Assembly: GCF_008710135.1 (NCBI RefSeq)
Contig: NZ_VYKK01000012.1
Location: 1 to 64,000 of the forward strand
DNA from: Paenibacillus spiritus
GTDB taxonomy: Bacteria; Bacillota; Bacilli; Paenibacillales; Paenibacillaceae
Length of the DNA stretch: 64,000 nucleotides
Direction of reading: 5' to 3'
The position numbers and the translations under genes were made by a program. The number at the start of each line of letters is the position of its first letter. Within the stretch, counting starts at the first letter, position 1. The notes under the pieces were generated by a model. The model worked only from the letters and a program-made list of their open reading frames with translations, made no database searches and was not told where the DNA came from. This document shows positions 1 to 64,000 of this stretch, one piece after another.

Positions 1-27
1 TGGTCCCTCTCAGCTTAGAAATATCTA

Positions 28-45
28 CTTTTGGGACAGCCTCTT
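28..45. other. possible end of an insertion element beyond the left edge
   Basis: The first 74 bases hold no gene. The stretch ACTTTTGGGACAGCCTC resembles the kind of terminal sequence seen at ends of some transposable elements. No partner inverted repeat or transposase lies inside the window, so this is only a suggestion. Confidence 0.15.
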
Positions 46-74
46 TTGACTTGCCGCAGCAAGGAAGCCAGCCG

Positions 75-779
75 CTATTTAATGAAGACTCCCCCGAAGG
101 GAAGAGCTTCCCTCAGGAAACGCCGGATAATGCCGTCGTCGTCGTTGTCCCGCTCGAACCTCCGGCTCTGGCGTCCGGCCTGAAAGAGCACGGAGCCGCG
201 GCCGGTCATTTTCCAATGGTAGCTCATGTGCTGGCTCGCCAGATGGTTGCCGTATACCGTCAGCTCCAGCCTGGCGTTCTCCGGATAGGCAATGACACTC
301 CCGGCATCGACATAGAGCGGCTCGTCGGGATCAAGAACCGCCTCGCAGACCGTTCCTTCCGTCAGCAGGCCGATGCTGCCCCGGCCCGAGAACTTGACCT
401 TGACCACATCCCGGGTCACGAGCATGTTCTTCATGCTGAGCACCCGGGTCTGCATCTCAATTCCCCGGCTGTAGTAGAAGAGATGCCGGAAGTCATAGAG
501 CAGATCCTCTTCCCCTGTAAGCTCGATGGTCTTCACCCGGTAGCCGGGAGGGAGCGCTGCCGTGAACCGGCAGGGTCCGGACATGTCCGCACGGATCAGC
601 TTGCGCTTCCGGTACATCCCTTTGACATCCATGAACCGGTCCGAACGCCCGGACGACGGTCCCTGATAAGCAATAATCTGCTGGGGATGAAGCACATGAA
701 TTTCCTCTTGCTCTTCCAGCGTGAATGCCAGGGCCTGTCCGCTGGCGTCCGCGCTTTCGGCTTGTATCTCAACTCTCAT
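75..779 (-). CDS. AIM24 family protein
   Basis: A 234-residue protein of the AIM24 family, a beta-rich fold found in bacteria and mitochondria whose biochemical role is not settled. The N-terminal third (about residues 1-75) is less typical. The region from about residue 95 carries the family's repeated short strands, including a stretch reading SVIAYPENARLEL and a glycine-rich end near GRGSVLFQAG. No signal peptide or membrane segment is visible, so it is probably cytosolic. The ATG has GGAGG five bases upstream. It lies 35 bases downstream of a coiled-coil membrane protein gene on the same strand, so the two are probably co-transcribed. Family assignment rests on overall pattern; function is unknown. 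Confidence 0.75.
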   Translation of the reverse strand: MRVEIQAESADASGQALAFTLEEQEEIHVLHPQQIIAYQGPSSGRSDRFMDVKGMYRKRKLIRADMSGPCRFTAALPPGYRVKTIELTGEEDLLYDFRHLFYYSRGIEMQTRVLSMKNMLVTRDVVKVKFSGRGSIGLLTEGTVCEAVLDPDEPLYVDAGSVIAYPENARLELTVYGNHLASQHMSYHWKMTGRGSVLFQAGRQSRRFERDNDDDGIIRRFLREALPFGGVFIK

Positions 780-814
780 GAGCGCCTCCGTTCCTGTTCT
801 GGCCCCGCCGCAGA

Positions 815-1297
815 TCAGCGGATGCGGTCTCCCCGGCGGGAGCGGCCCCGCATGCCGAAGCGCACAAGCCGGATCAGAATGAAATAGCCGGCAATCAGTC
901 CAAGTCCCGTAAAGACCGTTACCTTGAGCCGGTGAATATAGTTCTCGCGCGCTGCCCGGTCATCGCGAAGTTCGCCGATCATGGCCGTCAGCTGGCGGTT
1001 CTGCTCCTGGAGCTCTGCGTTCTGGTTCCGGTAGGTTTCCATTTCCGTCCGGGCTTCATTCAGTTCGGACCGTGTCTGATCCAGGCTTTCTTTCGTCTCG
1101 CCCAGTTCATTCATCGTCTCCTTATAGCTCTCTTGAAGCTCGCTCACATCGCTTGGAAGCTCGGAGAATTTCTCCAGCCCTTTATAAATGTCGTTAAAAT
1201 AATTGGCGCTGGCGGCAGACGGCGCCGAGACAAGAACCGCCGCCAGGATCAATGCGGTGGATAAACCCTGACAGGCTGCCCGGATTCTGGGCTTCAT
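815..1297 (-). CDS. secreted/membrane-anchored coiled-coil protein
   Basis: A 160-residue hypothetical protein. Residues 1-31 look like a signal peptide (positive start, hydrophobic core, Ala-rich cleavage region ending near SAASA). Residues about 40-115 form a long charged coiled coil rich in Glu, Gln, Asn and Leu. Residues about 125-142 are a membrane segment, followed by an Arg-rich tail (RGRSRRGDRIR) that should stay in the cytosol. The helix is therefore predicted outside the membrane with a C-terminal anchor. I chose the ATG at 1297 because AGAAGGA lies 11 bases upstream; a GTG three codons earlier sits on top of that site. It precedes the AIM24 gene. I do not recognise a named family. 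Confidence 0.6.
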   Translation of the reverse strand: MKPRIRAACQGLSTALILAAVLVSAPSAASANYFNDIYKGLEKFSELPSDVSELQESYKETMNELGETKESLDQTRSELNEARTEMETYRNQNAELQEQNRQLTAMIGELRDDRAARENYIHRLKVTVFTGLGLIAGYFILIRLVRFGMRGRSRRGDRIR

Positions 1298-1540
1298 GCC
1301 AATCACCGTCCTTCTGATTCATTAAGTTCCTCCTATATAATTTACCACACCTGTGCACTCCGAATAATACAGGATGTGACACGACAGAAGAATTTGCAGA
1401 TTTATGTCGATATTCACAGGAGAACATACATTCCGTGACAAGGAGTTGTCCGCCAATATTGGTATATTAATAGAAGAGACAGGAAGTTGCGGAATAACTT
1501 TTCCCGAACCCGTGTCCCTTACCAAGAAAGAGGTGGACGT

Positions 1541-2254
1541 ATGCAGGCCAGCATTCAACCGGTCTATACCTGGAGCCACGATGCGCTGTTCTCGGGAAGA
1601 GCCGGCCGGCTTACGCTTCTGATAGAGATTAACAGCACGCACCCGGCACCGAACGCGGAAGAGAAGCACCGTACTGCGGCGAAAGGAATTGAACTGGATG
1701 TCTGGCTGGAGCCGCATGTGCGTCTGATCGACAGCATAGGCGGACGCTGTGAGACAGATGAAAACGCTCCCTTGCTCCGCTACGAGTTCGGTTCGCTGCA
1801 AGCGGGCAAGCAGAAACAACTGGCCGTGGAGCTTGAACTGGAGGGGATGCCGGCCGGCGACCGCGAAGCCGTCTGGCTTCAGTGGCGGTACCGGCACCCG
1901 GCCGGAAGCCGAATGCGGGAGCTGCCCGTGCACCGGTTGAAGGTTCAGCACAGCGTCCATACCGGCGTTCTATCGGAGCCGGGGTCTTTCTATGTAGAGA
2001 AGCAGACCGAACTTCTCCGGGTCCGGCGGCTGCTGGAAGAATTTCTGTCTCCGGACTGTCTGCTGCCCTATGACAAGAGGATCGAGCAAATCCGCAGGCA
2101 GGGAGACCGGCTGCTGCTTATGGCGGTTCGTTCCGGAGACAAGACGCTGCTCCAGGAAGCGGAGTGGCTGTACCGGCAGGGCCAGACGCGGGCCATGCTG
2201 CCGCAGCCGGAACACGAAGGGGCGGCATGGGAACGGAGGCTGGAATGCGTCTGA
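1541..2254 (+). CDS. uncharacterised protein, beta-sandwich-like N-terminus
   Basis: A 237-residue protein of unknown function. The first 130 residues alternate hydrophobic and polar positions and include FGSLQAGKQKQLAVELEL, which resembles the beta-sandwich segment that follows von Willebrand factor A domains in some bacterial proteins; no VWA metal site (DxSxS) is present. The last 90 residues look helical (repeated LLEEFL, RIEQIRRQGDRLL, LLQEAEWLYRQ). No signal peptide is seen. The ATG has an AAGAGGTGG site about five bases upstream. It is divergent from the coiled-coil/AIM24 pair, with 243 bases between, so the two units may share a control region. The VWA comparison is an inference from pattern only. 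Confidence 0.5.
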   Translation: MQASIQPVYTWSHDALFSGRAGRLTLLIEINSTHPAPNAEEKHRTAAKGIELDVWLEPHVRLIDSIGGRCETDENAPLLRYEFGSLQAGKQKQLAVELELEGMPAGDREAVWLQWRYRHPAGSRMRELPVHRLKVQHSVHTGVLSEPGSFYVEKQTELLRVRRLLEEFLSPDCLLPYDKRIEQIRRQGDRLLLMAVRSGDKTLLQEAEWLYRQGQTRAMLPQPEHEGAAWERRLECV

Positions 2255-2447
2255 AGAGAACAAAATGTTCGCGAATAGGACTATATTCACAAGTTATTAA
2301 TAAGAGGGGTAAAAAGACACGCTTTTCTTATGGTAAAATAGTACAATAGATCTAGTTGATCTTCTGCCTTCACCAGATGGTTTCGTATTCTCTGTTCATT
2401 TACAACAGGATTATAAGTCTATTTTACTAGATGCAAGGAGATTGAGA

Positions 2448-3416
2448 ATGACGGACAGACTGATTCGTCTGATGCGCATCATTACACTCGTTCAGGCGAA
2501 GCCTGGCATCCTGGCGCGGGAACTTGCCGAGCGGTGCGGCACCAGCGAAAGAACGATTTATCGGGATATGGACGCCCTGAGCGCCATGCATATTCCGATC
2601 ACCCATTTGGGGCATGGGAAAGGATACACCTTTATCGGCAACTTTGCTCTGTACCCGCTGGACTGGTCGGTGGAAGAAGCCGCTGCGTTCTCGCAGTTCA
2701 GCGAGAATCTGGATGCCATCAAGCCGTATATCCCGGACAGTTTTGAGAGCGCCTACGAGAAGGTGCTGGCCGCGGGCTACAAGTATCGCGCAGACCGGGA
2801 AGAGCGGACGGAGAACCGCAAGGAGGGGGGGCCGCCGCTCTCGGGAGAACGGGGCCTTTCGGTCCAGGAAGTTCTTCCGCCCGCCCTGATGGCTGTGCTT
2901 ACGGCTGCCTTGAAGCGGAGAAGCATCCGGGCGGAATATTCCGAGGCGGCCGCCGAAGAAGCCTTCTTCGAACTGGAGCCGTACTTCGTTGTGTACCTGG
3001 AAGGGCAGTTTCATCTGGTCGGCCGCGCGCGCCCGGAAGGGAGCGTGGGCAGTTACCCGATTCAGCAGCTGTCCCAGGTCCGTATTCTGAGCCGGGAATT
3101 CACGCCCGAGCCTTTCAATCTGGATGCATTTATCCGGGAGAAATGGTCGCTGGAGCCTGACAGCCTGCGTCTCGCCTTCCGAATCAGGGCAACGCCGGGA
3201 TTATGGAAGCGGCTCGAGGCCGATGCGGAACCGTTCCGTCCGGTGCGAAGCGACAATGAATCCCGAATGATTCATTTTGAAGTCGAGCCGGAGCGGTCGA
3301 ATGCTTTCTTCAACTGGATTAGCCAGTTCAAAGAGGAAGCCGAAATTATGGAACCCTATTATTACCGGGAATTAATGAAGCACCAACTGGAGGTATGGCT
3401 GTCGCTTTATAAATAA
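2448..3416 (+). CDS. WYL-domain transcriptional regulator
   Basis: A 322-residue regulator. Residues 1-60 form an HTH_11/DeoR-like helix-turn-helix (LAERCGTSERTIYRDMDAL is the recognition region). Residues about 160-225 form a WYL domain, with the core EPYFVVYLEGQFHLVGR, thought to sense a ligand such as a nucleic acid or nucleotide. The C-terminal part (about 235-322) is the usual WYL C-terminal extension. Length fits the family. The ATG at 2448 has AAGGAG seven bases upstream; a TTG two codons earlier lies too close to it. It is a single gene with its own terminator overlapping the stop codon. The target genes cannot be told from the sequence. Confidence 0.88.
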   Translation: MTDRLIRLMRIITLVQAKPGILARELAERCGTSERTIYRDMDALSAMHIPITHLGHGKGYTFIGNFALYPLDWSVEEAAAFSQFSENLDAIKPYIPDSFESAYEKVLAAGYKYRADREERTENRKEGGPPLSGERGLSVQEVLPPALMAVLTAALKRRSIRAEYSEAAAEEAFFELEPYFVVYLEGQFHLVGRARPEGSVGSYPIQQLSQVRILSREFTPEPFNLDAFIREKWSLEPDSLRLAFRIRATPGLWKRLEADAEPFRPVRSDNESRMIHFEVEPERSNAFFNWISQFKEEAEIMEPYYYRELMKHQLEVWLSLYK

Positions 3417-3431
3417 AGCGCAGCCTTTTTT
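3403..3431 (+). terminator. terminator of the WYL regulator
   Basis: Perfect 8-bp inverted repeat CGCTTTAT/ATAAAGCG around the TAA stop codon, followed after a few bases by a run of seven T. The stop codon lies inside the hairpin. Confidence 0.75.
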
Positions 3432-3467
3432 TGTGCCTGCATCCAGCGTAATTGGGCAGCGAACCAA

Positions 3468-3499
3468 ATATCATGAAATAGATGCAAATATAATGATAT
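3468..3499. promoter_or_regulatory. inverted repeat upstream of modA
   Basis: Perfect 7-bp inverted repeat ATATCAT ... ATGATAT with an 18-base AT-rich spacer, about 80 bases before the modA start. It could be an operator for the molybdate transporter genes. No known protein is matched to it here. Confidence 0.35.
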
Positions 3500-3581
3500 C
3501 TATAGAAAAATCGGATTTATGCGTGATAGAATGGCTTCTAAATCATACCAAACCATAAATAGAGTCCGGAGGGGATGGGAA

Positions 3582-4376
3582 ATGGGAAAGAGCATGAAGC
3601 TGACTGGCGCGGCGCTCGCGGCAGCCCTGCTGCTGACAGCGGCGGTACGGATGCTGACGTCCGGCGGCGAGGCGGAGGCGGCCCGAAAGACGGAGCTGCT
3701 TGTATCCGCCGCAGCGAGTCTGCAAGGCAGCCTGGAGAAGATCGAGAGCCGGTACGAGAAGCTTCATCCGGACATCGATCTGGTATTCAATTATGGCGCT
3801 TCCGGAACGCTGCAGAAGCAGATCGAGCAGGGCGCGCCGGCCGATCTCTTCTTCTCGGCCGGCGACAAGCAGATGGAAGCGCTGGTGAAGGGCGGCCTGG
3901 TGGAGACCCGGACGGATGTGCTGAAGAATCAGCTTGTCGTCGTTGTCCCGGCCCATTCGGGAACGGGAAGCCTGAACACGATCCGGCAGCTGGAAGAAGA
4001 AGGCTTCAAGCGGATTGCCATCGGGCAGCCTGAATCGGTTCCGGCCGGGCAGTACGCCAGACAGTCTTTGGAATCGAAGGGAATCTGGAAGCCGATTCAG
4101 AACAAGCTGATCTTCGCCAAGGATGTCCGTCAGGTGCTCTCTTATGTAGAGACGGGCAGCGTGGATGCCGGCTTTGTCTACAAGACCGATGCGGCAGGCT
4201 CTTCCAAAGTGAAAATTGCGCTTGCCGTTAGTCTTCCGGACCGGCAATCCATTCGTTATCCGCTCGGAATCGTCAAGGGAACCCGGCATGCGGAAGAGGC
4301 GAAGGCATTCTACGCCTATCTGCAATCCAAGCCTGCCCGGGATGTGTTCGTCTCCTTCGGGTTTCAGCTGCCTTGA
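3582..4376 (+). CDS. modA: molybdate ABC transporter substrate-binding protein ModA
   Basis: A 264-residue periplasmic-type binding protein that captures molybdate or tungstate outside the membrane for the ModB channel. Residues 1-28 are a signal segment (MGKSMKLTG then a hydrophobic stretch). The mature part begins near ELLVSAAASLQGSLEKI, the ModA phosphate/molybdate-binding loop, followed by FNYGASGTLQKQIEQGAPADLFFSA split over two binding loops, and VPAGQYARQ, all typical. No lipobox cysteine is visible. I chose the ATG at 3582 because GGAGGGG lies seven bases upstream; an in-frame ATG 21 codons earlier has no such site. modB follows 17 bases downstream. No modC ATPase gene is adjacent. 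Confidence 0.92.
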   Translation: MGKSMKLTGAALAAALLLTAAVRMLTSGGEAEAARKTELLVSAAASLQGSLEKIESRYEKLHPDIDLVFNYGASGTLQKQIEQGAPADLFFSAGDKQMEALVKGGLVETRTDVLKNQLVVVVPAHSGTGSLNTIRQLEEEGFKRIAIGQPESVPAGQYARQSLESKGIWKPIQNKLIFAKDVRQVLSYVETGSVDAGFVYKTDAAGSSKVKIALAVSLPDRQSIRYPLGIVKGTRHAEEAKAFYAYLQSKPARDVFVSFGFQLP

Positions 4377-4393
4377 CGGTGCCAGGGGGAGCG

Positions 4394-5056
4394 ATGAATA
4401 TCGACTGGAGCGAATTTCTGGCGCCTGTCTGGATATCCGTCAAGGTAGCCATCCCCGCTTCGGTGATTGTCTTTGTGCTGGCCGCCGCGGCGGCCAGGGT
4501 AATGGCGCACCGCAGGTTCCCGGGAAGAACCGTGATCGAGACGCTGCTGCTGCTGCCTCTGGTCCTGCCGCCTACAGTAGTCGGGTTCATTCTCCTGGTG
4601 GCACTTGGCCGGCAGAGCCGGTTCGGGCGTCTCTACGAGCAGTGGACGGGCCAGCCGATTCTGTTCACCTGGGGCGCGGCGGTGATCGCAGCGGTCGTGG
4701 TCGCTTTTCCGCTGGCGTACCGGACGGTGAAGGCGGGGTTCGAGGAAGTGGACCGTGATCTGGAAGACGCCGCCCGGGCCCAGGGAGCCGGGGAGTGGCA
4801 GGTGCTGCGCTATGTCACGCTGCCGCTGGCGAGCCGGTCGCTCTCAACCGGCTATATGCTGGGGTTTGCCCGGGGACTGGGCGAGTTCGGGGCGACCATT
4901 ATGATAGCCGGCAATATTCCGCACCGGACGCAGACGCTTCCCGCCGCGATCTATACCGCCGTGGACGGAGGCAGCATGGCCATGGCCTGGCTCTGGGTGG
5001 GGGCGGCTCTGCTGCTCTCCTTTCTCATGCTGCTGGCGGCGAACCGGACCCGGTAG
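4394..5056 (+). CDS. modB: molybdate ABC transporter permease ModB
   Basis: A 220-residue inner-membrane channel subunit for molybdate import. It has about five membrane segments, the first at residues 12-32. The cytoplasmic EAA loop, which contacts the ATPase, reads DLEDAARAQGAGEWQVLRYV at about residues 120-140, followed by LPLASRS. The ending GLGEFGATIMIAGNIPHRTQ is characteristic of ModB. The ATG at 4394 follows AGGGGGAG; a TTG seven codons earlier overlaps the modA stop and is a weaker choice. It forms a two-gene operon with modA. The ATPase partner ModC is missing from the neighbourhood, so either it is encoded elsewhere or another ATPase serves. Confidence 0.92.
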   Translation: MNIDWSEFLAPVWISVKVAIPASVIVFVLAAAAARVMAHRRFPGRTVIETLLLLPLVLPPTVVGFILLVALGRQSRFGRLYEQWTGQPILFTWGAAVIAAVVVAFPLAYRTVKAGFEEVDRDLEDAARAQGAGEWQVLRYVTLPLASRSLSTGYMLGFARGLGEFGATIMIAGNIPHRTQTLPAAIYTAVDGGSMAMAWLWVGAALLLSFLMLLAANRTR

Positions 5057-5101
5057 GCCCGGCGGGCCATCCGAGGGCTGCGGCGGTTGACCGCTATGCA
5101 G

Positions 5102-5129
5102 AAAGGCCGTCCCGGCAGGGGCGGCCTTT
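5102..5129. terminator. hairpin between modB and the facing regulator gene
   Basis: A 12-bp stem (AAAGGCCGTCCC paired with GGGGCGGCCTTT, one G-T pair) with loop GGCA, lying between convergent genes. There are only short T runs, so it may act as a bidirectional terminator of moderate strength. Confidence 0.55.
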
Positions 5130-5149
5130 GCTGTGGACGGCGAGACGGA

Positions 5150-6157
5150 TCATTCGGCGCTTGCGCTCCGGTCCTGCCGGTATTCCGCTTCATAGAGGAT
5201 GGTGCCGGCCTTCCCGGTATCGCAGCCGTGGATAGCGCTCAGCTCCTGCCGGAAGGCGGGAGACCGAAGGATGCCGAGCACCGATTGAATCCAGCCTTCG
5301 TTCTCCTCGCTCCTGATCATCACCAGATCCACCTCTTCTTCAATGAGCGGAATGAAATTGACGCCTTCGACGATCTTCGCGGCCTTCAGGGTGCCGACGC
5401 CGATATCCGCCTCTCCGCGCGCCACCTTGGCTGCGACTGCCAGATGGCTCGTCTCTTCGGTGCGGTAGCCTTCGATTCCGCGGGAGGAGAGGCCGAGCAG
5501 CCGGAGCTGCTCGTCCAGCAGAACGCGGGCGCCGGAGCCGCGCTCGCGGTTGACGAGCACATATCCGCTCCGGGCAAGATCCTCCCACCCGGTTATTCCC
5601 TTCGGATTGCCCTTGGCGACGTACAGGCCCGCGCTCCGGGTCAGCAGCCGGACTATCAGGAAGGGAAGACCTACGAGCAGCCGGCGTACATAAGGCAGGT
5701 TGTAGGCCCCCGTATCTCCGTCCAGCAGATGGGTGCTGACAATGTCGGACTCTCCCCGGTACATCGAGATCAGGCTGTCGAGACTGCCTGCGTAGGAGCG
5801 CAGCGGACGCATCGAGGGCGAGGACCGTTCGAGATGCTGGGCCAGAATGTCGAGGCTCATATCCTGGCCGGTGATGACGATATCGCGCAGGCCGGCGCGG
5901 TTCGTTCCCGGAGCCTGCTGCCAGGGCGGCAGGCCCTGCCCGGCGGAAGGCGCCTGCGGGAGCGGAAGCAGCGGCGGAGCGCCGCCTTCCCGGGAGCGGC
6001 GTTTGTACAGCTCGAGATCCGAAGCGTCCACGCGCATTTGCTTGCCGACCCGGTACGAGGGAAGCTCGCCCTTTTTGATCAGATCATATACCTTCAGCTT
6101 GGAGATCTTCAGCAGCTTGGCGACCTCTTCGGTTGTATAGGAAACCTCTTCGGGCAC
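5150..6157 (-). CDS. helix-turn-helix / molybdate-binding-like fusion regulator
   Basis: A 335-residue two-domain protein. Residues 1-55 are an excisionase/MerR-like DNA-binding domain (YTTEEVAKLLKISKLKVYDL, then GELPSYRVGKQMRV). After a Pro/Gly-rich linker, residues about 95-320 form a periplasmic-binding-protein fold lacking any signal peptide (DIVITGQDMSLDILAQHLE, RGSGARVLLD, ARGEADIGVGTLKAA), the COG1910-type domain found in putative molybdate-sensing regulators. It should act in the cytosol as a ligand-responsive DNA-binding protein. It uses GTG with AAGGAGG ten bases upstream. It is convergent with modAB, supporting a role in molybdate or tungstate response; that role is inferred. Confidence 0.82.
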   Translation of the reverse strand: MPEEVSYTTEEVAKLLKISKLKVYDLIKKGELPSYRVGKQMRVDASDLELYKRRSREGGAPPLLPLPQAPSAGQGLPPWQQAPGTNRAGLRDIVITGQDMSLDILAQHLERSSPSMRPLRSYAGSLDSLISMYRGESDIVSTHLLDGDTGAYNLPYVRRLLVGLPFLIVRLLTRSAGLYVAKGNPKGITGWEDLARSGYVLVNRERGSGARVLLDEQLRLLGLSSRGIEGYRTEETSHLAVAAKVARGEADIGVGTLKAAKIVEGVNFIPLIEEEVDLVMIRSEENEGWIQSVLGILRSPAFRQELSAIHGCDTGKAGTILYEAEYRQDRSASAE

Positions 6158-6252
6158 GGTTCATCAGCCTCCTTGGCGGCAGTGCATCCTCTTCTAAGAC
6201 TACCCGATTTAACCGGGGGCTGCAATTGAGGAACCTCCACCTGTATAGAGGA

Positions 6253-6281
6253 TGAAACTTTGACCGAAAATCCCTTATAAT
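6253..6281 (+). promoter_or_regulatory. candidate sigma-A promoter for the dNTPase gene
   Basis: A perfect -10 hexamer TATAAT at 6276-6281 with TGAAAC 17 bases upstream; the coding start is 41 bases downstream. The -35 match is weak. Confidence 0.45.
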
Positions 6282-6322
6282 GAATTACTATAACGAACAG
6301 ACCGATCAGGGGGTGGCTTCAA

Positions 6323-7732
6323 ATGACCAGATTTCAGGAGCGGGAGCACCGGCAATACCCGGAAGCTGCCCGGCTGGAAACTTCGCGTGCCGTCTATGAG
6401 CGGGACTATTCCCGGCTGATTCACTCGCCGACCTTCCGCCGTCTTCAGGGCAAGTCCCAGGTGTTCGGCGCGGGCACCGGCGATTATTACCGCACCCGGC
6501 TGACCCATTCGCTGGAGGTGGCCCAGATTGCGCGGGAAGCGGCGAAGAGCCTGCTGCGCGCTTACCCGGAGGTCGAGACCGGACAAGCCGACAATCCCGG
6601 ACTTGTGATCGACCCCGAGGTTGTGGAATGCGCGGCCATCGCCCATGATTTCGGCCATCCGCCGTTCGGCCACAAGGGCGAAGAGGTGCTGGACAGCATT
6701 CTGGAGAAGCTGATTGAGGAGAAGACGCTGCAGGAAGCGGCGCAGACGGGGGCGGACCCGGTACGGCTGGAAGCGATCCGCGCGCGCATGAAGACCAAAT
6801 ACGAGCATTTTGAGGGCAATGCCCATAACTTCCGGCTGATTATGTTCCTGGAGAAACGGGAGAATTTCGACGGACTCAATCTGTCCGATGCCGTTCTGCT
6901 GGGGATCAACAAATACCCGTTCCCCGGAACGGTGCTGAAGAAAGGCATGTACCTGCACGAGTGGGAGTACATCTCGCAGATTCGGGGAGCTTGGGGAATT
7001 CCGGACGGCAAAAAAACGCTGGAGGCCCAATTGATGGACCTGTGCGACGATATCGCCTATTCCGCCCATGATCTCGAAGACGGCATTAAGGCCGGGAAGA
7101 TTGAGGTCCATGAGTATTTTCTTCAGGACCCCTACACGCTGCGCCTGATTGTCGAGAAGGTGCTGACGCTGGAGGATTTCTTCTGGGAAGGGTGGAGCGA
7201 CGAACAGATCCGGCGCAAGGCGGAAGCGGTGCTGACCGAGTTCCTCCGCGTCTGGAAGGAGAAGATGCCGGTCTGCGAGAACGACTATTCGCGCACCCGG
7301 CGCGAAGTCAAAGGATATTGGGTCAGCACCTTCGTGGCCAGTCTCGGCGTAATCTCCGACGGGGATTGGAAGAAGGTTACTTTTGTCAAGGACGGGGCCG
7401 AGGATGAGGATCTGCTTCGCACGGTAAGCGTGCTGAAGAGCTTTGCCTGGGTCACCATGATCCGCGATCTGCGGGTTCAGCGGCTGCAGAAGCGCAGCGA
7501 ATGGATTATCCGGCGACTGTGGAGCGCATTCCTGGACCCGGTCGCCTCCAAGGCGATCATCCCGACCGACTGGCTGCAGCGGTTCGAGAAGGACCAGAAG
7601 CAGGCGCGGCCGATCTGGACCTGGGAGCATATGGTGATTGATTATATTGCCGGAATGACCGACGCGTTCGCCGAGAAAATCTACAACGAGCTGTTCGGCC
7701 TGAAGGTCGGCTCGATCTACGATCTCGATTAG
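6323..7732 (+). CDS. dGTPase-like deoxynucleoside triphosphate triphosphohydrolase (HD family)
   Basis: A 469-residue HD-domain enzyme of the Dgt family, which splits dNTPs to deoxynucleosides and triphosphate in the cytosol. The metal-binding residues are visible: His in RLTHSLEVAQIAREA (about residue 56), the HD pair in AIAHDFGHPPFGHKG (about residues 111-125), and Asp in LCDDIAYSAHDLEDG (about 240). The N-terminal RLIHSPTFRRLQGKSQVF is the usual nucleotide-contacting region. Length is normal. The ATG has CAGGGGGTGG upstream. The methyltransferase gene starts 33 bases later on the same strand, probably in the same transcript. The preferred nucleotide cannot be deduced. Confidence 0.9.
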   Translation: MTRFQEREHRQYPEAARLETSRAVYERDYSRLIHSPTFRRLQGKSQVFGAGTGDYYRTRLTHSLEVAQIAREAAKSLLRAYPEVETGQADNPGLVIDPEVVECAAIAHDFGHPPFGHKGEEVLDSILEKLIEEKTLQEAAQTGADPVRLEAIRARMKTKYEHFEGNAHNFRLIMFLEKRENFDGLNLSDAVLLGINKYPFPGTVLKKGMYLHEWEYISQIRGAWGIPDGKKTLEAQLMDLCDDIAYSAHDLEDGIKAGKIEVHEYFLQDPYTLRLIVEKVLTLEDFFWEGWSDEQIRRKAEAVLTEFLRVWKEKMPVCENDYSRTRREVKGYWVSTFVASLGVISDGDWKKVTFVKDGAEDEDLLRTVSVLKSFAWVTMIRDLRVQRLQKRSEWIIRRLWSAFLDPVASKAIIPTDWLQRFEKDQKQARPIWTWEHMVIDYIAGMTDAFAEKIYNELFGLKVGSIYDLD

Positions 7733-7765
7733 CATTCACGGCGGAGGAGAGGAACTTGCAACGCG

Positions 7766-8731
7766 ATGAACCCATTGGAACCGATTTATTATTATTTCTA
7801 CCGCAGCCATGAGACCGAGAGCGAACTCTGCCGGCTGGAGCTGAAGGTTCTGCTTGGAGAGGAAGGGGAAGAAGGCAGCGGGGGAAATGCGGACCGCAGT
7901 TCGGCGGGCATCCGGTCCTCCGCAGCCGCGGTGAACCCCGGCCGAAGCCCGTATCTGTCCGGCGTCATGGAAGTGTGGTCGGCCTCCGGCTCGGTCGAGG
8001 ACATCTGCCGCTTCGCGGCCGAGCTTCCGCCGGGCGAAACATCGTTCCGGGTAAGCTGCCCCAGAGAAAGCGAAGGCAGCTACGAGGAACGGCTGGAACT
8101 GGAGCGCCGGGTAGGCCGCTGTATCCGGGGCCGAGCCGATCTGCGCTCGCCCGGGCAGGTCTACGGCATCGTGCGGCGCGGCGGGGTCTATGCCTTCGGC
8201 CCGTACCGGGAAGCCGACCGGAGCTGGCAGGCGCGGCGCATCAAGCCGCATCCGTACTCCACCGGTCTTGGAGTCGGGCTGTCCCGCTCGCTGGTCAATC
8301 TGGCCGTCCCCGATCCGGAGCAGAAGAGGGTCATCGACCCCTGCTGCGGAATGGGCAACGTGCTGATTGAAGGCTTTAGCATGGGCGTCCGGATGTCGGG
8401 CTGCGATCTGAACCCGCTGGCTGTCCGCGGAGCCCGCGGCAACCTCCGGCACTTCGGCTACCCCGAAGATGCCGTCCGGCTGGCGGATATGCGCAGTCTG
8501 GAGGGGACGTACGATGCGGCCGTTCTGGACATGCCCTATAATCTGTGCTCCGTGCTGCCGCCGGAGGAAGCGCTGGAGATGCTGCGGGCGCTGCGCCGGC
8601 TGACCGGCCGGGCGGTAATCGTCTCCACACAGCCGCTTGAGCGGGAGATCGGACAGGCGGGCTTCCGAGTAGAAGAGAGCTGCGCCGTATCCAAGAGCAG
8701 CCTGACCCGGTTCATCTGGATCTGCCGCTAA
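7766..8731 (+). CDS. TRM11-like SAM-dependent RNA methyltransferase
   Basis: A 321-residue protein whose C-terminal half (about residues 165-321) is a class I methyltransferase. The SAM-binding motif reads IDPCCGMGNVLIEGF and the catalytic motif reads DMPYNL, in place of the usual (N/D)PPY of TRM11/DUF1156-type base N-methyltransferases. It also has RKPHPYSTGL-like sequence (here IKPHPYSTGLGVGLSR) that occurs in this family. The N-terminal half (1-150) could hold a THUMP-like RNA-binding region but is too divergent to name. The substrate is probably tRNA, by analogy. The GGAGGAGAGG site lies about 13 bases before the ATG, farther than usual. It follows the dNTPase gene. Confidence 0.78.
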   Translation: MNPLEPIYYYFYRSHETESELCRLELKVLLGEEGEEGSGGNADRSSAGIRSSAAAVNPGRSPYLSGVMEVWSASGSVEDICRFAAELPPGETSFRVSCPRESEGSYEERLELERRVGRCIRGRADLRSPGQVYGIVRRGGVYAFGPYREADRSWQARRIKPHPYSTGLGVGLSRSLVNLAVPDPEQKRVIDPCCGMGNVLIEGFSMGVRMSGCDLNPLAVRGARGNLRHFGYPEDAVRLADMRSLEGTYDAAVLDMPYNLCSVLPPEEALEMLRALRRLTGRAVIVSTQPLEREIGQAGFRVEESCAVSKSSLTRFIWICR

Positions 8732-8775
8732 GCGGCGGCCGGGAGCCGGGACGGGAACGTGCTTCAGCCGCCGGC

Positions 8776-9732
8776 TTAATATTGGCGTTCGTAATCGACG
8801 AGATTGAGGTCCGGCGTTCCTGTGGCGGCATAAGCTTTTAAATTCCCGGCAAAAATATCGGCCAGCCGGTCGGCATACCGGTCCGTATTGCCTGCGCTGT
8901 GCGGGGTTATGACTACCTGCTCCATGGCCCAGAGCGGATGGTCCGCCGGCAGCGGCTCCTGCTCGAACACGTCCAGTCCGGCTCCGGCGAGCCGTCCGCT
9001 GTGAAGAGCCGCGATCAGATCGTCCGTTACCGTGGTGCCGCCGCGGCCGATGCTGATATAGTAAGCGCCCGGCTTGAAGGCGGAGAAGACGGAAGCGTCG
9101 AACAGACTGCGGGTACGGTCGGTGAGCGGGAGGGTATTGATCACAAAGTCGGCCTCCGCGGCCGCTTCGCGCAGCTGTCCGGTGGTCCGGATCTCGTCGA
9201 ATCCGGGAACCGGCTCGGCCTTGCTGCGGACGCCGACGGTCTTCATGCGGAACGCCTTGGCGAGCCGCGCGGTCTCGGCCCCGATGCGGCCGGTTCCGGC
9301 AATGACGGCCGTCTTGCCCGTCAACTCGCTCTCGGCGCCGGACGATTGCCACAGCCGGCGTTCCTGATTGCGGACCGCCGTATGGAAATCGCGGACAAAG
9401 AGCAGCATAAAGCCGATAATCACCGAGGCGATCGGCTCGGCATGCACGCCGCTGGCATTGGTCAGGAAGACGCCCCGTTCCCGCAGGCGATCCAGCGGCA
9501 TCCGGTCGATGCCTGCCGACCAGGACTGCACCCAGCGGAGGGGCGTTCCTTCCGCGAGCACATGGCCGGCAATGCCTTTGCCCCAGCCGATCAGAATCTC
9601 CGCTTGCGCCAGAAGCGCAGGGTCGGGCGAATCGGCGCGGGTCTCTTCGAGCCGGTAACCGGGCGCAGCCTCGAGGATTAGGGATTTTTGCTTCTCGTTG
9701 AGGGCGTGTAGGCTTACGATCAATCTGGACAT
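8776..9732 (-). CDS. D-2-hydroxyacid dehydrogenase family protein
   Basis: A 318-residue NAD(P)-dependent oxidoreductase of the D-isomer-specific 2-hydroxyacid dehydrogenase family. The nucleotide-binding motif is IAGTGRIGAETARLAKAF (about residues 143-160). The catalytic residues appear as Arg in SIGRGGTTVTDD, Glu in DVFEQEPLP and His in ITPHSAGN. The substrate-binding domain is built from both ends, as usual (LRWVQSWSAGIDRMPLD near residue 66). The acid it reduces cannot be deduced. It is convergent with the methyltransferase gene and divergent from thpR. The ATG has GGAGAGGAG eight bases or so upstream. Confidence 0.9.
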   Translation of the reverse strand: MSRLIVSLHALNEKQKSLILEAAPGYRLEETRADSPDPALLAQAEILIGWGKGIAGHVLAEGTPLRWVQSWSAGIDRMPLDRLRERGVFLTNASGVHAEPIASVIIGFMLLFVRDFHTAVRNQERRLWQSSGAESELTGKTAVIAGTGRIGAETARLAKAFRMKTVGVRSKAEPVPGFDEIRTTGQLREAAAEADFVINTLPLTDRTRSLFDASVFSAFKPGAYYISIGRGGTTVTDDLIAALHSGRLAGAGLDVFEQEPLPADHPLWAMEQVVITPHSAGNTDRYADRLADIFAGNLKAYAATGTPDLNLVDYERQY

Positions 9733-9803
9733 GGGGATTCTCCTCTCCGGGTGCTTCTCTATCCATCCTAGGATAGCAAATTGCGAAAGAAAGGTGAAAT
9801 GTG

Positions 9804-10391
9804 ATGGAGAAAATGCGATTGTTCACTGCCATCCGTCTGCCGGAGCGGCTTTTGGAGCCGCTGGGCGCGGTCTGCCGCTTCGGTCCGGCCCGTTCGTTGT
9901 TCGCAAGCTGGCCTTACCCGGAGGATTATCATATTACGCTCCAGTTCCTGGGAGACACCGAGACCGCTGCCGTGCCGGGGCTTACCCGCGCCTTGGAGCG
10001 GGCCGCCCTTCAGTCGTCTCCGTTCCGGCTGCGGCTGGCCGGGACCGGCTCTTTCGGAAGGCCGGAGGCGCCCCGGGTGCTCTGGGCCGGCGTCGAGGGG
10101 GAACAGGACCGCCTGGCCGGGCTTCAGCGGGCGGTTACCGCCGCCACCGGACCGCTCGGGTTCCGCGCAGAGGAGCGGGCGTACAGTCCGCATGTCACCC
10201 TGGCGCGGAAATTTCGCGGAGGCCCGGAGAACAGACAGGCTTTGGAACAGCTTCGCACAGCGGTCGAGCGCGTCCTGGACGAAGAGGGCGGCTTGTGGGA
10301 GGCGGACCGGATGGTGCTGCTGGCTACGCGGATGGGGGCTGTTCCGATGTATGAAACGATTGCTGAATTTTCATTAAATACTTCCAAATAA
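9804..10391 (+). CDS. thpR: RNA 2',3'-cyclic phosphodiesterase ThpR
   Basis: A 195-residue 2H-phosphoesterase. Both catalytic HxT motifs are present: HITLQFLG at about residue 44 and HVTLARKF at about residue 130. Members open 2',3'-cyclic phosphates on RNA to 2'-phosphates and were first named 2'-5' RNA ligases. It acts in the cytosol and length is typical. A GTG one codon upstream is also possible; I prefer the ATG since AAAGGTG lies about seven bases before it. Its neighbours do not suggest a particular RNA substrate. Confidence 0.88.
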   Translation: MEKMRLFTAIRLPERLLEPLGAVCRFGPARSLFASWPYPEDYHITLQFLGDTETAAVPGLTRALERAALQSSPFRLRLAGTGSFGRPEAPRVLWAGVEGEQDRLAGLQRAVTAATGPLGFRAEERAYSPHVTLARKFRGGPENRQALEQLRTAVERVLDEEGGLWEADRMVLLATRMGAVPMYETIAEFSLNTSK

Positions 10392-10465
10392 ACGGTTGAA
10401 GTTTTCAAACCTCCCCTTTTCGGTTACATAGAATAGGAATGTGTCGAAAATCGGGGAGGAATATC

Positions 10466-11365
10466 ATGCTTATATTTAGACAAAACCGCTGGGTAGCGCT
10501 GCTTGTCGGCGTTATTCTGGTGTGTTTTTCTTCCATAATTCTGTTTCAGCCGCGCGTAAGAGGCGGGGAATACGGGGACCGCGTCACGATGAACCGGCTT
10601 CAGGGGGGCCGGGCGGAGGCGAAGCCGGTATCCGCGGCGCCTGCGGCCATGAAGGAATCGCCGGGCGGCATCCGAGCCAGTCAGCCGGGACGGGACCGGC
10701 AGCTAAGCGAATTGTCGCTGCTGCCCGCTCAGACCTCGGGAACCCGAATATGGGAGACCCGCCCGGCGGCAGAGGTGCTGGACCAGTGGAAGAGTGACCG
10801 GGACAAGAAGGAACAGGCGGCCCAGGCCGCAATCGCGCAGGCGCAGCGGCAGGCCAAGGTTAAGGCACAGGCAGCCGCCAGACAAGCCGCGCAGAAGTCC
10901 AAGACGGCCGTCCAGGCCAATACCCCCACTATCTTATACTTCACGAGAACCGAGCTGCTGACCCCGGATCAGAAGGACCGGGCAACCGAGAGCTACAGCG
11001 TTTCTCGCGAGGATCTGCTTCTCCTTCAGCGAATTGTGATGGCGGAAGCAGAGGGCGAACCGTACATAGGCAAAGTGGCAGTCGCCAATGTTGTCCTAAA
11101 CCGGCTGCGGTCAGCCAATTTTCCCGATACCATTAGAGATGTGATCTATCAGAAGAGCCAATTCAGCCCGGTGCAGAACGGGCGTCTTCAGCGTGTCAAG
11201 CCCAACGCCGACAGCATCCGCGCCGTGAATGAAGCGCTCAGCGGCGTCAAGGCGGTTACCGACGACACCTATTATTTTCTGTCGCTTCGGCTGGCCCAGG
11301 ATCTGACGGTTCACCACACGCGCAAGTTTGCCGTGACCATCGGCAATCATTCTTTTTACAGATAA
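10466..11365 (+). CDS. SleB-like cell wall hydrolase with N-terminal membrane anchor
   Basis: A 299-residue protein. Residues about 8-28 are a hydrophobic signal or anchor segment (WVALLVGVILVCFSSIILF). Residues about 105-145 are an Ala/Gln/Lys-rich helix. Residues about 185-299 form the Hydrolase_2 domain of SleB and CwlJ, with the catalytic-region signature RIVMAEAEGEPYIGKVAVA, then VVLNRLRSANFPDTI, and ending in TIGNHSFYR. These enzymes cut cortex or vegetative peptidoglycan as lytic transglycosylases. No peptidoglycan-binding repeats precede the domain, unlike SleB itself. The ATG at 10466 has GGGGAGGA five bases upstream. It stands alone, so a role in germination or growth cannot be decided. 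Confidence 0.87.
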   Translation: MLIFRQNRWVALLVGVILVCFSSIILFQPRVRGGEYGDRVTMNRLQGGRAEAKPVSAAPAAMKESPGGIRASQPGRDRQLSELSLLPAQTSGTRIWETRPAAEVLDQWKSDRDKKEQAAQAAIAQAQRQAKVKAQAAARQAAQKSKTAVQANTPTILYFTRTELLTPDQKDRATESYSVSREDLLLLQRIVMAEAEGEPYIGKVAVANVVLNRLRSANFPDTIRDVIYQKSQFSPVQNGRLQRVKPNADSIRAVNEALSGVKAVTDDTYYFLSLRLAQDLTVHHTRKFAVTIGNHSFYR

Positions 11366-11433
11366 GAGAGCCTGCCAAAACGGTTAATGGATTAGAGTAA
11401 CTATCCTGCGCCCTTCGGAGGAGGATTCTTAAA

Positions 11434-12120
11434 ATGTTGAAAGTGACGTATTACGGCCATTCGGCTGTGCTGGCGGAGAGCGGCGAGAGCGCCGTGATTA
11501 TCGATCCGTTTCTCTCGGGTAATCCCAAGTCGGGCATCTCTCCGGATGCCGTCAAGGTGAACGCGGTTCTGCTGACGCATGGCCATTCCGATCATCTGGG
11601 AGATGCGGTGGAAATCGCTCTTGCCAACGAATGCCCGATCTTCGCGCCCTTCGAGCTGGCGCAGTACTGCCGGAAGAAGGGGGCTGAAGTCATGCCGATG
11701 AACATCGGGGGAGGCTGCACTTACCGCGATTTCACCCTGAAGTACACGCAGGCGCTGCACTCTTCGTCCATAACGGAAGGGGACAGCTGGATCTATGCGG
11801 GGGAACCGGCGGGAATTGTGCTGGATATGGGGGGACGGACATTCTATCATGCAGGGGATACGTCGCTGTTCAGCGATATGCGGCTGATCGGCGAACGCCA
11901 CAACATTGATCTCGCGGCGCTGCCGATCGGTGATATGCTGACGATGGGCCCCGACGACGCGCTGCTTGCGGCCAAGTGGCTGCGGGCCGACAAGGTTCTG
12001 CCGGTACATTACAATACCTTCCCGGCCATCGCCCAGGACGCCGGCGAATTCAGCAGACGCCTGAAATCGGAGGGCATCGAGGGGTGCCCGCTGCTGCCGG
12101 GAGAGAGCCTGGAACTGTAG
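11434..12120 (+). CDS. UPF0173 metal-dependent hydrolase (YtkL-like)
   Basis: A 228-residue member of the metallo-beta-lactamase superfamily, family UPF0173. The metal-binding motif is LLTHGHSDHLGD at about residue 50, preceded by VIIDPFLSGNPKSG. Further metal ligands are the His in ALHSSS (about residue 110), the Asp in FYHAGDTSLFSDM, and the late His in VLPVHYNTFPAI. It should be a cytosolic hydrolase of unknown substrate. Length is standard. GGAGGA lies eight bases before the ATG. It is a single gene followed by a strong hairpin. Confidence 0.9.
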   Translation: MLKVTYYGHSAVLAESGESAVIIDPFLSGNPKSGISPDAVKVNAVLLTHGHSDHLGDAVEIALANECPIFAPFELAQYCRKKGAEVMPMNIGGGCTYRDFTLKYTQALHSSSITEGDSWIYAGEPAGIVLDMGGRTFYHAGDTSLFSDMRLIGERHNIDLAALPIGDMLTMGPDDALLAAKWLRADKVLPVHYNTFPAIAQDAGEFSRRLKSEGIEGCPLLPGESLEL

Positions 12121-12142
12121 CTCGGGAATTTACGCCAAAACG

Positions 12143-12177
12143 AACAGCCCCGTCGCCGAATTGGCGACGGGGCTGTT
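12143..12177. terminator. bidirectional terminator hairpin
   Basis: A perfect 15-bp stem (arms 12143-12157 and 12163-12177) with loop GAATT, between the convergent UPF0173 and glycosyltransferase genes. On the minus strand it is followed by CGTTTTGG; on the plus strand by no clear T run. Confidence 0.7.
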
Positions 12178-12203
12178 GAGAATGGCCGGAGCGGCCGGTC
12201 CGG

Positions 12204-13409
12204 CTACGGAGTCACGTAGGCCGGCTCTTCGCTCCTGGCCTGTGGCTGAGTCTGCGGCCGGGGAGTCCGCGCCGGCTGCTCGGCCGGCCGGGGCGGCGAT
12301 CCAAGCAGCTCCAGGACGGACAGCGCACAGGAGGGGGACTGCTGACGCTGCGCGGCGAGCCTGCGGCGCCGCTGTTCCTCCATGGCGGCGTAGTCCGTGC
12401 GAAGCAGGCGGAACCATTTGTCGATCACCGCTTCGGAATCCAGCACCTCGCCGAGGCCGATGCTGACGAAATACTGGCAATTCTTCTCTTCCTGGCCGGG
12501 AATCGCTTTGTAGAAGAGCATCGGAATGCCTTTCGCCATTCCTTCCGTGCAGGTCATGCCGCCCGGCTTCGTAATCAGGAGGTCGGCGGCGTCCATCAGC
12601 TTGTGAATTTCACTGCTGTAGCCGAGAATCTTCACATTCGGATGGTTCAGCCGGGGATCGCTGCTGAGCCGGCGGACCATGCGGTCGTTGCTTCCCATGC
12701 AGAAGATCAACTGAATCTGATCCATCCGGGACGTAAGAGCGTCCATGATTTCCTTGCCGAACATCAGGCCCCAGCCGCCGCCCATGACCAGAACGGTCGG
12801 CATGTCCGCCAGACCGAGTTCCCGGCGGCTCTCCTTCTTAATCGGGGACGTCCAGAACTTCGGATGAACCGGAAGGCCCGTCACGCCGACAACGTCGGAG
12901 GAGATGCCCCGGCCGGTCAGAATGGATTTGACCCGGGAGGTCGAGACCAGATAACGGTCCGTCTCCGGATTGATCCAGCTTGCGTGGGCATCATAGTCGG
13001 TAATCAGCGTGAACAGGGGCACATTCAGCCCTTGCGACTTCAGACGCGAGACCACTGCAGCCGGCAGGGGATGAGAGCATATGATGAGGTCGGGCTTCAG
13101 CCGTTCGATTACCCGGCGGGCACGCGAATAGAAGACCCGGTGCAGAGCCATCCGGGTCAGGCGGCTCAAGGGATTATGATATTGGGATTTGTAGAGAAGT
13201 CCCACCAGCTTAGGCTGAGTGCTTACAGTTGCCCGATAAGTCGACAATACCCACGGGGCTACCGTCGGATTCAGAAATTTGCCCAGCTCGAAGACACGGC
13301 ACTGAACCTCGGGGTTCAGCCGGCGAATTCCTTCGGCCAGAGCACGAGACGCCGCCGTATGGCCGGTGCCGAAGCCCTCTGAAAACAGTAGCACTCGTTT
13401 CTTGCGCAT
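12204..13409 (-). CDS. UgtP/MGDG synthase-like glycosyltransferase
   Basis: A 401-residue GT28-type glycosyltransferase. The N-terminal domain starts VLLFSEGFGTGHTAASRALAEGI, the MGDG_synth signature, and includes LIICSHPLPAAVV and FTLITDYDAHASWI. The C-terminal domain binds the sugar nucleotide: VLVMGGGWGLMFGKE and LLITKPGGMTCTEGMAKG. These enzymes add glucose or galactose to diacylglycerol at the inner face of the membrane, giving glycolipids and lipoteichoic acid anchors. The last 50 residues are Arg/Pro/Gln-rich and probably disordered. The ATG at 13409 has GGGTGAG five bases upstream; a TTG nine codons earlier has no site. It is divergent from the TetR gene. Confidence 0.85.
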   Translation of the reverse strand: MRKKRVLLFSEGFGTGHTAASRALAEGIRRLNPEVQCRVFELGKFLNPTVAPWVLSTYRATVSTQPKLVGLLYKSQYHNPLSRLTRMALHRVFYSRARRVIERLKPDLIICSHPLPAAVVSRLKSQGLNVPLFTLITDYDAHASWINPETDRYLVSTSRVKSILTGRGISSDVVGVTGLPVHPKFWTSPIKKESRRELGLADMPTVLVMGGGWGLMFGKEIMDALTSRMDQIQLIFCMGSNDRMVRRLSSDPRLNHPNVKILGYSSEIHKLMDAADLLITKPGGMTCTEGMAKGIPMLFYKAIPGQEEKNCQYFVSIGLGEVLDSEAVIDKWFRLLRTDYAAMEEQRRRRLAAQRQQSPSCALSVLELLGSPPRPAEQPARTPRPQTQPQARSEEPAYVTP

Positions 13410-13576
13410 AATCTCACCCGCTGCTTTCCATTTCAATAGAATTGCACGAACCGTTCAATAACCACTATACGCTATTCTTGTCCAAAAATTCTGTGCACTT
13501 CTCACATTATACAAATAAGACGGAAATAGAAAGACCAAACACTGCAAAAAATTAAAATAATTCTGCAACAGGCATC

Positions 13577-13605
13577 TTGCAAAGTGCAGATAAGGGTGGT
13601 AAAGT
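13577..13605 (+). promoter_or_regulatory. candidate promoter of the TetR gene
   Basis: TTGCAA at 13577-13582 and TAAAGT at 13600-13605 with 17 bases between. Operator-like repeats begin seven bases downstream, fitting autorepression. Confidence 0.45.
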
Positions 13606-13611
13606 AATGAA

Positions 13612-13642
13612 TGACCAAATGACCAAAAGCGTAAATTGGTCA
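13612..13642. promoter_or_regulatory. operator-like repeats before the TetR gene
   Basis: TGACCAA occurs at 13612-13618 and again at 13620-13626; the second copy forms a perfect inverted repeat with TTGGTCA at 13636-13642, with a nine-base spacer. The half-site GGTCAGTT recurs upstream of yhgE. Likely a binding site for the adjacent TetR protein. Confidence 0.6.
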
Positions 13643-13706
13643 GTTTTTAATCCCGGCTCCTGCGGCCCGTCGGGCTTGAGGAGCGAAGAAAGGACGTGCG
13701 CGGTTA

Positions 13707-14309
13707 ATGGCAGTGGTAGACCGAAGGAAACAGGTGCTTCAGGCGGCGGCCAAGTCGTTCTCGCTGTTCGGGTACAAGGCAACCACCATGGATCAGATCG
13801 CCCGGATCGCCAACGTCGGCAAAGGAACGATCTACACGTTCTTTGCGAACAAGGATCAGTTGTTCGATGAGATCCTTCATACGGTCCTGGCAGAGATGAA
13901 GGGGATCGCGGAGCGCGAAATTCAGCGCGACAAGCCGTTCTTCGACAACCTGCACCGTGTCCTGGACGCTCTCCTGGAATTCCGGGACGAGCATGAGCTG
14001 TTCATCAAGCTGTCGCAGGAGAACCGGGAGGTGGGAACGCCGCAAGCCCAGGAAGGACTCGACAAGATCGAGAAATTGGTGCTGGGCTACATCGAGCGGG
14101 AGGTGGAGCACGCCATTCGGCAGGGAGAGATCAAGCCGTGCGACCCCAAAGTGGTCTCACTGGTCATGTTCCGGCTCTATGTGGTGCTGACGGCAGAGCT
14201 CAACAAGCTGAATGCGCCGCTGGACAAGGAGCAGATCAAGACGTATTTTCACTTGTTTCTGGCTGAGGGGCTGGAAGCGCAGAGAACCGGGGTGACGCAG
14301 CAGCGGTAA
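13707..14309 (+). CDS. TetR/AcrR family regulator, YhgD-like
   Basis: A 200-residue repressor. Residues 8-55 are the TetR DNA-binding domain (AAAKSFSLFGYKATTMDQIA, then GKGTIYTFFANKDQLFDEIL). Residues about 60-200 are the helical ligand-binding and dimer domain, with WHG-like helices. It is followed by the YhgE gene, 156 bases downstream; in Bacillus the same TetR-YhgE order is known, so it probably represses itself and yhgE. Operator-like repeats with the half-site GGTCAGTT lie before both genes. The inducer is unknown. Confidence 0.88.
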   Translation: MAVVDRRKQVLQAAAKSFSLFGYKATTMDQIARIANVGKGTIYTFFANKDQLFDEILHTVLAEMKGIAEREIQRDKPFFDNLHRVLDALLEFRDEHELFIKLSQENREVGTPQAQEGLDKIEKLVLGYIEREVEHAIRQGEIKPCDPKVVSLVMFRLYVVLTAELNKLNAPLDKEQIKTYFHLFLAEGLEAQRTGVTQQR

Positions 14310-14314
14310 GCCAT

Positions 14315-14361
14315 AAGCGCAGCCGCCCCCGGCTGAGGAGAGCCGTTACGGCGCTTTTTTT
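14315..14361 (+). terminator. terminator after the TetR gene
   Basis: AAGCGC at 14315-14320 pairs with GCGCTT at 14351-14356, with two smaller hairpins between, followed by a run of T to 14361. yhgE therefore probably needs its own promoter. Confidence 0.6.
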
Positions 14362-14370
14362 GTCGCTTTG

Positions 14371-14397
14371 ACTGACTGAATGGGGAAAACGGTCAGT
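14371..14397. promoter_or_regulatory. operator-like repeat before yhgE
   Basis: ACTGAC at 14371-14376 is an inverted repeat of GTCAGT at 14392-14397. The right half reads GGTCAGTT, as in the repeat before the TetR gene. A weak promoter (TTGCTG, 16 bases, TAATAG at 14425-14430) lies just downstream. Confidence 0.5.
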
Positions 14398-14465
14398 TGG
14401 TGTTGCTGAATAACAATTTTTCCCTAATAGAAAAGCTTCATATAAGATAAGGAGAGAAGACCAGA

Positions 14466-16820
14466 ATGAAATCATTATCCGTTTTTGCCAAGGATATGAG
14501 GGCGGCGTTTCGGAATCCGAAATTGTTCATCCCGATGCTGGTGGTCCTGTTCATTCCGGTACTCTACAGCGGTCTGTTCTTGAAGGCCTTCTGGGACCCG
14601 TACGGCAAGATGAACGAGCTTCCCGTCGCCGTCGTCAACCAGGACAAGGGAGCCCAGTATGAAGGCAAGCAGCTGGACGCCGGCAAGGATCTGGTAGAAG
14701 AGCTGAAGAAGACCGACGGGTTCCAATGGAACTTTGTCAGCCGCGAAGAGGCCGAAGCGGGCCTGGACGACAACAAGTACTACATGGCAATCATTGTGCC
14801 GGAGGATTTCTCGTCCAAGGCGACCACGCTGCTGGATGAGCATCCGACGCCTGCACAGATCGTATTTGAACCGAATGCGGGCTACAACTTCCTGTCGGCT
14901 CAGATCGGAACGACGGCAGTGAAGGATATCCGCACGAAAGTATCGGAAAAAGTGACCGAGGCCTACACCGAATCGGTCCTCGACAAAATCTCCGAAATTT
15001 CCGGCGGCTTGGGAGAAGCCGGAAGCGGCGCCTCCAAGCTTGCCGACGGAGCCGGCAAGCTGGACGAGGGCGCAGCCAAGCTGCACGACAATCTGCTGGT
15101 GCTGACGGACGGAGCGGGCAAACTGCTGGACGGGGTCCAGCCGCTCACCAAGGGCGTCAGCGACCTGAACAACGGCGCCGCCCAGCTTAAGACCGGAAGC
15201 GGCACGCTGGCCTCGGGTCTGCAGCAGCTCTCGGCTGCGCATAAGCAGCTGGCCGCCGGCGTCAACAGCGCTTCGGCAGGCAGCAAGAAACTGAACGCCG
15301 GCCTTCAGCAGTCGCTGACCGGCGCCCAGAAGCTTCAAGCCGGAACGCAATCCGCCGTAGAAGGCTCGGCGAAGCTGCAGACCGGCGCCCAGTCGGTAGC
15401 CGCAGGCGCCGACAAGCTGGCGACCGGCCTGAACTCGGCCGTGGAAGGCAGCGGGCAGCTCGCAACGGGGCTTAAGGCTTCTTCCGATGGCAGCGCCAAA
15501 GTGGCCGATGCCGCGAAGAGCCTCTCCCAGGGCCTTCAGGCTCTGGCGCAGTCCAATCCGCAGCTCGCGGCCGATCCGAACGTACAGAAGCTGGTCGCCG
15601 GCGCGGCGGCAGTGGCTCAGGGCAGCGCACAAGTCTCCCAGAGCCAGCAGCAGCTCTCCGCAGGCGCAGCGGCGCTTCACTCCGGCTCGCAGCAGCTGGC
15701 CGAAGGCGCGAAGAGCCTGAACGCCGGCTCGAAGCAGCTGGCAGCGGGCATTGACAGCCTGCACAGCGGCGCCGTGCAGCTCAACACCGGCGCGGGACAG
15801 CTCGCGCAGGGCCAGAAGCAGCTCTCTGCCGGCGCGTCCGAGCTGACGGCAGGCTTCACGAAGCTGAATGCCGGCATGACCCAGTTCGGAACGAAGCTGG
15901 GCGAAGCGGCGGCAGGCGGCTCCAAGCTGGCCCAGGGGGGCGCAGCGCTTGAAGCCGGAACCTCCAAGCTGCTGAGCGGCGCAGGCCAGCTCAGCGGCGG
16001 AATCAGCTCCCTTGCAGACGGTTCGCAGAAGCTGGCCGATGGAGCCGGGGAACTGAAGACCGGCGCCGACCAGCTGAAGGACGGCTCCAAGGAGCTGGCG
16101 ACGAAGCTTGGCGACGCCGCTACACAGACGGCGAACGTCAAGAAGACCGACGAGATGGTCAGCATGTTCGCCGAGCCGGTTCAAGTCGAGACCAAGACGC
16201 TTAATGCAGTGCCGAATTACGGAACAGGCTTCACTCCGTACTTCCTGTCGCTCGGTCTGTTCGTTGGCGCGCTGATCTGCACGATTGTGGTGCCGATGCG
16301 CGAGAGCGAAGCCGAAGGCGCAACCCGGTTCAACCGGTTCATGAGCCGGACGCTGACCTTCACAGGCATGAGTCTGATTCAATCCCTGCTGGCCGCCCTT
16401 ATCGTTCTCTACGGCCTGAAGCTGGAGGTCCACAGCAAGCCGCTGTTCTTCCTCTTCACCTTCGTAACGGGCCTGACCTTCATGTGGATCATTCAGGCGC
16501 TCGTGACCTGGCTGGATCAGCCTGGCCGCTTCGTAGCCATCGTCCTCCTGATCTTCCAGCTGACGACCAGCGCCGGCACCTTCCCGCTGGAGCTGATTCC
16601 GAACTGGATGAAGGGCCTGAACCCGCTGCTGCCGATGACTTACAGCGTTCGCGGCTTCAAGTCGGTTATTTCCACCGGCGACTACAGCGCGATGTGGAGC
16701 GACCTCGGCATTCTGGCGATCTTCGCCGTCGGCTTCCTGGCGCTTACACTCATCTACTTCCTCACCCGCAACCGCGATACGCAGGCCGGTGTGAAAAGTG
16801 AACAAGTTATGAATGTATAA
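14466..16820 (+). CDS. yhgE: YhgE/Pip family membrane protein
   Basis: A 784-residue membrane protein. One N-terminal segment (about residues 20-38) is followed by a conserved extracellular domain (LPVAVVNQDKGAQYEG; YYMAIIVPEDFSSKA). Residues about 175-555 hold a very long, regular repeat of about seven residues with Gly and Leu (patterns GAGKL, GAAQL, GSQQLAEGAKSL), predicted as an extended helical stalk. The C-terminal 200 residues hold five membrane segments of ABC-2 permease type (SLGLFVGALICTIVVP onward). Relatives are linked to type VII secretion, phage infection (Pip) and antimicrobial stress. The ATG follows AAGGAGAG. It is controlled probably by the TetR protein upstream and ends in a good terminator. 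Confidence 0.9.
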   Translation: MKSLSVFAKDMRAAFRNPKLFIPMLVVLFIPVLYSGLFLKAFWDPYGKMNELPVAVVNQDKGAQYEGKQLDAGKDLVEELKKTDGFQWNFVSREEAEAGLDDNKYYMAIIVPEDFSSKATTLLDEHPTPAQIVFEPNAGYNFLSAQIGTTAVKDIRTKVSEKVTEAYTESVLDKISEISGGLGEAGSGASKLADGAGKLDEGAAKLHDNLLVLTDGAGKLLDGVQPLTKGVSDLNNGAAQLKTGSGTLASGLQQLSAAHKQLAAGVNSASAGSKKLNAGLQQSLTGAQKLQAGTQSAVEGSAKLQTGAQSVAAGADKLATGLNSAVEGSGQLATGLKASSDGSAKVADAAKSLSQGLQALAQSNPQLAADPNVQKLVAGAAAVAQGSAQVSQSQQQLSAGAAALHSGSQQLAEGAKSLNAGSKQLAAGIDSLHSGAVQLNTGAGQLAQGQKQLSAGASELTAGFTKLNAGMTQFGTKLGEAAAGGSKLAQGGAALEAGTSKLLSGAGQLSGGISSLADGSQKLADGAGELKTGADQLKDGSKELATKLGDAATQTANVKKTDEMVSMFAEPVQVETKTLNAVPNYGTGFTPYFLSLGLFVGALICTIVVPMRESEAEGATRFNRFMSRTLTFTGMSLIQSLLAALIVLYGLKLEVHSKPLFFLFTFVTGLTFMWIIQALVTWLDQPGRFVAIVLLIFQLTTSAGTFPLELIPNWMKGLNPLLPMTYSVRGFKSVISTGDYSAMWSDLGILAIFAVGFLALTLIYFLTRNRDTQAGVKSEQVMNV

Positions 16821-16841
16821 TTGAACAAGATTCGACAAGAT

Positions 16842-16868
16842 AAAAGCGTCCCTTCGGGGGCGCTTTTT
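16842..16868 (+). terminator. terminator of yhgE
   Basis: An 11-bp stem AAAAGCGTCCC/GGGGCGCTTTT with a TTCG tetraloop, ending in five T. Confidence 0.88.
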
Positions 16869-16883
16869 GATTTGCATTTATAA

Positions 16884-16938
16884 TGAAAGCGTTTTAGACA
16901 TGTGAGATTCTGCCCGAAGTTGGTTTTAAACGCTTACA
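16884..16938. promoter_or_regulatory. two cre-like sites upstream of the glutamate synthase gene
   Basis: TGAAAGCGTTTTAG at 16884-16897 matches 12 of 14 positions of the CcpA consensus TGWAARCGYTWNCW. On the other strand TGTAAGCGTTTAAA (16925-16938) matches 13 of 14. They lie in the 336-base gap between yhgE and the glutamate synthase gene, which is otherwise AT-rich and holds no gene. CcpA binding is inferred from the motif only. Confidence 0.45.
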
Positions 16939-17156
16939 TTGCATAAGTCCTTATTCGCAAGTAATGCATAAATATTCATTGTATAGATTTTTTAAGCTTT
17001 TGCCCATTAAAGCTGTGTCGCAAAAACGGTTGTTAATCAAACTCATAAAAAACTTTAAATTGCGCTCATGTTAGGTCGATGATAAAATGATATAACCAAT
17101 CTTCAACTGAATAATTATTAATAATGCCCCACTTTATTATAGAAAGGTTGCGTACG

Positions 17157-21755
<4,599 letters not shown>

Positions 21756-21793
21756 TCCGAGGAGAGAGGGCCTTAAAGCCGAGACAGGAGAAT

Positions 21794-21829
21794 CGCAGCA
21801 ATTCCGTAAGGATTGCTGCGGTTTTTTTC
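21794..21829 (+). terminator. terminator of the glutamate synthase gene
   Basis: CGCAGCAATTCC (21794-21805) pairs with GGATTGCTGCG (21810-21820) with one bulged base and loop GTAA, followed by a long T-rich run. Confidence 0.9.
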
Positions 21830-21954
21830 TTTTTTCTGGAACCTCATGGCGGAATTCCTCGTAACAAGAGTGGCGATGCAGGGTTGAGGCTCTGCTTGGC
21901 CGTCTAAGGAGAGGAAGAAGAATAAGACACACAGAGAGGGGAGTGAGCGGAGAC

Positions 21955-22878
21955 ATGCAGCACGCAGAAGAGAACAGGCAGTTCGTAGCCCAACTGAAGG
22001 GCGTGACCAAGAAGATCGGCTCGAAGACGCTGGTCAATGGTCTTACCCTGGATATCCCGAAAGGACAGGTGTTCGGATTTCTGGGTCCCAACGGCGCCGG
22101 CAAAACGACGACGATCCGCATGATGGTTGGACTGATCTCGATTACCGAGGGAGACATTCTGATCGACGGGCAGAGCATCCGCCGGAACTTCGAGCAGGCG
22201 ATCACCCGGATCGGAGCTATTGTCGAGAACCCGGAGATGTACAAGTTTCTGACCGGCTACCAGAATCTGCTTCAATACGCCCGCATGGTCAAAGGGGTCG
22301 ACAAGAAGCGGGTAGACGAAGTGGTGGCGCTGGTCGGACTCGGGAGCCGAATCCATGACAAAGTCAAGACCTACTCGCTCGGCATGCGCCAGCGGCTGGG
22401 CGTCGCCCAGGCGCTTCTGCACCGGCCGAAGCTGCTGATTCTGGACGAGCCGACGAATGGCCTCGATCCGCAGGGCATCCGCGAGCTGCGCGATTATCTG
22501 CGCCGATTGTGCCGGGAGGAAGGGACGACAGTCTTCGTATCCAGCCATCTGCTGTCGGAGATGGAGCTGATGTGCGATACGGTCGCGATTATTCAGAACG
22601 GTCATCTGGTCGATGTCCGGTCGCTGAAGGAAGAGGAAGGCGCAGCTGAAGCGGCCCGCAATATCCGGTTCGAAGTGGACCGTCCCGAAGAAGCCGCAGC
22701 GCTGATCGGCGGTACAGCCGGAGCGGAAGGCGTTACCTTGTCCGCTGCAAGAGCCGATATCCCGGAACTGAACGCAAGGCTGGTCCATGCCGGCTTCCGG
22801 GTGTATGCAATCCGCGAGTTGACCGTGTCGCTGGAAGATCAATTTTTGCAAATGACCGGAGGTGAGGGCATTGGGTAA
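21955..22878 (+). CDS. ABC transporter ATP-binding protein (BcrA-like)
   Basis: A 307-residue ATPase subunit. Walker A is GPNGAGKTTT (about residue 45), the signature motif is YSLGMRQRLGVAQALL (about residue 137), and Walker B is LLILDEPTNGLD (about residue 160), followed by the switch His in VSSHLLSEME. The C-terminal 80 residues form the extension seen in BcrA/DrrA-type exporters for bacteriocin, antibiotic or lipid export. It couples to the permease encoded next, whose start overlaps its stop region by eight bases. Two starts are possible; I chose the ATG at 21955 over a GTG at 21943 that touches its ribosome site. The exported substrate is unknown. Confidence 0.9.
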   Translation: MQHAEENRQFVAQLKGVTKKIGSKTLVNGLTLDIPKGQVFGFLGPNGAGKTTTIRMMVGLISITEGDILIDGQSIRRNFEQAITRIGAIVENPEMYKFLTGYQNLLQYARMVKGVDKKRVDEVVALVGLGSRIHDKVKTYSLGMRQRLGVAQALLHRPKLLILDEPTNGLDPQGIRELRDYLRRLCREEGTTVFVSSHLLSEMELMCDTVAIIQNGHLVDVRSLKEEEGAAEAARNIRFEVDRPEEAAALIGGTAGAEGVTLSAARADIPELNARLVHAGFRVYAIRELTVSLEDQFLQMTGGEGIG

Positions 22879-23656
22879 TTTTGCATCGCTGCTACATAAC
22901 GAGAATATCAAAGTCTACAGCCGTATCCGGACTTGGGTGATGCTGGCGCTGCTTGTACTGCTGGGCATTGCGCTTCCGGTTCTGTTCTATACAGCGAGCG
23001 ACGTCGGGAACCGGCCGGGCCGCTGGGAGAGCTTCGAGATGACGATGAGCGTCCTGTTCTTCCTGAACTCCATCTTTACGGTCATTATCGCTTCGGATAT
23101 GGTCGCAGGGGAATTCTCTTGGGGAACGATCAAGCTGCTGCTGATCCGTCCCTGGAGCCGTTCCAAAATCCTGCTGTCCAAATATTTGTCAGTCGTGCTG
23201 TTCAGTCTGCTGACGACGGTGCTGCTGGCGGTATTCGCCCTAGGAACCTCGTTTCTGCTGTTCAAGACCGGAGATATTACCAGATACACGAAGGGCGACT
23301 GGACTCCGGCAACCTACATGCTGACGAGCATAGCCTGCTCCTATGTGCAGTTGTTCATCACGGCGGCGCTTGCCTTTATGGTGTCCAGCGTGTTCCGGGC
23401 CAGCGGGCTGTCGATTGGCCTGTCCCTGTTCCTGATCTTCGCGAATGGAATCATTATTGCAATCTTTAACCCGGACCATTACAGCTGGGCCAAATACCTG
23501 CTGTTCAACCACTTGGATCTGCAAATGTACATGAACTCGAGTACAGGCCCCGGAGGCGTAACAATCGGCTTCTCGGCCGCGGTTCTGGCGGTCTACTACC
23601 TGGTCTTCATGCTGATCTCCTGGCTGGTCTTCTCCAAAAGAGACGTGGCGGCCTAA
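22871..23656 (+). CDS. ABC transporter permease (ABC-2 type)
   Basis: A 261-residue membrane subunit with about six hydrophobic segments, at roughly residues 20-40, 63-85, 105-130, 145-170, 178-197 and 230-255. The sequence AGEFSWGTIKLLLIRPWSRSK is the conserved coupling region after the second segment in this permease family. It partners with the ATPase gene just upstream. I chose the TTG at 22871 because GGAGGTGA sits five bases before it, inside the end of the ATPase gene; a GTG at 22862 lies within that site. Translation is probably coupled. A strong hairpin follows. Confidence 0.87.
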   Translation: MGNFASLLHNENIKVYSRIRTWVMLALLVLLGIALPVLFYTASDVGNRPGRWESFEMTMSVLFFLNSIFTVIIASDMVAGEFSWGTIKLLLIRPWSRSKILLSKYLSVVLFSLLTTVLLAVFALGTSFLLFKTGDITRYTKGDWTPATYMLTSIACSYVQLFITAALAFMVSSVFRASGLSIGLSLFLIFANGIIIAIFNPDHYSWAKYLLFNHLDLQMYMNSSTGPGGVTIGFSAAVLAVYYLVFMLISWLVFSKRDVAA

Positions 23657-23684
23657 ACAGCGGCCCCATCCGGTTCCGTCCTTT

Positions 23685-23727
23685 ACACCCGCTCCAGACC
23701 GACTGCCGGTCTTGGAACGGGTGTTTT
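23685..23727. terminator. bidirectional terminator
   Basis: ACACCCG plus CTCCAGACCG (23685-23701) pairs with CGGTCTTGGAACGGGTGT (23707-23724) with small mismatches, then TTT. It lies between the permease gene and the convergent M23 peptidase gene. Confidence 0.75.
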
Positions 23728-23752
23728 GGTGCTGTCCGCCGTTTCGATACGC

Positions 23753-24841
23753 TCATGGTCCGGCGGCGTCCAGATAGGCGAGCGGATTCACGGGCGTATT
23801 CTTCTTCTCGACCTGAAAATGCAGATGCGGCCCTGTGCTCCTTCCAGTGCTTCCGAGCCGTCCGATCACCTCTCCCCGGTGGACTGCGGCTCCGGCCTTG
23901 ACCTCCACACGGCTCAGATGCATATACCAGGTATGCAGCCCGTTGCCGTGGTCCAGTACAAGATACCGGCCACGAGATGGATTCTCTTCCGCCTGAAGCA
24001 CTGTGCCGTCCAGTGCGGCGAAGACGGGATCGCCCGCATTCCCGGCTATGTCCAGGCCGGAGTGAAAGGCGGAGGTGCCGTTGAACGGGTCGGTACGGGT
24101 ACCGAAGCTGGAAGAAATGATCCGGGACGGCGTCGGCCAGACCGCAGAAGCGGTCCGGTTCTTCTGTTCCAGAGCGGATTCTCCGGCGGCCACGGCGGCA
24201 GCCATGCGGTTGGCCACCTCGTCCAGAAGGAGGCGCAATTCCTCCAGATCGTCGCGGACTTCGCCAAGCTTCCGGCTCTCTTCCGTCTCGTAGGCGGCTG
24301 TATAGCTTCCGGTCTCTGCTGCGAAGCCGGCAGAGACCGCCGGCAACCGGGCGCTGAACGAGCCGATGCGGACGATTACCTGCCGGGCGGTATCCGGGGT
24401 CTGCCCCGCCATCCCTTCCGGAGCTTCATGGGTGGCAGGGAAATCCGCCGGACGGGTATCCCCGGGCGATTCTTCGGCGCCCGTGATCTTTCCCAGCCGT
24501 TCTCCCAGCCCGTCCATGCGTTCCAGGCCGGCGCGAAGCCGGGAGCATTCCTGCGACAGATCGCTTACCTCTGCGCGCAGGGCAGCGAGTCTCTGATCCT
24601 TGCCGGCCGATTGGGCAGTGAGCAGCCGGTTCTCCAGCTCCAGAGAGGCGGCCTGAGACTCCAGACGGTGCATGGCGGCTTCGGCATGGTAATGCATAGA
24701 GGTAACGAGGCTGGATATCGACAGCACAGCGGCGGCCGGGAGGATGACCGCCAGCGAGCGGCTGATGCGGAACTGCCTGAGCGGACGATCGGCGTCCCCC
24801 AGAATGAGTAGCGTTATGGGCGAAGAAGGAACAGACTTCAT
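23753..24841 (-). CDS. M23 family peptidoglycan endopeptidase, membrane-anchored
   Basis: A 362-residue protein. A hydrophobic segment at about residues 30-50 should anchor it, with the rest outside. Residues about 55-115 form a coiled coil (LESQAASLELENRLLTAQ, LRAEVSDLSQECSRL). The C-terminal 120 residues are a LytM/M23 zinc peptidase domain with His and Asp in FHSGLDIAGNAGDPV, catalytic LHTWYMHLS and zinc-binding HLHFQVE. It cuts peptide cross-links in the wall or, if regulatory, activates other hydrolases. The architecture resembles EnvC/SpoIIQ-like proteins. The ATG at 24841 has AAAGGAG five bases upstream. Confidence 0.88.
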   Translation of the reverse strand: MKSVPSSPITLLILGDADRPLRQFRISRSLAVILPAAAVLSISSLVTSMHYHAEAAMHRLESQAASLELENRLLTAQSAGKDQRLAALRAEVSDLSQECSRLRAGLERMDGLGERLGKITGAEESPGDTRPADFPATHEAPEGMAGQTPDTARQVIVRIGSFSARLPAVSAGFAAETGSYTAAYETEESRKLGEVRDDLEELRLLLDEVANRMAAAVAAGESALEQKNRTASAVWPTPSRIISSSFGTRTDPFNGTSAFHSGLDIAGNAGDPVFAALDGTVLQAEENPSRGRYLVLDHGNGLHTWYMHLSRVEVKAGAAVHRGEVIGRLGSTGRSTGPHLHFQVEKKNTPVNPLAYLDAAGP

Positions 24842-24991
24842 GGCGGCTCCTTTCTGGCGTATGCGGCTTGTATTAGTTATGTATTCCGTTCCGCTTCCGC
24901 TCATGCCACCCCCCGGCTGAATAAAGGAGAGCGGATTCGGCAACACCTGTATATACCGGACGGAGGCACCGAGACACGGGAGGCATGGGAC

Positions 24992-26428
24992 ATGACAATT
25001 CTTGCACTTCTTCTCATATGGCTATGGATTCAGCTTGCAGTCGTGTTTCTGGTGGAATACCGGCGGCCGGAGCGGGCAATATCTTGGATCTTCCTGATCC
25101 TGATCTTCCCGCTGTTCGGCTTGTTCCTCTATGCGGCGCTGGAATGGCCCTACCGGCGGCGGGGACACAGACTGCGCCGGGCCCGGGAAGAGCGGAAGCG
25201 AGCAGCCGGGAGCGAAACGCTTCCGCTGCGGATGCTCACGGCTCCGGCGTCCGGGGGAACGGGAAATCCGGGCCTGGATGGCTGCCCGGAACTGCTTGGC
25301 CCGCTGCTGCGGCTCTGCGGCAACCCGGTCACCAGGGGCAGCGCCAGCCGCGTGCTGCCGTCGGCGGAGACGGCATATGACCGGATGCTGGAGGCGATAG
25401 AGAGCGCACAGGAGCATATTCATCTGGAGATGTACATTATCCGGGATGACGGGTCGGGGAAGCAGTTCCGGTCCGCGCTGATCCGCAAGGCGCGGCAGGG
25501 CGTCAAGGTAAGGCTGCTGCTGGATGGCACCGGGTCCCGGAAGCTGGGCCGATCCTTTCTGGACGGGCTTCGGGCAGCAGGGGTCAAGGTTCATCTCTTC
25601 CTGCCGGTCGCGCTGGCTCTTCCGGCAGGGGCGGTCAATTACCGCAATCACCGCAAAATTCTGGTGGTAGACGGGAGCATTGCTTTTACCGGCGGACTGA
25701 ATATTGGCGATGAATATCTCGGGGGAGATCCGAAGCTGGGCTGCTGGCGCGATACATTTCTGGAGATGACCGGAGATGCAGTCTATGCTTCCCAGCGCGT
25801 CTTTCTTCGGGACTGGAGGATCGCCGCCGGCGAGCAGCTTCTTCATCCCCGTCTGTTCCCGCCGCACGGGCTGAAGGGCGGAGAAGCGGTCCAGATTGTT
25901 GCGAGCGGACCCGATCAGGATTTGCAGGCGCTGCCGGCTCTGTTATCGGCGGCCTTCTCTGTGGCGAAGTCGCGGCTGTGGATCGCGACGCCTTATTTTG
26001 TACCCGATCAGGCGCTGGCGCTTCAGATCAAGACGGCTGTGCTGAAAGGGGTGGACGTCCGAATTCTTCTGCCGGGCGTTGCCGACGGCAAGCTGGTCAA
26101 GTACGCAACCTTATCGAAGGTGGAAGAACTTCTGGATGCGGGGGTCCGTTTCTACCGGTACCGCAAGGGTTTTCTGCATGCCAAAGTATGGATCATCGAT
26201 GAGACGGCGGCTTCAGTGGGCAGCGCCAATCTGGATATGCGAAGCCTGTATACGAATTTCGAGCTGATTGCGCTGCTGTTCAGTCCCGAACGAATCGGAG
26301 AATTGGCCGAAGCGTTCCGGCAGGATCTGGAGGACAGCGAGCCGATAGAGCCGGAGCGGTTCCGGCAGCGGCCGTTCAAGGATCGGCTTAAAGAAGAGAT
26401 TTGCGGACTCTTAGCCCCGCTGCTGTAG
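24992..26428 (+). CDS. cls: cardiolipin synthase
   Basis: A 478-residue phospholipase D-family enzyme that joins two phosphatidylglycerols into cardiolipin at the membrane. Two N-terminal membrane segments (about residues 1-20 and 29-49) include the PLDc_N region RRPERAISWIFLILIFPLFG. The two HKD active sites are NHRKILVVDGSIAFTGG (about residue 225) and HAKVWIIDETAASVGSANLD (about residue 395). Length matches Bacillus ClsA-type enzymes. The ATG at 24992 has CGGGAGG about eight bases upstream. It diverges from the M23 gene. Confidence 0.93.
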   Translation: MTILALLLIWLWIQLAVVFLVEYRRPERAISWIFLILIFPLFGLFLYAALEWPYRRRGHRLRRAREERKRAAGSETLPLRMLTAPASGGTGNPGLDGCPELLGPLLRLCGNPVTRGSASRVLPSAETAYDRMLEAIESAQEHIHLEMYIIRDDGSGKQFRSALIRKARQGVKVRLLLDGTGSRKLGRSFLDGLRAAGVKVHLFLPVALALPAGAVNYRNHRKILVVDGSIAFTGGLNIGDEYLGGDPKLGCWRDTFLEMTGDAVYASQRVFLRDWRIAAGEQLLHPRLFPPHGLKGGEAVQIVASGPDQDLQALPALLSAAFSVAKSRLWIATPYFVPDQALALQIKTAVLKGVDVRILLPGVADGKLVKYATLSKVEELLDAGVRFYRYRKGFLHAKVWIIDETAASVGSANLDMRSLYTNFELIALLFSPERIGELAEAFRQDLEDSEPIEPERFRQRPFKDRLKEEICGLLAPLL

Positions 26429-26515
26429 AGAAAGATGGGAAACTTCAACAATTATGCTGAAAACGAGCTTTTTCAAGCTTATTTAGCCTTTAATTCGAAT
26501 TTACGGGGGGAAGTG

Positions 26516-26524
26516 TGATATAAT
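26516..26524 (+). promoter_or_regulatory. extended -10 promoter of the YitT gene
   Basis: TGATATAAT, an extended -10 with a perfect TATAAT, 42 bases before the YitT start. No good -35 is seen. Confidence 0.5.
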
Positions 26525-26566
26525 TAGTTGTGTACACAATTAATCTGGTGATATAGGGGGAGTTCT

Positions 26567-27475
26567 ATGGCTATGAATCCACACACATTTACAGAAGGCA
26601 ACCGCGTAAGGCCGCAGAAATCAGGAGCCGTCAAAAAGGCCCTTTTCGCGCAGCGGATCGTAATGATGACCATCGGGGCGGCTATGATGGCCGTTGCTCT
26701 TGAAATTTTCCTCGTACCCAATTCATTGATCGACGGCGGGATTACAGGCATCTCCATTATCCTGTCGCATATTTTCGATATCCCTTTGGGTCTTCTGCTG
26801 ACCCTCTTAAATTTACCCTTTCTTGTTATCGGCTATAAACAAATCGGCAAAACCTTCGCGCTGTCCACGCTGTACGCTGTCGTGGTCATGTCCATCGGCA
26901 CTCAGCTGCTGCATCCTGTGAAACCTATTACCGTAGAGCCGCTGCTGGCCGCCGTCTTCGGCGGAGTGATTCTGGGCGTCGGCGTCGGACTTGTGGTCCG
27001 TTACGGCGGGTCTCTGGATGGTACGGAAATCGTCGCGATTCTCATATCCAAGCGTCTGCCGTTCTCGGTCGGCGAAGTCGTTATGTTCTTCAACTTTTTT
27101 ATTCTCAGCGGAGCCGGGTTCGTATTCGGCTGGAATAACGCCATGTTCTCTCTTATCGCTTACTACATTGCATTCAAAATGATCGATGTTACGCTCGAAG
27201 GCCTCGACCAGTCCAAATCGGTCTGGATTATCAGCGACAAGTACCGCGATATCGGCGAGGCGCTGACGGAGCGGCTGGGCCGCGGCGTCACCTACCTCGA
27301 AGGCGAGGGCGGCTTCTCGGGCGAGAACAAGAAGGTGATTTTCGTTGTCATCACCCGCCTGGAAGAAGCCAAGATGAAGGCCATTGTGGAGGACTGGGAT
27401 TCCGACGCCTTTGTGGCGGTCGGCAATATCCACGACGTCAAGGGCGGGCGGTTCAAGAAGAAGGCGATTCATTAG
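26567..27475 (+). CDS. YitT family membrane protein
   Basis: A 302-residue protein with an N-terminal YitT_membrane region of five to six segments (LIDGGITGISIILSH; GGVILGVGVGLVVRYGGSLDGTEI) and a C-terminal DUF2179 domain (SVWIISDKYRDIGEALTERL; GKKVIFVVITRLE-like GENKKVIFVVITRLEEAK) that faces the cytosol. Members are widespread in Firmicutes; their transported substrate is not established. The ATG has GGGGGAG six bases upstream and an extended -10 promoter further up. It is the last ordinary gene before the repeat-rich corridor. Confidence 0.9.
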   Translation: MAMNPHTFTEGNRVRPQKSGAVKKALFAQRIVMMTIGAAMMAVALEIFLVPNSLIDGGITGISIILSHIFDIPLGLLLTLLNLPFLVIGYKQIGKTFALSTLYAVVVMSIGTQLLHPVKPITVEPLLAAVFGGVILGVGVGLVVRYGGSLDGTEIVAILISKRLPFSVGEVVMFFNFFILSGAGFVFGWNNAMFSLIAYYIAFKMIDVTLEGLDQSKSVWIISDKYRDIGEALTERLGRGVTYLEGEGGFSGENKKVIFVVITRLEEAKMKAIVEDWDSDAFVAVGNIHDVKGGRFKKKAIH

Positions 27476-27479
27476 CGCT

Positions 27480-27930
27480 GCGGGCAGCCTGATGAATGAG
27501 CGGGTCGAAAGGTTTGGAGGCTGGGCGGTGCCGCGGCCTGAGAGGCGCGGTGGCCTGGCAGGCGCGGAGGCTTGAGAGGCGTGCAAGCCGAGAGGTGACG
27601 CGGCCCGGCAGGCGCACAAGCCGTGAGGTGAATGGGCCAAAAGCGAGCGGATCGAGAAGCGCGCAGGCCGAGAGGCGAGCAAGCCGAGAGCGAACGGATC
27701 GAGAGACGAGCAGGCGGAGAGGCGAGCAAGCCGAAAGCGAACGGCTCGAGAGGCGAGCAGGCCGAGAGGCACGCAAGCCGGGAGCGGGCGGCTCGAGAGA
27801 TGAGTAGGCCGAGAGGCGAGCAAGCTAAGAGGCACGCAAGCCGGAAGCGGGCGGCTCGAGAGATGAGCAGGCCGAGAGGCGAGCAAGCTAAGAGGCGCGC
27901 AAGCCAAGAGCGGTGGAAGCGGGCGGCTCA
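27480..27930. repeat. imperfect 16-nt repeat array with a 63-nt higher-order unit
   Basis: A run of about 15-16-base units close to GAGAGGCGAGCAAGCC, interrupted by GAAAGCGAACGGCTC-type units. Near the right end the units form a higher-order repeat: 27795-27857 (63 bases) is followed by a close copy from 27858. Because 63 is divisible by three and stops are rare, frames stay open on both strands; I see no ribosome site or protein family, and treat it as non-coding. Confidence 0.75.
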
Positions 27931-27932
27931 AT

Positions 27933-27979
27933 AGAACGACCAAGCCCGCGGTCTCGCAGCCCGCGGGCTTGGTCGTTCT
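27933..27979. repeat. 19-bp perfect inverted repeat (hairpin)
   Basis: Arms 27933-27951 and 27961-27979 pair perfectly (AGAACGACCAAGCCCGCGG), with a nine-base loop. Neither strand has a T run after it. It may end transcription from the YitT side, or be a cruciform or processing site. Confidence 0.6.
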
Positions 27980-28286
27980 CCGTGGGTGGGCCGGCAAAAT
28001 CCGCCTGGAGCGCCCGGTAGAACGCGCACCTCCAGTATGCGGATGCATCACATAGGCCCGCCGGCAACGCCTCAAGGCACGGGCGTCTCGAATGGTGCGG
28101 ACCCTCGCCGCATCACGATCTGCTGCCAGTGCCGCCTGTCTCGCTGCCCGCACACCTGTCTTGCTGCTGGACCGCTGCTGTTCAGTAAGCCTATTGTGCA
28201 GCAGCGCCCAGTACCAAGAATTTCGTCGACTTATTCTCCTTACAAAGGCGCATTGCTTGTCCCTTATCCTGCGATCCCTGTACACT
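27980..28286. other. no gene recognised
   Basis: Between the hairpin and the compound palindrome. Short open frames on the plus strand have no ribosome site and no family resemblance. I see nothing else here. Confidence 0.5.
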
Positions 28287-28467
28287 GCGGACACAGGAGA
28301 CGCTATTTAGCCCAAAAACGCCATAAAATGTGAGTCAGCGGACATGAGAAACCTTATTCCGGTACTACGTCCTGAAACCGGGCCATGAGTAGAGGAATAA
28401 GGTCTCCTGTGTCCGCATACCCGTATAATTCGGCATTTTAGAGCAAAATAAGGTCTCTAGTGTCCGG
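28287..28467. repeat. 181-bp compound palindrome (mobile or structured element)
   Basis: The arm 28287-28360 and the reverse complement of 28394-28467 align without gaps over 74 positions with 52 identities; the loop is 33 bases. Within each arm the motif GCGGACAC-A-GAGACC-TTATT occurs twice, 51 bases apart, so the element holds four copies: two in each orientation. It could be a MITE/REP-like element or a folded RNA. Confidence 0.7.
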
Positions 28468-28570
28468 ATGATCAGTAGACTCTCGTCAAGAATGCGACTA
28501 ACCTCCAATTCTAAGCAACTCACATTACTTCATACGACTAGGTGCTACCTCCATTAACAGAGCACTCGTC

Positions 28571-28800
28571 ACCACTACTCGGAACTACTCCGAACTACTC
28601 CGCACTACTCCGCACTACTCCGCGCTACTCCGCACCACTGGGCACTACTCCGCACTACTCGGCACTACTCCGCGCTAATCCACACTACTCGGCACTACTC
28701 GGCACTACTCCGAACTTCTCAGCCTACTCCGCACTACTCCGAACTTGGGCATTACTCGGCACTACTCCGAATTACTCAGCATTACTGGCCACTACTGGTA
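28571..28800. repeat. 10-nt tandem repeat array
   Basis: Many copies of a 10-base unit close to CACTACTCCG or CACTACTCGG, regular at the left and decaying towards 28860, where the nuclease-like gene ends. There are no spacers, so it is not a CRISPR array. I see no gene in it. Confidence 0.85.
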
Positions 28801-28856
28801 TCACTAAGCTGCCCTACATCATGGGCACTAGGCTGCGCTACTTAGCCCACCCGGCA

Positions 28857-29504
28857 CTACTCGGTCAGCCGATAGGTGCGAATGCGCTCGCTGCCGGCAG
28901 CCGCTTCTACGAGCTGGCGCTCTCTCAGGCGCTGGAGGATACGCCGCGCATGCCGGTTCGTTACGTTCAGATGCAGCGCAAGCTCGCCCGGCGCAAAGGG
29001 CCGCAGCACTCTTCGGGCGTACCGCAGCGTCTCGGCTTCCAGACAGGACAGAGAGAACCCGGGGCCTGAAGCCACGAATCGGCCGATAAAAGCGAGGATT
29101 AGCTGCTGGCACAGCTTGGGTTCATCGACGATGGAAGGATAGGCAATCGGCAGAAAGGTCCAACCGTCCAGCGCAAGCAGGCAGTGCCTGCGGCACAGAT
29201 CCTTGAACCGGCGGACATCCAGATCGCGCGCATGCGATCCATAGCCTTGAATTTCAATGCCGCCCTTGCAGCCGTGGGGCATGTACGCAAGGTCTACATA
29301 GCGGTATCCTCCCTGAAAATCACGCACCTCCCATTCCGCATGCAGATGCTCCAAATTCCCGACCGCCGGAAACCATACGCGCCGCAAAAATTCCACGGTT
29401 CCGTGACCCAGCCCCCGCTCAAGAAGTTCCCTGCGCCGCAGATTGTTCTCGGCGTCCAACTGCCGTTCCAGCCATAACTCATACTCCGTCTCGAACTTCG
29501 GCAT
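28857..29504 (-). CDS. restriction-endonuclease-like / winged-helix protein
   Basis: A 215-residue protein. The central part (about residues 50-130) looks like a Vsr/DUF559-type nuclease fold: YRYVDLAYMPHGCKGGIEIQ gives an acidic residue followed by a strand with Glu (GGIEIQGYGSHARD), then DVRRFKDLCRRHCLLALDGW. The usual Lys of ExK is a Gln, so activity is uncertain. The last 60 residues (FAPGELALHLNVTNRHARRI, LQRLRERQLVEA) are a winged helix. It may be a DNA-binding regulator built from an old nuclease. The ATG at 29504 follows GAGGAG. Repeats lie on both sides, and the NHEJ genes are next on the same strand. Confidence 0.62.
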   Translation of the reverse strand: MPKFETEYELWLERQLDAENNLRRRELLERGLGHGTVEFLRRVWFPAVGNLEHLHAEWEVRDFQGGYRYVDLAYMPHGCKGGIEIQGYGSHARDLDVRRFKDLCRRHCLLALDGWTFLPIAYPSIVDEPKLCQQLILAFIGRFVASGPGFSLSCLEAETLRYARRVLRPFAPGELALHLNVTNRHARRILQRLRERQLVEAAAGSERIRTYRLTE

Positions 29505-29555
29505 TCCCTCTGCTCCTCTCCGTTTCAACCGATCCCAGCCGTTCAAATTGTCCGC

Positions 29556-29574
29556 AAAAAAGCCGCTCCGGCTT
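29556..29574 (-). terminator. minus-strand terminator upstream of the nuclease-like gene
   Basis: AAGCCG (29560-29565) pairs with CGGCTT (29569-29574), loop CTC; on the minus strand the stem is followed by six T. It would end transcripts arriving from the NHEJ operon. Confidence 0.65.
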
Positions 29575-29946
29575 CCGCCCCCCGGCCTATGAATACCGGG
29601 TGGGGTCGCTCAAAGCGGCGTGTGCTTCACGTCTGTCTCCTACCGATTATACCTGCCGGAAAGCCCCGGCACAAATCCTGGGTCCCGGTGCAACCGCTCC
29701 GTGCCTGCATAAAGGCATGCTTATGCCCAGATGGTGCGCTGTCCTTCCGGAGCATTCTCGTATATAAACGTCGCCGTTCACGAAGCGTATTTTGGCTATT
29801 TTGGCTCTTAATGCAGCGGTGCATCGCGGAATTCCTGTACTTGCCTGCTATGCCCTCATGGAGCAAGCCTCGTAAGTTCTGTACCTTGACAGTACGTTTC
29901 CGTGCTCTTTAGCCTTCTTGCAGCTTCCGGAAATTTCCCGTTCTCT
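29575..29946. other. no gene recognised
   Basis: A 372-base gap between the terminator and the telomere-like run. Short frames on both strands lack ribosome sites and recognisable features. Confidence 0.5.
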
Positions 29947-29975
29947 CCCTAACCCTAACCCTAACCCTAACCCTA
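29947..29975. repeat. telomere-like CCCTAA microsatellite
   Basis: Four complete CCCTAA units plus CCCTA, ending exactly at the stop codon of the polymerase gene. Its run is too short to be a chromosome end; it is a simple-sequence repeat. Confidence 0.9.
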
Positions 29976-30866
29976 CCGCCGTCCCTTCAACGCCCGGATC
30001 ACCAGCTCGACCGGCTGCGGCGGAAGAGTCGCCAGAAGATCGCCGACGGAGGCGAGCCGGGCTTCGATATTGAGCAGATGGTAGTCGAGCGGGGAGACGT
30101 TGCGGCGGACCTCCTCCCAGGTCAGCGGGGTGGAGACGGTCGCCCGGGGGCGGGCGCGGGGAGTGTAGGGCGCAGCGAGCGTTTTGCCTCCGTAATGCTG
30201 GAGATAGTCGAAGTAGATGTTGTCGCCGCGATGCTTCTTGAGCCGTTCCAGCGTGAACAAATGCGGATGCTTCTCGGTAACGAACCGGCCGAGAAAGTGC
30301 CCGATCTCCCGCAGCTCGTCAAAGGTGATGCCCGGAGAGATCGGCACGATAATCTGGACGCCGGTGGCTCCGGAGGTTTTGGGGACGGAGGCCAGGCCGA
30401 GCGAGTGCAGCGCCTCCCCAACGATGGCCGCGGCTTCCATAATCCGGGGCTCGACATCGCGGGACGGATCGAGATCAATCATCCACTCGCAGGGGAGCGG
30501 GCTCCCCGCCCGATGCAGGGAGGGATGGAACTCCAACGCGGCCTGATTGCCGAGCCAGAGTAGGGAGGGCAGACTGTCCAGAATCATATAACGGATACCC
30601 TCATGCAGATAGGTGGAGATATAATCCGGCCTAGGCTCGGGGGCGTTCTTCTGGTAAAAGGACATGCCGCCCTCCCCATGCGGGTAGCGGATCACCGTCA
30701 GGAGCCTGCCTTCGCAGTAGCGAAGCAGGTAAGGCGCGAGCGCGGCCAGTTTTTGCAAATACATGGCTTTAGTGATACCCATCTCGGGCCAGAGAGGCTT
30801 GTCTGGGTTAGTAATGTCAACGGTGTGTCCGTTGATCTCGATCGAGCCTTTTACTCCGGTCGGCAT
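29973..30866 (-). CDS. LigD-type polymerase (NHEJ primase-polymerase)
   Basis: A 297-residue archaeo-eukaryotic primase-fold enzyme, the POL domain of LigD, which fills gaps and adds nucleotides at double-strand breaks in complex with Ku. Opening sequence HTVDITNPDKPLWPEMGITK and LLTVIRYPHGEGGMSFYQKN are typical. The two catalytic Asp are in CEWMIDLDPSRDVE (about residue 130); the third is near GDNIYFDYLQHYGGKTLAAPY, split over the last part of the site. In Bacillus subtilis the ligase is fused to it; here it is a separate protein. The ATG at 30866 has AAGGAGG seven bases upstream. It is the third gene of a ku-ligase-polymerase operon. Confidence 0.92.
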   Translation of the reverse strand: MPTGVKGSIEINGHTVDITNPDKPLWPEMGITKAMYLQKLAALAPYLLRYCEGRLLTVIRYPHGEGGMSFYQKNAPEPRPDYISTYLHEGIRYMILDSLPSLLWLGNQAALEFHPSLHRAGSPLPCEWMIDLDPSRDVEPRIMEAAAIVGEALHSLGLASVPKTSGATGVQIIVPISPGITFDELREIGHFLGRFVTEKHPHLFTLERLKKHRGDNIYFDYLQHYGGKTLAAPYTPRARPRATVSTPLTWEEVRRNVSPLDYHLLNIEARLASVGDLLATLPPQPVELVIRALKGRR

Positions 30867-30933
30867 GAGTGATTCCTCCTTACAGACAAGGATGCGATAA
30901 ACGCGGAGCACCGCCGTTCACTGCCGCGGGCAA

Positions 30934-31056
30934 GAAGAACCGGGCAGCAGCAGCGCCGGAGACGCCGCGGGTGGAAGAACCGAGCAGCAGCGCCGGAGAC
31001 GTCGTGGGTGAAGAACCGGGCAGCACGCCGCCGGAGAGCCGCGGGTGGAAGAACCA
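30934..31056. repeat. 36-40-nt tandem repeat between ligase and polymerase genes
   Basis: Units begin with GAAGAACC at 30934, 30974, 31010 and 31048 (lengths 40, 36, 38 and a partial), each continuing GGGCAGCAGC...GCCGGAGACG...GGGTG. It occupies most of the 205-base gap between two operon genes. Confidence 0.85.
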
Positions 31057-31071
31057 GGGGGCTATAGGTTC

Positions 31072-32076
31072 CTAAACCAGCGGCCCCGCCGGACCTGGCC
31101 GTTGGTCCAGCGTACAGGCGGAAGGCGGCAGCTCCATCCGGCACTGGATGACCGGCTGGCGCATGGTTCCGGAAGCATTCCATTCCAGGAAGTGAAGCTT
31201 GAATACCAGCTCGGGCCGGACCCACATCGCTTTCCCTTTGGCGCGGGCGGGCGGGGAGGCGAACGGCATACGGTCGGCGGCCATGGAATGGGCAAGCGCG
31301 GTCAATTCGCGCCAATCGGCTGCGGTCAGACGCCCGGATCCGGCGTCGCCGATGTAATGCAGCCGGCCGGCTTCGTCGTACAGGCCCAGCAGCAGAGCGT
31401 TGACGATTCCGTCGCGGAAGGTAACGCCCCCGGCGACCGCTGTAACGTCGGAGAGCAGCTTGATCTTGCGCCAGCGGGCATCCTTACCGCCCGGCGCATA
31501 GCGGCTGCCGAGGTCTTTGCAGACGATGCCCTCCAGCGACTGGCTTCGCGCAGCTTCGAGCAGACCGGCCCCGTCCGGGTAGCTCGGGACGGCCTGCACA
31601 TGCGGGTGAGGACGAAGCGTCTCCTGCAGAATCTTCTGGCGCTCCGCGAGCGGCCGGTCGGTCAGCCAGACGCCGCCGCGGTACAGAATATCGAACACCA
31701 TGTAGATGACCTGCACCTGGCGGGAAGCGGAGCGGATAGAAGCCTCCGTCCGCGCCCCGTCCCGCCGCATCACTTCATGAAAAGAAGGCTTGCCTCCGCT
31801 CATCGCGATAATCTCGCCGTCCAGAATAACCGAGTCCGCCCGGCAGTAGGCGGCAATGTCGGCCAGCTCCGGATACTGCGCCGTTCGCCGGTTGCCCCGG
31901 CGGTTGACCAGTTCCGCGCCGTTTCCGTCCCGGCAGGCCAGCATGCGGACGCCGTCCCATTTAATCTGGGCGATCCACTCGGGGCCCTGGGGAGGAACTT
32001 CTGCCAGAACGGGCTCGAACGGCTTGACGGCTGGAAAAGACAAGACACCCGCTTCCGCAATCGGCGTCTTGGGCAT
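31072..32076 (-). CDS. ATP-dependent DNA ligase, LigD ligase type
   Basis: A 334-residue ATP-dependent ligase that seals breaks in non-homologous end joining. The nucleotidyl-acceptor lysine is in IAQIKWDGVRMLACRDG (KxDG, about residue 40); RRGNRRTAQYPEL follows, then VILDGEIIAM, VFDILYRGG, EGIVCKDLGSRY and WRKIKLLSD complete the ligase motifs. The OB-fold domain fills the last 120 residues. No polymerase or phosphoesterase domain is attached. The ATG at 32076 is favoured because GGAGGAGA is eight bases upstream; another ATG two codons earlier is too close. It lies 49 bases after ku. Confidence 0.92.
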   Translation of the reverse strand: MPKTPIAEAGVLSFPAVKPFEPVLAEVPPQGPEWIAQIKWDGVRMLACRDGNGAELVNRRGNRRTAQYPELADIAAYCRADSVILDGEIIAMSGGKPSFHEVMRRDGARTEASIRSASRQVQVIYMVFDILYRGGVWLTDRPLAERQKILQETLRPHPHVQAVPSYPDGAGLLEAARSQSLEGIVCKDLGSRYAPGGKDARWRKIKLLSDVTAVAGGVTFRDGIVNALLLGLYDEAGRLHYIGDAGSGRLTAADWRELTALAHSMAADRMPFASPPARAKGKAMWVRPELVFKLHFLEWNASGTMRQPVIQCRMELPPSACTLDQRPGPAGPLV

Positions 32077-32125
32077 AGCCATTCTCCTCCTCTCCGATTC
32101 GGACGATCCCGGGTTCCGGGCGCCC

Positions 32126-33202
32126 TTATGAAATGGTCTTCTTCGCTTTGCTGCTCCGGCGCTTCGGCGTCTTGGGCGCGATTACCGGCACACTGGCGCC
32201 CGTACTCGCGCCCGGGGCAGCCTGCGCAGCGTCAGCGGCCCCCGGCTGCGCGGCTCCCGCCCCGGCATCCGCCCCGGCAGCCAATCCCGCCGCACCTGCT
32301 GCTGCGCCTGTTGCCGCACCTGCCGCTGCGCCGGCCGCCGTCCGTTTGCCGGCGCTCCGGCGCTTGGGTCCGGCGGCTCCTGCTGCGCCGCTTCCCGCGC
32401 CGGCCGCCCGTCCCGGATCGGTCGGAATGGCCGGGGCCTGGGCCGCTTCGATGCTGGCCTGAAGGGCGGCCATCAGGTCGATGACGTTGCTCTCCTGGCG
32501 GGCTGGCGCGACATGGAATTCCTCGCCAGCGACCTTCGCAGAGATGAGGTCCAGCATCCGCTGACGGTAATCGTCGGTATACTTGCCGGGCTCGAACGGG
32601 GTGGAGAGCTGGTCAATCAGCATTTTGGCCATATCGAGTTCCTTGTCGTTAACCGCCCGGGCCTCCGGCAGACCGGGAACCTGCGAGACCGGACGGACCT
32701 CGTCGGGGTAGAAGATCGTCTCGATCGCGAGGCACTCGTCCAGCACGCGGATCGCGGCGAGACTGCTTTTGGAACGGATGGAAATCTTGGCGATTCCGAT
32801 CTTGCCGGTCTGCCGCATCGCCTCCATCAGCAGCAAATAAGCGCCCGAACCGGCCTGGTCGGGAGACAGGTAGTAGGTCTTCTGAAAATAAATCGGATCA
32901 ATCTCCTTCAAATCGACAAAATCCAGAATGGCAATGTTCTTGCTGCTCTCCTCGGTCAGCTGCTCCAGTTCTTCCTTGTCGAACAGGACGAATTTGCCCT
33001 TCTCGTACTCATAGCCCTTGCCAATCTCTTCCCAGCCGACCTCCTTGTCGCACACCGGGCATTTGCGCACATAAGAGAGCGGACTGCCGCATTCCTTATG
33101 GATATAGCGCAGCGAAATATCCTTATCTTCGGTGGCCGAGAACATTTTGACCGGGACATGGACCAGACCGAAGCTGATCGCCCCTTTCCAGACGGTATGC
33201 AT
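32126..33202 (-). CDS. ku: Ku protein (NHEJ)
   Basis: A 358-residue Ku, which rings broken DNA ends and recruits the ligase and polymerase. The core begins HTVWKGAISFGLVHVPVKM and includes a possible zinc-binding segment CGSPLSYVRKCPVCDKEVGW and FYPDEVRPVSQVPGLPE, all typical; the core ends near residue 260. The last 95 residues are unusual: a long Ala/Gly stretch with a KRRSAGKR patch and a final KTPKRRSSKAKK. Bacterial Ku tails of this Lys/Arg type bind DNA. The ATG at 33202 has AGGAGG nine bases upstream. It is the first gene of the NHEJ operon and diverges from the spore-protein side. Confidence 0.94.
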   Translation of the reverse strand: MHTVWKGAISFGLVHVPVKMFSATEDKDISLRYIHKECGSPLSYVRKCPVCDKEVGWEEIGKGYEYEKGKFVLFDKEELEQLTEESSKNIAILDFVDLKEIDPIYFQKTYYLSPDQAGSGAYLLLMEAMRQTGKIGIAKISIRSKSSLAAIRVLDECLAIETIFYPDEVRPVSQVPGLPEARAVNDKELDMAKMLIDQLSTPFEPGKYTDDYRQRMLDLISAKVAGEEFHVAPARQESNVIDLMAALQASIEAAQAPAIPTDPGRAAGAGSGAAGAAGPKRRSAGKRTAAGAAAGAATGAAAGAAGLAAGADAGAGAAQPGAADAAQAAPGASTGASVPVIAPKTPKRRSSKAKKTIS

Positions 33203-33389
33203 GACGTACAACCTCCTCTGCTGTTGATGGTACGGGCACGTGCCGTGCGCTTCGGCTTAGTATATCCGGACCCGGGGGGCCGTTAATCCTGCGAATACCC
33301 GAGCCGGGGCGGGGAAAGACTAGAAGGCATCCCGCTTCTTGCGCAGGCAGGAGGCGATCGACGGCCGGGCGGCCGGGAGAGGAAGGCGT

Positions 33390-33551
33390 ATGAGCCGGGA
33401 GGAAGAGCTGATGCCGGGCATTCCGGCAGGTCTGGTCGACTGGGAGGCGCTGACGGCGCCGGAAGACGAAGCCGATGAACCGGAAGCGATGCGGCTGGAC
33501 GCGGAGGATACGATCGGCGAACCGGAGGACGATGATGATTTTTATCCATAA
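33390..33551 (+). CDS. small acidic protein, unknown
   Basis: A 53-residue protein, very rich in Asp and Glu, ending EPEDDDDFYP. No signal peptide or motif. The ATG has GAGAGGAAGG upstream. It is 17 bases before sspH on the same strand and may be co-transcribed with it. I do not recognise it. Confidence 0.5.
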   Translation: MSREEELMPGIPAGLVDWEALTAPEDEADEPEAMRLDAEDTIGEPEDDDDFYP

Positions 33552-33568
33552 ATAAGGAGGGGTCAACA

Positions 33569-33754
33569 ATGGATGTGCAGCGTGCCCAGGATATTCTGAA
33601 TTCGCGGGATAACATCGCGGTGAAGCTGGACGGCGAGCCCGTCTGGATCGAGCAGGTGGATGCGGCGAACGGCATGGCGACGGTGCAGGTCGGCTCCCGG
33701 CCGACCAATACGCATACGGTCGGCGTAGACCGGCTGGAGGAAGAGAAAGGCTGA
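33569..33754 (+). CDS. sspH: H-type small acid-soluble spore protein
   Basis: A 61-residue SspH-family protein of the spore core. It starts MDVQRAQDILNSRDNIAVKL, close to the MNVQRAKEI start of Bacillus SspH, then PVWIEQVDAANGMATVQV and ends VDRLEEEKG, matching the family's end. SspH proteins are made late in the forespore and are minor spore components, unrelated to the alpha/beta SASPs. AAGGAGGGG precedes the ATG. A terminator follows. It shows that the host makes endospores. Confidence 0.92.
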   Translation: MDVQRAQDILNSRDNIAVKLDGEPVWIEQVDAANGMATVQVGSRPTNTHTVGVDRLEEEKG

Positions 33755-33809
33755 AACGAAGAATGAATTGAGATGCCTTGGGAGAAGCTTGGCCCCAAGA
33801 GACAAGAGA

Positions 33810-33836
33810 GGCTCTGTCCGGACACAGGGCCTTTTT
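33810..33836 (+). terminator. terminator of sspH
   Basis: GGCTCTGT/ACAGGGCC, an 8-bp stem with a six-base loop, followed by five T. Confidence 0.8.
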
Positions 33837-33887
33837 GGTGCGCCGCAAGCTCGCAGAGCAGGACAAGGCTGTCTTAACGCGGTTTCC

Positions 33888-33916
33888 TTGCGGCTTAGAG
33901 GGCATCCCGATATAAT
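33888..33916 (+). promoter_or_regulatory. sigma-A promoter of the tsaE operon
   Basis: TTGCGG (33888-33893), 17 bases, TATAAT (33911-33916), 62 bases before tsaE. Confidence 0.7.
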
Positions 33917-33978
33917 AAGATGAATGTTCCGTATAGAGGAAGAAGCAGTTATTTTACAGGCAGGGGTGGGAAATCGCC

Positions 33979-34467
33979 ATGGAGAAGAGCAGCTATACGG
34001 CGGCTTCCGGCGGTCCGGAGGATACGGAGCGGCTGGCTGCGGCGGTGGCCGATCTGGCGTTCCCGGGCTGTATCATCGGCCTCGACGGCGATCTGGGCGC
34101 AGGCAAGACCGCGTTCTCGCAGAGCTTCGCCCGCCGTCTCGGCGTGCGCGGCGTCGTCAGCAGTCCGACCTTCACCATTATTAAAGAATACGCGGGACGG
34201 CTTCCGCTGTATCATATGGATGTGTACCGGCTGTCGCCGGAAGAGGCGGACGAGCTGGGACTGGAGGAATACTTTTACGGGGAAGGCGTGTGCCTGGTGG
34301 AGTGGAGTACCCTGATAAGGGATCTGATGCCCGCCGAGTGTCTGCGGATCGCCATCGAGACGACGGGACCGCAGGAGCGCAGCATTACGCTGACCGGATA
34401 CGGAGAAGCCCATGCGGAGATTTGCCGCAGTCTGACAGAGAATGGAGCAAGCAATCATGAATCATGA
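33979..34467 (+). CDS. tsaE: tRNA t6A ATPase TsaE
   Basis: A 162-residue P-loop ATPase of the t6A complex, which puts threonylcarbamoyl on adenosine 37 of ANN-decoding tRNAs with TsaB and TsaD. The P-loop is LDGDLGAGKTAFSQ (about residue 36), switch region SPTFTIIKEY, and Walker B-like YHMDVYRL; the VEWSTLIRDLMP stretch is typical. Length is standard. Bacillus calls it YdiB. It overlaps tsaB by 11 bases, heading the four-gene unit tsaE-tsaB-rimI-tsaD. Confidence 0.95.
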   Translation: MEKSSYTAASGGPEDTERLAAAVADLAFPGCIIGLDGDLGAGKTAFSQSFARRLGVRGVVSSPTFTIIKEYAGRLPLYHMDVYRLSPEEADELGLEEYFYGEGVCLVEWSTLIRDLMPAECLRIAIETTGPQERSITLTGYGEAHAEICRSLTENGASNHES

Positions 34468-35329
34468 TAAAAGCGAGCCGCGCAAGCGGCTTTTGGCGCT
34501 GGATACGGCCACGGCCGTGCTCGGCGTATCCGTGACGGAGAACGGGCGGACGCTGCATGAGATCAACGCGGCCGGCGAGCGGAACCATTCGGTGCACCTG
34601 CTGCCGCTGATCGGAGAGGCGCTGTCCGCGAGCCGCACGTCCGGCCCGAAGCTGGCCGGGATTGCCGTCGGCATCGGCCCGGGCTCCTACACCGGAACCC
34701 GGATCGCGGTTACGGCGGCCAAGTCGCTGGCCTGGGCCTGGAAGGTGCCCGTCTGCGGCGTATCGACGCTGCACGCCCTGGCCTGGTGCGGCTGGAGCCG
34801 GGCGGCCGGCCTGGACGGCGGACGCCGGTATTCCGCCGAACCGCGGCCTGAAGCGCTGGCGGAACCCGCGAATGCGGCCGCCGCGTACTGGATCGTGCCG
34901 ATGCTGGAGGCGCGCCGGGGGCAGACCTACACGGCGCTGTTCGCAGCCGGCGGAGACCGGCCGGCAGGAGCGCCGCCACAGCGGCTGGCACCGGACGCCA
35001 TCCGGCTGACGGCGGACTGGCTGCCGGAGCTCGCCGGGATGCTGCGGGACGCGGAGGCTTCCGGCACCGCGCCCGGGGCCGTCTGGTTCGTCGGCGAGCC
35101 GCAAAAGCATACCTCGGCGGAACAGCTCGCCCCGCTCGAAGGGCTGGCGCAGGCGCAGGCGGTTCCCTGCGAGCTGGAAGGCCGCTGGGTCGGCCTGCTC
35201 GGAGAACTCCGGCTTCTGGAGCAGCCGGAGGGCGAAGACGTTCACAGCCTGATTCCGAACTATACGCAGCTGTCGGAGGCGGAGGCCAATCTCCGCCGGG
35301 CGGCGGCCAAGGAGGCCGGGAATACGTGA
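34457..35329 (+). CDS. tsaB: tRNA t6A protein TsaB
   Basis: A 290-residue ASKHA-fold partner of TsaD. It starts RLLALDTATAVLGVSVTENG and contains RNHSVHLLPLI and AVGIGPGSYTGTRIAVTAAK, the TsaB signature. It forms the core heterodimer with TsaD and is not itself catalytic. It is longer than Bacillus YdiC (about 230), with an Ala/Arg/Pro-rich stretch around residues 110-140. The ATG at 34457 has GGAG nine bases upstream; one at 34442 has no site. It overlaps tsaE and, by four bases, rimI. Confidence 0.93.
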   Translation: MNHDKSEPRKRLLALDTATAVLGVSVTENGRTLHEINAAGERNHSVHLLPLIGEALSASRTSGPKLAGIAVGIGPGSYTGTRIAVTAAKSLAWAWKVPVCGVSTLHALAWCGWSRAAGLDGGRRYSAEPRPEALAEPANAAAAYWIVPMLEARRGQTYTALFAAGGDRPAGAPPQRLAPDAIRLTADWLPELAGMLRDAEASGTAPGAVWFVGEPQKHTSAEQLAPLEGLAQAQAVPCELEGRWVGLLGELRLLEQPEGEDVHSLIPNYTQLSEAEANLRRAAAKEAGNT

Positions 35330-35826
35330 GCGACGAAGAGCTGGTCTTCCGCCTGATGACGCTGCAGGATATTCCGAGAATCCTGGTCATCGAGCGGGAA
35401 GCCTTTACGATGCCTTGGACGGAAGAAGCATTCCGCAACGAGCTGACTCATAATCATTTTGCCAAATATATGGTCATGGAATGGCAGGGCGACATCATCG
35501 GCTATGCGGGAATGTGGGCCATCGTCGACGAAGCCCATGTGACGAACATCGCGGTGCTGGAGGCTTACCGCGGACGCAAGTGGGGAGAGCGGCTGCTGGA
35601 CGAGCTCATGAAGACGGCCGCCTACCTGGGGATGAAGTCCATCACTCTGGAGGTGCGGGTCTCGAATGAGGTCGCCCAGAATCTCTACCGCAAAAAAGGC
35701 TTCCGCCCCGCAGGGGTACGGAAGGGCTACTATTCCGATAACCGGGAAGATGCGCTGATTATGTGGGCGGATCTGCCGGCTTACCGGGATTTTGGCGTCA
35801 TGGAAGGAAGCGTGGAACAGGAATGA
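35326..35826 (+). CDS. rimI: ribosomal protein S18-alanine N-acetyltransferase RimI
   Basis: A 166-residue GNAT acetyltransferase that puts an acetyl group on the N-terminal alanine of S18. The acetyl-CoA-binding motif A is VLEAYRGRKWGERLLDEL (about residue 80; the usual Q/RxxGxG/A is R-GRKWGE), and the end includes SNEVAQNLYRKKGF, standard for RimI. Key segment MPWTEEAFRNEL is family-specific. It starts with GTG, overlaps tsaB by four bases and tsaD by four, so the unit is translationally coupled. Confidence 0.92.
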   Translation: MSDEELVFRLMTLQDIPRILVIEREAFTMPWTEEAFRNELTHNHFAKYMVMEWQGDIIGYAGMWAIVDEAHVTNIAVLEAYRGRKWGERLLDELMKTAAYLGMKSITLEVRVSNEVAQNLYRKKGFRPAGVRKGYYSDNREDALIMWADLPAYRDFGVMEGSVEQE

Positions 35827-36872
35827 GCGAGCATACAGGCGCAGAGGCGCCTTTCTATATTCTGGCGATCGAGACCAGCTGCGACGAGACTTCGGCCGCC
35901 ATCGTGGAGAATGGCAGCGAGGTGCTGGCGAGCGTTATCTCCAGCCAGATCGAGACGCACAAAGCCTTTGGCGGGGTCGTGCCGGAGGTCGCTTCGCGCA
36001 AGCACGTCGAAGTGATTACGGTCATCGTGGAGGAAGCGCTTCGGCAGGCCGGGCTTAAGCCGGAGCAGCTGGACGCGGTCGCCGTCACCCAGGGACCGGG
36101 GCTGGTCGGCGCCCTGCTTGTCGGCGTCGTGGCCGCCAAGAGCCTGGCTCTGGCATGGAACAAGCCGCTGATCGGCACGCATCATATCGCCGGCCATATC
36201 TACGCCAACCGGCTTGTGGCAGAGCTGAAGTATCCCTGCCTGTCGCTTGTGGTCTCGGGCGGACACACGGAGCTGGTCAGTCTGGAAGCGGAAGGAGAGT
36301 TCCGGATCATCGGCCGGACGCGGGACGACGCTGTCGGGGAAGCTTACGACAAGGTGGCCCGGGCGCTCGGATTCCCGTATCCGGGCGGTCCCCATGTGGA
36401 CAAGCTGGCGCGGGAATCGGCGGAGGCCGCTCCGCTGCCGCGCGTGTGGCTGGAGCCGGAGTCGTATGACTTCAGCTTCAGCGGACTGAAGTCGGCGGTC
36501 CTGAATCTGGTCAATCAGAGCCGGATGAAGGGCCTGGAGCCGGATGCGGGCGCCATCGCGCGCGGCTTCCAGGAATCGGTGGTGGAGGTGCTGGTCGGCA
36601 AGGCGATCCGGGCCGTCCGGGAGACCGGAGCGCAGCAGCTTCTGCTCTGCGGCGGTGTCGCAGCCAACCGCGGCCTGCGGTCGGCGCTTGCGGAGCGGTG
36701 CAGCGCCGAGGGCATCGAACTGATCGTCCCGCCGCCGGTGTACTGCACCGACAACGCCGCCATGATCGGCGCGGCCGCCTATGTCAAGTGGCGGCGGGAC
36801 GGCGGGACGGCGCTGGATATGGTGGCCGACGCCGGACTCTCGCTGGAGGAATGGTCGGCCGGAAGGCATTGA
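35823..36872 (+). CDS. tsaD: tRNA N6-adenosine threonylcarbamoyltransferase TsaD
   Basis: A 349-residue ASKHA-fold enzyme, formerly Gcp/YgjD, that transfers threonylcarbamoyl to A37 of tRNA. The metal-binding HxxxH motif is HHIAGHIYAN (about residue 113); the opening ILAIETSCDETSAAIVENG and SGGHTELV, PGGPHVDKLA, CGGVAANRGLR are family motifs. The start ATG overlaps the rimI stop as ATGA. It ends the t6A unit. In Bacillus the ABC-F gene ydiF follows; here the leuA gene is between them. Confidence 0.96.
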   Translation: MSEHTGAEAPFYILAIETSCDETSAAIVENGSEVLASVISSQIETHKAFGGVVPEVASRKHVEVITVIVEEALRQAGLKPEQLDAVAVTQGPGLVGALLVGVVAAKSLALAWNKPLIGTHHIAGHIYANRLVAELKYPCLSLVVSGGHTELVSLEAEGEFRIIGRTRDDAVGEAYDKVARALGFPYPGGPHVDKLARESAEAAPLPRVWLEPESYDFSFSGLKSAVLNLVNQSRMKGLEPDAGAIARGFQESVVEVLVGKAIRAVRETGAQQLLLCGGVAANRGLRSALAERCSAEGIELIVPPPVYCTDNAAMIGAAAYVKWRRDGGTALDMVADAGLSLEEWSAGRH

Positions 36873-36886
36873 CCGGAAACTTCGAC

Positions 36887-36915
36887 TTGATTGCGGCGTG
36901 AAGCTGTGTTAATCT
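36887..36915 (+). promoter_or_regulatory. candidate promoter for the leucine T-box leader
   Basis: TTGATT, 17 bases, TAATCT. The -10 is poor, so this is tentative. Confidence 0.35.
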
Positions 36916-36974
36916 CTATAGCAACTTAACTTCATCATTTAACTTCAGCAGCAACTTTATATCCAAGCGTGGAT

Positions 36975-37219
36975 GAGGAATTAGTACGTTTCTCCCCTGA
37001 GCTTCCAGAGAGCGGCCGGAAGGTGGAAGGCCGCAGCCAGGAATTCGGAACTCCCCTCGGAGCTGCATACCGAAGATTCAGTAGGCTATGCCGGGTGCCC
37101 CCGTTACAGGGATAGGATGTGTCAGCATCCGATGAGTGCGCCTGAATCAGGCGAATTAGAGTGGTACCGCGCGAGGTGAATAACCGCGTCTCTTGATAAT
37201 CAAGAGATGCGGTTTTTTT
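36975..37219 (+). promoter_or_regulatory. leucine T-box riboswitch
   Basis: A T-box leader that reads uncharged tRNA-Leu and controls leuA. The conserved T-box sequence GAGTGGTACCGCG ends near 37171, and the terminator follows. Stem I includes GGTGGAAGG (about 37022-37030). The sequence GGAACTCCCCTCGG has CTC at 37051-37053, a Leu codon, as the likely specifier. It binds uncharged tRNA, so the antiterminator forms and leuA is made when leucine is scarce. The exact 5' end is estimated. Confidence 0.93.
37184..37219 (+). terminator. T-box terminator hairpin
   Basis: CCGCGTCTCTTGA (37184-37196) pairs with TCAAGAGATGCGG (37200-37212) with one G-T pair, then seven T. Alternative folding with the T-box sequence would prevent it. 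Confidence 0.92.
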
Positions 37220-37255
37220 GTTGGATCATCCCACCCCTTAGAGGAGGTAACAACC

Positions 37256-38983
37256 ATGTCCATGTCCCCCCGCAAGTACGCAGGAGAACCCGATTTCCGC
37301 TATGCCGGCCGCACCTGGCCGGACAACGTCATTACGGAGGCTCCGATCTGGTGCAGCACCGATCTGCGCGACGGCAACCAGGCGCTTCAGGTACCGATGA
37401 ACACGGAACAGAAGCTGGCCTTCTTCGAGCTGCTGACGGGCATCGGGTTCAAGGAGATTGAGGTGGCGTTCCCATCCGCCTCGGAGACCGAATATGAGCT
37501 GGTCCGCCGGCTGATTGAAGAGGACCGGATTCCGGAGGATGTGACGATTGAGGTCTTCACCCAGGCCCGCGACCACCTGATCGACCGCACCTTCGAGTCG
37601 GTGAAAGATGCGCGGCGGGCCATCGTCCATCTGTACAATTCGACCTGCCCGCTGCACCGGGAAGTCGTGTTCGGGATGGACCGGGAGGAGATCAAGGCGA
37701 TCGCCGTCAAGGGCGCCCGGCGGTTCAAGGAGCTGGCGGAGCGGTATGGACCCGAGAAGTATTTTTTTGAATACTCCCCCGAGACCTTCAACGCCACCGA
37801 GATGGATTATGTCATTGAGCTCTGCAATGTGGTGCTGGACGTCTGGCAGCCGACTCCGGAGCATAAGGCGATCATCAATCTCCCCGAGACGGTGCAGCTG
37901 GCAACGCCGAATGTCTATGCCGACCAGATCCAGTATGTATCGGAGCGGCTGAACTACCGGGATTCGGTTATCGTCAGCGTCCATGTCCACAATGACCGCG
38001 GCACGGGCGTGGCCGCTACGGAGCTTGCGCTCATGGCCGGGGCCCAGCGGGTCGAGGGAACGCTCTTCGGCAACGGCGAGCGGACGGGCAACGTGGATCT
38101 GGTGACGCTGGCGCTGAATCTGTACACGAAGGGCATCGATCCCGGACTGGACTTCTCCCGCCTGGACGAGATCGCCGAAGCCTGCGAGCGGCTGACGGGC
38201 ATGGGCGTTCCGCCCCGATACCCGTATTCGGGCGAACTCGTGTTCACGGCCTTCTCGGGATCGCATCAGGATGCGATCAAGAAGGGGATGGACCGGCTGG
38301 AGCAGCCGTATGAACGCTGGCGGATGCCTTACCTGATTATCGATCCCAAGGACATCGGCCGGAGCTATGAAGCGATCATTCGGGTCAACTCGCAGTCAGG
38401 CAAGGGCGGAGTCTTCTACCTGCTGAATACGCACTACGGCATCGAGCCGCCTAGAGCGCTGCAGCAAGAGTTCGGCGACCGGTGCACCCGGGTCTCGGAC
38501 CGGGGGAGCAAGGAGTTGGCCCCGGCTGAGCTGTACAGCCTGTTCGAGCAGGAATACGTGAACCGGGGCGACCGGCTCCGGCTGGCGTGCTATACGGAAT
38601 CGCGCGAAGAGGACGGGGTCCGGGTTGAGGCGGAAATCGAATACGGCGGCGTCCGCAGCCTGGTGGAAGGACGGGGGAACGGACCGCTCGATGCGCTTCG
38701 CGGCGCGCTTGCAGGACTGTTGAACAACGGAAGTCCGGGCGGGGAGGAGCCAGGCGCATCGCCGCTTGTCTTCGATATCGCAACCTACAGCCAGAATGCA
38801 ACGCGAGTCGGTTCGGATGCCAAAGCCGTCTCCTACATCCGAATCGTGGACGCTTCCGGCTGCGGCTTCTGGGGAGCTGGCATGGATACGCATATTGGGC
38901 AGTCCTCGGTGAAGGCGCTGCTGAGCGCCGTCAACCGGATGCTGGCGGAAGTCTCCGTCCCGGCTGCCGAATCGAACCGATGA
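37256..38983 (+). CDS. leuA: 2-isopropylmalate synthase, type 2 (LeuA)
   Basis: A 575-residue enzyme that starts leucine biosynthesis by joining acetyl-CoA and 2-oxoisovalerate. The DRE-TIM barrel shows DLRDGNQAL (metal Asp), IEVAFPSASETEYEL, SVHVHNDRGTGVAATELAL (metal HxH) and GTLFGNGERTGNVDLVTLAL. The C-terminal leucine-sensing regulatory domain follows from about residue 450. SGSHQDAIKKGMD is typical of the long type-2 form (Escherichia-like enzymes are shorter). Leucine-controlled by the T-box upstream. The ATG at 37256 has GAGGAGG eight bases upstream. It sits between tsaD and the ABC-F gene. Confidence 0.94.
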   Translation: MSMSPRKYAGEPDFRYAGRTWPDNVITEAPIWCSTDLRDGNQALQVPMNTEQKLAFFELLTGIGFKEIEVAFPSASETEYELVRRLIEEDRIPEDVTIEVFTQARDHLIDRTFESVKDARRAIVHLYNSTCPLHREVVFGMDREEIKAIAVKGARRFKELAERYGPEKYFFEYSPETFNATEMDYVIELCNVVLDVWQPTPEHKAIINLPETVQLATPNVYADQIQYVSERLNYRDSVIVSVHVHNDRGTGVAATELALMAGAQRVEGTLFGNGERTGNVDLVTLALNLYTKGIDPGLDFSRLDEIAEACERLTGMGVPPRYPYSGELVFTAFSGSHQDAIKKGMDRLEQPYERWRMPYLIIDPKDIGRSYEAIIRVNSQSGKGGVFYLLNTHYGIEPPRALQQEFGDRCTRVSDRGSKELAPAELYSLFEQEYVNRGDRLRLACYTESREEDGVRVEAEIEYGGVRSLVEGRGNGPLDALRGALAGLLNNGSPGGEEPGASPLVFDIATYSQNATRVGSDAKAVSYIRIVDASGCGFWGAGMDTHIGQSSVKALLSAVNRMLAEVSVPAAESNR

Positions 38984-39018
38984 CAAGAGGTGCAGGGGGT
39001 GCGAGCATTTTGTCAAGA

Positions 39019-39277
39019 TGTGGACAACGTTATCCACATATTCTGCCCGATCTGTGCAAAATCTGCGGAAATGCAGCAGGGAAGCCTCTTTGTTAAACCC
39101 TGAAAATGAGGGGTGTTTTTTCATAGATGAACTGTGGAAAATGTGGATAATGTGGATAGAATCGTGGATAAAAAAGGGTGGACTCCACATTTCCAAATTT
39201 GACGCAGAAAAAAAGGCCCTCCGGGCCTTTTTTGGAGAAAACTTATACACGACTTCTGGGGATAAGGCTGTGGACAA
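39019..39277. promoter_or_regulatory. cluster of DnaA-box-like sites
   Basis: Nine 9-mers close to TTATCCACA on either strand: 39019-39027, 39030-39038 (perfect TTATCCACA), 39133-39141, 39142-39150 (perfect TGTGGATAA), 39151-39159, 39163-39171, 39243-39251, 39257-39265 and 39269-39277. This fills the 349-base gap between leuA and the ABC-F gene, which holds no gene of its own. It is not near a dnaA gene, so it resembles a DnaA-titration or regulatory cluster rather than an origin. Confidence 0.65.
39209..39233. terminator. bidirectional terminator in the leuA/ABC-F gap
   Basis: AAAAAAGGCCC (39209-39219) pairs with GGGCCTTTTTT (39223-39233), loop TCC. T runs exist on both strands, so it ends leuA and the ABC-F gene. 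Confidence 0.9.
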
Positions 39278-39332
39278 CCGGAGAAGGACGAAATCGGGAA
39301 AATCATGAATTTTTGTTGAAGCCAGCGATTTC

Positions 39333-41279
39333 CTAATTCTCGGCCAGCCGCTCCCACTCGTCAAAAACCTCCGCCAGCCGCTCTTTGCGCGCGGTAAGCT
39401 GCTGTTCATGGCTCTGCAGCGCCATATAATCCTGAAAAACCTCGGGATTCGCCATGCTCTGCTCGATCCCGGCAATCTCCGACTCCAGCTCTCCGATCAG
39501 GTCCTCCAGCTCGGCCAGCCGGCGCTGGCGGCTGCGCTCTTCGCGCTTGGCCTGCTTGTCGGCCTCGTAGGAGGAGGCCGGAGACTTGTCCGCCGCCTCC
39601 TGGGGAGCCGCACCCGGAGCGGAAGTGGCCGGTGCAGGCGCTTCGCTGGCCGCCAGTTCGGCCAGCTCCTGCTTCTTGGCGATGTAGTCGTCGTAATTGC
39701 CCAGATACGGATCAATTCCGTCCGGCGACAGCTCCAGCACCCGCTCCGCCATCTTGTTGAGGAAATAACGGTCATGGGAGATGAACAGCAGCGTGCCTTC
39801 AAAGTCGATGAGCGCCGACTCCAGCACCTCCCGGCTGACAAGATCGAGATGGTTGGTAGGCTCGTCGAGAATGAGCATATTGGCGCCGCGCAGCATCAGC
39901 TTGGAGAGGGCAACCCGCGCCTTCTCGCCGCCGCTCAAAGCGGCCACCTTCTTCTGGACGTCCTCGCCGCTGAACAGGAAATTGCCGAGAATGGTCCGGA
40001 TGCGGGCCTCCTCCAGCATCGGATACTCGCTCCACAGTTCTTCCAGCACCGTATTGTTCGGATTCAGCCGGGTCTGCTCCTGATCGTAGTAGCCGATCTT
40101 GACCTTCGCTCCCCAGTTCACGGTGCCGCCGGACGGCTCCCGGGACCCGATCAGACACTGCAGCAGCGTGGACTTGCCGATGCCGTTCGGGCCGATCAGG
40201 GCAGCGGTGTCGCCCCGGCGAAGCTCGAACGAGGCGTCCCGGAACAGCGTCTTGCCGGGCTCGAAGGAGATGGAGACGCCGCGAACCTGGAGCACCTCGC
40301 GGCCGGACTGGAAATCGGGCTCAAAAGAGAAGCTGGCCTTCTTGAGATCGCCGAGCGGGCGGTCGATCCGGTCCATCTTGTCCAGCGCCTTCCGGCGGCT
40401 CTGGGCCCGCTTCGTCGTGGAAGCGCGGACGATATTGCGCTGGATGAACTCCTCCATGCGGGCAATCTCGTCCTGCTGCTTCTCATACTGCTTCAGCCGG
40501 CTCTCGTACTCGGCCTCTTTCAGTTCCACGTAACGCGTATAGTTGCCGGTATAGCGTCTGGACTGGTGCCGCTCGATTTCAACGATGCCGGTTACCAGCC
40601 GGTCGAGAAAATAGCGGTCATGGGAGACGACGAGGATGCCGCCGGGGTAGCTGCGCAGATAATCCTCCAGCCAGGTCAGCGTCTCGATGTCGAGATGGTT
40701 GGTCGGTTCGTCCAGCATCAGAAGGTCAGGCGCCTGAAGCAAAATGCGGGCAAGCGCGAGCCGCGTCTTCTGGCCGCCGCTCAAAGTATTGATCTTCGTC
40801 TCGGCCGGGAATTCGCCGAAGCCCATGCCGTGCAGCACGCTGCGGATGCGCGTGTTCATCTCGTAGCCGCCGTTGTCCCTGAACCAGTCGGACAGTGTGG
40901 AATAGCGCTCCAGAAGTTCGTTGTAGCGCTTCTCGTCCCCGGCGGCATCCGGATCGGCGATCTGCTCTTCCAGCCGGCGCAGCTCTTCTTCGGCCGCCAG
41001 CAGCGGCTCGAACACGGCGAGCATCTCCTCCCCGATCGTCCGGTCCGATTGCAGGCCGCTGTTCTGGGCAAGATAGCCGATCGTTGTTTCTTTCGCTTTA
41101 TAGATTTGCCCGCTGTCGTAGCTGAGCTCTCCGGCCAGAATCTGCAGGAAGGTCGATTTGCCCGCGCCGTTGACGCCGACCAGCCCGACCCGCTCCTTCT
41201 CGTTGACCTGAAGGCTGATGCCTTCCAGTACGGGCTGAATGCCATATAATTTCGTAATGCCTGTTGCTTGAAGCAGCAT
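39333..41279 (-). CDS. ABC-F family ATPase (YdiF-like)
   Basis: A 648-residue soluble protein with two ATP-binding domains and no membrane part. First: VGVNGAGKSTFLQIL, signature LSGGQKTRLALARILLQ, Walker B LLMLDEPTNHLD. Second: IGPNGIGKSTLLQCL, LSGGEKARVALSKLML, ILDEPTNHLD. The linker (about residues 240-320) is Arg/Lys/Glu-rich, and the C-terminus (about 545-648) is an Ala/Pro linker and coiled coil. ABC-F proteins act on the ribosome; some protect it from antibiotics, others adjust translation. Bacillus ydiF is next to tsaD in the same way. The ATG has GGAGG about ten bases upstream. Confidence 0.93.
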   Translation of the reverse strand: MLLQATGITKLYGIQPVLEGISLQVNEKERVGLVGVNGAGKSTFLQILAGELSYDSGQIYKAKETTIGYLAQNSGLQSDRTIGEEMLAVFEPLLAAEEELRRLEEQIADPDAAGDEKRYNELLERYSTLSDWFRDNGGYEMNTRIRSVLHGMGFGEFPAETKINTLSGGQKTRLALARILLQAPDLLMLDEPTNHLDIETLTWLEDYLRSYPGGILVVSHDRYFLDRLVTGIVEIERHQSRRYTGNYTRYVELKEAEYESRLKQYEKQQDEIARMEEFIQRNIVRASTTKRAQSRRKALDKMDRIDRPLGDLKKASFSFEPDFQSGREVLQVRGVSISFEPGKTLFRDASFELRRGDTAALIGPNGIGKSTLLQCLIGSREPSGGTVNWGAKVKIGYYDQEQTRLNPNNTVLEELWSEYPMLEEARIRTILGNFLFSGEDVQKKVAALSGGEKARVALSKLMLRGANMLILDEPTNHLDLVSREVLESALIDFEGTLLFISHDRYFLNKMAERVLELSPDGIDPYLGNYDDYIAKKQELAELAASEAPAPATSAPGAAPQEAADKSPASSYEADKQAKREERSRQRRLAELEDLIGELESEIAGIEQSMANPEVFQDYMALQSHEQQLTARKERLAEVFDEWERLAEN

Positions 41280-41453
41280 AGTAAGTGTAACCTCCGCCCT
41301 TACCTGTGATTATCAAAACGTTCTTCTGTCTTTCAGTGTACATGAAAAAGCACGGCCACCGCCAGAGCTTCCCTTCATTGGCTTCCGGGGGGGAACAGTG
41401 GTACACTGATAGTTAAATGGGAACATCAGCGGCGGAGCGGAAGAGGGATGGAT

Positions 41454-42092
41454 ATGCCGGGCGGAGAATGGAACAGAACGGGAGAAACGACGGAGGCAAA
41501 AGCTGCGCTGCGCCGCTTGGCGGCAAGCCGGCGGGATGCGCTGGAGGGACCTCTGCGGGAACGCTGGTCCCGGGAAGCCTGCGGCCTGGCTTGGGCCTGG
41601 ATGACCGAGGCGGGATATGCCTCTCTGATGGCTTATGCCGCCATCCGCTCCGAACTCGATGCCGGTTCCCTGCTGGATCAGGCCTGGTCCGCTTCCATGG
41701 AAGTCTTCCTGCCGCGTGTCGCGGCGGGAGGACTGCTGGAGACCGGACGGGTCCAATCCCGCAGCGAGCTGGTGCCGGGGGTCTTCGGAATCCCCGAGCC
41801 CGCCCCTGCGGCCTGCCGGGCCTCCGGCGGGGCTCTGCCGGAACTTGTTCTGGTTCCGGGCCTCGCCTTCGACGAGAGCGGCGGCCGGCTGGGATACGGC
41901 CGCGGCTACTACGACCGTCTGCTGACCCGTCTGGAAGAAGAAGCTGCCGGAAGCGGAAGGCAGCGTCCGGTCCGGGCGGGCCTTTGCTTCTCGGCTCAGG
42001 TGGTGCCGGAGGTTCCGGTCGACGGGAAGGACAGGTTCATGGATATGCTGATTACAGAGAAGGGCATCACGATCTGCAAGGGGAGGGCTTGA
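41454..42092 (+). CDS. 5-formyltetrahydrofolate cyclo-ligase
   Basis: A 212-residue enzyme that turns 5-formyl-THF into 5,10-methenyl-THF using ATP. The nucleotide-binding signature [20 protein letters not shown] (about residues 135-155) is diagnostic, and [11 protein letters not shown] and [14 protein letters not shown] fit. It ends on the TGA just before moaC. Two ATGs lie two codons apart; I favour 41454, since AGAGGG is six bases upstream. The usual Bacillus gene is yqgN, located elsewhere, so its place beside moaC is a rearrangement. Confidence 0.92.
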
Positions 42093-42094
42093 AT

Positions 42095-42562
42095 TTGGAA
42101 TGGACGCATTTTGACCATCAGGGCCGCGCCCGGATGGTCGATGTCGGAGGCAAGGAGGTCACGCAGCGCAGCGCGACCGCGCGCAGCACCGTGACGATGG
42201 CGCCGCAGGTGCTGGAAGCCATTAAATCCGGGACGGTCGGCAAGGGCGATGTGCGGAGTGTGGCGCAGGTCGCCGGCATCATGGCGGCGAAGAAGACATC
42301 GGATCTCATTCCGATGTGCCATCCGCTGCCGCTGACCGGAGTGGAGCTGTCTTTTGACGACAACAACGCAGATGAACTATATATAGAAGCGACCGTGCGG
42401 ACGACCGGCCGGACCGGCGTCGAGATGGAGGCGCTGACGGCCGTATCGGCCGCCGCGCTGACCGTGTACGATATGTGCAAGGCGCTTCAGAGAGACATGA
42501 CGATCGGGCCGACGCTGCTGCTGTCCAAGAGCGGCGGCGCAAGCGGCGATTACCGGCGGTAA
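42095..42562 (+). CDS. moaC: cyclic pyranopterin monophosphate synthase MoaC
   Basis: A 155-residue enzyme that completes the first step of molybdenum cofactor synthesis with MoaA. It opens [20 protein letters not shown] and has [28 protein letters not shown] and [14 protein letters not shown], the family's catalytic segments. I chose the TTG at 42095 because GGGGAGGG lies seven bases upstream, at the end of the cyclo-ligase gene; no ATG is suitable. It is followed by mog and tatAC, as in Bacillus moaC-rex-tatAY, but rex is missing. Confidence 0.93.
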
Positions 42563-42633
42563 CGCTGCCCGGCCAAGCCGCGCAAGGGCGGCCAAGCACA
42601 CGGCAAAGTACATAAGAAGGGGGGGGAGAACCC

Positions 42634-43119
42634 ATGGCATGGAAGACGGCCATTCTGACGGCCAGCGACAAGGGAGCCCGGGGGGAGCGGGAAGATACGA
42701 GCGCCCAGGTCATCCGCGAGCTGGTGGAAGAAGAACTTGGCGGTGAAATTGTGGAATACCGGATTGTTCCGGACGAAGAGGATGAGATCATCGCTGCTCT
42801 GATCGAGCTGACCGATTACTTTCAGGCCGATCTGGTGCTGACGACGGGCGGAACGGATCTGGCGATCCGGGACGTCACCCCGGAAGCGACCCGCCGGGTC
42901 ATTGAACGCGAGGTTCCGGGAATGCCGGAAGCAATGCGCGCGGCCGTGCTGCCGAAGAACCGGACGGCCATGCTGTTCCGCGGCATTGCCGGAATTCGCG
43001 GCAGAACCCTGATCGTCAACCTTCCGGGCAACCCGAAGGGCGTACATGAGCATCTGGCGGCGATTATGGATCAGCTCCCGGAAGCCTTGCTCATGGTGAC
43101 CGGGCAGTTCAGGCAGTAG
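42634..43119 (+). CDS. molybdopterin adenylyltransferase, MogA/MoaB family
   Basis: A 161-residue enzyme that adenylates molybdopterin before metal insertion. The family signature is seen as VLTTGGTDLAIRDVTPEATR (about residues 70-90; the usual Gly after GGT is Asp), and RGRTLIVNLPGNPKGVHEHL follows. ILTASDKGARGEREDTS opens the fold. The ATG has GAAGGGGGGG upstream. It follows moaC by 71 bases and is probably co-transcribed. Whether it is functionally MogA or MoaB cannot be settled. Confidence 0.9.
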   Translation: MAWKTAILTASDKGARGEREDTSAQVIRELVEEELGGEIVEYRIVPDEEDEIIAALIELTDYFQADLVLTTGGTDLAIRDVTPEATRRVIEREVPGMPEAMRAAVLPKNRTAMLFRGIAGIRGRTLIVNLPGNPKGVHEHLAAIMDQLPEALLMVTGQFRQ

Positions 43120-43203
43120 CCGGCGGCTGCGGTTCGCATGTGATATAAGTTATGGTATGATAAGGAAGTTAGGCTACGTTAATCTGGAACGGGAGGAATC
43201 CGA

Positions 43204-43422
43204 ATGTTCAACTCCATCGGAACACCGGGATTTATACTGCTCGCCATTCTTGCCCTGCTTCTCTTCGGTCCGAACAAGCTGCCTGAGCTGGGGCGCGCGG
43301 TGGGAAGAACCTTCCGTGAATTCAAGGACGGCACACGCGAGGTGCTGGCCGAGGATTCGGCGCGTGCGGCTTCCGGTCCGCAGCAGACGGCGCAGGCTGA
43401 ACCGGACAAGCGGTTGCCTTAG
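43204..43422 (+). CDS. tatA: twin-arginine translocase TatA/TatB family subunit
   Basis: A 72-residue single-pass membrane protein that forms the pore side of the Tat pathway with TatC. It has an N-terminal segment (IGTPGFILLAILALLLFGPNKLPELGRAVG) and an amphipathic helix (FREFKDGTREV), then a charged tail. Tat systems move folded, cofactor-bearing proteins; moaC and mog next door make the cofactor of many Tat substrates. Ribosome site GGGAGGAAT is seven bases or so before the ATG. Confidence 0.95.
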   Translation: MFNSIGTPGFILLAILALLLFGPNKLPELGRAVGRTFREFKDGTREVLAEDSARAASGPQQTAQAEPDKRLP

Positions 43423-43487
43423 AGAAGACCGCTGGCCCGAACGGCTTCTGGCCGGATTTTAGACAGAACAAGAGGGATGACCGCCGA

Positions 43488-43512
43488 GCTGCCGGCCGGC
43501 GGCCCTTTTTTT
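43488..43512 (+). terminator. hairpin between tatA and tatC
   Basis: GCTGCC/GGCGGC stem with loop GGCC followed by seven T. It lies inside the 138-base gap, so tatC expression may be lower than tatA, giving unequal subunits. Confidence 0.7.
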
Positions 43513-43560
43513 GTAGAAAGAACCGCCTTTCACAGATTGCGCGCGGGGGGAGTGACGAAC

Positions 43561-44331
43561 GTGGCGGGATCGCAACAACAGGAAGAAATGTCGCTCGTCG
43601 AGCATTTGACCGAGCTGCGGCGCAGGCTGATCGGCGTGCTGGCCGTTCTCTTCATCGGACTGATCGGCGGGCTGTACTGCGCGCAGCCGGTCTATCGCTA
43701 TCTGATTCGCGCTGAGAGCGCCCAGGGGTATCAGCTGCATGCCTTCGCATCCTGGGACGGAATCGGCATCTATATGAAGATTGCCATGGCCGTTGCGCTG
43801 GCGGTCGGCCTGCCGTTCATCGTTTATCAGATCTGGGCATTCGTCCGTCCGGCGCTTCACCCCGAAGAGCGGAGCGCGGCGCTGCGGTATGTCCCTTATG
43901 TCTTTCTGCTGTTCGTGGCGGGCCTTGCCTTCGGTTATTATATCGTTTTCCCGATGGCGCTGGCCTTTACCGCTTCGGTGAACCGGAACTTGGGGCTGGC
44001 CGAGACCTATGGGATTACGCAGTATTTCGATTTCATGTTCAATCTGGTGCTGCCGCTGGCGCTGCTGTTCGAGCTGCCGCTGGCCGTGCTGTTCCTGACC
44101 CGCATCCGGCTCTTGAACCCGATGCGGCTTAGGAAGCTTCGCCGGTACGCCTATTTCGCACTCGTCTTCATCGCGGTCGTCATTACGCCGCCCGACTTCA
44201 TCTCCGATATTCTGGTGACGATTCCGCTGCTTGCGCTCTATGAATTCAGCGTTCTGCTGTCGGCGCTGGTCTACCGCAAGCAGCTGGCGGCCGACGCGGC
44301 GCGGGAGGCGCGCTATATTCGGGAGGCATAA
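43561..44331 (+). CDS. tatC: twin-arginine translocase TatC
   Basis: A 256-residue membrane protein with six segments that recognises Tat signal peptides. It opens MSLVEHLTELRRRLIGVL (conserved HLxELRxR), has FVRPALHPEERSAALRYVP, FYFDFMF-like YGITQYFDFMFNLVLP, ELPLAVLFL and ends with RRYAYFALVFIAVVITPPDF. The start is uncertain; GTG at 43561 has GGGGGGAG about ten bases upstream, and another GTG at 43552 sits on that site. A T-run hairpin lies between it and tatA. Confidence 0.94.
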   Translation: MAGSQQQEEMSLVEHLTELRRRLIGVLAVLFIGLIGGLYCAQPVYRYLIRAESAQGYQLHAFASWDGIGIYMKIAMAVALAVGLPFIVYQIWAFVRPALHPEERSAALRYVPYVFLLFVAGLAFGYYIVFPMALAFTASVNRNLGLAETYGITQYFDFMFNLVLPLALLFELPLAVLFLTRIRLLNPMRLRKLRRYAYFALVFIAVVITPPDFISDILVTIPLLALYEFSVLLSALVYRKQLAADAAREARYIREA

Positions 44332-44366
44332 TTCTCCCAGCCGTGGATAGAATGGAAGAGAGGTTT

Positions 44367-44396
44367 CGGGGGGGACAGCCCCCCGGAGCGCTTTTT
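44367..44396 (+). terminator. terminator of tatC
   Basis: A G/C-rich stem CGGGGGG/CCCCCCG with a five-base loop, then GAGCGC and five T. Confidence 0.6.
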
Positions 44397-44429
44397 CCTG
44401 AATTTGTGGGAAAAAGAGTGTGCAGGGAC

Positions 44430-44458
44430 TTGAAATCCGCCCGCAAGTTGAGTAATAT
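44430..44458 (+). promoter_or_regulatory. sigma-A promoter of groESL
   Basis: TTGAAA (44430-44435), 17 bases, TAATAT (44453-44458). The CIRCE operator starts 12 bases downstream. Confidence 0.8.
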
Positions 44459-44469
44459 AAAAATTGTTG

Positions 44470-44496
44470 TTAGCACTACGCGATGTCGAGTGCTAA
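44470..44496. promoter_or_regulatory. CIRCE operator (HrcA site)
   Basis: TTAGCACTA and GAGTGCTAA separated by nine bases, against the consensus TTAGCACTC-N9-GAGTGCTAA; one base in the left arm differs. HrcA would repress groESL here and release it on heat shock. Confidence 0.95.
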
Positions 44497-44593
44497 TAAA
44501 GGCGGATACCCGCAACGCGGCTCTGCGCTTCTTGCCCGCATGGCGTTGCCGCAGCCGCTTGACCAACCACATAATTAAAGGAGGCTGTTTTTC

Positions 44594-44875
44594 ATGATCA
44601 AACCTTTAGGTGAACGCGTATTGGTGGAACCGATCGAGCAGGAGCAGACGACTTCGTTCGGTATCGTACTGCCCGACTCCGCCAAGGAGAAGCCGCAGGA
44701 AGGCAAAATCGTAGCCGTTGGCGCCGGTGCGCTGAAAGACGGCGTGCGCGTGCCGCTGGAAGTCAAGGAAGGCGACCGTGTGCTCTTCTCCAAATATGCC
44801 GGAACTGAAATCAAGTACGAAGGCAAAGAGTATTTGATTATGAAAGAAAGCGACATTCACGCCATTCTCGGCTAA
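44594..44875 (+). CDS. groES: co-chaperonin GroES
   Basis: A 93-residue cap of the GroEL chamber. It starts [20 protein letters not shown] and carries the mobile loop [16 protein letters not shown] and [25 protein letters not shown]-regulated and followed by groEL 61 bases later. GGAGGC lies about eight bases before the ATG. Confidence 0.97.
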
Positions 44876-44933
44876 GACGATTTGCATAAGAACGACATTC
44901 AAATACTTACAATTTAACAGGGAGGTAATTTGA

Positions 44934-46556
<1,623 letters not shown>

Positions 46557-46588
46557 GGTTTCAATAAATCAATAAATCGCACGAAAGC

Positions 46589-46632
46589 AGAGGCCTCTCC
46601 GAAGTTCAGTGAACTTCGGAGAGGCCTCTTTC
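46589..46632. terminator. terminator of groESL
   Basis: A nearly gapless 20-bp hairpin (arms 46589-46608 and 46610-46629) then TTT; it also serves the convergent gene. Confidence 0.85.
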
Positions 46633-46664
46633 GATGGGGTTCGGGGTTCACGGCGTGAATGAAC

Positions 46665-47063
46665 TCAGTTCCCGGTCTTGCCGTTCAGCGGCGGATACTC
46701 GGTGGAATAAAAGGATGGCGAGGGGGTAGGGTAGACGTTCCGAAGGTCCTGCTCCAGCTGCTGGCGAAAAAGGTCAAGCTGCTGCTGCAGCATGGAGGAC
46801 ATCTGCGTAATGGTATAGTCCGTCTCATTGCTGTTCTGCTGCAGCCCCGTGAAGTAGGCGGCATTCTTGGCTTCGGATTTGATCCATTGGCCCTGGACAA
46901 GAACATGGGTGGTGCCGGTAATGCGGTTGATTCGGACGGGATACTTCTGTTCAAGCTCATCGTAGCGGTACAGGCCCGGACACACGAACAGACCGAAGAG
47001 AACGATGGCCAGCAGGCCGGTGATGCATTGAAGAATCAGACGGGAATAACTCTTGTGGTTCAC
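46665..47063 (-). CDS. small single-pass membrane protein, unknown
   Basis: A 132-residue protein with one N-terminal membrane segment (about residues 9-28, LILQCITGLLAIVLFGLFVC) and the rest probably outside. The remainder is rich in Gln, Asn and Ser (QQNSNETDYTITQM, MLQQQLDLFRQQLEQ) and may form a short coiled coil. It uses GTG with AAGGAGG nine bases upstream. Single gene, convergent with groEL. I do not recognise a family. Confidence 0.55.
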   Translation of the reverse strand: MNHKSYSRLILQCITGLLAIVLFGLFVCPGLYRYDELEQKYPVRINRITGTTHVLVQGQWIKSEAKNAAYFTGLQQNSNETDYTITQMSSMLQQQLDLFRQQLEQDLRNVYPTPSPSFYSTEYPPLNGKTGN

Positions 47064-47188
47064 AATTAAATTCCTCCTTTTGCTCCCATCAGTATATTAT
47101 GGCAATAACGCCCTGTATATAAATTACATCATGATGTGCAGCATCCAAGCCCCTCTCATGCCGGATAGGGATGGGTCAGGGCATGCCA

Positions 47189-47219
47189 AAGCTCTCCGGG
47201 AGAAATTCCCGGAGAGCTT
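47189..47219 (-). terminator. terminator of the sulfonate operon
   Basis: AAGCTCTCCGGGA pairs with TCCCGGAGAGCTT (13 bp) with a five-base loop; on the minus strand only a short T run follows. Confidence 0.65.
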
Positions 47220-47235
47220 GAGGCGTTTCAGGAGG

Positions 47236-48588
47236 TTATACGGCAAAAGTGCCGTTGGGCTGCCGAAAATGTCCAATCTGCGGCCGGGCCAGGCCCAGAT
47301 GATCCCGAAGTGTGGAGCCTTCGTACTCGGTGCGGAACAGGCCCCTCTTCTGAAGGACAGGCACCACCTGATCGACGAAGATGTCCAGGTCGCCCGGCAG
47401 CACCGGCGGCATGATGTTGAAGCCGTCGCAGCCGCGCTGCTCGAACCATTCCTCCATCAGATCCGCGAGCTGCCCGGGGGTGCCTACGAATTGCATATGG
47501 CCTCTTGCGCCGAGCAGCCTCCGGCCGAGCTCCAGGATGGACAGATTGTCCTTGCGGGCCAGATCCATAATGAGCTGAACCCGGCTCTTCATTCCGTTGC
47601 TCGATTCGACGGGATCGGGGATGTCCGGCAGCGGACCGTCGGCCGGGTACCCGCCGAGATCAACCTGAAGAATGCCGGACACCATCATGACCGCCTCCTC
47701 CGGGTCGATCAGGTCAAGCAGCTCGCGTTCGCGGCGCTTCGCTTCTTCTTCGGTCGAGCCCAGAATCGGAGAGAGGCCCGGCATGATGAGCAGACTGTCC
47801 GGCTCCCGTCCGGACGCGGCCACCTTGGCTTTCAGCCTGCTGTAGAAGGCCTGCGCGGCCGGCAGCGATTGCTGGGCGGTGAAGATCACCTCGCCGATCC
47901 GGGCGGCGAATGCCTGGCCCGGTTCGGAAGACCCCGCCTGGATCAGCACCGGATAGCCCTGCGGCGGCCGGGGGGTGATAAGCGGTCCCCTGGAATTGTA
48001 CCACTCGCCTTGGTAGTCGACCGGATGAAGCTTGGAGACATCGGCGAAGACGCCTTCCTTCCGGTCCAGCACCAGCGCGTCGTCCTCCCAGCTGTCCCAC
48101 AGCCGGGTGACGACCTCTACGAACTCCGCCGCCATCTCGTAGCGGAGGCTGTGCTCGGGGTGCTTCTCCCGGCCGAAGTTATGCGCTTCGGCGTCAACCT
48201 GCGAGGTGACGATATTCCAGCCCGCCCGGCCGCCGCTGATAAGATCCAGCGTTGCCATCCGGCGCGCGACGTGAAAAGGCTCGTTGTAGGTAGTGGAGAC
48301 CGTTGCCGTCAGACCGATGTGCGAGGTGACCATGGAGAGTGCAGAGAGCAGCGACACGGGGTCCAGCATGCCGGCCGCCGCCCGGCCGGGGTAGATGAGA
48401 TGCAGCAGGTCGGCGAAGAAGATCATGTCGAACTTGCCGCGTTCGGCCGTCTTCGCCAGCTGTTCGTACAGCTTGATGTCGAACATCTGCTCCACGCCCG
48501 AAGCGGGATGCCGCCAGCCGGCGTGATGATGTCCGCTGAAATACAGGAATGCTCCGAGATGAAGCTGTCCGTCACGGGTACGGGTCAT
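47236..48588 (-). CDS. FMN-dependent monooxygenase of the NtaA/SnaA/DszA family
   Basis: A 450-residue luciferase-like monooxygenase that uses reduced flavin from a separate reductase. Family signals: HHHAGWRHPASG near residue 20, FDMIFFADLLHL, ISGGRAGWNIVTSQVDAEAHNFG, and PQGYPVLIQAGSSEPGQAFAARIGEV. Relatives desulfurise organosulfur compounds or cleave amino-polycarboxylates. It closes the operon that begins with a sulfonate-type ABC transporter, so it probably releases sulfite or another usable fragment from the imported compound; substrate not known. The ATG at 48588 has GGAGG about eight bases upstream. Confidence 0.9.
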   Translation of the reverse strand: MTRTRDGQLHLGAFLYFSGHHHAGWRHPASGVEQMFDIKLYEQLAKTAERGKFDMIFFADLLHLIYPGRAAAGMLDPVSLLSALSMVTSHIGLTATVSTTYNEPFHVARRMATLDLISGGRAGWNIVTSQVDAEAHNFGREKHPEHSLRYEMAAEFVEVVTRLWDSWEDDALVLDRKEGVFADVSKLHPVDYQGEWYNSRGPLITPRPPQGYPVLIQAGSSEPGQAFAARIGEVIFTAQQSLPAAQAFYSRLKAKVAASGREPDSLLIMPGLSPILGSTEEEAKRRERELLDLIDPEEAVMMVSGILQVDLGGYPADGPLPDIPDPVESSNGMKSRVQLIMDLARKDNLSILELGRRLLGARGHMQFVGTPGQLADLMEEWFEQRGCDGFNIMPPVLPGDLDIFVDQVVPVLQKRGLFRTEYEGSTLRDHLGLARPQIGHFRQPNGTFAV

Positions 48589-48627
48589 AAGTAGTCGCCT
48601 CCGTTGAATAGTAGTAGGGATCCGTCC

Positions 48628-49509
48628 TCAGCCTTTGTATGCGGTGCTCCACTTCAGCCAGCGCCGCTCCAGCGCCCGGACGCCGACATCGGACAGCTTG
48701 CCTGCGGCCATGAAGACGATCAGGCCGACAAAGACGATGTCCGTATTGCTGAACACGCGGGCATCCTGGATCATGTAGCCGATTCCCGAGCTTGCTCCCA
48801 TCATCTCCGCGATGGCGAGGATGAGCCAGGAGGCGCTGACGGCCAGCCTGACGCCGAGCAGAAGGTTGGGGAGCGCGGCGGGAAGCACCAGCGCCGTCAG
48901 CTTGTGCCAGGGCGAATACTGAAGGACCAGCGTGACTTCGTGCAGCTTCCGGTCGGCCGCCCGCACGCCGAGGAAGGTATGGAAGTAGACCGGGAAGAAA
49001 GAACCGAGCGCGATCAGCAGAATTTTGGAGAATTCCCCGACGCCGAACCACAGAATGAACAACGGAATCAAAGTCATCAGCGGCACGGTTCTGAGCATCT
49101 GCATAGAGGGGTCCAGCGTCCGCTCGGCCCATTTACCGAGCCCGGTGAACAACCCCAGGAGCAGGCCCGTCGCGCCTCCGAGCAGACAACCGGACGCGGC
49201 GCGAAAGGCGCTTGCGCCGAGATGCCGGAACAGTTCGCCCGAGAGAGAGAGCCGAACCAGCGATTGGACGATGCGCGAGGGAGCGGGCAGCAGCGTTCCA
49301 GAGACCCATCCGAGCATGGATACGGTCTGCCAGAGAAGCAGGACGGCTGCCGGGACGATCCAGCCCTGCCAGCCGGCGGGACGAATGCGCCGCCGGACGG
49401 CCGGACGGGCCCGGGGCAGCGGACCCCGGGAAGCGGCCGATGGAGCCGCAGCCCCGGAAGCGGCGGCATGCACGGAGGCCGGCGCCGGATGATCGATCAG
49501 TTCGTTCAT
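48628..49509 (-). CDS. ABC transporter permease, SsuC-type (second)
   Basis: A 293-residue permease with six or so membrane segments (first at about 45-65) after an Ala/Arg-rich N-terminus of about 40 residues. The EAA-like loop reads LHEVTLVLQYSPWHKLTALVLPAALPNLL, in SsuC/TauC pattern, and MMGASSGIGYMIQDARVF is conserved. It starts at the base after the previous gene's stop codon, giving tight coupling. Paired with a second permease of the same family, so the channel could be a heterodimer. Confidence 0.9.
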   Translation of the reverse strand: MNELIDHPAPASVHAAASGAAAPSAASRGPLPRARPAVRRRIRPAGWQGWIVPAAVLLLWQTVSMLGWVSGTLLPAPSRIVQSLVRLSLSGELFRHLGASAFRAASGCLLGGATGLLLGLFTGLGKWAERTLDPSMQMLRTVPLMTLIPLFILWFGVGEFSKILLIALGSFFPVYFHTFLGVRAADRKLHEVTLVLQYSPWHKLTALVLPAALPNLLLGVRLAVSASWLILAIAEMMGASSGIGYMIQDARVFSNTDIVFVGLIVFMAAGKLSDVGVRALERRWLKWSTAYKG

Positions 49510-50316
49510 TTAAGCTCCTCCTCCCTGCCGGTTGTCCTGCCACCGCAGCAGGCGGGATTCCGCCAGCCGGACTATCGAGTCGGTCAGCTTGCCGACGGCC
49601 GCAAAGACCAGAATCCCTACGAAGATGACGGCGGTAAGCGAGAACGACCGGGCGTCATTGATAATATAGCCGATGCCCGAGCTCGACCCCATCAGTTCCG
49701 CGACCACGAGCGCCAGCCAGCTGACGCCGATGGACAGCCGCATGCCGAGGAAGACGGAGGGCAGCGAAGCCGGAAGCACAAGCCTTGCGATGGTCTGGGC
49801 CCGGGTGAATTCCAGCACGCGGGCAACGTCGAACAGCTCGTTGTTCACCGAGCGGACGCCCAGGAACGTATTGACGTAGAGCGGAAAGAAGGCCGCCTTG
49901 GCGATCAGCAGAACTTTTGAGGTCTCGTCAAAGCCGAACCACAGAATGAACAGCGGCGCAACAGCCAGATGGGGCAGTGTGCGGAGCAGCTGGATGGAAG
50001 GATCGAGCAGCCGCTCGGCCTTCAGCGAGAACCCGACCCACAGCCCGGCGGCCAGTCCCAGACCGCCGCCGAGCAGAAAGCCGAGCGTTGCGCGCTTCGC
50101 GGAGATCCAGAGATTGCTCCCTAATTCGCCGGAGCGGGCCATGTCCGTCAGCGCCTCCCAGATCGCGCGGGGCGGAGGAATGAGGACGGCGTTGACGAGG
50201 CCCCGCGACGTCGCATACTGCCATACGGCGAGCAGAGCAAGGGGCAGCAGCAGACCGATAAGGGCGTTGGCCGAGCGGATAGCGAACTTGCTTGTTCTAA
50301 CGGACACGGACGTCAC
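49510..50316 (-). CDS. ABC transporter permease, SsuC-type (first)
   Basis: A 268-residue permease. Segments at about 17-37, 80-100, 115-135, 145-165, 200-220 and 235-255. The coupling loop FDVARVLEFTRAQTIARLVLPASLPSVFLG and MGSSSGIGYIINDARSF match aliphatic sulfonate, taurine or nitrate permeases. The stop codon TAA is directly followed by the next gene's ATG. It sits 18 bases after the binding-protein gene. Confidence 0.9.
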   Translation of the reverse strand: MTSVSVRTSKFAIRSANALIGLLLPLALLAVWQYATSRGLVNAVLIPPPRAIWEALTDMARSGELGSNLWISAKRATLGFLLGGGLGLAAGLWVGFSLKAERLLDPSIQLLRTLPHLAVAPLFILWFGFDETSKVLLIAKAAFFPLYVNTFLGVRSVNNELFDVARVLEFTRAQTIARLVLPASLPSVFLGMRLSIGVSWLALVVAELMGSSSGIGYIINDARSFSLTAVIFVGILVFAAVGKLTDSIVRLAESRLLRWQDNRQGGGA

Positions 50317-50334
50317 GCTCCTTCGGGGATGGAA

Positions 50335-51414
50335 TCAGGGCTTGCTGTTCTCGGCAGCATACTCGGTGAGCGCCTCTTCGATATAGCGATTGTCGAATAC
50401 CTCCGAGACATTGACCTGCTTTTTGATGGTGCCGAGCTTGTATTGGAAATCTGCGGTGGCCTGCTGCTGGGCGATTGTCTCCGGGCTCACCGGCGTATTG
50501 ATATAGGCGGAACGCTCCTGGAAGCCCCTCATCAGGTCCACGGGAATCTGGTTCTCGTCCGCATAACGCTGCATCGCTTCATCGTTGTGCGCTTCCTGCC
50601 AGCGGAGCGCCTTCTCGATCACTTTCAGATAAGCCACGACCAGCTCCGGGGATTGATCGGCGAACTTGGTCCGCACAAGCTGGAAGGAGGGGGACAGCAC
50701 GCCCGCGCTTTCTCCGTCGGCGACAATCCGCGCTTTGCCGGTGGCCGTGTTCAGCGTAATGCTCGGATCCCAGACGGACCAGGCATCCACCTTGCCGGCA
50801 TCGAAGGCGGCCTGCGTCTCATCCGGCTGAAGCTGGATGACCTGAAGATCGGATTCCTTCAAGCCCGCTTTCTCCAAAAGCTGATACAGGAAGTTGAAGG
50901 CATTGCTTCCTTTGGTGACGGCAACCTTCTTGCCTTTCAAGTCGGCGGCGGATTGTATGGCGCTGTCCTTAGGCACGATCAGAGCGACGTTGTTCTTGCC
51001 GCTGAGCGTCTGGGACACGATTTTGAAATCAATGCCTGCGGCCTGTGCCGCAATCGGGGGCAGATTGCCCATGCCGGCAAAATCGAGGTGGTTGGAGGCC
51101 ATCGCCTCTACCATCGGCGGACCGCTCTGGAACTCGGAGAATTCGACCTTGGCGCCGAAGGGGGCGAAGGCTTCCTCGAACCATTTCTCTTCCCGGATTT
51201 TACCGAACAGACCGCCCTTGCCCTGATAACCGATGCGAACCGTCACGCCTTCGTAGGAGGGGGAGGCAGCCAGGTTCAGCGCGCCGGATTTCCCGTCGGG
51301 TCCTGCGGAGGAGGCAGCGGCGTTGACGCTCGAGTCGTTGCTGCCGCTGCCGCAGCCGGCCACGGCCAGCAGCAGGACGAAGAGGGCGAGCAGGGCGAAC
51401 GTTTTATTTTTCAT
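50335..51414 (-). CDS. sulfonate-type ABC transporter substrate-binding lipoprotein
   Basis: A 359-residue binding protein. It has a lipoprotein signal ending LLAVAGCGSG (lipid Cys at about residue 21). The mature part starts with a Gly/Ser linker then YEGVTVRIGYQGKGGLFGKI, and FEVEFSEF-like KVEFSEFQSGPPMVEAMASN, DFAGMGNLPPIAAQAAG, and VDAWSVWDPSITLNTATGKA; all are SsuA/TauA-type features. It captures an aliphatic sulfonate or related sulfur compound. Second gene after the ATPase. Confidence 0.9.
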   Translation of the reverse strand: MKNKTFALLALFVLLLAVAGCGSGSNDSSVNAAASSAGPDGKSGALNLAASPSYEGVTVRIGYQGKGGLFGKIREEKWFEEAFAPFGAKVEFSEFQSGPPMVEAMASNHLDFAGMGNLPPIAAQAAGIDFKIVSQTLSGKNNVALIVPKDSAIQSAADLKGKKVAVTKGSNAFNFLYQLLEKAGLKESDLQVIQLQPDETQAAFDAGKVDAWSVWDPSITLNTATGKARIVADGESAGVLSPSFQLVRTKFADQSPELVVAYLKVIEKALRWQEAHNDEAMQRYADENQIPVDLMRGFQERSAYINTPVSPETIAQQQATADFQYKLGTIKKQVNVSEVFDNRYIEEALTEYAAENSKP

Positions 51415-51444
51415 AGAAAGACAGCTCCTTATAGTCAGATAAAT

Positions 51445-52209
51445 TTAGATGCCGGCTCCCCGGTCGATGGCCGGGCCTTCCACTTTCTCGAATTCACGGA
51501 GGACAAGGGTGCGGTATTCCTGGAAGGAGGTGCTGCTGCGTCTGCGGGGATAGGGAAGGTCGATGTCGATGACGCTGCGGATATGCCCGGGCCGGGGGTT
51601 CATAATCACGACGCGTTCCCCGAGGAAGACCGCTTCGTCGAGATCGTGCGTGACAAACAGCATGGTTGTGCGGTTGCGTTCCCAGATGTCGAGCAGCACT
51701 TCCTGCATATGCGATCTGGTAAAAGCGTCCAGCGCGCCGAACGGCTCATCGAGAAGCAGCACCTCCGGCCTGCGCAGCAGGGCGCGGGCGATGGCGACCC
51801 GTTGGGCCATGCCGCCGGACAGCTCCCGGGGGTACGCCCGTTCAAAGCCTTGAAGCCGGACGAGTTCAATCAGCTCGGCGACCCGCTTGCGGACCTCGGG
51901 GCTGCGCAGCGACAGGTTGGCGGCAATGTTCTTCTCTACGGTCAGCCAGGGAAAGAGGCGCGGTTCCTGAAAAATAACGCCTTTGTCGATGCCGGGGCCC
52001 GAAATGGCCTTGCCGTTCAACTCGACCTGGCCGGTGTAGCCGGTGTCGAGCCCGGCTACAATCTTGAGCAGCGTGCTCTTGCCGCAGCCGCTCGGACCGA
52101 TGAAGGTCACCAGCTGGCCTTCCTGAATCTGCAGCCGGATATCATGAAGCGCCGTAACCGGCCCGGCCGGCGTGTCAAAAGTGCGGTGAAGCTGGTGAAT
52201 GGCTAGCAC
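51445..52209 (-). CDS. sulfonate-type ABC transporter ATPase
   Basis: A 254-residue ATPase. Walker A is [16 protein letters not shown], signature motif [18 protein letters not shown], Walker [14 protein letters not shown], and H-loop [13 protein letters not shown]. SsuB/TauB/NrtD type. It heads the operon ATPase-binding protein-permease-permease-monooxygenase. The TetR gene lies upstream on the same strand, separated by a terminator and a palindrome that could be the operator. Confidence 0.92.
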
Positions 52210-52314
52210 GAAACCGCCTCCTTGTTTTATTAATTAATCAGATAAAAATACTTGGTTTTATAGGGAATAAAAAAACCATTCTCTCCAGTGTGTCTGGTCG
52301 AAATAGGTTGAGGT

Positions 52315-52340
52315 ACAAACCGAATAATTAATCGGTTTGT
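52315..52340. promoter_or_regulatory. palindromic operator before the sulfonate operon
   Basis: ACAAACCGA and TCGGTTTGT, perfect 9-bp arms with an eight-base AT spacer, 105 bases upstream of the ATPase start. Candidate site for the TetR protein encoded just upstream. Confidence 0.6.
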
Positions 52341-52366
52341 CATATTCGTATTATGTTCTGACGAGT

Positions 52367-52406
52367 AAGGGGATGTCAAGATGATTTTTATCACTGACAT
52401 CCCCTT
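52367..52406 (-). terminator. terminator of the TetR gene
   Basis: AAGGGGATGTCA and TGACATCCCCTT (perfect 12 bp, 16-base loop that itself can pair). No clear T run. Confidence 0.55.
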
Positions 52407-52414
52407 GGAGGGCG

Positions 52415-53017
52415 TTAAATTCGGTTTCTCTTGTCCAGCAGCTTCAGCACGCCGTCTACCCGAATCGGCGCCTGCACCTCTGCGCCCGGAACGCGCTGCA
52501 GGGTCAGGCCCTGGATCAGGCTGACCAGATAGAACGCCAGCTCCAGCGGATCGCCGTCGATCACTGCGCCCTCCCGCTGTCCCTGCTCGATAATGGCGGA
52601 GACGGGCAGCAGGTTCCGGGTGAACCGCTCTGTTACCTGACTGCGCGTTCCCGGCAGGGAAGTCTCCGCCAGGCGGGCGCTGTGAATCAGGATGGTATGC
52701 GCCCAGTGGTTGCGGACGGACAGCCAGCTGGAACAGATCAGATGCAGCTTCTCCAGGGCCGGCAGATCGAGCGAGGCGGTATGGGTCACAAATTCGCCGT
52801 AGGCTGTCTGTCCCCGCTTCAGAATCTCGTCAAAAATCTCGTCCTTGGATTTGAAATAATGATAGACGTTGCCGACGCTGATCTTGGCCGCGGCCGCAAT
52901 ATCGCTGATGCTGACTGCCCCGATTCCCTTGACGGCGATGACTTCAAGCGCGCAGTCCAGCAGGTGGTTGAGCCGCTTCTCGCGCAGCGCTTGGTCTTTC
53001 TCGGCATTTCTAGCCAC
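52415..53017 (-). CDS. TetR/AcrR family regulator
   Basis: A 200-residue regulator. DNA-binding part: LLDCALEVIAVKGIGAVSIS, then KISVGNVYHYFKSKDEIFDEIL (about residues 45-70). The C-terminal ligand domain (about 75-195) is typical TetR helical sequence. It precedes the sulfonate operon on the same strand, with a 9-bp-arm palindrome between, suggesting it controls that operon. The inducer is unknown. Confidence 0.88.
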   Translation of the reverse strand: MARNAEKDQALREKRLNHLLDCALEVIAVKGIGAVSISDIAAAAKISVGNVYHYFKSKDEIFDEILKRGQTAYGEFVTHTASLDLPALEKLHLICSSWLSVRNHWAHTILIHSARLAETSLPGTRSQVTERFTRNLLPVSAIIEQGQREGAVIDGDPLELAFYLVSLIQGLTLQRVPGAEVQAPIRVDGVLKLLDKRNRI

Positions 53018-53191
53018 TCGTGTATTCCTCCATCAGGTCTTGACGTGGGATATGCTCTTGGGATGAACCGTTACTTAGTATAAGCCGGTCCCGGGCTGTA
53101 AAACAAGGCCGGGCATCCCGTCCGAAACAGCTTGCCATTTGCCGCCGCATGCGATTAAATGAGACCAAACGTCGGAATGGAGGAGAACGGG

Positions 53192-54241
53192 ATGACCGGA
53201 CAAGAGATGAATCCGCCCCTTCCGCCGGGCCCCGCAGGTTGCGGGGAAGCGGACATGGCGGCCATAGCGGATACACCGGATACAGCGGATACAGCGGCTG
53301 CCGCGAACAGCCGTACCGAGCTTGCGACTTTCGCCGGGGGCTGCTTCTGGTGCATGGTGAAGCCGTTCGACGAGCTGCCGGGCATCGTCTCGGTCGTATC
53401 CGGCTACACGGGCGGCCGGACGGCGAATCCGACCTATGAAGAGGTCGGAACGGAGACTACGGGTCATTACGAGGCCGTCCGGATCGTGTTCGACCCGGAG
53501 CGGTTTCCCTATGAACGGCTGCTTGGGCTGTATTGGCAGCAGATTGATCCGACAGATGCGGGCGGGCAGTTCCTGGACCGGGGAAGCTCGTACCGGACGG
53601 CGATCTTCGTCCATGGCGATCGCCAGCGGGAACTGGCGGAGAAATCGAAGCGGGAGATTGCGGCCAGCGGCCGGTTCAGCGGCCGCATTGTAACGGAGAT
53701 TCTTCCGGCGGGTCCGTTCTATCCGGCGGAGCCGGAGCACCAGCATTACTACAAGCACCGGCCGTTCGATTATAAGCTCTATCTGAAGGGATCGGGGCGG
53801 GCGGATTACTTGGAGGCCCGGTGGAACCGGCCGGAGGACCGCGAGCGTCTGCGGCGGACGCTTGCTCCGCTGGAATATGAGGTGACCCGGAACCGGGGGA
53901 TGGAGCCGCCTTTTGACAATGCCTATTGGAACAACCGGCGGCCGGGCGTTTACGTTGACCTTATCACCGGCGACCCGCTGTTCGCGTCTGCGGATCAATA
54001 CGAGGCGGGTGACGGATGGCCGGCCTTCCGGCGTCCGCTGGCCGAAGGCCGAATCCGCCGGGAAGCGGACCTTCGGCCGGGGATGCCGCGCACAGGGCTG
54101 CGCAGCCGGTTAAGCGGCGCCTGGCTCGGCCACCTGCTGTATGACGGTCCCGCGCCGGACGGGCTGCACTACCGGGTGAACTCGGCGGCGCTGCGTTTTA
54201 TCCCGGCGGAGGACGAGCTGCACGAAGAGGAGCGGAATTGA
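53192..54241 (+). CDS. MsrA fused to a degenerate MsrB domain
   Basis: A 349-residue protein. Residues about 40-195 are an MsrA methionine-S-sulfoxide reductase with the nucleophile in [17 protein letters not shown], then [33 protein letters not shown] and [10 protein letters not shown]. Residues about 215-345 are an MsrB fold ([49 protein letters not shown]). In that half the usual catalytic residues are changed: YCIN is YRVN (nucleophile Cys to Arg), GCGWP is GDGWP and the first His of SHLGH is Trp. So MsrA is probably active, MsrB not. I chose the ATG at 53192, with GGAGGAG six bases upstream. Bacillus also has fused MsrAB-type genes. Confidence 0.88.
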
Positions 54242-54610
54242 ATGGAACTGCGCGTCGAAGAGGCGGGACATCAGGATGTGGAGCTGCTGGCTGATATGAA
54301 CCGCCAACTGATTGAAGACGAGGGACATGACCATCCCCTGGAAATCCCGAAGCTGAAGATTCGGATGGAGGCGCTGCTTCGCGGCGGCTACCGGGCTTAT
54401 TTGTTCATGCAAGGCGAAGAGGTGCGCGGCCGGGTGGCCTTCGGCAGACTGCTGGAGATCCTGGATACCGGGGCGCTGGATGTCGAGGTGCTCTCCTGGA
54501 ACAAGCGGGGACAGGCTTTCTGGAAGTCGCTCGGCTTCGCGGAGCGGAGTGTCTATCTCCGGCGGGAAGGAGGGATGAACGATGTCACAGCTTCAGATTC
54601 TGGTCATTGA
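54242..54610 (+). CDS. short GNAT acetyltransferase, internally shortened
   Basis: A 122-residue protein related to GNAT acetyltransferases: it opens DVELLADMNRQLIEDEGHDH and ends VEVLSWNKRGQAFWKSLGF plus AERSVYLRR, typical N- and C-terminal GNAT parts. Between them the middle (around residues 55-70, LFMQGEEVRGRVAFGRLL) is too short: the beta-4 strand and much of the acetyl-CoA-binding loop seem missing. An in-frame deletion of roughly 25-30 residues is inferred. It starts right at the msrAB stop and overlaps the response regulator gene by 29 bases. Probably not catalytic. Confidence 0.6.
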   Translation: MELRVEEAGHQDVELLADMNRQLIEDEGHDHPLEIPKLKIRMEALLRGGYRAYLFMQGEEVRGRVAFGRLLEILDTGALDVEVLSWNKRGQAFWKSLGFAERSVYLRREGGMNDVTASDSGH

Positions 54611-55298
54611 CGATGAATGGAACATGCGCAATCTGCTGCGCATCTATCTGACGCGGGAAGGGTTCGGCGTAGCCGAAGCGGCAAGCGGCAGCGAGGCGCT
54701 GGAGCTGATGGGGAGGCAGGCGTTCCACGTGATCCTGCTCGATGTTATGCTCCCGGACATGGATGGCTGGGAAGTCTGCCGCCGAATCCGGCAGCATGCG
54801 CAGACGCCGGTCCTGATGCTCACGGCACGTTCGGAGACGAAGGATAAAGTACACGGGCTTGGACTAGGCGCGGACGATTATTTAACGAAACCGTTCGAGC
54901 CGGAGGAACTGCTGGCCCGGATTCATTCCCTGATCCGCCGGACGGCCCTTCATCCGGCGGCGGGAGCGGCTGTGCCGCGGCTGGAATACGGACGGTTGGC
55001 GATTCTGCCCGAAGGCCGGGAAGTTCGGGTGTCCGGCCTTCCGGTCGAGTTCACTCCGAAGGAATTCGATCTGCTGCTGACGCTGGCGAAGAACGAGAAG
55101 CGCGCCTTCAGCCGGGAGGAGCTGGTCAGTCTGGTCTGGGGAGGCGACTACGAAGGGGAGACCCGGGCGGTCGATACGCATATCAAGAACATCCGGGAGA
55201 AGGTCCGGAGAGCGGGCCTCGGCTACAATCCGGTTCAGACGGTCTGGGGAGTCGGGTACAAATTTAGCGGGGCGGGCCAAGCCGATGAGCCGGAATAA
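54582..55298 (+). CDS. OmpR-family response regulator
   Basis: A 238-residue two-component regulator. Receiver domain residues 1-120: acid pocket IDDEWNMRNLL, phosphorylated Asp in ILLDVMLPDMDGWEV, Lys in LTKPFEPEELLAR. DNA-binding winged helix: LPVEFTPKEFDLLLTLAKNE, VDTHIKNIREKVRRAG, VWGVGYKF. It overlaps its sensor kinase gene by 14 bases. GAAGGAGGG precedes the ATG. Target genes unknown. Confidence 0.94.
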   Translation: MSQLQILVIDDEWNMRNLLRIYLTREGFGVAEAASGSEALELMGRQAFHVILLDVMLPDMDGWEVCRRIRQHAQTPVLMLTARSETKDKVHGLGLGADDYLTKPFEPEELLARIHSLIRRTALHPAAGAAVPRLEYGRLAILPEGREVRVSGLPVEFTPKEFDLLLTLAKNEKRAFSREELVSLVWGGDYEGETRAVDTHIKNIREKVRRAGLGYNPVQTVWGVGYKFSGAGQADEPE

Positions 55299-56745
55299 GA
55301 TCGGCTTCAAGCTGGGCCTGATGCTGCTGGGCGCCTTTGCGGCCGTTCTGCTGACGCTGGGACTGACGGTCAACCGTGTGTTCACCAATTTCTACAATGC
55401 CGAGATGAGAACGGAAGTCGATGAATTGACGAATCACTTCGCTTCCATGAGCGAATCGCACACGCCGGGGGAGGGAGCCGACGAAGCGCTGCTCCAGTTC
55501 GCCGACTTCTCGAACGTGAGCTTCGTCGTTGTCTCGGAATCGGGCGAGGTGCTGGAACGTTCGGGCGACCATGACGCGTCCGACCGGAGCTATATTCATC
55601 CGGGCGATCTGAAGCGTCTGTTCGCCGGAGAAGCGGTGGAGCTGGAACACCGGAATGACCGGGGGGAACGGTACTTCATCGCGGCAAGGCCCATCGCCGG
55701 CGGTGACAGCGCAGGAGACGGCGTCACCGCCGCCGTCTATGTCCTGTCCTCGACCCGGCAGATGGAGGAGTCGATTTCATCGGTCCGCCATGTGCTGTGG
55801 CTGGCCGGGGCGGGCGCTTTTGTACTCGCGCTGGGCTTCGCCTGGATTATTGCCCGTCTCCTGACCCGCCCGCTGCTGCAAATGCAGGCGGCGACCCGCC
55901 GGATTGCCGCCGGGGAGCTGGAGACGCGCCTGGCGATCCGGCGCAATGACGAGATCGGCGTATTGTCGGACTCCATCAACCATCTGGCGGTGGAACTGCA
56001 GCGGTACCGCGATACGCGCCAGGAGTTCCTGGCCAATATCTCGCATGAGCTGCGCACGCCGATCACCTATCTGGAGGGCTATGCCCGGGTCCTCCGCCAG
56101 CGCCTCTACGACACCGAGGAAGAGAAGGACAAGTATCTGGACATTATTCATGAAGAAGCGAAGCGCGTGGAGCGTCTGGTCGATGACCTGTTCGATCTGG
56201 CGAAGATGGAGGAAGGCGTGATTTCCCTGTCGCTGGAGTGGATCGACCTGGCGGAAATCGCCGACAACGCGGTCCGCAAAATCCGGCTCAAAGCGGACGC
56301 CAAGCAGTTGTCGCTTCGGACGGATCTGGCCCCCGGAACGCCGCTCGTCTACGGCGACGGTCTGCGGCTGGAGCAGATCGTGCTCAATCTGCTGGAGAAC
56401 GCCGTGCGGTACACCGAGAAGGGCGGCATCGCCGTCGAGCTCGGGCAGCGAAGCGGCCGGGTCTTCCTGGCCGTGGAGGATACCGGAATCGGCATTCCGG
56501 AGGAAGAAGCGCCTTATATCTTCGACCGGTTCTACCGGGTCGAGAAGTCGAGATCGCGCCGCTACGGCGGGAGCGGCCTGGGTCTGGCCATTGCCCGGAA
56601 GCTGGTGGAGCTCCAGGGCGGAGAGCTTGGGGTGGAGAGCCGTCCCGGGCGCGGCAGCCGCTTCGAGATCCGGCTGGACCCGGGAAGACGGGAAGAGGAC
56701 GGCCCGCCGGAGGGCCGGGAAGCGGATATGCCAAAAGGACGTTGA
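55285..56745 (+). CDS. sensor histidine kinase
   Basis: A 486-residue membrane kinase that phosphorylates the preceding regulator. Membrane segments at about residues 7-28 and 168-190 flank an extracellular sensing region of about 135 residues. Then HAMP (about 195-245), HisKA with phosphorylated His in FLANISHELRTPITYLEGY, and HATPase_c with N box LEQIVLNLLENAVRY, G1 VEDTGIGIPEE, F DRFYRVEKSRSRRYGGSGLGLAIARKL (shown only in part elsewhere). Signal not identifiable. Stop codon lies in the terminator hairpin. Confidence 0.93.
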   Translation: MSRNKIGFKLGLMLLGAFAAVLLTLGLTVNRVFTNFYNAEMRTEVDELTNHFASMSESHTPGEGADEALLQFADFSNVSFVVVSESGEVLERSGDHDASDRSYIHPGDLKRLFAGEAVELEHRNDRGERYFIAARPIAGGDSAGDGVTAAVYVLSSTRQMEESISSVRHVLWLAGAGAFVLALGFAWIIARLLTRPLLQMQAATRRIAAGELETRLAIRRNDEIGVLSDSINHLAVELQRYRDTRQEFLANISHELRTPITYLEGYARVLRQRLYDTEEEKDKYLDIIHEEAKRVERLVDDLFDLAKMEEGVISLSLEWIDLAEIADNAVRKIRLKADAKQLSLRTDLAPGTPLVYGDGLRLEQIVLNLLENAVRYTEKGGIAVELGQRSGRVFLAVEDTGIGIPEEEAPYIFDRFYRVEKSRSRRYGGSGLGLAIARKLVELQGGELGVESRPGRGSRFEIRLDPGRREEDGPPEGREADMPKGR

Positions 56746-56770
56746 AGCCATCGCTTCAACGTCCTTTTTT
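56733..56770. terminator. terminator of the two-component operon
   Basis: A perfect 16-bp stem AAAAGGACGTTGAAGC/GCTTCAACGTCCTTTT, loop CATC, six T. It contains the sensor kinase stop codon and also serves the convergent gene. Confidence 0.92.
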
Positions 56771-56790
56771 GAAATGAATCGCATCCGGGT

Positions 56791-57276
56791 TCAGTGATGC
56801 ATGCCCGGCATGCCGCTGACAATCTCGGGATTCACCATACCGAAGATCATGGCGACGTGGGCGACAACGAGGAAGCCGCTGACGAGCAGGAAGTGAAGCT
56901 TCAGCCGTTCCTCCTCCGTGCGCTTGCGCCCGATCACGCCGAGGTCCAGCAGGGCCAGCGGCAGCAGGAACAGCACTCCGGCCAGGTAGAAGCTGACCGC
57001 TACGACGTCCACCCAGGTATGCCATTCTCCGTCCGCCGTCAACGGAATGAAGGTGCCCGGGAAGAGATACAGGAAGACCCCGGTAAAGTACAGGCCGGCG
57101 ATGATGCTGCAGATCCGGTTGAAGGCGCGCAGCCGTCCGTGCAGATTGCGGGTGAACAGGATAAAGAACTCGGTGACCGTAATCGTCTCGGCCAGAATGA
57201 CCGGAATCGCCATGAACAGAATCAGATTCCAGGGCTGGTTATCCGACAGCAGCGACATGTAATGCGTCATCGTCAT
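56791..57276 (-). CDS. small polytopic membrane protein (DUF6803-like)
   Basis: A 161-residue protein with four membrane segments (about residues 17-35, 48-68, 84-106 and 122-142), opening HYMSLLSDNQPWNLILFMAI and ending in a His/Met tail (VSGMPGMHH). The pattern suggests the DUF6803 family, whose role is unknown. ATG at 57276 has GGGGGAA eight bases upstream; an upstream open frame lacks a site. Single gene facing the two-component system. Confidence 0.68.
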   Translation of the reverse strand: MTMTHYMSLLSDNQPWNLILFMAIPVILAETITVTEFFILFTRNLHGRLRAFNRICSIIAGLYFTGVFLYLFPGTFIPLTADGEWHTWVDVVAVSFYLAGVLFLLPLALLDLGVIGRKRTEEERLKLHFLLVSGFLVVAHVAMIFGMVNPEIVSGMPGMHH

Positions 57277-57377
57277 ACATTCATTTCCCCCAAAGATTGT
57301 AATGAAGAACTTTACGTTCAGTATAGGAGGAAAATATGTAGAAAGTATGTGCCGCACCGGCCGCTGAAGAAGGACTC

Positions 57378-58199
57378 TCATGACATTCTGCGGCCTTTGA
57401 CGTGCTTCAGCTGGGCGACGATAATGACGCTGATGATGACCAGCAGGAACCAGGAGCTGATCTTGCCGAAGCCGACGAGGTGCCAGCTCTCCCGCTGGTC
57501 GGGATACGTCCAGGCTCCCAGGAAGGTCGCAATATTCTCGGCCAGCCAGATGAAGAAGCCGACAAGGCAGAAGGCAACGGTGAGCGGCATCCGGTACACC
57601 TTCTCTCTGACCCGGTAGAGAATCCGGGTTCTGCGGAATACGAGGAGCACCAGCGCCGTCAGCCACCAGCGGACATCGGGCAGGAAGTGGTGGGTAAAAA
57701 AGTTCAAGTAAATCGCCCCGCCGAGCAGGCCGGCGGCGGGAAGGCCCGGCCATCCGGTCATATCCATCCGCAGCCGCCGCCAGACCTGGCACATGTAGCT
57801 CGCGACGCTGGCATACATGAAGCCGCTGTACAAGGGCACGCCCAGCAGCTTAGTGCAGCCCGGCTCGGGGTACGACCAAGAGCCCATATGAACCTTGTAC
57901 AGCTCCAGCGCAAGTCCGATCAGATGGAAGACGCAGATGACCTTGATTTCATCCGGCGTCTCCAGCCCGCTCAGGTACATCAGGAGCTGTACGCCCAGAA
58001 GAAGGAGCAGAATGGCATCGTAGCGGTGAAGATAACCGGGCCATGAAATGGCCTGAGACAAGGCGAGCGTTCCGAAGATGGCGAGCGGGAACAGACAGCT
58101 CATCGCCTGGTGATAACCGAACCACAGGAGCTGAACGGAGAAGAACTTGAAGCGGGCGGGCAGCGCCGGAGCGAATTCAAGCTTCGGGAGAATCGGCAT
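57378..58199 (-). CDS. DUF817 family membrane protein
   Basis: A 273-residue membrane protein of about seven segments with the DUF817 pattern, including LRYVWFG-like VQLLWFGYHQAMSCLFPLAI, RYDAILLLLLGVQLLMYLSG, PGCTKLLGVPLYSGFMYASV and NFFTHHFLPDVRWWLTALV. No function is established. The ATG at 58199 overlaps the end of the YozG-like gene by 23 bases, coupling the two. A second ATG six codons earlier is possible. Confidence 0.82.
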   Translation of the reverse strand: MPILPKLEFAPALPARFKFFSVQLLWFGYHQAMSCLFPLAIFGTLALSQAISWPGYLHRYDAILLLLLGVQLLMYLSGLETPDEIKVICVFHLIGLALELYKVHMGSWSYPEPGCTKLLGVPLYSGFMYASVASYMCQVWRRLRMDMTGWPGLPAAGLLGGAIYLNFFTHHFLPDVRWWLTALVLLVFRRTRILYRVREKVYRMPLTVAFCLVGFFIWLAENIATFLGAWTYPDQRESWHLVGFGKISSWFLLVIISVIIVAQLKHVKGRRMS

Positions 58200-58416
58200 C
58201 TTCGTCCTCTTCGTCATCCCGGTACTCCAGAAGATCGCCCGGCTGGCAGTCCAGCGCCCGGCAAATGGCATCGAGCGTGGACAAGCGGACGGCCTTGGCC
58301 TTGCCGTTCTTGAGGATCGACAGATTCGCCATCGTGATGCCGACACGCTCGGACAGTTCGGTGACGCTCATCTTCCGCTTCGCCAGCATCACATCAATAT
58401 GAATAATAATCGCCAT
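58177..58416 (-). CDS. YozG-like helix-turn-helix regulator
   Basis: A 79-residue XRE-type DNA-binding protein: IHIDVMLAKRKMSVTELSER, then VGITMANLSILKNGKAKAV and LDAICRALDCQPGDLLEY. It ends in an acidic tail (DDEEDEDADSPEA). Bacillus pairs this type (YozG) with a DUF2975 protein (YoaS), as here. The ATG at 58416 has AGAGGTGA five bases upstream. Middle gene of three on this strand. Confidence 0.87.
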   Translation of the reverse strand: MAIIIHIDVMLAKRKMSVTELSERVGITMANLSILKNGKAKAVRLSTLDAICRALDCQPGDLLEYRDDEEDEDADSPEA

Positions 58417-58427
58417 AGCATTCACCT

Positions 58428-58901
58428 CTAGACCGTCAATTCGTTCTCGGACTGGATTTCGATGGCCTTGTTCAGCAGCTGCTGCAGAACGGCGGCGAAT
58501 ACGCCGATGACCAAGGCTGCAAATACAACGACCAATCCGAGCAGAATAAGCCCGGGAGCGTCATCCTTCTCCGCGATCAAATACAGGAAAGGAAGCACAG
58601 CGGCGTACAGCAGAGCGATGACGCCTGCGCAGCGCTTGATTGTCTTCAGGGCGCTGACGGACAATTCCGAGAAAGCCTCGTTCCGGTCGATAAAGCGCAG
58701 CAGGCTCATGGCCTGATAGAGCGCAATGAAGAAAGGTACCGCCGAAGCGTACATCCCCGCAATGACCGGATACAGCCAGCGCGCATACTCGGGATTGGCC
58801 GGATGCCCCAGCACCCGGGGCAAGACCCAGACGCACAGAAGAAGAACCGGAATTCCGATGCCCCAAATCGCCAGCCTCAATATCAGAGTCTCCCGTTTCA
58901 C
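58428..58901 (-). CDS. DUF2975 family membrane protein (YoaS-like)
   Basis: A 157-residue protein with four membrane segments (about 10-29, 48-68, 88-108 and 118-142) in the DUF2975 pattern: IDRNEAFSELSVSALKTIKR and LNKAIEIQSENELTV. It begins with GTG at 58901, GAGGTG seven bases upstream, and ends 11 bases before the YozG-like gene. Its role in the pair is unknown, possibly controlling the regulator at the membrane. Confidence 0.85.
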   Translation of the reverse strand: MKRETLILRLAIWGIGIPVLLLCVWVLPRVLGHPANPEYARWLYPVIAGMYASAVPFFIALYQAMSLLRFIDRNEAFSELSVSALKTIKRCAGVIALLYAAVLPFLYLIAEKDDAPGLILLGLVVVFAALVIGVFAAVLQQLLNKAIEIQSENELTV

Positions 58902-59058
58902 GACAAAACACCTCACTGTTTTTTATTATAACTTAACATATATTTATCGAATTACAATATATATTTATTCTTTTATATAGAGAATAGCCGTTGAGGAGCA
59001 TAGAGGGCTTGCTTAAGGCATAGGGTGAAGCATGCTTGGTTCAAGGAGGAGATGGGGA

Positions 59059-59790
59059 GTGGAGACGGCAATGCTCGGCAGCTTTCTGTCGGCGATGGCC
59101 ACGGTGCTCGGCGCGGCGCCGATTCTGCTGGTCCGGACGCTGTCCGAGAAGTGGAAGGATATTCTGGTCGCTTTTACCGCAGGAATTATGGTGTCCGCTT
59201 CGACGTTCGGGCTGATGCCCCAGGCGCTGAAGGAATCGGGAGCGATTGCGCTGACGCTCGGCCTGGTCACCGGCGTGCTGCTGCTGGATGTCATTGAGCG
59301 GACGGTTCCGCATATGGATGTTGAGAATAAGCCGGGGTCGGCGGGCGTGGACGCCAAGGCGCTTCTGGTGCTGATCGCGCTGTTCATTCACAACATTCCC
59401 GAGGGCCTCAGCACCGGCTTCAGCTACGCGAGCGAGCAGGCGTCACTGGGTCCGATGGTGGCGATTGCGATCGGCGCCCAGAATATGCCCGAGGGGCTTA
59501 TTCTGGCGGTCTTCCTCATAAATTCCAAGGTGTCCAGGCGCAGGACGCTGAAGTTCGTTACGGTGACGGGGCTGATGGAGATGGTGTCGGCAGCTGTCGG
59601 CTATTTCTTGGCGAATTCGATTCGGAATGTCGTTGGCTACGGCTTGGCGTTCGCAGCGGGAGCCATGCTGTTCATCGTCTACAAGGAGTTGATTCCCGAG
59701 AGCCACGGCCATGGCTATGAGCGGCCTTCCACGTATTCCTTCATTGCCGGCCTGCTGGCGCTGGTGTATATCACGTATTGGTTCGGATAA
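59059..59790 (+). CDS. ZIP family metal transporter
   Basis: A 243-residue divalent metal transporter with eight or so segments. Metal-binding motifs of the fourth and fifth helices are FIHNIPEGLSTGF and IGAQNMPEGLILAVF. It lets in Zn or another cation down its gradient. Start GTG at 59059 has AAGGAGG nine bases upstream; an ATG nine codons before has none. Divergent from DUF2975. The metal cannot be deduced. Confidence 0.9.
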   Translation: METAMLGSFLSAMATVLGAAPILLVRTLSEKWKDILVAFTAGIMVSASTFGLMPQALKESGAIALTLGLVTGVLLLDVIERTVPHMDVENKPGSAGVDAKALLVLIALFIHNIPEGLSTGFSYASEQASLGPMVAIAIGAQNMPEGLILAVFLINSKVSRRRTLKFVTVTGLMEMVSAAVGYFLANSIRNVVGYGLAFAAGAMLFIVYKELIPESHGHGYERPSTYSFIAGLLALVYITYWFG

Positions 59791-59795
59791 AAAGA

Positions 59796-59829
59796 CAGAC
59801 CCGCCGCCGTTGAACGGCTGCGGGTCTGC
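59796..59829. terminator. hairpin after the ZIP gene
   Basis: CAGACCCGC ... GCGGGTCTG with an inner GCCGTT/AACGGC stem. No T run. It lies between convergent genes. Confidence 0.55.
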
Positions 59830-59909
59830 GGTCTGCTATATAACCTGCCGGAGCAGGCAGGAGGGGGTCCTCTGCTCCGGCAGGCGCTTCAGAAGCGGCA
59901 TTGCCGTTC

Positions 59910-61217
59910 TTACTGCTTCACAATATCCTGGATGGCTTTGTCCAGCTTCGCCAGCAGCTGGTCGCGGTCGATCGTGCCGCCCATGTATTCCTGCATAGCA
60001 GCGCCGAAGCCCTGTGTTACGCCATCCGGGAAGCGGTCCCATGTCCAGCTCAGAGCATCTGCGGATTTCTCCTGCACAGCTACGCCAACCTGGCCGATGT
60101 CGGCTGCTTCAGCCGGAACGCCGTTGAATGCCGGGAGGAACTTGAATTCTTTGGTCAGATATTTCTTGCCGGTCTCGGAGCTGACGAGCCAGTTCAGGAA
60201 CGCCTTGGCTTCTTCCGGATGCGCGGACTTGCTGTTGACGATCCAGTTGTTCGGTACGCCGACGAAGACATGGCCCGGTTCATCGCTGATCGGCAGCGGA
60301 AGCACGCCGAGGTTCAGATTCGGATCGATTTTGTCGATGTCGCCCTGGGTCCAGTTGCCCTGCTGCATCATAGCGGCCTTGCCTGAAGCGAAGTCGGCGA
60401 CTTGAGTTGCATAGTCGGTCGTCATCTTGTTCTTCTGGGCGTTGTTGAAGATGACGTCAACCAGATCCAGCCACTGCTTGAAGATGGCGTTGTCCTTGAT
60501 CGTCTGCTTGCCGGATTTCAGATCCTCGATGAAGGCAGCCGGGTCAGGCTGGCTGGCCATGCCTACGTTCACCAGGTGAATGCCAAGGGACCACCATTCG
60601 TTCGTTGTTTCAAACGGAGTGATCTTGGCGGCTTTCAGTTTCTCTACCGCATCCTTCAGCTCGGACAGCGTCTTCGGCTCATTGGTAATGCCGGCCTTCT
60701 GGAACAGGTCCTTGTTGTAGATGATGCCGTAGCCTTCCACGTTCATCGGCATGCCGTACAGCTTGCCGTCAACGGTGGTCGGGATCTTCGCGGAATCGAG
60801 CACATTGCTTACCCAAGGCTGGTCGGACAGGTCAGTGGCGCGGTCCATGTAAGGCTGAAGTGCGGTGAATCCGCCGTTGTTGAAGATTTCCGGCTCGGAA
60901 CCGGAGGCGAGCTCGGCTTTCAGCAGCGCGCCGTAGTCTTCGCCGCCGCCGTGGGTTTCCACTTCAACCTTCACGCCGGTTTCTTTCTCGTATTCTTTGG
61001 CCAGCGCGTTGAGCTGCTCGGCGATTTCAACCTTGAATTGGAAAACCTTGATGGTGACATCCTTCTTAGGCGCTTTCGTGGCGGCCGGGGCTGCGGTCTC
61101 TGCGGTGCCGCTGTTGGTTGCCTTGGCAGCGTTGTTATTGTTGTTGCCGTTGCCGCAGCCGGCTACAGCCAGTGCGCAAACGATTGGCGCAACAAGCGCG
61201 AGTCGTTTTTTGTTCAT
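59910..61217 (-). CDS. sugar ABC transporter substrate-binding lipoprotein
   Basis: A 435-residue family 1 solute-binding protein. Signal and lipobox end LAVAGCGNGN (lipid Cys about residue 20), then an Asn-rich linker. Mature sequence ALAKEYEKETGVKVEVETHG, GEDYGALLKAELASGSEPEI and WMGNWTQGD-like MMQQGNWTQGDIDKI are typical. It feeds the two permeases encoded upstream on this strand, and a separate ATPase such as MsmX would supply energy. Start ATG 61217 with GGGAGG nine bases upstream. Its own promoter, 41-bp element and a cre site lie before it. Sugar unknown. Confidence 0.92.
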   Translation of the reverse strand: MNKKRLALVAPIVCALAVAGCGNGNNNNNAAKATNSGTAETAAPAATKAPKKDVTIKVFQFKVEIAEQLNALAKEYEKETGVKVEVETHGGGEDYGALLKAELASGSEPEIFNNGGFTALQPYMDRATDLSDQPWVSNVLDSAKIPTTVDGKLYGMPMNVEGYGIIYNKDLFQKAGITNEPKTLSELKDAVEKLKAAKITPFETTNEWWSLGIHLVNVGMASQPDPAAFIEDLKSGKQTIKDNAIFKQWLDLVDVIFNNAQKNKMTTDYATQVADFASGKAAMMQQGNWTQGDIDKIDPNLNLGVLPLPISDEPGHVFVGVPNNWIVNSKSAHPEEAKAFLNWLVSSETGKKYLTKEFKFLPAFNGVPAEAADIGQVGVAVQEKSADALSWTWDRFPDGVTQGFGAAMQEYMGGTIDRDQLLAKLDKAIQDIVKQ

Positions 61218-61243
61218 TGATAAATGCCTCCCTGTTTTCTGTT

Positions 61244-61257
61244 TGTAAGTGTTTACA
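61244..61257. promoter_or_regulatory. cre site (CcpA) before the binding-protein gene
   Basis: TGTAAGTGTTTACA matches 13 of 14 positions of TGWAARCGYTWNCW and is a perfect palindrome of TGTAA/TTACA. It lies between the promoter and start codon, where CcpA would block transcription. Confidence 0.7.
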
Positions 61258-61262
61258 TCATG

Positions 61263-61289
61263 ATCGTAATCGAACCGCCGCATCTCCAA
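61263..61289 (-). promoter_or_regulatory. candidate promoter of the binding-protein gene
   Basis: Minus strand TTGGAG (61284-61289), 15 bases, TACGAT (61263-61268). The same spacing occurs before the permease operon. Short spacer and poor -35 suggest an activator. Confidence 0.45.
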
Positions 61290-61326
61290 CACTTAATATC
61301 TTGTCTGAAAAAGTGGATATTGTTGC
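61286..61326 (-). promoter_or_regulatory. 41-bp promoter element, copy 1
   Basis: 41 bases, 30 identical without gaps to 63144-63184. Conserved blocks are CCAACACT, AATAT, AAAAGTGGAT and TTGC (plus-strand reading). The end nearer the gene overlaps the -35. Probable site for the AraC-type regulator expected to partner the nearby sensor kinase. Confidence 0.65.
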
Positions 61327-61348
61327 GGGAGACCGGCGGCGGATCTTC

Positions 61349-62185
61349 TTAACCTTTGACGGAACCGGCGGTAACGCCTTCGACAATATACTTCTGCAGA
61401 CTCAGGAAGAAGATCAGGATCGGTACGACCGCCATGACCAGACCGGCCAGCGCGAGATCCCACTTCTTCGTATATTGCCCAAAAAACTTGGTGACGGCAA
61501 GCGGCAGCGTTGTCAAATCTTTGTTGCCCCCGATGACAAGCACCGGCATCAGATAGTCATTCCAGATCCAGAGGGTGTTCAGAATGATGACCGTGACGAT
61601 AATCGGCATGAGCAGCGGGAACACGATTCGGAAAAAGACGCCGTACGGGTTGGACCCGTCCACACGCGCCGCTTCCTCCAGTTCAACCGGCACCGTCTTG
61701 ATGAAACCGTGGAACAGGAAGACCGACAGCGGCATGCCGAAGCCGAGATAGCAGGCGATAATGCCGTACAGGTGGCCGCGCAGTTCAAGCAGGCTGGTCA
61801 CCCGCACGAGCTGAAGCATCAGCGACTGAAACGGGATAATCATCGCCGCCACAAGCAGCAGGAACACAAAATTGTTGAACTTGGTCGGCCGGCGGACGAT
61901 CTGATAAGCCGCCATGGAGCTCAAGATGACGATCAGCACGACGCTGAACCCGGTAATCTGGAGCGAGTTCAGGAAGGCCTTCGGGAAGTCGATCATGCTC
62001 CATACATCGGAATAGTTGCTCCAGTGAAAGAGCGACGGGAAGGAAGCCGCATCCAGCAAAATTTCCTTCAGTGTCTTCACCGAGTTGCTCAGCACCAGAT
62101 AGAACGGCGCCAGGAACACGAGGGCCAGCAGGATGGCGATGACTTCCAGCAGGAGGGTTCGGGTATTATAACGGCTGGCGTTCAT
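61349..62185 (-). CDS. sugar ABC transporter permease, MalG type
   Basis: A 278-residue permease with six membrane segments. The EAA loop is LEEAARVDGSNPYGVFFRIV, followed by FPLLMPIIVTVIIL. Its start overlaps the preceding permease's stop by one base. The channel would be a heterodimer with that protein. The sequence ends GVTAGSVKG, usual for MalG-type. Confidence 0.93.
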   Translation of the reverse strand: MNASRYNTRTLLLEVIAILLALVFLAPFYLVLSNSVKTLKEILLDAASFPSLFHWSNYSDVWSMIDFPKAFLNSLQITGFSVVLIVILSSMAAYQIVRRPTKFNNFVFLLLVAAMIIPFQSLMLQLVRVTSLLELRGHLYGIIACYLGFGMPLSVFLFHGFIKTVPVELEEAARVDGSNPYGVFFRIVFPLLMPIIVTVIILNTLWIWNDYLMPVLVIGGNKDLTTLPLAVTKFFGQYTKKWDLALAGLVMAVVPILIFFLSLQKYIVEGVTAGSVKG

Positions 62186-63072
62186 CAGGCGGATACCTCC
62201 TTGCGCTTGGTGAGAACAACTTGGGTAACGGTAATCAGCGAGACGGCGACGAAGAACAGCAGCGCCTTGGCGGTGCCGAGGCCGTACCGGTTGTTGATCA
62301 GCGCTTCAGAGTAAATGTTGTACGCCAGCGACTGCGTCGAGGTTCCGGGACCGCCCTTGGTCAGGGACAGGTTAAGGTCGAACATCTTGAAGGCGTTCGA
62401 GATCGTCAGGAACAGGCAGATTGTAATGGCCGGCATGATGAGCGGCACATAGACGCTTTTGAACAGCTGGTGCGGACGGGCGCCGTCAATTTTGGCCGCT
62501 TCGATCAGGTCCTTCGGAATTCCGGCCAGCGAGGCGATGTAGATAATCATCATATAGCCGGCGGTCTGCCAGACAAAGACGATGACCAGTCCCCAGAAGC
62601 CGGTGTTGGCCGTCCCGAGCCACGGAAGCTCGAAGAAGGAAAGGCCGGTTTTTTCTCCGATGGTCAGGAAGCCCTTGGTGAAAATGAACTGCCAGATATA
62701 ACCGAGCAGAATGCCGCCGATGACGTTCGGCATGAAGAAGACGGTGCGCAGCAGCTTCTTCGTCTTCAGGGCGGCGGTCAGCATCATGGCCAGCCCCAGG
62801 GCCAGCACGTTGGCGATGATAACCGACACCACGGTGAACCGCAGCGTGAACAGGAGCGAATCCCAGAACTTCTCGTCATGCCAGATCCGGACCCAGTTGT
62901 CCGAGCCTGTCCAGGTGGCCTTGTTGAGATCCAGACCGTTCCAGTCGGTCGAAGAATAATAGAACCCCAGAATAAACGGTGTCACGACGATCGTGAGGAA
63001 GAAAATCAGGGCGGGCCAGAGGAACACGATTTGCTGGCTCCAGCCTTTGCGTAAACCTAGCGCTTTTCTCAT
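62185..63072 (-). CDS. sugar ABC transporter permease, MalF type
   Basis: A 295-residue permease. Six segments beginning at about residue 13 (QQIVFLWPALIFFLTIVVTP). The EAA loop is LIEAAKIDGARPHQLFKSVY. Start ATG 63072 has AAGGAG seven bases upstream; the longer reading from 63114 lacks a site. It heads the operon permease-permease and diverges from the sensor kinase. A 41-bp element lies 71 bases upstream. Confidence 0.93.
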   Translation of the reverse strand: MRKALGLRKGWSQQIVFLWPALIFFLTIVVTPFILGFYYSSTDWNGLDLNKATWTGSDNWVRIWHDEKFWDSLLFTLRFTVVSVIIANVLALGLAMMLTAALKTKKLLRTVFFMPNVIGGILLGYIWQFIFTKGFLTIGEKTGLSFFELPWLGTANTGFWGLVIVFVWQTAGYMMIIYIASLAGIPKDLIEAAKIDGARPHQLFKSVYVPLIMPAITICLFLTISNAFKMFDLNLSLTKGGPGTSTQSLAYNIYSEALINNRYGLGTAKALLFFVAVSLITVTQVVLTKRKEVSA

Positions 63073-63120
63073 AGCGGTTCTCCTTTTGACAGATTGGCTT
63101 GTGTCGTGGTACATGGTTTA

Positions 63121-63147
63121 ATTATAGAAAGCGCTATCCGCTTCCAA
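63121..63147 (-). promoter_or_regulatory. candidate promoter of the permease operon
   Basis: Minus strand TTGGAA (63142-63147), 15 bases, TATAAT (63121-63126). The layout matches the promoter before the binding-protein gene. Confidence 0.55.
63126..63139. promoter_or_regulatory. cre-like site in the permease promoter
   Basis: AGAAAGCGCTATCC matches 12 of 14 cre positions and lies between the -35 and -10, where CcpA would repress. Confidence 0.5.
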
Positions 63148-63184
63148 CACTCAATATGATGATAAGAAAAGTGGATTATATTGC
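63144..63184 (-). promoter_or_regulatory. 41-bp promoter element, copy 2
   Basis: Second copy of the element at 61286-61326 (30 of 41 identical). It overlaps the -35 of the permease promoter. Its distance to the start codon is 71 bases, against 68 for copy 1. It is also 36 bases before the divergent sensor kinase start. Confidence 0.65.
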
Positions 63185-63220
63185 TCGGCCCCATCGCCGG
63201 GAGGATCAGGAGGAGCCTCA

Positions 63221-64000
63221 TTGTTCAAACACAGTATCCGCAGCCGGCTGATTGCGCTGGTGCTTCTGGCCGCGGTTATTCCCGCCAGCGTGTCAGTCAT
63301 CTTCTCGTACTACTTCACCCGGGAATCGGTAACGCGCCAGTCCATCGCCCAGAACGGCAAGCTTCTCTCGCTCGGCGCGGCCGATCTTGGCAATTATTTT
63401 GAGGGCATCGACCAGCGGGCCTCAAGCGTGTACAGCGGCATCAACGTGGCGGGATCTTTCTACACGGCCATCCTGACGGCGAAGAATGCGAGCGGTGTGC
63501 CCGTCTCGGATACGGCCCTGCCGGACAACCGGCATATCATGTCCAGCCAGCTCTACAATCTGTATACGGCGGACCGCAGCATCTTTCAGATCCACCTCTT
63601 CATTCGGAGCATCCGGCAGTCCAATACGCTGCTGGCCGGCCAGTTCCGGCAGGAGACGAATCTGACCTACCGGCCCCAGGACAACCCGGACGGCACGAAC
63701 CGGCCCTTCGTGGAGCCGGCCCATCCGGATCACCAGTACGGCGTGAAGTCCGGCTTCTCGAACTACCGGCCGGGCATTACGCCGGTGTTCACGCTTCATT
63801 ATCCCGTATACAAGACACCCAGCGACGAGATTCTGGCCGACCTCTCGATCGACTTCAAGCTGAGCGAGCTGGAGAATATTTCGGCCGCGATGTACAATGC
63901 GGGAACGGAGCGTCTCTATATTGCGGACGAGCGCGGACAACTGCTGTACGCGCAGGGGGACGGCTGGGTCGGACAGCCGCTCTCGGAAGGCTGGAGCGGA
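63221..64000 (+). CDS. YesM-type sensor histidine kinase, N-terminal part
   Basis: 260 codons, open to the window's right edge. It starts TTG with AGGAGGAG five bases upstream; I found it by translating from there (MFKHSIRSRLIALVLLAAVI). Residues 9-32 are a membrane segment, followed by an extracellular sensing region with a dCACHE-like look (PVFTLHYPVYK; ILADLSIDFKLSELENI; YIADERGQLLYAQGDGW). The HAMP and kinase parts lie beyond the edge. YesM kinases with a YesN/AraC regulator control neighbouring sugar transporters, as here. The identification as a kinase is inferred from N-terminal pattern and context. Confidence 0.75.
   Translation, partial: MFKHSIRSRLIALVLLAAVIPASVSVIFSYYFTRESVTRQSIAQNGKLLSLGAADLGNYFEGIDQRASSVYSGINVAGSFYTAILTAKNASGVPVSDTALPDNRHIMSSQLYNLYTADRSIFQIHLFIRSIRQSNTLLAGQFRQETNLTYRPQDNPDGTNRPFVEPAHPDHQYGVKSGFSNYRPGITPVFTLHYPVYKTPSDEILADLSIDFKLSELENISAAMYNAGTERLYIADERGQLLYAQGDGWVGQPLSEGWSG

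Follow-up and report, generated by a model that had tools for sequence, protein, structure and literature searches.

A gene in the window (the whole stretch of 64,000 nucleotides that was analysed) encodes an MsrA-MsrB fusion whose MsrB half has no Cys, and this half, from a known family, is an old pseudoenzyme domain that selection has maintained; both the loss and the clade that shares it are firm. The nucleophile of MsrB is a Cys (or Sec) in the motif RYCIN, while the recycling Cys of GCGWP is absent from 1-Cys MsrBs. The best explanation, in which we place about half of our confidence, is a methionine-S-sulfoxide reductase in which the pseudo-MsrB would act as a non-catalytic structural or regulatory partner of MsrA. 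The first-pass annotation, made from this one sequence, had described an MsrAB fusion with an apparently inactive but retained MsrB half. What goes beyond that view is an old clade extending over about ten genera, alongside intact MsrAB.

The open reading frame runs from 53159 to 54241 (+) and encodes 360 aa. An in-frame ATG at 53192, taken as the start in the first-pass annotation, is the likelier start because it is preceded by GGAGGAG at 53179-53185; residues are numbered here on the 360-aa frame, from which 11 is subtracted for the 53192 start. MsrA and then MsrB lie in a single chain, the order of bifunctional MsrAB, and each is matched by Pfam above its cut-off (PMSR, the MsrA model, 196.4 bits vs. 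23.7; SelR, the MsrB model, 107.6 bits vs. 24.9) in one frame that is open across both halves, so the earlier description of an intact fusion holds. The NCBIfam models TIGR00401 (MsrA, 189.2 vs. a cut-off of 108.1) and TIGR00357 (MsrB, 137.8 vs. 113.05) agree, and the bifunctional MsrAB models NF010625 and NF004042, which cover other architectures (longer, or with B before A), fall below their cut-offs (226 vs. 522 and 265.9 vs. 330). No promoters or terminators were found in a scan of 53000-54700. The features of the gene are collected in Table 1.

Table 1. Features of the fusion gene and its product, with positions in the window and residues numbered on the 360-aa frame.
Feature	Position	Strand	Basis
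MsrA/pseudo-MsrB fusion gene	53192..54241	+	frame open from 53159
MsrA domain (PF01625), residues 56-206	53324..53776	+	Pfam match
GCFWC motif, MsrA nucleophile Cys62 and Cys65	53339..53353	+	sequence and alignment; recycling role of Cys65 putative
Inter-domain linker, residues 207-234	53777..53860	+	gap between the two Pfam matches
Pseudo-MsrB domain (PF01641 SelR), residues 235-349, no Cys	53861..54205	+	Pfam match; predicted fold resembles solved MsrB structures
Residue 248, Met; Thr in canonical copies (Thr192 of SpMsrAB)	53900..53902	+	alignment; role from excerpts of PMC2713860
Residue 285, Asp (GAC), at the recycling-Cys site of GCGWP	54011..54013	+	alignment
Residue 322, Trp, at the first active-site His of SHLGH	54122..54124	+	alignment
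Residue 337, His; Arg in canonical copies	54167..54169	+	alignment
Residue 339, Arg (CGG), at the nucleophile site, RYCINS to HYRVNS	54173..54175	+	alignment

The starting point for comparison was 100 related genomes, and many of the congeneric ones hold a second, low-scoring SelR match. A first alignment of 88 proteins of at least 300 aa comprised 38 copies that share the losses (two of them identical copies from one genome, G049), 40 canonical copies and 10 that were set aside, namely L033, L036, L081, six GCFWG-type fusions and L037 (a canonical copy of G049 with a broken C-terminal frame). In a tree of the MsrA half (88 rows, MsrB columns left out) the 38 dead copies form one clade with an SH-aLRT of 100, as they do in a tree of the MsrB half (SH-aLRT 99) and in an MsrA-half tree that includes other genera (125 rows, 67 clade and 58 canonical, with two clade rows repeating a genome; SH-aLRT 99); the three trees come from a quick search and their support is SH-aLRT only. 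By sequence comparison, a single origin of this paralogous clade from a duplicated MsrAB fusion is well supported. Among the proteins set aside, L033, L036 and L081 lie outside the dead clade, keep the MsrB nucleophile Cys and carry Thr at the GCGWP Cys, and the MsrA of L033 and L036 has GCFWQ or GCFWS instead of GCFWC. Two frames of 517 aa (L079 and L080) consist of a GCFWG-type MsrA-MsrB fusion with a long N-terminal part, and canonical MsrAB is also present in those genomes.

In total, 80 clade copies were read, from 79 genomes in about ten genera and two families. A profile of the clade MsrA half, searched against 100 genomes of the genus, Paenibacillus, gave 57 matches of at least 302 bits in 56 genomes among the matches listed, cleanly separated from the next match at 285.6. 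These 57 are open frames of at least 320 aa except for one of 218 among the matches listed, and when all 57 MsrB halves were read two were broken within MsrB (by a stop and a frameshift); no clean reduction to MsrA only was found among the 57. Outside the genus, the clade occurs in at least 22 genomes, which fall under nine further genus codes and the family codes f1 and f6. The order-wide search behind this covered 392 genomes and 40 candidate regions were read, 26 clade and 14 canonical. Judged by motif, 7 of the 80 loci among the matches listed in a contig search are clade members, and the other 73 retain the nucleophile Cys; Cohnella sp. REN36 likewise has a clade copy. Across all copies, L041, L211 and L283 are broken inside MsrB (TGA, TAG, frameshift) with the MsrA half open, and by their sequences these are candidate cases in which the pseudo-domain was lost recently. 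A local pseudogene or sequencing error in one genome has nothing more to recommend it than the odd residues themselves; with an open frame, an omega well below 1 and the same losses in orthologues of 78 other genomes, we rejected it as vanishingly improbable.

A second MsrB, which the first-pass annotation had suggested looking for, is present in the source genome as a canonical MsrAB with RYCINS (G000:C34:318986). The genome has two SelR matches, the window gene at 110.6 bits and this canonical MsrAB at 165.6 bits, and the two proteins are 57% identical over 314 aligned positions. Its three MsrA matches are the two fusions and a stand-alone MsrA of 186 aa (GCFWC type). The pairing recurs throughout the first set of 38 carrier genomes, which hold 39 clade copies including one broken by a stop: in 36 the canonical MsrAB is intact and reads RYCINS (all 31 of a later batch plus five), and in the other two (G034 and G049) the canonical MsrAB is frame-broken in the assembly. 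Directly downstream in the window, a 122-aa ORF at 54242-54610 (+) begins at the MsrA/MsrB stop codon. It has no Pfam match; in the genus, matches to it turned up in 14 of 100 genomes, counting the source genome, and its residues 3-65 and 62-109 match one frame of relatives (e.g., G107). The two matched parts flank about 24 missing residues, so this is apparently an internally deleted gene; by eye, its N- and C-terminal parts look like a GNAT acetyltransferase.

The motif changes listed in the first-pass annotation (YRVN for YCIN, GDGWP for GCGWP, and WLGH for SHLGH, the last within AWLGH) were all recovered when the protein was aligned with MsrB homologues. All canonical copies of the first set (n = 40) have RYCINS, GCGWP, SHLGH, Glu301, Glu313 and Arg337. 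At the nucleophile site, 339, Cys is found in 40/40 canonical copies and in 0/38 clade copies (R 25, Q 7, H 3, S 2, V 1), and because all 38 orthologues lack it while all 40 canonical copies have it, the substitutions are more than chance. The same is seen in the 77 complete clade copies (R 49, Q 12, H 9, V 2, S 2, E 2, L 1; Cys 0/77), the remaining three of the 80 ending before this site through a TGA, a TAG or a frameshift, and in the wider canonical set, where Cys is present in 58/58. The recycling site, 285, is T 30, D 4 and S 4 in the clade against C 40 in canonical copies of the first set, and T 61, D 11 and S 7 over all clade copies (n = 79). Canonical copies have His in 40/40 at both 322 and 325, where the clade has Y 33, H 3, W 1, F 1 and H 17, Q 11, Y 7, R 3, respectively.

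According to excerpts of PMC2713860, His266, His269, Cys284, Asn286 and Thr192 of SpMsrAB are proposed to be important for MsrB catalysis; in our own alignment these match His322, His325, Cys339, Asn341 and Thr248. None of the five catalytic identities is invariant in the clade. The active-site His pair and the Thr are kept in 15/79 (His322), 33/78 (His325) and 30/80 (Thr248) copies, with the window protein keeping His325 but having Trp322 and Met248 in place of His and Thr. It is therefore well supported, from the residues present, that the known MsrB mechanism would not run in this half. A different residue could still allow R-sulfoxide reduction, an idea that draws on a SelR score far above cut-off and on the retention of Trp287 (65/79) and Asn341 (60/77). 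However, a catalytic Cys elsewhere in the MsrB half was sought and rejected: the window protein has none, and across the 80 copies none is conserved (no Cys in 66, one in 12, two in 1 and three in 1, with a frameshifted tail contributing to the highest counts). Site 322 is a Cys in a single copy, L273. The two active-site His residues vary as well, as does the Thr, which binds water according to the excerpted PMC2713860, and a soybean MSRB2 in which the same Cys is replaced by Ser (C121S) is reported as inactive in PMC3680461. This makes an alternative residue highly unlikely, and from the alignment and by analogy with these enzymes we infer that the R-sulfoxide reductase activity of the MsrB half has been lost.

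Loss is accompanied by a set of derived residues. Glu301 is replaced by Lys or Arg in 78/79 clade copies, Glu313 is replaced in 79/79, and Arg337 has become His in 68/77 and Gln in 7 (in the first set, His in 38/38 against Arg in 40/40 canonical copies); the changes of Glu301 and Arg337 to basic residues or His are thus patterned across the clade. Gly297 (72/79), Arg317 (77/79) and Ser319 (70/79) are near-fixed. At all of these sites the canonical copies either fix a different residue or fix none. Such fixation of new residues would not be expected under random decay, although the clade stem accounts for part of the pattern by inheritance. These clade-specific residues (His337, Lys/Arg301, Gly297, Arg317 and Ser319, with Glu313 replaced) could reflect neofunctionalization into a binding or sensing domain, in which the MsrB pocket was remodeled to bind something else, be it a ligand or a protein, and the fusion directs MsrA to particular clients or regulates it. 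We regard this reading as possible but on balance improbable. Where the pocket would be lined, residue 339 varies (R, Q, H, V, S, E, L), as does 325 (H, Y, Q, R), a pattern unlike one conserved ligand site. Nor was a genomic partner seen among 56 clade loci, where no neighbor cluster occurs in more than 14/56, apart from the clade gene and a frame that overlaps it on the opposite strand. With equal reserve, one may picture the pseudo-MsrB as a rebuilt, non-catalytic recognition or regulatory module in which the catalytic residues were discarded and a new set was fixed; in that case the protein could be a methionine-S-sulfoxide reductase that is targeted or under allosteric control, coupling a reader of methionine oxidation to an eraser, or an MsrA that docks on its clients.

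The MsrB fold of the dead half is predicted to be intact. AlphaFold2 modeled residues 54-352 of the window protein with a mean pLDDT of 93.6 and a pTM of 0.88, and the canonical paralogue, from a shallower alignment, with 90.8 and a pTM of 0.70; the same structures were matched. The higher pTM of the window protein is weak support because its alignment is deeper. The best solved matches to the whole model are the MsrAB fusions 7e43 (Z 25.7) and 3e0m (Z 25.3), with an rmsd near 9 because domain placement differs. The MsrB half on its own is matched by the single MsrB structures 7cto, 6sym and 3hcg with an rmsd of 1.1-1.4 over 121-126 residues, the MsrB of Neisseria meningitidis PilB (3hcg) giving a Z of 21.1 and an rmsd of 1.1 over 126.

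Purifying selection on the dead half is real and is today close to that on the live half, which together with the predicted fold substantiates the earlier statement that the domain is kept. Nine disjoint sister pairs of recent divergence put omega at 0.11 (0.075-0.156) in the MsrB half and at 0.093 (0.065-0.129) in the MsrA half, a difference that is not resolved. Over overlapping pairs, close clade pairs give 0.106 and 0.082, respectively, and at larger divergence the medians are 0.167-0.198 for the MsrB half vs. 0.106-0.107 for the MsrA half. Where a genome has both paralogues (35 genomes, 595 genome pairs), dN of the clade copy is 4.22 times that of the canonical copy in the MsrB half and 1.46 times in the MsrA half. 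The clade thus has an MsrB/MsrA dN ratio of 1.85, compared with 0.63 for the canonical copies. The 4.2-fold dN and the higher omega at larger divergence mean that constraint on the dead half is relaxed relative to a live MsrB. This relaxation, also seen against its own MsrA half at larger distances, and the three of 80 copies broken inside MsrB with the MsrA part open would suit a leftover domain that is passively retained as part of a stable fold and selected merely against misfolding. We consider this unlikely, as omega in recent pairs is not separable from that of the live half, the domain is retained in 77/80 copies across ten genera, and its derived residues are fixed. Retention of a dead domain over about ten genera instead suggests a job other than catalysis.

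On the preferred reading, that job would be exercised through the MsrA half. Cys62, Phe63, Trp64, Cys65, Tyr83, Glu105, Asp140 and Tyr145 are invariant in 80/80 clade copies, and Tyr83, Glu105, Asp140 and Tyr145 are what we take to be MsrA catalytic residues; the MsrA motifs are thus complete, as annotated, with every catalytic residue checked present. Cys97 (VCS motif) is found in 39/40 canonical copies and is Gly in 37/38 clade copies of the first set, a change inside the live half that accompanies the dead MsrB. Reduction of methionine-S-sulfoxide is the best reading of the activity predicted from these residues. Following duplication of an MsrAB fusion, the MsrB half would have lost R-sulfoxide chemistry while the domain was retained. 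Cys62 would attack Met-S-O and Cys65 would resolve the sulfenic acid, Cys65 of GCFWC being the likely recycling residue because no other Cys is conserved in the clade, and the usual reductant, thioredoxin, would complete the cycle. The pseudo-MsrB and linker may hold or tune the MsrA half through stability, substrate docking or regulation, and repair of R-sulfoxides would fall to the canonical MsrAB. Since the source genome has a stand-alone MsrA, MsrB is not needed for MsrA chemistry in general, and support by MsrB would therefore be specific to the fusion paralogue. A near-complete MsrA half on its own, the relaxed constraint and the lack of a conserved neighbor among the clade loci all count against the partner role.

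Why some bacteria fuse MsrA to MsrB is a question raised in the excerpted structural papers (PMC2713860, PMC8000184). The clade offers a natural separation of function in which MsrB chemistry is gone, the domain is kept in 77/80 copies and an intact paralogue serves as an in-cell control, so that comparison of the two paralogues probes the role of MsrB in the fusion beyond R-sulfoxide reduction. It is also a warning for annotation, as standard profiles still label the dead half MsrB. Searches of open-licence PubMed Central turned up no paper describing an MsrAB whose MsrB half is dead, and none about Paenibacillus MsrAB.

Among known systems, the MsrAB of Streptococcus pneumoniae (3e0m) and Helicobacter pylori (7e43, the crystal of a Cys-to-Ser mutant) have the same MsrA-linker-MsrB order and both folds. 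Excerpts of the respective papers give the catalytic and recycling Cys of their MsrB halves as Cys284/Cys229 (PMC2713860) and Cys318/Cys263 (PMC8000184), and the C-terminal recycling Cys of MsrA as Cys150 (PMC2713860) and Cys184 (PMC8000184); the clade lacks all of these. The H. pylori enzyme provides a precedent for support of MsrA by its MsrB partner, since PMC8000184 reports a 6.82-fold lower kcat/Km for Met-S-O with the MsrA domain alone, and a reduced kcat for Met-S-O with the C-terminal helix changes E339A and Y343F. In Clostridium oremlandii, the activity of a 1-Cys MsrA depends on a non-catalytic C-terminal domain (PMC4333827, in excerpt), although that accessory domain is helical and unrelated to MsrB. 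A SelR/MsrB-like fold is also found in a structural setting in the Tetrahymena mitoribosome (6z1p chain BL, Z 17.6), which is eukaryotic and without an MsrA fusion. Closest of all is the parent family, the canonical GCFWC-type MsrAB (L001 and relatives), which coexists with the clade and shares its GCFWC MsrA and architecture, but keeps the MsrB catalytic motifs together with Glu301, Glu313 and Arg337, all of which the clade has lost.
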